Of a DNA stretch of 35,611 nt, positions 1 to 35,611 are shown piece by piece. The stretch comes from Bacteroidota bacterium. GTDB lineage: Bacteria > Bacteroidota > Bacteroidia > Chitinophagales > Chitinophagaceae. The DNA is taken from contig CANHLZ010000003.1 of the NCBI GenBank assembly GCA_947461595.1, positions 1 through 35,611 on the forward strand, in the 5' to 3' direction. A program made the translations under genes and the position numbers. Under the pieces are notes generated by a model. That model was not told where the DNA came from and ran no database searches. It saw only the letters and a program-made list of their open reading frames with translations. How positions within the stretch are numbered: the first letter of the stretch is position 1; each line of letters opens with the position of its first letter.

Positions 1-95
1 ATGGCTTCTCTTAAGGCTATTGATCGCATGAATCTAATTTTAATTTGAGATGCAAAAATAGAGTTTTATACAAGAAAAAAGTAATTCTACCCCAT

Positions 96-133
96 AAAAA
101 AATCCCCTCCCCCCAATCAGGGAGGAAGGGATT
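96..133 (-). terminator. Rho-independent terminator of the TonB-dependent receptor gene
   Basis: Minus-strand AATCCCTTCCTCCC-TGATTG-GGGGGAGGGGATT stem followed by a T7 run, just downstream of the stop at 157. Confidence 0.8.
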
Positions 134-156
134 AGGACTAACCCATCCTAAATATC

Positions 157-3078
157 TTAGAATATGTTATAAGCAAAGCTTACATAGTACAATCCACCAA
201 TTTTGGGACTACCAAAACCTGTGTAATAATACTTATTGAAAATATTGGTACCACCTGCTTTAATTAAAGATTTGATACTTGGCACTTTATAAGTTAACAC
301 AGCATCTATGGTGTTAAATGAAGCAATTTTACCTACAGCAAAAGTTCCTTCATAATTTACCTCATCTTGATAATGTAATGAAGCACTAAAGCCTAATCTA
401 TTCTTTAATAAAAAACCACTATTGTTTAAGCCAATATTTGCTCTCCATTTTGGCGTATTAAAATAAGATACAAATCCAACAGGTAAATCTCCAATCTTAT
501 CTGTATACAAACTACTTGTGAAGCTAAAATTACCAGGAAGCATATAATCGGCAGAAACACCCCAACCTGAAGTTGACACATTGGTTGATGCGTTGGTAGA
601 AATACTATAACCAACTCTTGTATCTGCACTTAGCAATCCATAAGGATTAAGTGCATTTCTTGACTGAAGTACTTGTATGCCACCAATAAAATTGGTATAA
701 GTACCTGAGTAAGCATAAAAGTCAATCAATAATCTTTTAGCAATTAAAGTTTTATAACCCACTTCAAAAGACTTCATCGATTCTGGCTTGAACTCTCCAA
801 ATACTTGTTGTTTCAATAAACCTACATCTGGTTTACCTGCTAAATAAGAAGCTCCAAATGCAGCTACACTAGATGGAGTATAAACAGGATTAGTACTAAA
901 ATTATAGAAATCTCTTAAACTTTGTAAGCCTCCCATTAAACGAGTACCACCACCCACTGTTAAGTTAATGTATTGGTTTTGTGTAGTAGGAAAGCGGTAT
1001 GCAGTTTGATAAGAAACACGTAAGTTATTGTCTTCCGCAACCTTAATTACTGCGGTAAATCTTGGTGTAAATTGTCCTTTAAAATTTTGATTCTTATCGT
1101 AACGTCCTGCAACTGACAATTTCAATACATCACCAAAGAATTTCTTTGTTAATTGAGAATAAGCCCCAGATTCATTGATGCCGATCTTACCAGCTGTATC
1201 AGCAAATAAAGTTCCTTGTGAATTTAAGGTATAAGTTCTAGCACTTCCACCTACTAATAAATCCATATTGTATTTATCCAAACCTAAAGACTCCGTTAAA
1301 CTTAATTGACCTTCAACAACAGATAAAGTTGATTTATCAATAAATTGACCACCACCTTGTGAAATTGCTTTAGAAGTTATTGCATTAAAAGCAGCACTTG
1401 AACCAATATGACCGGTAGGTCTTGACTTGTCCGCTAAGGCCCTTGCAGCAGCATGAGCTGCTTGACTAGATAATCCGGCATCTTTGTAGTTAACATAAGC
1501 AGCGGTATAAGTAGGATACCAAACGGTTTTACTAGCACTCCATGTTTCATTGAATAAACGAGTTGCAATAGTTGCATTGTAAGAATTACCCGCATCTTCA
1601 ATGGTTTTATAGGCTCTTATATACCAGTTTTTAGATTTCAATTCAAATTTAAATTGACTCATTTGTAAATTCTTCAATGAATAACGATCACTTCCTGTAT
1701 ATATGGTGTTTCCAGTACCAGTATAGGCACTAAAAGAAGCTTCTGTTTGATCAGTTACTTTGTAATGAATGGATCCAGAAATTTTATTATTTCTTGTAGT
1801 AGGATCTATCACATCAATTTCATTATATCCAGTTCTGCTCACGTCCACACCAGTAAACATTCCTTTTGCATTACCATATAAATAAGGTGCAGCAGCAGTT
1901 AAGGTAGCGTCTTTAGAAGTCAAAAAAGTAGTATAACTACCCACTGTTGGAAATAAACCAACAGCACCGTATAATTGATCATAAACAGTAGGCGCCAATG
2001 CCCCATATTTTGCAGTTAAACCTGTCATTACTTGACTTTTAACACCATCATAGACAGCGCTTAAAGGAGAAGTAGTTTCATCACCATATACGTTAATTCC
2101 ATCATAGTTAGGGTCAGCTCTATCGCCAGAAATTCTTTGTCCCAATGGGTTAGCAAGTGAAGCAGAACGATTGTAGTTCCCTGTATTTTGAGCCAACCAA
2201 TCTTGCGCTTCTGTAGATTGTGCTGAAATTTTATAAGCAAAACGATCATTTACTTTACTAGCCCATCTTACAGTATAATCACTATATCCAGATTTTGGTC
2301 GCTGATAACCATCAACATGGTTCATACCTTGTTTAATTTGAAAACTTAAACCTTGGTATTTAAAAGGACTTTTGCTGTTAATTAAAACAGTACCATTCAT
2401 TCCACCTGCGCCATATAATGCAGAGGAAGCACCTGGTAATAATTCAATATTATCAACGTCTAATTCAGTTAATCCGACAATGCTACCCACAGAGAAGTTT
2501 AATCCTGGGGCTTGGTTGTCCATTCCATCAATTAGTTGATTCATACGGGTGTTACCACTACCGTTAAATCCTCTTGTACTAATACTTTTAAAAGTTAAAC
2601 TAGCTGCTACTACGTCTACCCCTTTTAAATTTCCAAGGATATCATAATAGTTAGAAGCAGGTGCATTTTTAATGGTTGAATTACTAATTCTTTCAATGGT
2701 AACAGGCGATTCAAGAATTCTTTCCGCCACTCTTGAAGCAGATACTACTACTTCTGAACCTAATACAAAAGAAGGTTTAAGCGTTACATTTACTTTATTA
2801 GTAGCATCAACCGTCACTTCTTTAGATTCAAACCCTACTGATGAAAACACCAAAACATAGGGGGCATTTTGATTAATCGTTATTTTAAAATTTCCTTTAT
2901 CATCCGTATAAGTACCTTGATTTGAACCTTTTAAAGATACCGAAACGGCAGATACCGATTCAGCGGTGTTTGAATTTTTAACGGTACCAGAAACAGTACT
3001 TGCATTTTGTGCTTTTGCACTCATTACCAATAGGGTAGATAAGCATAGGACAGCAAAATGTCTTAAAAACTTTTTCAT
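157..3078 (-). CDS. TonB-dependent outer-membrane receptor with N-terminal carboxypeptidase-regulatory-like domain and plug
   Basis: Signal peptide (MKKFLRHFAVLCLSTLLVMSAKAQ), CarboxypepD_reg-like region (VSGTVKNSNTAESVSAVSVSLKGSNQGTYTDDKGNFKI), plug (ISTRGFNGSGNTRMNQLIDGMDNQAPG), C-terminal beta-strand ending in aromatic F. Start trimmed from 3111 to the MKKFLRH Met at 3078. Confidence 0.9.
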   Translation of the reverse strand: MKKFLRHFAVLCLSTLLVMSAKAQNASTVSGTVKNSNTAESVSAVSVSLKGSNQGTYTDDKGNFKITINQNAPYVLVFSSVGFESKEVTVDATNKVNVTLKPSFVLGSEVVVSASRVAERILESPVTIERISNSTIKNAPASNYYDILGNLKGVDVVAASLTFKSISTRGFNGSGNTRMNQLIDGMDNQAPGLNFSVGSIVGLTELDVDNIELLPGASSALYGAGGMNGTVLINSKSPFKYQGLSFQIKQGMNHVDGYQRPKSGYSDYTVRWASKVNDRFAYKISAQSTEAQDWLAQNTGNYNRSASLANPLGQRISGDRADPNYDGINVYGDETTSPLSAVYDGVKSQVMTGLTAKYGALAPTVYDQLYGAVGLFPTVGSYTTFLTSKDATLTAAAPYLYGNAKGMFTGVDVSRTGYNEIDVIDPTTRNNKISGSIHYKVTDQTEASFSAYTGTGNTIYTGSDRYSLKNLQMSQFKFELKSKNWYIRAYKTIEDAGNSYNATIATRLFNETWSASKTVWYPTYTAAYVNYKDAGLSSQAAHAAARALADKSRPTGHIGSSAAFNAITSKAISQGGGQFIDKSTLSVVEGQLSLTESLGLDKYNMDLLVGGSARTYTLNSQGTLFADTAGKIGINESGAYSQLTKKFFGDVLKLSVAGRYDKNQNFKGQFTPRFTAVIKVAEDNNLRVSYQTAYRFPTTQNQYINLTVGGGTRLMGGLQSLRDFYNFSTNPVYTPSSVAAFGASYLAGKPDVGLLKQQVFGEFKPESMKSFEVGYKTLIAKRLLIDFYAYSGTYTNFIGGIQVLQSRNALNPYGLLSADTRVGYSISTNASTNVSTSGWGVSADYMLPGNFSFTSSLYTDKIGDLPVGFVSYFNTPKWRANIGLNNSGFLLKNRLGFSASLHYQDEVNYEGTFAVGKIASFNTIDAVLTYKVPSIKSLIKAGGTNIFNKYYYTGFGSPKIGGLYYVSFAYNIF

Positions 3079-3104
3079 AGATTTTTGTTTTAAGTTGAAT
3101 TGTT

Positions 3105-3127
3105 GGTACAATTTAACATATTGTACC
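3105..3127. promoter_or_regulatory. Perfect inverted repeat GGTACAAT-N7-ATTGTACC in the TonB receptor/purC divergent intergenic region
   Basis: Sequence ggtacaatttaacatattgtacc; 8-bp arms, 7-nt spacer. Confidence 0.5.
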
Positions 3128-3177
3128 CATTTTAGAAAAAATTATCATTTGTATCTTTAAAAATATAATTTTACAGT

Positions 3178-4104
3178 ATGAATAATCGACCCTTCCCTCA
3201 TCAAATTAATGAGTACCATGGCAAAGTAAGAGATGTCTATTATATTGATAATCAAATACTTGTAATGATTGCGAGTGACCGAATCTCCGCATTTGACGTA
3301 ATTTTGCCCAGCCCCATCCCTTTTAAGGGACAGGTCTTAAATCAGATAGCTGCCTATATGTTGGACGCCACCAAGGACATTTGCCCTAATTGGCTACTAT
3401 CCACCCCTGCCCCCAATGTGGCTATTGGAAAAAAATGTACCCCCTTTAAAATTGAAATGGTAGTGCGAGGTAACTTAGTGGGCCATGCTTGGAGAACTTA
3501 CCAAGCTGGAGGACGTGGTTTGTGTGGAGTATCTCTGCCTGAGGGCTTAAATGAAAATGATTATTTCCCAACCCCCATTATCACCCCTTCCACCAAAGCA
3601 AGTGAGGGGCATGATGAAGATATTTCTAAAGAAGAAATCATTGCGCAAGGATTAGCGAGTGCAGCAGACTGGGCCATTTTAGAAAAATATGCTTTGGCCT
3701 TATTTCAAAGAGGAAAAGAAATTGCAGCCAAACGCGGATTGATATTGGTAGATACTAAATATGAATTTGGAAAAATAGAGGACACTATTTATTTAATGGA
3801 CGAAATTCACACACCCGATTCTTCCCGCTATTTTTATGCAGATGGATTTGAAGAAAGACAATCCAAAAAGGAAAAACAAAAACAATTGAGTAAGGAGTTT
3901 GTAAGAGAGTGGTTAATTGCCAATAATTTTATGGGCAAAGAGGGTCAAACGGTTCCAGCCATGTCGACGGATTGGATTGATACAATTTCCAAACGCTATA
4001 TTGAATTGTATGAACAAGTGATTGGTGAAAAATTTGTTCCACAAAAATTATCAGACGAAGAAACCTACGATATAGTTTGCGCTGCCTTAGAAAAACTTAG
4101 TTAG
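3178..4104 (+). CDS. purC: Phosphoribosylaminoimidazole-succinocarboxamide synthase
   Basis: [87 protein letters not shown] motifs of SAICAR synthase. Confidence 0.96.
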
Positions 4105-4115
4105 TTTAGTGTTTT

Positions 4116-4283
4116 GAAGTTTAAAATATTTCACTTCTGAACATTGAGACATAGCGTTAAGAAAAATAAAAAAAATAATTGTCAAAATTGCGCATGTCTG
4201 AGCGCAGCGAATTCACAATTTTAAATTCATTTGTATTTTTTAGCGTCATGGCGAGCTGAGAAGAATGGAATATTTTAAACTTC
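4116..4283. repeat. Long imperfect nested palindrome (candidate REP/MITE-like element) between convergent purC and the rhodanese gene
   Basis: Outer arms GAAGTTTAAAATATTTCACTTCT (4116-4138) and AGAAGAATGGAATATTTTAAACTTC (4259-4283) are near-perfect reverse complements; inner AAAATTG/CAATTTT and CGC-atgtctga-GCG pairings nest inside. Confidence 0.6.
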
Positions 4284-4296
4284 AATAAAAAGTAGA

Positions 4297-5337
4297 CTAA
4301 ATATCAATTCCCAATCTTGGTCTTAAGCGCTGTTTACTTTTATTGAAAATTTGTTGCCCTTTGTCAATGCCTTTTCTTAATTCAATTTGTTTTTCAAGCG
4401 GCAAGTGAACAATATAGGTGCAAGCCTGTGTGCAGCATCCTGCATAAGTTTCAGCGCAAGATGGACATTGAATAAATAATAAATGACAACCATCATTTTT
4501 ACAATTGGTATGCGTATCACATGGCGTGCCACATTGGTGACATTTAGCAATAATATCCTCCGTAATTTTTTCCCCTAGCCTGTCATCAAAAACAAAATTC
4601 TTCCCTTTGAATTTACTGGGCAAGCCTGCTTCTTTAATTTTGTTGGCATAATTAATTACCCCTCCTTCCAAATGAAATACATTTTTAAAACCTTCATGCA
4701 ACATGTAGGCGCTGGCTTTCTCACAACGAATGCCTCCAGTACAATACATGATAATATTTTTATCCTTATTATTTTTCATCATTTCAGCCGCCATGGGCAA
4801 CTGTTCTCTAAAAGTATCAGAAGGAATTTCTATAGCCTTGTCAAAATGCCCCACTTCATATTCATAATGATTGCGCATATCAATGACAATCGTATCTTCT
4901 TTTTCCAACAAAGCATTCATTTGCTCGGCATTCACATAGTTCCCTTTGTTTTCCATACTAAAACTTGGATCCTCTATTCCGTCTGCAACAATTTTTTCAC
5001 GTGTTTTAATTCTTAATACCCAAAAACTTTTACCATTATCATTGAATGCAATATTTAAACGCAACCCCTCTAATCCAACAATAGAATACAAATAGGATTT
5101 AAAATTTTCAAAAAAATGAGTAGGTACACTTACCTGCGCATTGATACCTTCTTTGGCCACATAAATACGACCAAAAACCTGCAAAGCATTGAATGCTTTA
5201 TAGAGTTCGTCTCTAAATACTAGGGGATTTTGAATAGTAAAATACTGATAAAAACTAATGGTAATACGAGAAAAAGTTTCCTCCTGCAGTTTTACTTTCA
5301 ACTCCAAATTGGAGATTCGATTGTGCAATACGCTCAT
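4297..5337 (-). CDS. trhO: Rhodanese-domain tRNA uridine hydroxylase (TrhO/YceA family)
   Basis: Rhodanese active-site loop [20 protein letters not shown]-terminal acylphosphatase-like [19 protein letters not shown]-terminal Cys-rich region [29 protein letters not shown]. Confidence 0.9.
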
Positions 5338-5423
5338 AAATTAAATTTAGACATCTAGGATGTTCCTATTAATGGACCCAATTACAGGTTGGGCAAATTC
5401 AATACAAAGTTATGTCTTATTTT

Positions 5424-5771
5424 TTATTTCATTTTAATAAAGGAACCTGTTAAGGAAGCCAAGCCACCCAATAATGCCCCTACAAAACTTGTAAGTACAA
5501 TGAGGCTAACATAAGAACCTTTTAAAGGTAAAATGATTGCTACTTTGGTAGCTAAAATATGTTGGTTCCCTTGATCGATAACGATAGCCAACCCACCCCA
5601 TAAAAGCCCAATAGACAAGAACCCAATTATAAAAGAATGAAATGATTTTTGAGGAATCACTATGGCTACAAATAAATTAGTGACTACAAAACTCCACCAT
5701 GGTAAATTTCCATAAATACCCACTGCATAAGCAAGCAAGGCGCACAAAAGGATACTAATTATTGTTTTCAT
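5424..5771 (-). CDS. Small integral membrane protein, unknown function
   Basis: 115-aa ORF with about four hydrophobic segments; between trhO and penicillin acylase on the same strand. Confidence 0.7.
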   Translation of the reverse strand: MKTIISILLCALLAYAVGIYGNLPWWSFVVTNLFVAIVIPQKSFHSFIIGFLSIGLLWGGLAIVIDQGNQHILATKVAIILPLKGSYVSLIVLTSFVGALLGGLASLTGSFIKMK

Positions 5772-5799
5772 GAATATGTTTTCTTAGATTTTATTAAAA

Positions 5800-8289
5800 T
5801 TAGGTAGTCTTAAATTGAATATGCCACCTGTTTCTATTGCTTTGCACTAATTTCTCTTTAGGCAAAAACAACAATCGATAATACTTTCCTGCTGCCCAAT
5901 AATTGATGAAGTTATCATAGAATGGACTTCCTGGATTTCCACTTTGCCCTCCTGGATACAATCCATAGGCTTCTATTTCGTCTGTTAAATGAACAATCAT
6001 TCTCCAACTAGGTCCATGATTTTCAGTAGTGGCATTGATAATATTCATTCCGCCTCCAATGGGTAAATTCATTCTACTTAAAGCAGGAATTTTAGTTAAA
6101 TGCAAAACTCTAGTAGCTTTATACAAAGCCCATTCTAATTTATTTTCTTTTTCTAATGCTACTAATTTTTTGGTGGCGTTTTCTACTCCCAAGTTTACTT
6201 GATCTTTAAAATTTTCAAGCTTATCCTTGGTACGAATATCATCTGCTATAGACCAATTGGAATCTTTTAACATTTGATCTAGCAAAACATAGGCTTCTGG
6301 TTTAGTAAGCGGCAAATCAGACCCTGCTAATTCATCTCCCCAAACAGCTTCTGCTACACTATCCCAAATTATTTTAAAAACAGTAATTCCTTTTGACCCT
6401 TCCTCGTTCAATAAATTCCAGTTGGTCATTTCGGCTACCATCCTTTTTGCATCTTCACTGAGTTGATCTACTTGTAAATATTTCATCAAAGCAGGACGCG
6501 CCGTTGCAGCAAAAACATTGTAATTATTAGTTTGCAATGCTTGCATGTCTTGTGGCGTAATTTGTGACATGGTCGTCAAATGCTTATTTACACTAATACC
6601 ACGATACAATGGGAAAGAACTTGCAGTACCTAAATAATAAGGATAAGTAGAGTCTGTAACTTTTTGATTGGCGCTGCTTACAAATCCACGCATTGGATTT
6701 TTAATAGTAGGGTTTTCTTCATTAGGAATTATCCCTTGCCAATCATAACTACTGTCTTCACCCGGCATGATAAAATCTCCTTGATGTTCCCATCGAGCTA
6801 CAAAAGATCCTTGTTGCTTGATTGCAATATCTCCCGACTTGGTAGCCATTACAAAATTTTGTCCTGGACAAGTCCATAAAGAAATAGCATGAATATAATC
6901 ATCGTAATTTTTTGCACGATTTAATTGATAAAAGGTTTCTACCCCTTTTGATGCATTGTTTGCAGTCCATTTTACAGCTAAGTTGCGCCCTTTGGACTGT
7001 GCATTTTGATAATGTGCGTCATAGATAGCAGGGCCCCAATGTGTCATGGCAATTTCCTCCACCACATCGGCACTGTCTTTTACTTTAATTACTTCTTTTC
7101 TTTTGCTGACCGATTTCCAAGCACCATTAAACCAATATTCATTTTCAGCACTATCTTTAAATTTAACTTCATAATAATCTAAAACATCACGCCCTGCGTT
7201 GGTCACTCCCCATGCTAAACTATCATTGAATCCTATAATCACTGCAGGGGAACCAGGAAAACTAGCTCCATAGGTACTATGTGTAGGTGTTGTTATTTGA
7301 ACCTCATACCAAAGTGAAGGAAGATTTAATCCTAAATGAGGGTCACTTGCTAAAATAGGACGCCCCGATTTGGTTTTAGCTCCAGCCACCGCCCAATTAT
7401 TGCTACCATTATTCTTATTTGGTGCTTCAGGGCCCAGTTCCGTAATGGGTTGTATATTATGGAATGCCAAAGCGCTTTGATGCATCAAATAATTAGAATC
7501 TGCATTGGTAGGTTTAATAGGAATAATTGATGGCTTTTGATACACTGTTCCTATAGGAATGATTGGATCTAAAGAGTCTTGTTGATTGGTATATAATTTA
7601 CTAAATAAATCATAGCCTAAAAAATCACGTGTGTTGGTTAATTGCAAGTCAGCAGATGCAGCATGTCCTGTTAAATCATAAGACATGAACATTAAAAACA
7701 AATAGGTCTTTTTAGGGGTCCATAATTCTGGTGCATAATTCATCAATTTATATTCAAATGGCAAATCTTCTGGTGCCAATTGTTTCAGGTAAGCATTTAC
7801 TCCTGCAGTATATGCATCCACTGTTGCTTTCATGACTGGGTTAGTGGTATTAATATTGGCTTCTGTTTGTTCAGCCCCATACACCATGCCCAATCTTCTA
7901 AAAAAACGATCAATAGATAATTTATCTGCACCAGCAATTTCACTCAACCTACCCGATGCCACTCTTGTTTGAAAGTCCATTTGCCACAATCTAAATTTTG
8001 CATGCAAATAGCCTTGTACAAAATAAGCGTCTTCATCATGGTCTGCATAAATATGTGGCACCAAACGATCGTCCAAATAAACATCTACATTTCCCTTTAA
8101 TTCATTGGCCACTAAATTAGCATCAAAATTGGTATTTACTTTTTCTGCATTTTTCCAAAAGCCCTGTTGAGGAGATAAAAAATAGCCCAACTTGGGAGAT
8201 TTGGTTGACCCAATAGACAATTGAGTATTTAAAACAAAAACAACACCAATAGTTACCATTGCAGAGACTAAAAAAGGCAATAAACGCAT
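5800..8289 (-). CDS. Penicillin acylase family protein (Ntn hydrolase, peptidase S45)
   Basis: Autoprocessing junction NNGSNNWAVAGAKTKSGRPILASDPHLGLNLPSLWYEVQI with the nucleophilic Ser, plus VAVK/GRNLAVKW and PGGQSGNPGSPFYDN motifs. Confidence 0.93.
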   Translation of the reverse strand: MRLLPFLVSAMVTIGVVFVLNTQLSIGSTKSPKLGYFLSPQQGFWKNAEKVNTNFDANLVANELKGNVDVYLDDRLVPHIYADHDEDAYFVQGYLHAKFRLWQMDFQTRVASGRLSEIAGADKLSIDRFFRRLGMVYGAEQTEANINTTNPVMKATVDAYTAGVNAYLKQLAPEDLPFEYKLMNYAPELWTPKKTYLFLMFMSYDLTGHAASADLQLTNTRDFLGYDLFSKLYTNQQDSLDPIIPIGTVYQKPSIIPIKPTNADSNYLMHQSALAFHNIQPITELGPEAPNKNNGSNNWAVAGAKTKSGRPILASDPHLGLNLPSLWYEVQITTPTHSTYGASFPGSPAVIIGFNDSLAWGVTNAGRDVLDYYEVKFKDSAENEYWFNGAWKSVSKRKEVIKVKDSADVVEEIAMTHWGPAIYDAHYQNAQSKGRNLAVKWTANNASKGVETFYQLNRAKNYDDYIHAISLWTCPGQNFVMATKSGDIAIKQQGSFVARWEHQGDFIMPGEDSSYDWQGIIPNEENPTIKNPMRGFVSSANQKVTDSTYPYYLGTASSFPLYRGISVNKHLTTMSQITPQDMQALQTNNYNVFAATARPALMKYLQVDQLSEDAKRMVAEMTNWNLLNEEGSKGITVFKIIWDSVAEAVWGDELAGSDLPLTKPEAYVLLDQMLKDSNWSIADDIRTKDKLENFKDQVNLGVENATKKLVALEKENKLEWALYKATRVLHLTKIPALSRMNLPIGGGMNIINATTENHGPSWRMIVHLTDEIEAYGLYPGGQSGNPGSPFYDNFINYWAAGKYYRLLFLPKEKLVQSNRNRWHIQFKTT

Positions 8290-8319
8290 AATAAATATTT
8301 AGACGCCTAAATTAAGAAT

Positions 8320-9330
8320 TTATTTGCCAATTTGTTGCTTAAAAAACTGAAGTTGGTCATTTAATTCCAAATAAGGATACAAATCCAAAAGCTGCTCCGT
8401 TTTAGAGATGCAAGTTTGTAAAAATGCTTGGTGTTGGGTAGACCCTACAAAAAATGGTTTATGGTGCATGGCCAACTGCAATTCCGCCACCTGTTTCATA
8501 ATGTTTTGGGTTTCTTCATTCATGTAAGTTTCCACCAACTTCTCCCAAACATAATTAGAGGCTGCATAATTAGGATGAACCATATCTTCCGAATAGAAAC
8601 GGTAATCTCTTAAATCATCTATAACATATTCATAAGAAGGAAAATACTCGATATTTTTAGAGGCGTTTACCACATCATGTACCGCTTGAATTAAAACAGC
8701 TTTGCTGCGATTGTTTTCCACCAGACCTTCTCTTAAATGGCGCACAGGACTGATCGTAAATACAATATGTAATTGAGGATTAAATACTAATAATTGTTTT
8801 ACTAAATTTTTCAATAATTCAATAAGTTCAAAAGGCTGCATCAATCTCTTATCAAACCAAAGGGCCGGAGCTTTATGATTGTTGGCTACTACTTGACCTA
8901 TGGTGAAAGGGGATTGTTTGTTTAATTGATATACCCATGCAGATCCTAGTGTAATAACTATATGATCTGCATTTTTTAAAAATTGATGTCCTTGAGTGAT
9001 AGAACTATTTATTTTTTCTAAGGATTCATTTATGGTAATTCCTGAAAAACGACTATGGTGGTGCCAACTATTCCAAACATCGTTAAGTGAAAATAAGTCA
9101 GCTTCATGATAAACTTTGTTATCAATACAATCTATTAAGGAATGGGCTACACTAATTGGATTGAATAAAATCCCATGTGGATTTTCTAAAACATTAAATA
9201 AATGAGTATTTAATTTAGATCCAATATTCTCCGAAAAACAAGAGCCAATAAGCAAAGTCTTATCTCGATACCCCATTGGAGTTGCAGATTTTTTGGCTGC
9301 CAGTGTTAATTTAAATTTTAGTTGGCTCAT
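8320..9330 (-). CDS. GSCFA domain-containing protein
   Basis: DKTLLIGSCFSENIGSKL (GSCFA signature), VITLGSAWVY, FTISPVRHLREG, DMVHPNYAASNYVWEKLVETY. Confidence 0.9.
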   Translation of the reverse strand: MSQLKFKLTLAAKKSATPMGYRDKTLLIGSCFSENIGSKLNTHLFNVLENPHGILFNPISVAHSLIDCIDNKVYHEADLFSLNDVWNSWHHHSRFSGITINESLEKINSSITQGHQFLKNADHIVITLGSAWVYQLNKQSPFTIGQVVANNHKAPALWFDKRLMQPFELIELLKNLVKQLLVFNPQLHIVFTISPVRHLREGLVENNRSKAVLIQAVHDVVNASKNIEYFPSYEYVIDDLRDYRFYSEDMVHPNYAASNYVWEKLVETYMNEETQNIMKQVAELQLAMHHKPFFVGSTQHQAFLQTCISKTEQLLDLYPYLELNDQLQFFKQQIGK

Positions 9331-9344
9331 AAAAAGACCTTAGT

Positions 9345-10175
9345 TTATTTACTTGCCGGGAACATTCTTTGTTTCATGGCTTCATATAATATGATACCTG
9401 CCGCCACCGACACATTAAAAGAATCAAAATTAGAGGCCATGGGTATTTTGAAAAAATAATCTGCTGCTTTAGCTAAATAAGGCTGTACACCTCTTCCTTC
9501 ATCCCCCATAATAACACAAGCTGGCAAACAAAGGTCTAATTCATGAATGTTTTTTTCGGCGCGCATTTCACTGGTAAAAACTTGTATGCCGTTTAAGTGT
9601 AATAAATCTACTGCTTTTAAAAGACTCCCTACTCTTACAATATGAATATGTTCTAATGCCCCTGCACTACTTTTAAAAGCTTCTTCATTAAGCGCCCCCA
9701 CTCCTTTGTCAGGAATAATTAAGGCTTGTGCGCCACAACAATGAATGCTTCGTCCAATAGCCCCAATATTTCTTACATCTGTAACGCCATCCAACATTAA
9801 AAATAAAGGGGTTTCTCCTTTGGCTACGACAAAGTCAATTACCTCCTGCAATTCTAAATATTTTACTTTAGAAATAAAAGCCAACACCCCTTGATGATTT
9901 GCTTTACTTAATCCGTTTAGTTTTTCAATGGGCACCAATTGAACTGGAATGCTTTTTTCACGTGCCGCTTGTTTAATTTCACTTAAGCCCTCTCCTTGTG
10001 CATTTTTTTGGATTAATATTTTTTCAATATTTGTGTCAGATTCAAAAGCTTCCAATAATGGTTGACGACCAATTATAAATTTGCGATCGGTAGCAACAGA
10101 GCGCTCCGAATTAAATCTAGGTCTAGGTTTGTAAGGCCTGTCCGATTTTGATTGTCTTTCCTCCATAGATTTCAA
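9345..10175 (-). CDS. rlmB: TrmH/SpoU family 23S rRNA (guanosine-2'-O)-methyltransferase, RlmB-like
   Basis: FIIGRQPLLEAFES, LMLDGVTDVRNIGAIGRSIHCCGA, SSAGALEHIHIVRV, VIMGDEGRGV, FNVSVAAGIILYEAMKQR SPOUT motifs. Confidence 0.88.
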   Translation of the reverse strand: MKSMEERQSKSDRPYKPRPRFNSERSVATDRKFIIGRQPLLEAFESDTNIEKILIQKNAQGEGLSEIKQAAREKSIPVQLVPIEKLNGLSKANHQGVLAFISKVKYLELQEVIDFVVAKGETPLFLMLDGVTDVRNIGAIGRSIHCCGAQALIIPDKGVGALNEEAFKSSAGALEHIHIVRVGSLLKAVDLLHLNGIQVFTSEMRAEKNIHELDLCLPACVIMGDEGRGVQPYLAKAADYFFKIPMASNFDSFNVSVAAGIILYEAMKQRMFPASK

Positions 10176-10200
10176 AGTTAGTCGATTTAGCTTACTCCTT

Positions 10201-10761
10201 TTACTTTAAGGGCATTTTTGATTGCAACAATTGCCATTTTAAAATAGCTGCCACTGAAATTGCATCAGTAATTTTTCCTTCCATCACCCATTGCAAAACA
10301 GTTTCAAATGGTATTTTTTTAACAGTAAGCTTTTCCGTGTCTTCTGGGGCAGCTTCCCCTGCAATTAAATCCTGTGCAACATATACCACTGCCAATTCAT
10401 CAGATACTGAATTAGATAGATGCATACGTAATATTTCAGTCCATTTTTTTGCTTCAAAACCAGTTTCTTCTTTTAGCTCTCTTTTAGCAGAAGCTAAATA
10501 GTCCGTACCCTCTGGACAACCCCCTTCTGGGATTTCCCAACTATACTCATTTAAAGGAAATCGGTATTGACCTACTAAATAAGTGTTGTCTTCCTTGTCA
10601 ATTACAACAATGCCAATAGCAATATTTTTAAAATGGACTTTCCCATAAATACCTGGAGTGCCCGCAGGAGTAATCACTTGGCAATCTGTTAAGCTAATCC
10701 ATGGATTATCATATACCATTTTTGTACTGATGGTCTTCCAAGGATTTTGTTCCTGTTCCAT
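10201..10761 (-). CDS. NUDIX hydrolase (ADP-ribose pyrophosphatase-like)
   Basis: Nudix box GGCPEGTDYLASAKRELKEETGF with WEIPEGG upstream. Confidence 0.9.
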   Translation of the reverse strand: MEQEQNPWKTISTKMVYDNPWISLTDCQVITPAGTPGIYGKVHFKNIAIGIVVIDKEDNTYLVGQYRFPLNEYSWEIPEGGCPEGTDYLASAKRELKEETGFEAKKWTEILRMHLSNSVSDELAVVYVAQDLIAGEAAPEDTEKLTVKKIPFETVLQWVMEGKITDAISVAAILKWQLLQSKMPLK

Positions 10762-10784
10762 AATTTTTTATTTAGCATTAAAAC

Positions 10785-10818
10785 TAAAAATCCCCCCCGA
10801 GCATTCGAGAGGGATTTT
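10785..10818 (-). terminator. Rho-independent terminator of metK
   Basis: Minus-strand AAATCCCTCTCGA-ATG-CTCGGGGGGGATTTTT hairpin between the metK stop and the NUDIX start. Confidence 0.8.
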
Positions 10819-10833
10819 ACTATTTGAACTATT

Positions 10834-12087
10834 TTATTTTAAACCGAATGCTTTTTTCACTTTCGCAACATAATCCAATTTCTCCCAAGTAAATAATTCC
10901 ACTTTCATGGTTTTTGATTTGCCGTCTGGAGTAGTGAAAGTTTTAGTCACTGTTTCATTCTTACGACCCATATGTCCATAAGCAGCAGTTTCACTATACA
11001 TTGGTGTTCTTAATTTTAATCTTTGCTCGATAAAGTAAGGACGCATATCAAATACGCTCTCTACTAATTTACCAATTTGACCATCGGTTAATTTTACTTT
11101 CGCAGTACCATACGTATTTACATTGATTGAAGTTGGTTTAGCCACACCAATCGCATATGAAACTTGTACTAATACTTCAGAAGCTACACCCGCTGCTACT
11201 AAGTTCTTAGCTATATGACGAGTCGCATAGGCTGCAGAACGGTCAACCTTACTTGGGTCCTTACCAGAGAAGGCTCCACCACCGTGTGCTCCTTTACCAC
11301 CGTATGTGTCAACAATAATTTTACGGCCTGTTAAACCAGTGTCCCCATGTGGACCACCAATTACAAATTTACCAGTTGGATTAATATGGTACTTAATGTC
11401 GTTGTTAAACAACTTCGCATATTTCTTGTACTTTGCTTTTACTCTTGGTATTAAAATTTCAACAATGTCTTTTTTGATTTTAGCTAACATCTTTGCTTCT
11501 GCATCAAAATCATCGTGTTGAGTAGAAACCACAATGGCATCAATTCTTACGGGTTGATTTTTGTCGTTGTACTCTAATGTTACTTGAGATTTGGCATCTG
11601 GACGTAAATATTTAATGGCTTTGTTCTCTCTTCTTAAAGCAGCCAATTCAATTAAAATTTTGTGCGCTAAGTCTAAAGCCAAAGGCATGAAATCGTCTGT
11701 TTCATTAGTGGCATAACCAAACATCATACCTTGGTCACCTGCACCTTGTTCTTCTTTTTTCTTTCTGTCCACCCCTTGGTTGATGTCAGCAGACTGTTCG
11801 TGAATAGCAGATAAAATTCCACAGCTATCCGCTTCGAACATGTATTCACTCTTAGTGTAACCAATCTTCTTAATTACATTACGTGCAATTGTTTGTACAT
11901 CTAAATAAGCTTTAGATTTAACTTCACCAGCTAATACTACTTGACCTGTAGTAACCAATGTTTCACAGGCTACTTTTGATTGTGGATCAAATGCTAAAAA
12001 ATTATCAATTAAGGCGTCAGAAATCTGATCGGCTAATTTGTCTGGATGTCCTTCGGAAACGCTTTCTGAAGTAAATAAATAAGGCAT
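10834..12087 (-). CDS. metK: S-adenosylmethionine synthetase
   Basis: [78 protein letters not shown]. Confidence 0.98.
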
Positions 12088-12114
12088 TTTCTTTTATTTA
12101 GTGGTTGTAAAGTG

Positions 12115-12122
12115 CAAATATA
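12115..12122 (-). promoter_or_regulatory. Putative Bacteroidota -7 box (TATATTTG) for metK
   Basis: Minus-strand TATATTTG about 28 nt upstream of the ATG, matching TAnnTTTG; no clear -33 TTTG. Confidence 0.4.
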
Positions 12123-12152
12123 TTAATAAAACCAATTTGAATGAAAAACTGT

Positions 12153-13643
12153 CTATAAATCCGAATAATAAATATGAAGCCTCATTCTACGTTTAGAATG
12201 TGTCCCCCCACCTAATCTAACTCTCCCCATGGCCGGCTGGTTTCCATTGGAACTTGATAAATAGTTTTTAGTAGCAGGTAAATTATTTTGTGGACGAGGG
12301 TATACATATTGTATAGAATCATTTACTGGAGCCAATATTCTAAAATCAAAAATAGAATCAGACCTAGAAATGACCCCTTGAACATATCTACTTATACTAA
12401 AATTATAGGTTGCCACATTAGCAACTCCATCAAGGGTTTTATATTGAAGCTGCCCTCCAAATCGACTCATCCCTTCTGCATCATTGGTTCCAGTGAAATC
12501 ATTCGGCACATTTCGAATTCTCTGCGTGGTAGAATCAAAGCTACCTAGGAATAAATAACTAGGAGGTAACAAATATCGCTCTAATATATTTGCACCTGGG
12601 TCCGATGTAACTTGTTCGGCAATTAATTCTGCACGATGAATAATTTTATTTTTAAACGCCTTTAAACCTGGAACTTTTATTTTTACCATAGTGCCTGGGC
12701 TACTTTGCACATATACCAATGAGTCACTAATTTTATTTTTTAAGTGCTTGGCTATTTCAGATCCACTGGTATTTCTTTTAATAAAATTAGCATGCCCATT
12801 ATTGTATATGCTAAATTTAAAATAAGCTACAGCCGTGTCTCTTTTATAACTTGAACTTGTAGTGGAGGTGCTTTTATAATAAAGTGCCAATTTAGTATTG
12901 GTATCATTCAAACTTATTTGAACCAATACATTTTTATTAGAAGTAGGATTAGTAGATAAAGCAAACCCTGGGAAACTAGCACTTAAAGTAGTATCTGAAC
13001 GATAGGCATTGGTTGAATCATAATTACGAATAAACATCCTTGCATAGGAAGATAACAATGGGATTCTAATTTGACTGGCTGCTGCTTCATATCTATTATT
13101 AACAGAATCTCTTGCATGTGTAAAATCTAATGAAAATGGATTAGCTAAAATTGAGCTGGCCTGTATATTATATAATTCCGGATAGTTATTTGCGTATTGT
13201 GTGCCATCAGAAATTAATGGAGTACTATTATCAATTCTTTTCAGGTTCAATACCACAGGTTTGGTCGAATCTCCATAGAACCCTTTATAAGACAATATCA
13301 AAACAGCAGAATCCACTTCTAAACTATCTCGATTCCCTGGAATAGAAAAAGGAAAACTACTAGGCACTAATTGAAAAAACATAGAAGCTTCAGTTGATCC
13401 AAATAAAGCATCGTCGGAAATCGTACCTACAACATGATGATCGGTTCCGTAAATCCTTAATGAATCTGGATAATCTACAGTTGTTGTAATAACGTCTAAA
13501 CTAGTATCTTTTGTATTAAAATAATCTAGCGGGGGCAATAGGCCAAGTCCTATATCGGTTGTACTTATTTTAGTACAGGCCGAAAAAAGAAGAATTGAAA
13601 AAGTAGCTATAAAAAAATTTCTAACTATGATATTCGATGTCAT
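12153..13643 (-). CDS. DUF4270 family lipoprotein
   Basis: Lipobox LLFSACTKISTTDIGLGLLP, extended beta-rich protein, C-terminal RVRLGGGTHSKRRMRLHIYYSDL; layout of the Bacteroidota DUF4270 family. Confidence 0.8.
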   Translation of the reverse strand: MTSNIIVRNFFIATFSILLFSACTKISTTDIGLGLLPPLDYFNTKDTSLDVITTTVDYPDSLRIYGTDHHVVGTISDDALFGSTEASMFFQLVPSSFPFSIPGNRDSLEVDSAVLILSYKGFYGDSTKPVVLNLKRIDNSTPLISDGTQYANNYPELYNIQASSILANPFSLDFTHARDSVNNRYEAAASQIRIPLLSSYARMFIRNYDSTNAYRSDTTLSASFPGFALSTNPTSNKNVLVQISLNDTNTKLALYYKSTSTTSSSYKRDTAVAYFKFSIYNNGHANFIKRNTSGSEIAKHLKNKISDSLVYVQSSPGTMVKIKVPGLKAFKNKIIHRAELIAEQVTSDPGANILERYLLPPSYLFLGSFDSTTQRIRNVPNDFTGTNDAEGMSRFGGQLQYKTLDGVANVATYNFSISRYVQGVISRSDSIFDFRILAPVNDSIQYVYPRPQNNLPATKNYLSSSNGNQPAMGRVRLGGGTHSKRRMRLHIYYSDL

Positions 13644-13661
13644 GAATGAATTAATTTGACT

Positions 13662-14480
13662 TTATTTGCCTGCAAGTTCGTTGTATAAATCTAAATACTC
13701 TGTTAAATCGGAATCCCATCCATTGAAAGGAATTACTTTTTTGCCTTTAACAGTCGAAAATTCAGACACAAGTTTTTTGTCTATTACATCAGAACCAAAA
13801 GAGATAGCATCTGAATAAGAAGCGCCTCCTCTAAATAAAGAAGTATTATTTAAATCCTTGAAAGGTTCTAGATCTTTGTCTTTAATATTAGTATTGATAA
13901 GGGCTTTTGTTAAAAAATCTTTATTGAATTTTTCTTCAAATGTATTTTGACCAATGGTGAAAATAGTTTTTGCATTCGAAAAAACAGGCTCCTTTTTGAA
14001 TGCCGTTTTGATATAGGCTGGGATTAAACCAGTCATCCATCCGCTGCAATGAATAATATCTGGAGGCCATCCGAATTTTTTAACTGTTTCTAATGCACCA
14101 CGACAAAAGAAAATGGTTCTCAAGGCATTGTCCTCAAACCATTTTTCATTTTCATCATGAAACAAGTGCTTTCTTTTAAAAAAGTCCTCATTTTCTAAAA
14201 AATAGACTTGTAAACGCGCATTAGGCAAGGAGGCCACCTTAATTTGTAAAGGATAATCGTCGCCGTCCAACTGTACATTGATACCAGAAAGACGAACCAC
14301 TTCATGAAGGCGATGCCTTCTTTCATTAATTACACCAAACCTAGGCATAATACAGCGTACTTCTAGACCACTGTCATTGCTTTTTATAGCGAGCTTATTA
14401 ATGACCTCAGCGAATTCTGTCAACTCTAAATAAGGTGACATCTCCGTGGCGATGAATAAGATTCGTTTTTTTTCAGACAT
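13662..14480 (-). CDS. Short glycogen/starch synthase (GT5) N-terminal-domain-like protein, probably non-catalytic
   Basis: RILFIATEMSPYLELTEFAEVINKLA, VRCIMPRFG, FFCRGALETVKKFGWPPDIIHCSGWMTGLIPAYIK resemble the GlgA N-domain; only 272 aa, no C-terminal GT-B half. Confidence 0.8.
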   Translation of the reverse strand: MSEKKRILFIATEMSPYLELTEFAEVINKLAIKSNDSGLEVRCIMPRFGVINERRHRLHEVVRLSGINVQLDGDDYPLQIKVASLPNARLQVYFLENEDFFKRKHLFHDENEKWFEDNALRTIFFCRGALETVKKFGWPPDIIHCSGWMTGLIPAYIKTAFKKEPVFSNAKTIFTIGQNTFEEKFNKDFLTKALINTNIKDKDLEPFKDLNNTSLFRGGASYSDAISFGSDVIDKKLVSEFSTVKGKKVIPFNGWDSDLTEYLDLYNELAGK

Positions 14481-14518
14481 TCCGTTTGGGGTTTAACTCA
14501 GTACAAACTTTGAGTGTG

Positions 14519-14526
14519 CAAAGGTA
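14519..14526 (-). promoter_or_regulatory. Putative Bacteroidota -7 box (TACCTTTG) for the GT5-like/DUF4270 pair
   Basis: Minus-strand TACCTTTG, consensus TAnnTTTG, 38 nt upstream of the ATG; a TTTC lies 20 nt further upstream. Confidence 0.5.
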
Positions 14527-14639
14527 CGTAATACTAAGGACTTTAAGAAACGACAAAAAAGGGTAATAAATAAGCCCTTCTACCCTCGTTTATAGACATT
14601 TGGTTGTAAATTGCAGAGTATTGAATTAAATCTTAATGA

Positions 14640-15620
14640 ATGGGTAAATTTCTAAAAATAGCCTTCTTTTTTTTAATAGGCATATTATTGATTTGGTGGA
14701 GTTTACATCAAATTCCCCCTCAAGAATGGGATAAGTTCAAGTTATCTTTAAAACACTCCCGTTTTTGGATAATCATTCCAGTATTTGTTTTATTAGGTCT
14801 TTCCCATTTTTTACGTGCATTAAGATGGCGTTTAATTATGGAACCACTGGGGTACCAACCTGGCATTATAAATACCTATTTAGCAGTGCTCATTGGATAT
14901 TTGGCTAATTTGGCTATCCCTCGTTTAGGCGAAGTTTTAAAGTGTACCCTACTTTCAAAATATGAAAAAGTACCTGCAGATAAAATTGTAGGCACCATTG
15001 TAGCGGAACGTGCTTTTGATGTGCTTTGCTTAGGGCTTGTTTTTTTATTGGCCCTTACATTACAATTTAATGTTATTCAAGCAGGATGGGATCAATTACG
15101 AACTGCTCCAGTAGCTGGCAATACTCCCAATCACACATCAATTCTGCTTGAAATCATCGCAGGCCTGATCGTTGTAATGATTGTTTTATTTTTCATTTTT
15201 AAACATAAATTAACTAAAGCAATAGAAAGTATAAAAAGTATATTTTGGGGTGTATGGGCAGGGATTATGAGTGCCACTAAATTAAAAAAACACAATTTAT
15301 TTTTCGTTTATTCTTTTGGCATTTGGTTTTTATATTTGTTTGCTACCTACATTGGATTATATGGAACCATCGGAACAGAAAGCTCATTTGCAACTGCTAT
15401 TAGTTGTTTGGCTTATGCAAGTATAGGCATGATTATTACACCAGGAGGAATTGGGGCCTATGCCTATTTCATGGCAAAAGTACTTCAGCTAAATGGAATT
15501 GATTACACACTAGGATTAGCCAATGGGACCTTACAATGGTTTTCTCAATTTTTAATAGTTTTAGTTTTGGGTGGTCTTAGTTTAATAATTCTTCCTATCA
15601 TTAATAAACAAACCAAATAG
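14640..15620 (+). CDS. Lysylphosphatidylglycerol synthase transmembrane (UPF0104/flippase-like) family protein
   Basis: Polytopic membrane protein with LRALRWRLIMEPLG, YLANLAIPRLGEVLKCTLLSKYEKVPADKIVGTIVAERAFDVLCL, ITPGGIGAYAYFM motifs. Confidence 0.88.
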   Translation: MGKFLKIAFFFLIGILLIWWSLHQIPPQEWDKFKLSLKHSRFWIIIPVFVLLGLSHFLRALRWRLIMEPLGYQPGIINTYLAVLIGYLANLAIPRLGEVLKCTLLSKYEKVPADKIVGTIVAERAFDVLCLGLVFLLALTLQFNVIQAGWDQLRTAPVAGNTPNHTSILLEIIAGLIVVMIVLFFIFKHKLTKAIESIKSIFWGVWAGIMSATKLKKHNLFFVYSFGIWFLYLFATYIGLYGTIGTESSFATAISCLAYASIGMIITPGGIGAYAYFMAKVLQLNGIDYTLGLANGTLQWFSQFLIVLVLGGLSLIILPIINKQTK

Positions 15621-15621
15621 C

Positions 15622-16110
15622 ATGCGTGCAGTAGAATTAATTGAACAAAAAATTAAAACGATTGAGGAAGCAAAGGCACAAATCAGCGCTTGGAAAGTAA
15701 CTGGAAAAACCTTTTCATTCACGAATGGCTGTTTTGATATTCTACATCCAGGTCATTTATTTTCATTGGCACAAGCCGCAAAAGAAGCCGACTATTTAGT
15801 AGTGGGATTAAACAGTGACCAAAGTGTCCAAAGGTTAAAAGGCACTACTAGGCCCATTAACAACACCCAAAGCAGGGCCAAGGTATTAGCCAATTTATTG
15901 GTGGTAGATATGGTCGTTATTTTTGAAGAAGATACTCCATTGGATTTAATAAAAGCACTTATGCCAGACGTCATGGTCAAAGGTGGCGATTATACTATTG
16001 AACAAATTGTGGGCGCAAAAGAAGTCATTGCTCATGGAGGAAAAGTAATTATCAACCCCATCGTAGAAGGTTTCTCTACCACACAACTGATTGAAAAAAT
16101 AAAAAAATAA
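15622..16110 (+). CDS. rfaE2: D-glycero-beta-D-manno-heptose 1-phosphate adenylyltransferase (RfaE2/HldE C-terminal type)
   Basis: FTNGCFDILHPGHLFSLAQAAKEADYLVVGLNSDQSVQRLKGTTRPINNTQSRAKVL; VMVKGGDYT. Confidence 0.92.
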   Translation: MRAVELIEQKIKTIEEAKAQISAWKVTGKTFSFTNGCFDILHPGHLFSLAQAAKEADYLVVGLNSDQSVQRLKGTTRPINNTQSRAKVLANLLVVDMVVIFEEDTPLDLIKALMPDVMVKGGDYTIEQIVGAKEVIAHGGKVIINPIVEGFSTTQLIEKIKK

Positions 16111-16178
16111 TAATTGAATCTACTTTTAAGTTAGTTCAAGAATTATCAAATCCCTTACATTTAAAAAATAATATTGTT

Positions 16179-17702
16179 ATGCAATTTTTACAAGCGTTAC
16201 AAATACAAAAAGAAAACGAAGGCAGCTCCACTGGGACTGTTTGGCAAAAAAGTAAGGGTCAAAAAATAAGTTCCTACTCTCCAGTAGACAAAAAAGAAAT
16301 TGGAGCCGTAATTAGCACCGATCAACTAGCTTATGAAAATATAATTACCACCGCTCAATCTGCATTTCAAGAATGGAGAAAATGGCCAGCACCAAAAAGA
16401 GGCGAAGTAGTAAGACAATTAGGAGAAGCTTTAAGAAATGATAAACAAGCACTAGGTCAATTGGTAAGTTATGAAATGGGCAAAAGCTTACAAGAAGGCT
16501 TAGGAGAAGTGCAAGAAATGATAGACATCTGTGATTTTGCTGTAGGCTTATCAAGACAATTGTATGGACTAACTATGCACAGCGAACGTCCTTTGCATAG
16601 AATGTATGAGCAATGGCATCCCTTGGGCATTGTAGGTATAGTTTCTGCATTTAATTTTCCAGTAGCCGTTTGGAGCTGGAATGCCGCATTAGCATGGGTA
16701 TGTGGCAATGTTACGGTATGGAAGCCAAGTGAAAAAACTCCTTTGTGTGGCAATGCCATTCAGCATATTGTTGCTAAAGTTTTTAAAACCAATCAAGTGC
16801 CTGAAGGTGTGAATAATTTAATTCAAGGGGGAAGAGAAGTGGGAGAATGGATGAGTCATGATATCAGAATTCCTTTGGTCTCTGCCACAGGTTCTACCAG
16901 GATGGGAAAAGAATTAAATCAAGCAGTAGCTGCAAGATTAGGAAAAACTATTTTGGAATTAGGAGGAAACAATGCGATCATTATTTCGGAACACGCCGAC
17001 TTAGATATGTCATTAGTGGGTGCTGTTTTTGGAGCAGTAGGCACGGCAGGACAAAGATGCACCAGTACGCGCCGATTAATTATTCATGAAAAAATATATG
17101 ACACATTTGTAGCTAAACTAGTTAAAGCCTATCAACAAATAAAAATAGGCAACCCATTAGATGCTTCTATACATATGGGTCCATTGATAGATAAAGCGGC
17201 CGTTAAAATGTATTTAGACTCTATCGAAGCTTGCAAAAAAGAAGGCGGAAAATTTATTGTTGAAGGTGGTGTATTAGAAGGCGTTGGATTTGAAAGTGAT
17301 TGCTATGTAAAACCTTGTATCGCAGAAGCACTGCCCCATTACGCCATGGTCCAACATGAAACATTTGCTCCTATTTTATATGTAATGAAATATACTGAAA
17401 TAGAAGAAGCCATTGCAATTCAAAATGCAGTCCCACAAGGGTTATCCTCTGCCATCATGACATTAAATATGAGAGAATCAGAATTATTTTTATCTACCTT
17501 AGGAAGTGATTGCGGCATAGCCAACGTAAATATTGGAACCAGTGGCGCAGAAATAGGCGGCGCTTTTGGCGGAGAAAAAGAAACAGGAGGCGGAAGAGAA
17601 AGTGGAAGTGATGCCTGGAAAGCTTATATGCGCAGACAAACCAATACCATCAACTGGGGCAATCAATTGCCTCTGGCACAAGGAATAAAATTTGACTTCT
17701 AA
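16179..17702 (+). CDS. Aldehyde dehydrogenase family protein (ALDH7-like)
   Basis: GIVGIVSAFNFPVAVWSWNAALAWVCGNVTVWKPSEKTPL, LELGGNNAIIISEHADLDM, GTAGQRCTSTRRLIIHE (catalytic Cys), GGAFGGEKETGGGRESGSDAWKAYMRRQTNTINW. Confidence 0.93.
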   Translation: MQFLQALQIQKENEGSSTGTVWQKSKGQKISSYSPVDKKEIGAVISTDQLAYENIITTAQSAFQEWRKWPAPKRGEVVRQLGEALRNDKQALGQLVSYEMGKSLQEGLGEVQEMIDICDFAVGLSRQLYGLTMHSERPLHRMYEQWHPLGIVGIVSAFNFPVAVWSWNAALAWVCGNVTVWKPSEKTPLCGNAIQHIVAKVFKTNQVPEGVNNLIQGGREVGEWMSHDIRIPLVSATGSTRMGKELNQAVAARLGKTILELGGNNAIIISEHADLDMSLVGAVFGAVGTAGQRCTSTRRLIIHEKIYDTFVAKLVKAYQQIKIGNPLDASIHMGPLIDKAAVKMYLDSIEACKKEGGKFIVEGGVLEGVGFESDCYVKPCIAEALPHYAMVQHETFAPILYVMKYTEIEEAIAIQNAVPQGLSSAIMTLNMRESELFLSTLGSDCGIANVNIGTSGAEIGGAFGGEKETGGGRESGSDAWKAYMRRQTNTINWGNQLPLAQGIKFDF

Positions 17703-17728
17703 ATAGATTTTTTTATTTTTCCTAATTT

Positions 17729-19393
17729 ATGAAACGAGTTCCAAGCACCCTCTTTTTTTTATTCATTACAATATTTTCATGGAGTCAGTCGACAAAAAAT
17801 TGGCATTGGAAAGATTATGAAAAAGACAGTGTGCATGGAGTAAGTTTACAAAAAGCTTATCAATTACTAGCCGCCTACTCTAAAAAGCCTAGTACCATCA
17901 TTGTGGCCGTTATTGATGGAGGAATTGATACCAATCATATCGAATTAAAAAATATACTCTGGACTAATCCAACAGAAATACCTAATAACCATATTGACGA
18001 CGATCACAATGGCTATATAGATGATATACACGGTTGGAATTTCTTAGGTGGCCAGGATGGACGAAATATAGATAAAGCGGAGGCTGAAAAAACAAGAATT
18101 TATCATCAGTTAAAAGACCAATTTGAAAATAAAGTTGTGGATACCCTTTCCATGAATAAGCTTCAAAAAAATCAATTTTCAATTTGGCAGGAAGTGTCAA
18201 AAGAGATGGAATTTTCAGACCAAGAAGCAGCCAACTTACAATACATTTCCATGGCGATGAATGCACTTAAAAAAATTGGAGCAACCATCATTAAAGACAT
18301 GGGAGATTCTAGCTTTAATGCCAATAAATTAACTCCTTACCAACCTAATGGAAGAATTGCTTTAGAAGCTAAAGCAGCTTTTTTAAGAACGATCAATGTT
18401 TTAGGGATTGATAAAGAAATAACCTTTCCTGAAATAATCAATGATTTAAAAGAATACATAGATGGAAAAGAAAAATTAGCCAATGCAAAGGAAACAAAAG
18501 CTTCTAAACTTAGAGATGAAATAATAAAAGACCATTATTACAATTTTTCGGATCGTTACTATGGTAATAATGATATTACAGGTCCTAATGCAAGGCATGG
18601 AACGCATGTATCAGGATTAGTAGCAAGCTTCCCAGATAGTAGTTGGCAAGTAACCCAATGGTATCCGCCTTTGAAAATTATGACCCTAAGAGCTGTTCCA
18701 GATGGCGATGAATACGATAAAGACATCGCACTCGGCATAAGATATGCTGTAGACAACGGTGCTAAAATTATCAATATGAGTTTTGGAAAATCCTATTCCC
18801 CCGAACAAATTTGGGTAGATAGCGCAATTAGATATGCTGCAGAAAAAGATGTATTAATTATTCATTCTGCAGGAAATGAGTTTTATAATTTGGATCAAAA
18901 AAATGTATTCCCCAACCCCTATTCTAGTATCCTCAAAGATTCGGCAAAAAATATACTCACCGTTGCAGCAAGCAGTGATATTACTATTGGTGAAAGTTTA
19001 TTAACCGATTTTAGTAATTATGGTCCTAAGGTGGTGGATATACTATCACCTGGATATAAAATATATTCTACATTACCTGGGAAAAACAATCATGGTTTTT
19101 TAAATGGAACTAGTATGGCTTCTCCAATTGTTAGTAACATTGCAGCACTTATCCGCTCTTATTTTCCAACACTTACAGCCAAACAAGTAAAAGATATATT
19201 AATTAAATCGGTATGGCAAGCTGCTGACAAAAATTTAAGATATAGTATACCACAACGCGAAGTTTCCAAAAAATTAGATGAAATTGCTAAAGCAGGCGGT
19301 ATTGTTAATGCAGCCAATGCCATTCAATTGGCAAAAGCAATGGCCGCTATTACCCCAGCAAAATCCAATAAAAAGAAAAGACCAACTAATTAA
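17729..19393 (+). CDS. Secreted S8 (subtilisin-like) serine peptidase
   Basis: Signal peptide; Asp motif IIVAVIDGGIDTNH, His motif ARHGTHVSGLVASF, Ser motif LNGTSMASPIVSNIAALI; long region between Asp and His motifs. Confidence 0.93.
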   Translation: MKRVPSTLFFLFITIFSWSQSTKNWHWKDYEKDSVHGVSLQKAYQLLAAYSKKPSTIIVAVIDGGIDTNHIELKNILWTNPTEIPNNHIDDDHNGYIDDIHGWNFLGGQDGRNIDKAEAEKTRIYHQLKDQFENKVVDTLSMNKLQKNQFSIWQEVSKEMEFSDQEAANLQYISMAMNALKKIGATIIKDMGDSSFNANKLTPYQPNGRIALEAKAAFLRTINVLGIDKEITFPEIINDLKEYIDGKEKLANAKETKASKLRDEIIKDHYYNFSDRYYGNNDITGPNARHGTHVSGLVASFPDSSWQVTQWYPPLKIMTLRAVPDGDEYDKDIALGIRYAVDNGAKIINMSFGKSYSPEQIWVDSAIRYAAEKDVLIIHSAGNEFYNLDQKNVFPNPYSSILKDSAKNILTVAASSDITIGESLLTDFSNYGPKVVDILSPGYKIYSTLPGKNNHGFLNGTSMASPIVSNIAALIRSYFPTLTAKQVKDILIKSVWQAADKNLRYSIPQREVSKKLDEIAKAGGIVNAANAIQLAKAMAAITPAKSNKKKRPTN

Positions 19394-19429
19394 GAATTTA
19401 ATTCAATATTTACCTAACAAATACCAACT

Positions 19430-19942
19430 ATGCCCAGACCCAGTGCCACCGAATACGCTAGTTTTCATCAAACTTATATTAACTACACCAGTGGAAAAGA
19501 TTACTCCATCTTATTACAACAATACAATGACCGTATTATTGATGCCTGGAATGCCATCCCTACAGAGAAAATAAATTTTGCTTACGCTCCAGACAAATGG
19601 ACGATCAAGCAAATGCTACAGCATGTAATAGATACCGAAAGAATATTTGCTTATAGGGCTTTAGCCATTGCTAGAAAAGAGCCCGCCTCCTTAATGGGCT
19701 TTGACGAAAATGAATATGCTAAAAATGCTACAGCAACTCATCGAAATTGGAAAGAGATGATTGCTGAATGGAAAATAGTAAGACAATCTACTAATTTGCT
19801 ATTTGCTTCTTTCACGGAAGAAGATTTAAAACAAAAAGGCACTGCAAGTGATTTACCTATTTCGGTGAATGCAATAGGCTTTATTATTTTTGGTCACGCC
19901 TTGCATCATCTGCATGTACTTAAAGAGCGCTATTCTATTTAA
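19430..19942 (+). CDS. DinB family protein
   Basis: WTIKQMLQHVIDTERIFAYRALAIARKE and C-terminal HALHHLHVLKERY helix typical of DinB-like four-helix bundles. Confidence 0.88.
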   Translation: MPRPSATEYASFHQTYINYTSGKDYSILLQQYNDRIIDAWNAIPTEKINFAYAPDKWTIKQMLQHVIDTERIFAYRALAIARKEPASLMGFDENEYAKNATATHRNWKEMIAEWKIVRQSTNLLFASFTEEDLKQKGTASDLPISVNAIGFIIFGHALHHLHVLKERYSI

Positions 19943-19959
19943 CTATTTTAGGTTGGAAT

Positions 19960-19993
19960 AAAAAAAGCCCCCCGATAAATCGGAGGGCTTTTG
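19960..19993. terminator. Bidirectional Rho-independent terminator between dinB-like and yceI-like genes
   Basis: AAAAGCCCCCCGAT-AA-ATCGGAGGGCTTTT with A run 5' and T run 3'. Confidence 0.85.
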
Positions 19994-20013
19994 TATAAAA
20001 AAGTAAACGGCAA

Positions 20014-20589
20014 CTATTTAGTACCGTAAATATGAATAGCTAATTGAACTTCTGAATCAACCATTCCTACACCATATTTAATTCCAAATACAGTTCTATC
20101 AAATGGCAAGAAAGCTTCAGCAAAGAATCCTTTGTCATCAGCATTTCTAATACTAGCTGCGAAAGTGATTGGAGCTGAAATATCTTTAATTTTTAAATTG
20201 CCTGTAATAGAGGCTTTATCTCCAGCTGTATACTTAACACTTGTAATAGCAAATGTAGCATCTCCAAATTTTGTAACATCAAAGAAGTCTGCAGAAGACA
20301 AATGACCTTGTAACTTTTCGCCACCTCGCTCGTCAGTTACTTTTAAACCAGCCACATCAATTACAAAACTACCCCCTACTAACTTTCCAGCTTCTACTTG
20401 AACAGAACCAGATTTAATTGGGAAATAACCAGTATGGTAATCGCTTTTTTTAGAACCAATCCAGTCTACTTTGCTTTTTTGTGCTGTAACAGTAAAAGTT
20501 ACCGCATCTGCTTTATTTTGTTTTGGAGTAAAAGATAACAATGAAATCGACGCTGAGATTACTGTTAAAGAGAACATGATTTTTTTCAT
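20014..20589 (-). CDS. YceI family protein
   Basis: Signal peptide, KSKVDWIGSKKSDYHTGYFPIKSGSVQVEAGKLVGGSFVIDVAGLKV, HLSSADFFDVTKFGDATFAITSV. Confidence 0.93.
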   Translation of the reverse strand: MKKIMFSLTVISASISLLSFTPKQNKADAVTFTVTAQKSKVDWIGSKKSDYHTGYFPIKSGSVQVEAGKLVGGSFVIDVAGLKVTDERGGEKLQGHLSSADFFDVTKFGDATFAITSVKYTAGDKASITGNLKIKDISAPITFAASIRNADDKGFFAEAFLPFDRTVFGIKYGVGMVDSEVQLAIHIYGTK

Positions 20590-20658
20590 ATTTGATTTTT
20601 TTTATTGATTAAAATTTGAGATAGCTAAAATACATCCTCTTTTTGGTATTTTAGGTGG

Positions 20659-20689
20659 TAAAGATATTAATCAATGTTTAAACAACAAA
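20659..20689 (-). promoter_or_regulatory. Bacteroidota housekeeping-sigma promoter for yceI-like gene
   Basis: Minus-strand TTTG-N19-TATCTTTA, against consensus TTTG-N19/20-TAnnTTTG. Confidence 0.6.
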
Positions 20690-20748
20690 ATTAATTTTTA
20701 GGCTTATTCTATTTTAAAATCTATTAACTTCGCCAAAATTTACATCGT

Positions 20749-21960
20749 ATGAATCTGCATGAATATCAAGCAAAAGAATTACTTAAAAAGTACAATGTCC
20801 CAGTTCAAGAAGGTATAGCTGTAGAAACGGTTGACGCTGCCATTGCTGCCTACCATAAGATTGCAGGAGAAACCAACAATAAATTCGCAGTAGTGAAGGC
20901 TCAAATTCATGCAGGCGGAAGAGGAAAAGGAAAAATTATAGGTACCGAACAAAAAGGAGTAGCAGTGGGAAAATCGGCGGCTGATATTGAAGTTTTTGCA
21001 AAAAATATATTAGGAGGTACCTTGGTGACCATTCAAACAGGACCTGCAGGTAAATTAGTGAGTAAAATCTTAGTGGCTCAGGATGTATATTATGAAGGCC
21101 CTAATCCAACTAAAGAGTTTTATTTATCTATATTATTAGATCGTGCCAAAGGCATGAATGTAATTATGTACAGTACTGAAGGAGGAATGAATATTGAAGA
21201 TGTAGCACATGACACCCCTGAAAAAATTTATAAAGAATGGGTGCACCCAGGTGGTGGATTACAAGGCTTTCAAGCAAGAAAAATTGCCTTTAATTTAGGG
21301 TTAAGTGGCGACTCATTAAAGAGCTGCGTAAAGTTTGTTACTAATTTATACAATGCTTATGTAGGTTTAGATTGCAGTATGTTAGAGATAAATCCTTTAT
21401 TTAAAACCTCTGACGATAAAATGATTGCAGTAGATTGTAAAATGAATGTAGATGATAATGCGTTAATGCGTCATCCAGATTTATTGGCAATGCGTGATGT
21501 AACAGAAGAAGATCCTACGGAAGTAGAAGCTGGAGAATACAATTTAAACTTTGTGAAACTAGATGGTAACGTAGGTTGTATGGTGAATGGCGCTGGACTA
21601 GCCATGGCTACGATGGATATGATCAAATTAAGCGGTGGAGAACCAGCCAATTTCTTAGACGTCGGTGGCTCTGCCAATGCACAAACCGTTGAAGCTGGAT
21701 TTAGAATCATCATGAAAGATCCTAATGTAAAAGCGATTCTTATTAATATATTTGGCGGTATAGTTCGTTGCGATCGTGTGGCTTCGGGAGTAATTGAAGC
21801 TTTCAAAAAATTAGGTAATATTAATATTCCTATAATTGTTCGTTTGCAAGGAACCAATGCGGTAGAAGCTAAAAAACTAATTGATGAAAGTGGTTTGAAA
21901 GTTCAATCTGCCATTCAATTGAGCGAAGCAGCCGCCTTGGTGAAACAAGCCGTTGCTTGA
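20749..21960 (+). CDS. sucC: Succinyl-CoA synthetase (ADP-forming) beta subunit
   Basis: MNLHEYQAKELLKKYNVPVQEG, VVKAQIHAGGRGKG, LEINPLF, NGAGLAMATMDMIKLSGGEPANFLDVGGSA, INIFGGIVRCDRVASGVI. Confidence 0.97.
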   Translation: MNLHEYQAKELLKKYNVPVQEGIAVETVDAAIAAYHKIAGETNNKFAVVKAQIHAGGRGKGKIIGTEQKGVAVGKSAADIEVFAKNILGGTLVTIQTGPAGKLVSKILVAQDVYYEGPNPTKEFYLSILLDRAKGMNVIMYSTEGGMNIEDVAHDTPEKIYKEWVHPGGGLQGFQARKIAFNLGLSGDSLKSCVKFVTNLYNAYVGLDCSMLEINPLFKTSDDKMIAVDCKMNVDDNALMRHPDLLAMRDVTEEDPTEVEAGEYNLNFVKLDGNVGCMVNGAGLAMATMDMIKLSGGEPANFLDVGGSANAQTVEAGFRIIMKDPNVKAILINIFGGIVRCDRVASGVIEAFKKLGNINIPIIVRLQGTNAVEAKKLIDESGLKVQSAIQLSEAAALVKQAVA

Positions 21961-22033
21961 TAATTCTACAGCCCAAATCCAAGAATTTAAGGGCTTTGAA
22001 TTATTCTCTAATGAAAAACTCTCAAATGATTTT

Positions 22034-22065
22034 AAAATACCCCCGAATTCGGGGGTATTTTTTTT
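22034..22065. terminator. Bidirectional Rho-independent terminator between sucC and the SprT-like gene
   Basis: Perfect palindrome AAAATACCCCCGAATTCGGGGGTATTTT followed by more Ts. Confidence 0.9.
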
Positions 22066-22068
22066 AAT

Positions 22069-22695
22069 TCAATTTTTCACTACTTGCACTTCTGTTAGTG
22101 CACTAAATAAATAAATATTGCCTGTTTTTACTTCTAAACATTCAATACGTTTACGTCGTAATTTTATTTTTTTAAACACCCCTTCCTTTTCTGCAGTAAA
22201 TAAAGTCCCATCTGTTAAAGTGGCTAAAACAACGGCACCTGATGCATTTACCTTATTGTACTGCCTCAAAACCAATAACAAAGCAGTTTCCCCATTGGCG
22301 GTGGCTGCAGGATTGATTAATGTTTTTTTCAAACTCTTAGTAATATCCAGCGGAAATAAATTTAAATCTATAAAGCCCCCTAATAAATTTCCATAAATGT
22401 GTTTCCATTCTTTGCCATGTGCTTCTACCCTATTTTTATATTGCTCAAAACACAACAGATGCGCCAATTCATGCAAAAGAGTTATTAAAAACTCATACTT
22501 ATTTAAATTGCCATTGACAGTTATTTTATGATTAGAGCCCATAAACGGATGTCTATAATCGCCTAAAACCGATTTGCGCGCCCTGGTAACTGTTAAATGA
22601 ACTTTGTATTGATGAATGAGTTGCACCACAGGTTCGAAAGCCCCCTCTGGGAGATAATGAGCAAGTGCATGTAGTGGATGTTCGACCTTGGACAA
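22069..22695 (-). CDS. SprT-like zinc-metallopeptidase domain protein
   Basis: LITLLHELAHLLCFEQYKNRVEAHGKEWKHIYGNLL (HExxH plus downstream HGKEWK). Confidence 0.85.
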   Translation of the reverse strand: MSKVEHPLHALAHYLPEGAFEPVVQLIHQYKVHLTVTRARKSVLGDYRHPFMGSNHKITVNGNLNKYEFLITLLHELAHLLCFEQYKNRVEAHGKEWKHIYGNLLGGFIDLNLFPLDITKSLKKTLINPAATANGETALLLVLRQYNKVNASGAVVLATLTDGTLFTAEKEGVFKKIKLRRKRIECLEVKTGNIYLFSALTEVQVVKN

Positions 22696-22720
22696 TGTTG
22701 GAAAATATTAAATAATTTAA

Positions 22721-23098
22721 TTACTTCTTGTATACTTCTCCTTTAATCTCTAGCCAAGTATAAAAAAGATACAAGCCCATGCTGGTCATTAAAGTGGGTA
22801 TTCCCACCGGTACTTTAACTTGAGTGGTATACACCATGGCTACGCTAACAAAAACAACCATTTTTAGTAAAGTGCCCATCATTACCGACCTAATCATAGC
22901 ATTGGGATTGGTTTTATCCACTTGTTTAATTCTAATAGCATTTACAAAATACATAAGCATTAACATCGCATTCACTACTAATAGAAAATTAATTTTAATT
23001 TTAAGGGAAGTAGCTAAAAAACCTTTCTGTGCTAAAAAACCAAATAAATTGACCGCTACAAAAAGCAACAGTACCGATTGTGTTTTATTTTTAAACAT
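22721..23098 (-). CDS. Small membrane protein, AtpI-like by position (unknown function)
   Basis: 125 aa, four predicted TM segments, immediately downstream of the AtpZ-like ORF. Confidence 0.65.
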   Translation of the reverse strand: MFKNKTQSVLLLFVAVNLFGFLAQKGFLATSLKIKINFLLVVNAMLMLMYFVNAIRIKQVDKTNPNAMIRSVMMGTLLKMVVFVSVAMVYTTQVKVPVGIPTLMTSMGLYLFYTWLEIKGEVYKK

Positions 23099-23104
23099 TC
23101 GATT

Positions 23105-23338
23105 TTATTTTTTGTTTTGAGTATCTCTTACAACACTAATTAAAACCACCAATATAAATAAGGTTGGCGTTAACCAAGAAAAAAAGGAATGTTTGTTAAA
23201 ATATTCATCCAGCTTTTTTCCAACGAATAAGGTGATTAATAAACCAACTATTAACTGTGACCCTAGCCCAATATATTTAGACCAATTATAATTAGGTTCC
23301 CTGTTGGAAGATTTTTTTTCGGTAGAATGAATTGACAT
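23105..23338 (-). CDS. AtpZ/AtpI family protein
   Basis: 77 aa: WSKYIGLGSQLIVGLLITLFVGKKLDEYF...LTPTLFILVVLISV, the two-TM AtpZ pattern. Confidence 0.85.
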   Translation of the reverse strand: MSIHSTEKKSSNREPNYNWSKYIGLGSQLIVGLLITLFVGKKLDEYFNKHSFFSWLTPTLFILVVLISVVRDTQNKK

Positions 23339-23733
23339 TAATCAAAAGATTGTTTATTCTCTGGCAATTTTAAAGGCAAAGTATCTAATTGATTAGGATT
23401 CCCTTCAGATAATACTTTTTTAATCCCTTCTAAATATTGCTCTTTATAATGAATGGACTGTTCTAAAGAATCGGTACGAATTTTTAACAACTGCAGTGCA
23501 GTTCTACTTTCCTTGGTGCCATATCCAGGAATATAATACCTAAGTGGCGTAAATGCAATCAATGCAATAGTCATTCCAACTAATAATACAAAAGTGATAC
23601 TCACCCCAAGATACACTGATCTTCTAGACAACTTAAAGGCTAAAACCTCATCGTAAGTGTCGTCATTCATAATTACCAAACGATAGGTATTACTCGTTCT
23701 CTTAAAGGTATTATTAATGTCTAAGTTTGGCAT
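23338..23733 (-). CDS. Single-TM protein resembling the N-terminal cytoplasmic/TM/coil part of Bacteroidota M23 peptidases, lacking the peptidase domain
   Basis: NTYRLVIMNDDTYDEVLAFKLSRRSVYLG...IALIAFTPLRYYIPGYGTKESRTALQLLKIRTDSLEQ; 131 aa; stop overlaps the atpZ start (TAATG). Confidence 0.65.
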   Translation of the reverse strand: MPNLDINNTFKRTSNTYRLVIMNDDTYDEVLAFKLSRRSVYLGVSITFVLLVGMTIALIAFTPLRYYIPGYGTKESRTALQLLKIRTDSLEQSIHYKEQYLEGIKKVLSEGNPNQLDTLPLKLPENKQSFD

Positions 23734-23826
23734 AAAATTGAAGGCTTGTTAAAGATACGATGGATTCTATTTTTTTAAGTAAATAATAGGAAATAAATGT
23801 ATTTTTAAGCTGTTTTTACCCTGATT

Positions 23827-26800
23827 ATGCAAAGAAGACTAGTCCCTTTTAAATATTACAGTTATTGGTTTTGGGCAATTTGCTTTAGCCTTCTATTGCC
23901 GCTTGGTTTAAAGGCACAGGAACCTTCTACGAATAAAGCAGACAGCTCATCTAATTTATTGAATATTAATGAAACCAAATTAATAAAAAGCATCAATAAA
24001 ATTTTAGATTCGAATCAAAAAAAGATAAAATCTTTGTTTTATAATAAAGCCGACAAAATTCAAGCAAAAGCAGATAGCGCAATAAACAGTACTTTAAAAA
24101 AAGGAATTTTTAGAGAAGTAGAAAAGCCCTTACCCTATGAACGACTTTTAAAAACAAAATACACCTTAGGTCGAAGGGCTTATCAAAATACAGTCTCTCA
24201 GTTTAACTATTTATTTAATGCAGAAGAAGAATTTATTGAAAATTTACAAAAAGTAAGAAATGAATACCAGGATGATTACACCTCTTTAATTAGCTTTTAC
24301 GATTATGACTTAAGTGCCACTGCCAAACACAATATTGATTCAATGGTATATAGATGTAACGCCAATATTGTATTGCATGACTTAAGAAGTAATTATGTTG
24401 ACGATGCTTATCTAATGCTAGCAAAAACATATTTGTTTCATAAAAATTTTGATACAGCGGGTAGTATTCTTCAATTTATAAACTACTCCTTTGATGAGAA
24501 AGAAAATGGAGCCGACCTTCCCGTAGGAAGTAATGTAAGAAATACAAAAGGTAAGTTTAGTATTGCAACACCCGAAAACAATCGTTTATGGGAAAATATG
24601 AATGTGAGAAATGAAAGTATGATATGGCAGGCTAGAAACTATTTTGAAACGGGGGACTTAAATGAAGGAATGAGTTTATTGCAATTGTTACAATCTGATG
24701 TGCTATTCCCTAAAAGGCTACAACCTTTTTTAAAGGAACAAATGGCTTATGGATATTATTTAATGGAAGTAAATGATAAAGCGGCCGATGCGCTTGAAAA
24801 TGCATTGCCAAATGCTATGGATGATCTTGCCAAAACAAGATGGTATTATTTAATTGCACAATTGTGGCAAAAAGCAGAAAATTGGAAAAGGGCCTATACC
24901 TGGTATAAAAAAGCAGAGCAATATGCCACCAACCCCATTGTGGGCGTATACGCAAAAATTGCCATCATCACTATAGATTCAAAAAATGCCAATACTCCTT
25001 GGACGGAATTAGCCTATTCATTAGAAAAAATGACCAGAAGGGAAAAATACAAACCCTATACCGATATCATCTATTTTGAAATGGCAAAATTGGCCATACA
25101 AAATAACTCATTTAACAAAGCTACCGACTGGTTAGTTTATTCTATCAAGAAGAATATTAGCAATTTAAAACAAAAACAGAAAGCTTTTGAATTGTTAGGT
25201 AATATTAATTACAATATTGAAGAATATACTATTTCAAAAATAGCTTACGATAGTTTAACGGGCGTATTAAAAACAAATCCCAATTTTGAAACTATTGGTT
25301 TAAGAAAGAAATGGATGAGCAATATCGAAAAAAATGATAAAATAATAAAGCTTCAGGATACTTTACAATTCATATATGATTTAATACCAGATCGTCAAGA
25401 ATCCTTTTCTAGCGCCTGGCAAAGAAGATTAGGCAATACTAAATTGCTTCATCAAAATTTATTTCTTGACAAGTCAATTAAATCAAGTGCCCAATATCCT
25501 GTCGAAGAAAATATCAATGCGTCCTTACTCAATAACTATAACAATAGCAACTCAAACAATACCGATTTTTACTTTGAGAATAAAAGCACTGTTCAGCAAG
25601 GAAAACTAAATTTTATAAAAAAATGGGGGGAGCGGCCCAATGTAGATCAATGGAGAAGAAAAACGAGCCCCAATATAGCTTACGCAAATAATAAAAATAA
25701 TATCCCCGGCAACAATCTTACGAATCAGTTGCTCAATAACAATCCATCCTTCAATACAAATGGAAATGACTTAAATTTAGGCAATAGGAGTAATGATAAG
25801 GATAGCTTACCCATCGCTTTAATTAACGATGCCCATTCTTTATCTAATTCTATGACGGATTGGAATAAAGCAGCATTGGCTAATGCACAAATATTTTTAC
25901 TACAATTAAATGATTTCGAAAAAGCCTACCCTATTTATGTTAAAATTATAAAAAAGAATATCGACCCAGTGGTTACAGAAAGAGCTATGTTAGATTTAGC
26001 GAGTCAATACTTACACGACAGTAAGCCTGTTACGGCCGATAGCATTATTCAAATAGTATTAAATCAATTTCCAAATGGTTTTTACGTAACTAAAAAAAAT
26101 GAAGCTTTAGACAAAAAAAATAAAGACAATGCGTTAGTTGAAAGTTATAAAGAAGCTTACTTTTTGACTCAAATTGGTAATTGGGATGGTTTTTCAAATA
26201 CCATTTCCACCTTAAATACCAATTTAAAAGGCAGTAAATTTTATTACCCCTACCAATTCTTAAAGGTGAAAATGTACGCTCAACAAAGAAGAGATAGCTT
26301 AGCCATTAAATTATTAGATACTATTTTAAGTTCAAATAGAAATGAAAGAATAAAAGACAAAGCAACCACTATTTTGACCGAAATCAATAATAGAAAAATA
26401 ATTGAAACTTACCTCGATACCCTCCAATTAAAAAAGGTAATGAAAGAGTTTCCCTTTGTTCTTATTAAGGAGGAACCCAACTTAATCATTACCCCTCCCA
26501 TCCCATTGGCTCAAAGTAGTCATCTCACTGCAAAAGTAGTGACAAAAGATACCCCCTCTTTAACCATCAAATCTTTGACGAACACCGTTGAACCTAAAAA
26601 TACAACAGACAGTCTACTTCAAACAGCCATCACTTTTGAAAATGATAGTTTGGAACCCCACTATATCGCACTCGTAACCAATAAAGTAAGTGCTAGTTTT
26701 GTTAAAGAAATACAGAACGCTTTCAACTTATTTAATATGGATGAATTTAATAAGCTTAAATTAAATGTAACTTACATTCAATTTGATGATTTCTCCTATA

Positions 26801-27012
26801 TTGTGTGGATAGGCGCTTTTAATAATAGATTAAATGCCAGTGCCTACTTAAATAAAATAAAGCCAAGATTAAGTAAAGAAATCATTTCATTTGTACCAAC
26901 AAAACAATACCAATTGTATTTATTAGGAAAATCTAATATAATTTTAATTAAAAGTCCAGAAGATTTAAAAAAATACGAGCAGTATATGATTCAAAATATT
27001 TACAAACCATAA
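23827..27012 (+). CDS. porW: Type IX secretion system PorW/SprE-like TPR protein
   Basis: N-terminal LPYERLLKTKYTLGRRAYQNTVSQFNYLFNAEEEF, NIVLHDLRSNYVDDAYLMLAKTYLFHKNFDTAGSILQFINYSF, TPENNRLWENMNVRNESMIWQARNYFE; mid-protein FYFENKSTVQQGKLNFIKKWGERPNVDQWRR. Confidence 0.82.
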   Translation: MQRRLVPFKYYSYWFWAICFSLLLPLGLKAQEPSTNKADSSSNLLNINETKLIKSINKILDSNQKKIKSLFYNKADKIQAKADSAINSTLKKGIFREVEKPLPYERLLKTKYTLGRRAYQNTVSQFNYLFNAEEEFIENLQKVRNEYQDDYTSLISFYDYDLSATAKHNIDSMVYRCNANIVLHDLRSNYVDDAYLMLAKTYLFHKNFDTAGSILQFINYSFDEKENGADLPVGSNVRNTKGKFSIATPENNRLWENMNVRNESMIWQARNYFETGDLNEGMSLLQLLQSDVLFPKRLQPFLKEQMAYGYYLMEVNDKAADALENALPNAMDDLAKTRWYYLIAQLWQKAENWKRAYTWYKKAEQYATNPIVGVYAKIAIITIDSKNANTPWTELAYSLEKMTRREKYKPYTDIIYFEMAKLAIQNNSFNKATDWLVYSIKKNISNLKQKQKAFELLGNINYNIEEYTISKIAYDSLTGVLKTNPNFETIGLRKKWMSNIEKNDKIIKLQDTLQFIYDLIPDRQESFSSAWQRRLGNTKLLHQNLFLDKSIKSSAQYPVEENINASLLNNYNNSNSNNTDFYFENKSTVQQGKLNFIKKWGERPNVDQWRRKTSPNIAYANNKNNIPGNNLTNQLLNNNPSFNTNGNDLNLGNRSNDKDSLPIALINDAHSLSNSMTDWNKAALANAQIFLLQLNDFEKAYPIYVKIIKKNIDPVVTERAMLDLASQYLHDSKPVTADSIIQIVLNQFPNGFYVTKKNEALDKKNKDNALVESYKEAYFLTQIGNWDGFSNTISTLNTNLKGSKFYYPYQFLKVKMYAQQRRDSLAIKLLDTILSSNRNERIKDKATTILTEINNRKIIETYLDTLQLKKVMKEFPFVLIKEEPNLIITPPIPLAQSSHLTAKVVTKDTPSLTIKSLTNTVEPKNTTDSLLQTAITFENDSLEPHYIALVTNKVSASFVKEIQNAFNLFNMDEFNKLKLNVTYIQFDDFSYIVWIGAFNNRLNASAYLNKIKPRLSKEIISFVPTKQYQLYLLGKSNIILIKSPEDLKKYEQYMIQNIYKP

Positions 27013-27022
27013 ATAAACTATA

Positions 27023-29440
27023 GTGAACAACCCTGAGCATAAACCTAAAAAATGGGTACGACTATTTTGGAAGTACTATTTTATTACTGCCGGCGTATTT
27101 GTTTTATTCCTATTGATGTTGAATTGGGGATGGATAGGTGATATGCCTAATTTAAATGATATCGAAAATCCAACCGCTTCTTTAGCCAGTCAAGTTTATG
27201 CACAAGACGCTACCCCCATGGGGAAGTTTTATTTAGAAGACAGAATTAGTGTTAAATATCGCGATATAAGCCCTTATTTATTACAAGCCTTAGTAGCTAC
27301 AGAAGACAAACGTTTTTATGACCATTATGGAATAGATGGGGAAGGATTAATTAGGGCTGTAGCTTTTTTAGGGAGTCAAGGAGGCGCCTCTACTATTACC
27401 ATGCAAACTGCAAAAAATTTATTTACAGATAATTGGAGTACGAAAAGTAAGATTTTAAGATTTATACAAAAAATCAAGGAAAGTATCATAGCCATTAAAT
27501 TAGAAAGGAATTTTACCAAGCAAGAAATTATCACCCTCTACCTAAATACAGTGCCCTTTAGTGAAAATGTATTTGGCGTAAGCAATGCGTCCCGTACCTT
27601 TTTTCAAAAAGAACCTGATCGGCTTAGTATTGAAGAGGCTGCGCTTTTAATTGGGATGATTAATGCCCCAACCAAATACAACCCCAATAGAAATCCTAAA
27701 TTGGCTTTAGAAAGAAGAAATTTGGTTTTAAACCGAATGGCTGGGCAAAAATACATTACTAATGAGCAAGCAGAAGGATGTAAAAGATTACCCATTGCTA
27801 CCCGTTTTAGAAAGTTGGATCAAAATAATGGATTGGGCCCCTATTTTAGAATGACTTTAGGAGAGTATATGAAAAAGTGGTGTAAAGAACATAAAAAAAA
27901 TAATGGTGATGCGTATGATTTATATCGAGATGGTTTAAAAATATATACTACCATTAACCCTAGAATGCAATTGTATGCAGAAGAAGCAGTCGCCAAACAC
28001 ATGTCTTATTTACAAAAAGAGTTTAACCAACAAAGCAATATAAAATCCGGGAGCATTTGGAAAGAATTTAGCAGTCAATTGGAATTGGCTATTAAACAAA
28101 CAGATCGCTGGAGGAATATGAAAAAGGAGGATATCGATGAAAAGCTAATTAGAAAAACTTTTAACGACCCCCTTCCCATGCGCGTCTTTGCATGGAACAA
28201 GAATAGATATATTGACACCATTATGAGTCCTTATGATTCCTTAAAGTACCATAAACAAGTATTACAAACTGGATTTTTAGCCGTTGACCCCAATACAGGA
28301 GAAGTGAAAGCATGGGTGGGAGGTGTTGATTTTAAAACATTTAAATATGACCACGCCAATATTAATACAAGAAGACAAGTAGGCTCAACCATTAAACCAC
28401 TTTTATATTCATTAGCTATTGAAAAGTCTGGATTTACTCCTTATACCATAGTACAAGACCAACAGCAAAATTTTGATGGCTATGGTATGGTGCCCAATAC
28501 TACTAAATCTTGCACTGGCATGTCCATGCCCATGGCGCAAGCATTGGCTGAGTCAAGAAACTGCGCGTCTGCCTATATCATGAAACAAATAAATGGCAAA
28601 GGCAATGAAGCGGCCAAAGAATTTGTTGATTATCTTAAACAATGTAATGTCAAAGCCGATCTTCAGCCCTACCCATCCATTGCCTTAGGCGCTTGTGAAA
28701 TATCCCTATTTGAGATGGTGCAAGCCTATACTATGTTCCCTGGTGGCGGCTACAATGCGCAACCTTTTTATATTAACAGAATAGAAGATAAAAATGGTAA
28801 TGTTTTAGAAAGCTTTTCTCCACAAAGAAGAAAAATTATAAACGAAGTTACTGCCTACTCTGTTGTAAGTATGATGCAAGGTGTTATTTCAAAAGGCACG
28901 GGACGAAGCTTATATTCCTATGATGTGCCTGCTCAGTCCATTGCTGGAAAAACTGGAACTACTAATGACAACAGTGATTTATGGTTTATGGGCTATACAC
29001 CACAACTGTTAGCGGGCGCCTGGGTGGGCTGTGACGATAGATACATTCGTTTTTCAGATAATTACTTTGGACAAGGCGCGCATGCCGCCCTTCCTATCTG
29101 GGCCAATTTTATGAGTAAAGTAGCGAAGGATCCAGCATGTAATTTAGACGCCAATGCCAATTTTGAAAGACCTTCCAGTATTACTAGTGATTTTAATGTT
29201 GACTTTATTTCGGCAGATAATATACCTTTTGATAACAATCTTATCGATATACAAAACCAAGAAGATGTAAAAGCTGAATCTGATTATGAACTACCTACAC
29301 CCAGCACTCCAGTTATTGTAAATAAAACTGATAATAATAAATCATTAAGCCCCAAAGAAGCCCCTACAAAAAAAACAGAATCAAAAGCAAATAAAGAGGC
29401 ACAAAAACCTAAAGCTCTATTTCCTCCAAAGAAAAATTAA
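27023..29440 (+). CDS. Penicillin-binding protein 1A (bifunctional transglycosylase/transpeptidase), GTG start
   Basis: GT51: ATEDKRFYDHYGIDGEGLIRA, GGASTITMQTAKNLF, LYLNTVPFSENVFGVSNASRTFF; TP: GSTIKPLLYSLAIE (SxxK), SRNCAS (SxN), AGKTGTTNDNSDLWFMGYTP (KTG). Confidence 0.95.
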   Translation: MNNPEHKPKKWVRLFWKYYFITAGVFVLFLLMLNWGWIGDMPNLNDIENPTASLASQVYAQDATPMGKFYLEDRISVKYRDISPYLLQALVATEDKRFYDHYGIDGEGLIRAVAFLGSQGGASTITMQTAKNLFTDNWSTKSKILRFIQKIKESIIAIKLERNFTKQEIITLYLNTVPFSENVFGVSNASRTFFQKEPDRLSIEEAALLIGMINAPTKYNPNRNPKLALERRNLVLNRMAGQKYITNEQAEGCKRLPIATRFRKLDQNNGLGPYFRMTLGEYMKKWCKEHKKNNGDAYDLYRDGLKIYTTINPRMQLYAEEAVAKHMSYLQKEFNQQSNIKSGSIWKEFSSQLELAIKQTDRWRNMKKEDIDEKLIRKTFNDPLPMRVFAWNKNRYIDTIMSPYDSLKYHKQVLQTGFLAVDPNTGEVKAWVGGVDFKTFKYDHANINTRRQVGSTIKPLLYSLAIEKSGFTPYTIVQDQQQNFDGYGMVPNTTKSCTGMSMPMAQALAESRNCASAYIMKQINGKGNEAAKEFVDYLKQCNVKADLQPYPSIALGACEISLFEMVQAYTMFPGGGYNAQPFYINRIEDKNGNVLESFSPQRRKIINEVTAYSVVSMMQGVISKGTGRSLYSYDVPAQSIAGKTGTTNDNSDLWFMGYTPQLLAGAWVGCDDRYIRFSDNYFGQGAHAALPIWANFMSKVAKDPACNLDANANFERPSSITSDFNVDFISADNIPFDNNLIDIQNQEDVKAESDYELPTPSTPVIVNKTDNNKSLSPKEAPTKKTESKANKEAQKPKALFPPKKN

Positions 29441-30466
29441 TTATTTATTTTTTAAGGAATAAAAGACAGAAAAATGGTGGTATAAATTTCTTTGAAAAAA
29501 AGCATTCCCATATTGAATTTTAGTGCGGGATAATTGTAGGCCCAACCCAGCACTCAATCCATTGAACCAGTTTTGTTGATTTTGTACATTCAAATCAAAT
29601 CGACGAATAAAGTTATATCCAAAATTAAGATCTACTTGGCTGCCCATAAAAATTTCTGCTCCAATAATCAAATGATTAAATAGGTTTTGCATAGAACTAG
29701 GAGCCTTATTGCCTTCTTGATTCGCAAAATTGATATCATAATACGAATTATTCCAAACCGATATCCTTTGTGCTGTTAAAGAAAATTGAATGGGTGCTTT
29801 TTCTAGTTTGATTGACCAACCTGCAATTAAATTAAAAGGCAAATCTTCTTTATTCGTATATGATTTTAATTGCCCGCCCAAATTGGATAAAAGTATACTT
29901 GCTTGATTTAGTTCATTGGAAGAATTATAACGCAATGCAACATCTATTGCAACTGCATTAGACGAATACATTCCATATTTAGATTGAATCCATTTTAGGG
30001 TAGCCCCTAGTTGAACATTTTTAATATAATAAGTAGACAATGACACTTGAGCCATATAATCATTGGGTCTAAAATTGCCCATTTCATTTCCTGCTGCATC
30101 CGTCATTTTAATAACGCCATAATCCATATAGTGAACTCCCCAGCCAATGACCCACTTTTTTTTAGCCCAATAATTGGCCCCACTAAAATCATATTGTTGA
30201 ATATTGGCATAATAAGGTCTAATACTTAAATGCAAATTGCCCTCCATAGAAGAATCCAATAAGGATGGATTGAACATAGCTAAACCAAGGTCATTCCCCA
30301 TCGCACTAATATTCATTCCTCCCAATGAAGAAGCTTTGGAGCTATAAGGAAGGGTTAGAAAATTATAGGTGGCATTGCCCCCTGTATTTTGAGCCAACAA
30401 GTGAATGGAAGAAAAAAATAAAGCAATTATAAAAAACCCTTGCTTTGGCATGAAATATTTTTTCAT
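29441..30466 (-). CDS. porQ: Type IX secretion system protein PorQ
   Basis: NTGGNATYNFLTLPYSSKASSLGGMNISAMGNDLGLAMFNPSLLDSSMEGNLHLSIRPYYANIQQYDFSGANYW; PorV/PorQ-like beta-barrel. Confidence 0.88.
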   Translation of the reverse strand: MKKYFMPKQGFFIIALFFSSIHLLAQNTGGNATYNFLTLPYSSKASSLGGMNISAMGNDLGLAMFNPSLLDSSMEGNLHLSIRPYYANIQQYDFSGANYWAKKKWVIGWGVHYMDYGVIKMTDAAGNEMGNFRPNDYMAQVSLSTYYIKNVQLGATLKWIQSKYGMYSSNAVAIDVALRYNSSNELNQASILLSNLGGQLKSYTNKEDLPFNLIAGWSIKLEKAPIQFSLTAQRISVWNNSYYDINFANQEGNKAPSSMQNLFNHLIIGAEIFMGSQVDLNFGYNFIRRFDLNVQNQQNWFNGLSAGLGLQLSRTKIQYGNAFFQRNLYHHFSVFYSLKNK

Positions 30467-30517
30467 AAAACAAAGCTAGGGTTTGAAATCATTAATAACA
30501 ATTTAAAGCAGGTTAAA

Positions 30518-32947
30518 TTAACCCACTAAAGCCAAATCAAGTACTTGCTGCATGGTTTTAACATAATGGAAAGTGAGGCCTTTAATAAAAGTATGGTCAA
30601 TTTCATTGATGTCTTTTTCATTTTGCCAGCAGAGAATAATTTCTTTCATGCCCGATCTTTTAGCGGCTAATATTTTTTCCTTGATGCCCCCAACTGGCAA
30701 TACTTGGCCTCGTAATGTAATCTCCCCTGTCATCGCCAGATAAGGCTTTACTTTTCTTCCAGTAAAGGCAGAGGTCAATGCAGTGAGCATAGTAATTCCA
30801 GCACTAGGACCATCCTTAGGCACAGCTCCTTCTGGCACATGAATATGAACCGATTTAGTGGTAAACAAATTAGGATCAACACCAATTTTTTTAGCATTGC
30901 TTTGTAAATAAGTAAAAGCGGTATCCGCACTTTCTTTCATTACATTACCAAGATTGCCTGTTAATTTCATTCCGCCTTTCCCCTCAGCGAGTAGGACTTC
31001 AATAAATAAAATGTCCCCGCCCACATAAGTCCAGGCCAAACCAACGGCTACCCCTGGCATATTCACCGTTTTATAAATTTCATTACTGTATTTAGCTTGT
31101 CCTAAAATTTTATGCAAGTCAGATTTAGTTACAGTAGGTTTAACTTTATTTTTATAAGCCAACTCTTTGGCTTGATAACGCATAATAGAAGCCAATTGAC
31201 GATCTAATTCACGCACCCCACTTTCTCTGGTATAATCTTCAATTACTTTTTCTAATACATTGTCCAATACTTTAAAAGTAATTTTTTCTAAGCCATGGGC
31301 AGTTCTTTGTTTAGGCAATAAATGCCTTTTGGCAATTTCTACTTTCTCTTCAATGGCGTATCCACTTAGGTCAATAATTTCTAAGCGATCTCTAAGTGCT
31401 GGCTGAATACGACTAATGTCATTAGCGGTAGCAATAAATAAAGTTTTACTTAAATCATATTCTGATTCTAAATAATTATCATAAAAACTATGGTTCTGTT
31501 CTGGGTCTAATACTTCTAATAAAGCCGAAGAAGGATCGCCTCTATGGTCACTCCCTATTTTATCAATCTCATCTAAGATCATCACAGGATTAGAAGTTTT
31601 TATTTTTCGAATACTTTGGATGATTCTTCCAGGCATTGCCCCAATATAGGTTTTACGGTGCCCTCTAATTTCACTTTCATCATGCAAACCTCCTAAACTT
31701 ACTCTAATATATTTTCGACCAATGGCATGCGCAATAGACTTTCCTAAAGAAGTTTTACCAATACCAGGAGGGCCTAAAAAACAAAGTATGGGACTTTTCA
31801 TATCCCCTTTAATTTTAAGTACGGCCAAGTATTCTAAAATTCTATTTTTAATCTTTCCCATTCCATAATGATCGGCGTCCAATACTTTTTTAGCATTTTT
31901 TAAATCATAGTTATCGGAAGTATATTCTTCCCAAGGAAGGTCTAATAATAAATCTAAATGATTATACACTACTGAATAATCGGGCGTGCTTGGATGCATT
32001 CGCTCCAACTTTTCCAATCCATTTTGGAAAAGTTTTTTTGCCGCTTCTGGCCATTTTTTACCTTCGGCTTTCTTTTTCATATCCGCCACTTCGCGCTCAT
32101 TCGGATCTCCCCCTAATTCATCCTTAATACTTTTTAATTGTTGTTGTAAAAAGTAATCGCGTTGTTGCTTATCAATTTCGGTGCGTGTTTTATTAGCTAC
32201 TTTATTTTTTAATTCAACAAATTGTAATTCTTGCTGTAAAAATTGAATTAATTTTTCGGCTCTTAATTTAATTTGATTCTGTTCCAGCAACCCTTGCTTG
32301 TCATGTACTTCCACATTCAAGTTGCTACTCACAAAATTGATTAAGAAAATAGGATTTTCTATATTTTTTAATATCATCGCTGCCTCCGAAGGAAAATTGG
32401 GTGACAACTGAATAATTTGAGTAGCTAAATCTTTAATATTGGATAAATATGCTTGAAAATCTTGATCTTCTTTTCCAAGCTTTTCTTCTACCAATACTTT
32501 CACACTGGCTTTAAAAAAGGGGTCCTCTTCTTTCATTTCTAAAAGCTCAAACCTTTTTTTGCCCTGAATAATAATAGTAGTTCCACCGTCCTGCATTTTA
32601 ATCATTTTGATGATTTTTGCAACGGTTCCTATAGCACATAAATCGCTAGGTGTAGGATCTTCAATATTGCCATCCTTTTGAGAAACCACTCCAATTAATT
32701 TGTCTTTGGCATAAGCTGCTTTTACAGCTTGAATGCTTTTATCTCTCCCTACGGTAATTGGAATGACTACACCAGGAAACAATACAGTATTGCGCAAGGG
32801 CAAAATGGGCAATAGTTCATCAATGACCAATTCAGGCTCATTCTCTTCCTCTTGTTCATTGAATGAAAACAAAGGTATAAACTCGTTTTCTTCCTCCCCC
32901 TTAAATAAAAATGTCTTGTCCACTGTTTGTATTTTAAATATAGTCAA
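30518..32947 (-). CDS. lon: ATP-dependent protease Lon (endopeptidase La); start is non-ATG (TTG at 32947 or GTG at 32923)
   Basis: LPILPLRNTVLFPGVVIPITVGR, LCFLGPPGIGKTSLGKSIAHAIGRKYIRVSLGG, MILDEIDKIG, catalytic PKDGPSAGITMLTAL. Confidence 0.97.
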   Translation of the reverse strand: MTIFKIQTVDKTFLFKGEEENEFIPLFSFNEQEEENEPELVIDELLPILPLRNTVLFPGVVIPITVGRDKSIQAVKAAYAKDKLIGVVSQKDGNIEDPTPSDLCAIGTVAKIIKMIKMQDGGTTIIIQGKKRFELLEMKEEDPFFKASVKVLVEEKLGKEDQDFQAYLSNIKDLATQIIQLSPNFPSEAAMILKNIENPIFLINFVSSNLNVEVHDKQGLLEQNQIKLRAEKLIQFLQQELQFVELKNKVANKTRTEIDKQQRDYFLQQQLKSIKDELGGDPNEREVADMKKKAEGKKWPEAAKKLFQNGLEKLERMHPSTPDYSVVYNHLDLLLDLPWEEYTSDNYDLKNAKKVLDADHYGMGKIKNRILEYLAVLKIKGDMKSPILCFLGPPGIGKTSLGKSIAHAIGRKYIRVSLGGLHDESEIRGHRKTYIGAMPGRIIQSIRKIKTSNPVMILDEIDKIGSDHRGDPSSALLEVLDPEQNHSFYDNYLESEYDLSKTLFIATANDISRIQPALRDRLEIIDLSGYAIEEKVEIAKRHLLPKQRTAHGLEKITFKVLDNVLEKVIEDYTRESGVRELDRQLASIMRYQAKELAYKNKVKPTVTKSDLHKILGQAKYSNEIYKTVNMPGVAVGLAWTYVGGDILFIEVLLAEGKGGMKLTGNLGNVMKESADTAFTYLQSNAKKIGVDPNLFTTKSVHIHVPEGAVPKDGPSAGITMLTALTSAFTGRKVKPYLAMTGEITLRGQVLPVGGIKEKILAAKRSGMKEIILCWQNEKDINEIDHTFIKGLTFHYVKTMQQVLDLALVG

Positions 32948-33013
32948 AATGGCATAATTCCTACTTGTATTCTTTCTTGAAGTATGCCTACCCCTTTAAG
33001 ACAATATTGATGC

Positions 33014-33048
33014 CAAAAAAAATCCTCCCCGATAAATCGAGGAGGAGC
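33014..33048 (-). terminator. Rho-independent terminator of the small lipoprotein gene
   Basis: Minus-strand TCCTCCTCGATTTATCGGGGAGGA followed by TTTTTTTT. Confidence 0.85.
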
Positions 33049-33084
33049 TTCTTGCAAGAAGTTATATTTCTATGACTTCTTAAA

Positions 33085-33249
33085 TTACTTCGCAGCAGCA
33101 GTAGTATCTACGGCAGCAGCAGCAGTATCAACAGTTGCAGCAGCAGCTGTATCAACAGTTGCAACAGCAGTATCAGTTTTTACTTCAGTTGCAGCACCAC
33201 CACAAGCAGCAAGTGCAGCGATAGCGAAAATTGCGATTACTTTTTTCAT
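33085..33249 (-). CDS. Small Ala/Thr/Val/Asp-rich octapeptide-repeat lipoprotein (54 aa), not in the supplied ORF track
   Basis: Translation MKKVIAIFAIAALAACGGAATEVKTDTAVATVDTAAAATVDTAAAAVDTTAAAK; lipobox ALAAC; near-consensus promoter upstream and terminator downstream. Confidence 0.85.
   Translation of the reverse strand: MKKVIAIFAIAALAACGGAATEVKTDTAVATVDTAAAATVDTAAAAVDTTAAAK
33088..33159 (-). repeat. 24-nt tandem repeat encoding TVDTAAAA-TVDTAAAA-VDTTAAAK
   Basis: Two exact octapeptides and one diverged copy in the 3' half of the lipoprotein ORF. Confidence 0.75.
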
Positions 33250-33288
33250 TTTTGTTTTTGTTTAAAGTTTGATATCAAAATACGTTGG

Positions 33289-33320
33289 CGAAGATAGCCA
33301 ACCCCATTAAAAACGCCAAA
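33289..33320 (-). promoter_or_regulatory. Bacteroidota housekeeping-sigma promoter for the small lipoprotein
   Basis: Minus-strand TTTG-N20-TATCTTCG, followed by an A-rich leader AAACAAAAACAAAAATG. Confidence 0.65.
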
Positions 33321-33365
33321 TTTTAACATTTATTTTTTAAACCTACTTTATTCACAGACTAAATT

Positions 33366-34703
33366 CTATTTTTTTCTAAAATAGATCCGAATGGGCACCC
33401 CAGTGAACTTGAAATTAAGCCTAAGCTGATTTTCGAGGTAATTTCGGTAAGGAACCTTAATATCATCAGGAAAATTAGTAAAAAAGGCAAAACTTGGAAC
33501 CCTTGTAGGCAACTGTGATACATATTTAATCTTAATGACATGCCCTCTTACTACCGGTGCCTGGTATTTCATTATAGACTTCAACATAATGTCATTTAAT
33601 TTTGAAGTAGCCACTTTACGGTGCTTATTCTCATATACTTCCAAAGCCAATTCGATGGCTTTAAAAATACGGGTCTTTTCAACCGCAGAGATGAATAAAA
33701 CAGGCACATCGGTAAAAGGTGCCAGTTTGTCTTTTACCACTTTCTCGTAATCACGAGCTGTATTGGTTTCTTTGTCTAATAAATCCCATTTATTAATCAA
33801 TACGATAATTCCTTTCCCTTTCTTTGAAGCAAGGCTAAATATGCTTAAATCTTGAGCCGTAACCCCTTTGGTGGCATCCACCACCAATAAACAGACATCC
33901 GCCTCGTCCATGGCTTTAATGGCTCTGATAATGGAGTAAAATTCAAGATCATCCTTTTCCTTATTCTTACGTCTAATACCAGCTGTGTCAATTAGGATAA
34001 ATTCCTTTTGGAACATGGTATAATGGGTATGTATGGTATCGCGGGTAGTGCCTGCTATATCACTTACAATGGTTCTATCTTGACCAATCATAGCATTCAA
34101 TAAGCTAGATTTGCCCACGTTAGGTTGCCCCATAATAGCAATTTTAGGAATCGCTAATGGTTCTTCTTCCCCTTCTGCTATTTCTTCATCATCATTGCTC
34201 ACTTCTTTTATCTTGATATCGTTGGTCACTGCGTCTAAAAGCTCACCTGTACCACTACCAGAAATAGAACTTACAAAGTAGTTATGTTCAAAGCCCATAC
34301 CGTAAAACTCGGTACCTTCTAAGGCACGGGTGGAATTGTCCACCTTATTTACGCAAACATACACTGGCTTCGTACTTCTTCTAAGCATATCGGCCATAGA
34401 AGCATCTAAGTCGGTTAAACCAACGGCAGCATCCACCATGAAAATGATTGAATTGGCTTCTTCGATAGCAATTTTAACCTGCTTGCGAATCTCCGTTTCA
34501 AACATATCACGAGAATCAGGTACAAAACCACCTGTATCAATTACGTTAAAGGTTTTGCCAGCCCATTCTGTCACACCGTATTGACGGTCTCTGGTAACAC
34601 CACTAATATCGTCCACAATGGCTTTACGCTCCTCTAAGAAACGATTAAATAAAGTGCTTTTTCCTACGTTTGGCCTTCCAACAATAGCCACTGTATAGCT
34701 CAT
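33366..34703 (-). CDS. der: Ribosome biogenesis GTPase Der (EngA)
   Basis: Two G domains: GRPNVGKSTLFNRF...DTGGFV...NKVD and GQPNVGKSSLLNAM...DTAGIRRK...NKWD; C-terminal KH-like domain. Confidence 0.97.
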   Translation of the reverse strand: MSYTVAIVGRPNVGKSTLFNRFLEERKAIVDDISGVTRDRQYGVTEWAGKTFNVIDTGGFVPDSRDMFETEIRKQVKIAIEEANSIIFMVDAAVGLTDLDASMADMLRRSTKPVYVCVNKVDNSTRALEGTEFYGMGFEHNYFVSSISGSGTGELLDAVTNDIKIKEVSNDDEEIAEGEEEPLAIPKIAIMGQPNVGKSSLLNAMIGQDRTIVSDIAGTTRDTIHTHYTMFQKEFILIDTAGIRRKNKEKDDLEFYSIIRAIKAMDEADVCLLVVDATKGVTAQDLSIFSLASKKGKGIIVLINKWDLLDKETNTARDYEKVVKDKLAPFTDVPVLFISAVEKTRIFKAIELALEVYENKHRKVATSKLNDIMLKSIMKYQAPVVRGHVIKIKYVSQLPTRVPSFAFFTNFPDDIKVPYRNYLENQLRLNFKFTGVPIRIYFRKK

Positions 34704-34785
34704 AATAATTTATATTTAATATTCAATTATACTATTTCAAATAATTCATTACCAATAATTTAAATAAATATTGATACTTAATTTA

Positions 34786-35611
34786 CTAATACCCAAATTC
34801 TTTTAATTTACTGTCATTGTCTCTCCACTTAGGCTTCACTTTCACAAACAGTTCTAGATACACTTTGGAGCCAATGAAATCCTCAATATCCTTTCTAGCC
34901 AATATGCCTATTTCCTTAATCATCTTCCCTTTCTCCCCTATAATAATGGCCTTTTGGGTTTCTCTATTTACAATAATATCAGCCTGTATCTTAATCAATA
35001 ACGGCTGTTGCTTAAAAGAGTTCACCAGCACAGCTGTATGATAAGGAATCTCCTCCCCAAACAACTGGTATATCTTTTCCCGAATTAGCTCACTTACAAA
35101 AAACTTAGTGGGCAAATCACTTAAATCGTCTTCTCCGTAGAAAGGAACCCCTTCTGGAATCATTTCAATCACCACTTTCAATAACCTTTCTATATCACTC
35201 TTATTCAATGCACTAACAGAAATCGTCTTACTGCAATAAGGTTTGTCTTTAAAAAAAGCTACTGCCTCTTTTACCTGCGTCCCTACCGCCAAATCAGACT
35301 TATTCAACACCACTACACAAGGCACTTTTAACTTTAAAGAAGTGAATAATTCATCCAATTCCTTCATATCGTCCCTCATATCCACCATCAACAGAGCCAC
35401 ATCGGCATCTTCCAGGGCAGATTTCACCGCCCCCATCATTTTCTCATGTAGCTTGTACTTAGGGTCGATAATACCGGGGGTATCTGAAAAGATGATCTGA
35501 TACTCGTTTTCCTTGTTTAAAAAGGCCTTAATACGGTGACGGGTAGTTTGTACTTTCGAGGACACAATAGCCATTTTCTCGCCCATAATGGCGTTCAGTA
35601 AAGTGCTTTTA
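34786..35611 (-). CDS. era: GTPase Era, 5' end truncated by window edge
   Basis: Frame continues through KSTLLNAIMGEKMAIVSSKVQTTRHRI (partial P-loop) to the window end; DTPGI, NKSD, C-terminal KH domain VNRETQKAIIIGEKGKMIKEIG. Confidence 0.95.
   Translation of the reverse strand, partial: KSTLLNAIMGEKMAIVSSKVQTTRHRIKAFLNKENEYQIIFSDTPGIIDPKYKLHEKMMGAVKSALEDADVALLMVDMRDDMKELDELFTSLKLKVPCVVVLNKSDLAVGTQVKEAVAFFKDKPYCSKTISVSALNKSDIERLLKVVIEMIPEGVPFYGEDDLSDLPTKFFVSELIREKIYQLFGEEIPYHTAVLVNSFKQQPLLIKIQADIIVNRETQKAIIIGEKGKMIKEIGILARKDIEDFIGSKVYLELFVKVKPKWRDNDSKLKEFGY

Follow-up and report, generated by a model that had tools for sequence, protein, structure and literature searches.

A conserved small lipoprotein of Chitinophagaceae with serial D-[ST] sequons, encoded at two loci with different promoter types

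The closest described relatives of the protein analyzed here are the small lipoproteins typified by PG1828 of P. gingivalis, which is triacylated and linked to TLR2 signalling (PMC10126205, PMC5693985). Proteins of this family are about 60 aa long, are lipidated at a Cys that follows a signal of 15-20 residues, and end in an Ala-rich, low-complexity tail; the family description includes neither serial D-[ST] sequons nor a two-locus, two-promoter arrangement. Bacteroidota also possess a general O-glycosylation system with the established sequon D-[ST]-[ALVIMT] (PMC12871550; also documented in PMC10897501), the purpose of which is an open question (PMC12871550). The DNA examined in this study (hereafter the window) is a stretch of 35,611 nucleotides from a Chitinophagaceae bacterium, and it encodes a 54-aa lipoprotein that shares the size, the lipidated Cys and the Ala-rich tail of the PG1828 type and combines them with both of the unfamiliar features. 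By sequence it is a variant form of this small-lipoprotein type. The NCBIfam model PG1828_fam_lipo (NF050142) matched each of the 24 genus members that were tested (best 1.2e-11). The window protein itself aligned over residues 1-51 to model positions 1-59 with 26.1 bits and is not a member by that rule, because the cut-off is 50; its congeners scored 23.8-44.6 bits, and one der-linked relative from another family scored 52.3.

The 54-aa open reading frame is a real, conserved lipoprotein gene (Table 1). The initial annotation had read it between der and lon on the minus strand, and its frame from ATG to TAA, signal peptide, lipobox and mature chain of about 39 residues (exactly 39 following the lipobox L-A-A-C16) were all recovered as described. 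M1, K2, K3 and C16 are unchanged across 24 diverse members of the family. The upstream promoter and the hairpin with its T8 tract, both recognized in the same annotation, are likewise real: a TTTG element and a TAnnTTnG element separated by 18-22 nt lie 60-71 nt before the ATG at all der-linked copies whose upstream sequence is available (27 of 27), and 27/27 der-linked copies have a terminator-like hairpin behind the gene. With its own promoter and its own terminator, the gene is supported as monocistronic. A sigma-70 scan at the site found no E. coli-type promoter, as expected in this phylum. Searches with the window protein returned no match above the cut-off in Pfam, no relative among PDB sequences and no match in phage records, and no Rfam family was found within 32900..33420. 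Literature searches on Sediminibacterium lipoproteins, Chitinophaga alanine-rich lipoproteins and small O-glycosylated lipoproteins yielded nothing relevant.

Table 1. Positions of the small lipoprotein gene, its parts and its neighbours in the window
Feature	Coordinates	Strand	Remarks
54-aa lipoprotein gene	33085..33249	-	ATG at 33249, TAA ends at 33085; sequence read and homologues
Signal peptide and lipobox, residues 1-16 (MKKVIAIFAIAALAAC)	33202..33249	-	Lipobox LAAC, lipidated Cys16
Repeat region, four D-[ST]-[AT] sequons	33088..33174	-	D26, D33, D41, D48
Housekeeping-type Bacteroidota promoter TTTG-N20-TATCTTCG	33289..33320	-	Sequence read; conserved at der-linked copies
Intrinsic terminator, 10-bp stem, 4-nt loop, T8	33015..33046	-	Hairpin proper 33046..33023
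der, upstream neighbour	33366..34703	-	Synteny partner conserved, also in other families of the order
lon, downstream neighbour	30518..32947	-	Synteny partner conserved within the genus

A homologue search and a dN/dS comparison had been proposed along with the initial annotation, and both spoke for the gene. At a loose limit, 35 of the 36 other same-genus genomes gave a match, most of them far below E 1e-5, the weak matches including other lipoproteins that are alike in the signal peptide only. The one silent genome (G001) says little, because der too was unmatched there at E 1e-80. Across the genus the homologues occupy the same place between der and lon. Public records with relatives carry the labels Sediminibacterium, Chitinophagaceae or unclassified Bacteroidetes, and all are metagenome-derived. 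The ratio of nonsynonymous to synonymous change was below 1 throughout, at 0.27 (der-linked) and 0.38 (sigma-linked) for codons 2-16, which cover the signal peptide, and 0.66 and 0.50, respectively, for the mature part; the small lipoprotein is thus under purifying selection.

The mature chain had been described as made almost only of A, T, V and D. This composition is correct; the placement of D, however, proved to be non-random, and all four Asp residues of the window protein stand in D-T-A or D-T-T (DTA, DTA, DTA and DTT, at spacings of 7, 8 and 7). Across 55 unique mature chains, Ser or Thr followed 258 of 260 Asp residues compared with 71 (sd 7) in composition-preserving shuffles, and 241 fitted the strict D[ST][ALVIMT] pattern compared with 44 (sd 6), scores that overstate independence because family members are related. 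Glu, used as a control, was not coupled to Ser/Thr (7/75 vs 20 in shuffles). Ser and Thr interchange at the position after Asp, where Ala, the commonest residue elsewhere, occurs in only 2 of the 260 cases. The D-[ST] pair is kept despite varying spacing and despite turnover of GAT/GAC and Ser/Thr codons, and its number is four in the window protein and four to six in its relatives. Outside the genus, 191 of 242 Asp residues in 52 chains lie in D-[ST], against 61 by shuffle. Relatives from a deep lineage carry Glu repeats and lack D-[ST]; EEAAPA repeats take its place in these PG1828-type chains (L241, L242, L246, L248, L253).

The same sequon was examined in the exported proteins of the window's own genome, using about 435 kb (20 stretches plus the window). 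This analysis revealed a 1.98-fold excess over expectation (z 9.1) in exported proteins compared with 1.13 in cytoplasmic proteins, and E[ST] and N[ST] controls were flat. Thus the window protein bears the sequon in an exported chain, and its lineage shows the enrichment among exported proteins that served as a proxy for the glycosylation system. A congener (G017) gave an enrichment of 1.54. In two genomes whose relatives of the lipoprotein are without the D-[ST] repeat, G234, from the deep lineage, and G093, a small sample, enrichment was not significant, as predicted. The distant genome G183 encodes a homologue with DSA repeats, yet its exported proteins are depleted of the sequon (0.65, z -2.8); a repeat can be present without enrichment, and the proxy fails there. 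The glycoproteome paper on P. gingivalis (PMC8729774) does not name PG1828 in its text.

Wherever both loci were covered, the gene was present twice. At the der-lon locus of the window (site A) it lies alone behind its own promoter, and at a second locus (site B) it is divergent from an ECF sigma factor gene, which is followed by a gene for a membrane trypsin/HtrA-like protease; the site-B lipoprotein gene lies upstream of pheA and an aminotransferase gene. Domain matches identify the sigma gene product as sigma70-ECF (TIGR02937) and its partner as HtrA/DegS-like. By eye, the partner has an anti-sigma-like N-terminal stretch, followed by one TM segment and then the HtrA/DegS-like domain (G000:C24:1-700, L156-L159, L174 and L185). 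Site B is unassembled in the window genome, where contig C24 starts in the site-B promoter region near the expected start of the lipoprotein gene and holds the sigma gene and both promoter motifs. In genome G006, contigs start or stop within the lipoprotein gene, and a contig of genome G029 (L052, G029:C186) has a single copy with der upstream and pheA downstream, a junction that reflects either recombination of the two loci or an assembly crossover. From these gene-internal contig ends and this der-pheA join, near-identical copies probably broke or crossed the assemblies. In 21 genomes the two copies agreed at 0.82 within a genome compared with 0.67 when copies from different genomes were compared in the same way; their 100-bp flanks agreed at only about 0.5, and in four genomes the two copies were at least as alike as either was to its nearest orthologue. 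We take this to be concerted evolution that acts strongly in certain lineages and is missing from others. G006 also encodes a longer lipoprotein (127 aa), with the c-type cytochrome motif CLTCH, whose leader and GGASTEKKTDTA stretch resemble those of the small lipoprotein (L079, G006:C3:47028).

The promoters of the two loci are of different types. At every site-B copy with upstream sequence, GGTTAC-N14..16-GTAT.A lies about 60 nt before the ATG, and a mirrored promoter of the same type faces the sigma gene. The strict pattern occurred in 35 of 41 genus genomes at a few sites each, compared with six matches altogether for the reversed control. Further strict-pattern sites (L173, L175, L177, L178, L180, L184, L188-L191, L195, L198 and L199) stand before genes for other products: a secreted DUF4294 protein; a second secreted protein, about 140 aa long, that belongs to no known family; and a protein of 95 aa bearing the glycogen-recognition domain AMPK1_CBM. 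The natural reading would be an ECF sigma factor that regulates its own gene and a small set of others, the second lipoprotein copy among them. Sharing its promoter type with the sigma gene, this copy should rise in envelope stress; ECF control, as read from sequence only, would belong to the sister copy at site B and not to the window copy. The autoregulatory-looking GGTTAC-N15/16-GTATTA promoter is conserved across orders. Look-alikes linked to der came from additional families of the order and, in a single case, from a different order. Sigma-linked relatives with a GGTTAC promoter were found in further genera of the family and, standing in tandem, in another order. Two genomes of that other order, G239 (L238, L254, L260) and G294 (L239, L255, L259), have three tandem D-[ST] lipoproteins beside the same kind of sigma gene, with GGTTAC promoters. 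The initial annotation thus had the gene and the lipoprotein right, and had missed the Asp-Ser/Thr motif, the second copy, the ECF-type promoter and the PG1828-type relatives.

Codon usage lends indirect support to the suggestion in that annotation that the protein is abundant. GCT and ACT make up 73% of the Ala/Thr codons of the window gene, compared with a genome mean of 34%, a share that none of 286 sampled genes reaches and that repeat duplication may inflate. The comparison set serves as a background, a motif search for highly expressed reference genes in the own-genome sample having returned none. Among the six genes nearest in codon bias in the congener G017, four encode what we take, by eye, to be EF-Ts and ribosomal proteins. 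The extreme bias is in keeping with abundance and points to a protein made in bulk more than to a signal. To place the chain relative to the membrane, we compared positions +2..+6, which are mostly G-G-A-S-T or N-N-G-E-N, with the LES, the surface-export signal of lipoproteins as defined in PMC5080379. No LES-like cluster (K-(D/E)2, QKDDE or S-D-D) was present there, with the proviso that the LES may differ in Chitinophagaceae. Because such a cluster is absent and O-glycosylation in P. gingivalis is biased towards the periplasm (PMC8729774), the mature chain is predicted to face the periplasm.

The reading we favor, and regard as somewhat probable, is that of a small, abundant lipoprotein that serves as a serial O-glycan carrier and is made from a constitutive copy and a stress-type copy. 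With Cys16 lipidated, the Ala/Thr/Val tail of 39 residues would face the periplasm, and the general O-glycosylation system of the phylum would add one glycan per D-[ST]-[ATV] site, turning the chain into a sugar-bristled spacer on a lipid anchor. Two nearly equivalent genes are kept in the genus; the window copy would be expressed constitutively from the housekeeping promoter, and the copy beside the ECF sigma and HtrA-like protease genes would be boosted by envelope stress. A spacer or brush role is a fair guess, and hydration may be part of it. More tentatively, and with the balance somewhat against it, dedicated glycan-carrier lipoproteins of a mini-mucin-like kind may exist throughout the phylum, having as their main role to line the periplasmic side of the membrane with O-glycans, and encoded here by twin genes (one constitutive, one under ECF sigma/HtrA-type stress control) that gene conversion keeps alike.

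Three other explanations were weighed against serial O-glycan carriage. The Ala-rich seven-residue repeat could instead form a lipid-anchored alpha-helix or alanine coiled coil, a tether or spacer of the Braun lipoprotein kind that spans from outer membrane to cell wall and in which D-S/T is the polar face of the heptad and no sugar is carried. A spacing of 7 predominates (134 of 207 intervals), the C-terminal residue is Lys in 49 of 56 members, including the window protein, AlphaFold, applied to 14 sequences, draws one long helix (residues 21-53), and L,D-transpeptidases (YkuD) are present in congeners. However, intervals of 5, 6 and 8 also occur and the D-[ST] pair outlasts these shifts, a helix does not need Ser or Thr after 99% of its Asp residues, stretches rich in T and V form helix poorly, and the AlphaFold confidence is low (pLDDT 58), for which reason the predicted helix was given no weight in either direction; seven members have H, M or N in place of the terminal Lys, and YkuD was not found in the incomplete assembly of the window's own genome. 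We consider this structural reading unlikely. An invariant C-terminal Lys was also the mark by which membership in Braun Lpp was judged, and the seven exceptions speak against it; with a variable last residue and no hydrophobic heptad core in these chains, the Lpp-like membership and mechanism proposed in the initial annotation are unsupported.

Less likely again is that the protein acts as a regulatory or sensory partner of the ECF sigma factor and HtrA-like protease, serving as a signal in the periplasm, as a substrate or an inhibitor of the protease, or as a feedback readout of lipoprotein export, like RcsF or NlpE in enterobacteria. The constant promoter type and position of the sigma-linked copy beside the sigma operon are in keeping with such a role, as is the recurrence of this linkage in other genera and another order, with up to three tandem lipoproteins there. 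The window copy, in contrast, stands apart from the sigma operon under a housekeeping promoter, its extreme codon bias suggests a bulk product, and the protein is without a folded domain. That the chain is simply a low-complexity lipoprotein under weak constraint, its motif sustained without function by slippage of a 21-nt repeat, seems very improbable. Its repetitiveness, indels and within-genome homogenisation fit slippage; the purifying selection, the persistence of D-[ST] through codon turnover, the place, promoter and terminator conserved throughout the genus, and a linkage to der that extends to further families do not. If serial O-glycan carriage is correct, a chain with little but repeated sequons on a lipid anchor would be the simplest natural substrate of the system and a handle on the role of its glycans in the phylum, and the sister locus offers a compact putative regulon of the ECF-sigma/HtrA-like kind, whose promoter signature is clear.

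Compared with known systems, the protein resembles Braun Lpp in being tiny, probably abundant, Ala-rich and mostly terminated by Lys, and differs in having no hydrophobic heptad core and a variable last residue, with no sequence relation found. The sister locus recalls Sigma-E/DegS of enterobacteria, in which an ECF sigma factor is coupled to a membrane-bound HtrA-type protease; here, by contrast, the HtrA-like domain, known from domain matches, is in the sigma-adjacent protein itself, behind a cytoplasmic-looking N-terminal stretch and one TM segment. With the substrates of general O-glycosylation in Bacteroidota the window protein shares export, the exact sequon and enrichment of that sequon among the exported proteins of its own genome. 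To our knowledge, those substrates are mostly folded proteins with one or few sites, whereas the window chain, here read from sequence alone, consists of sequons.
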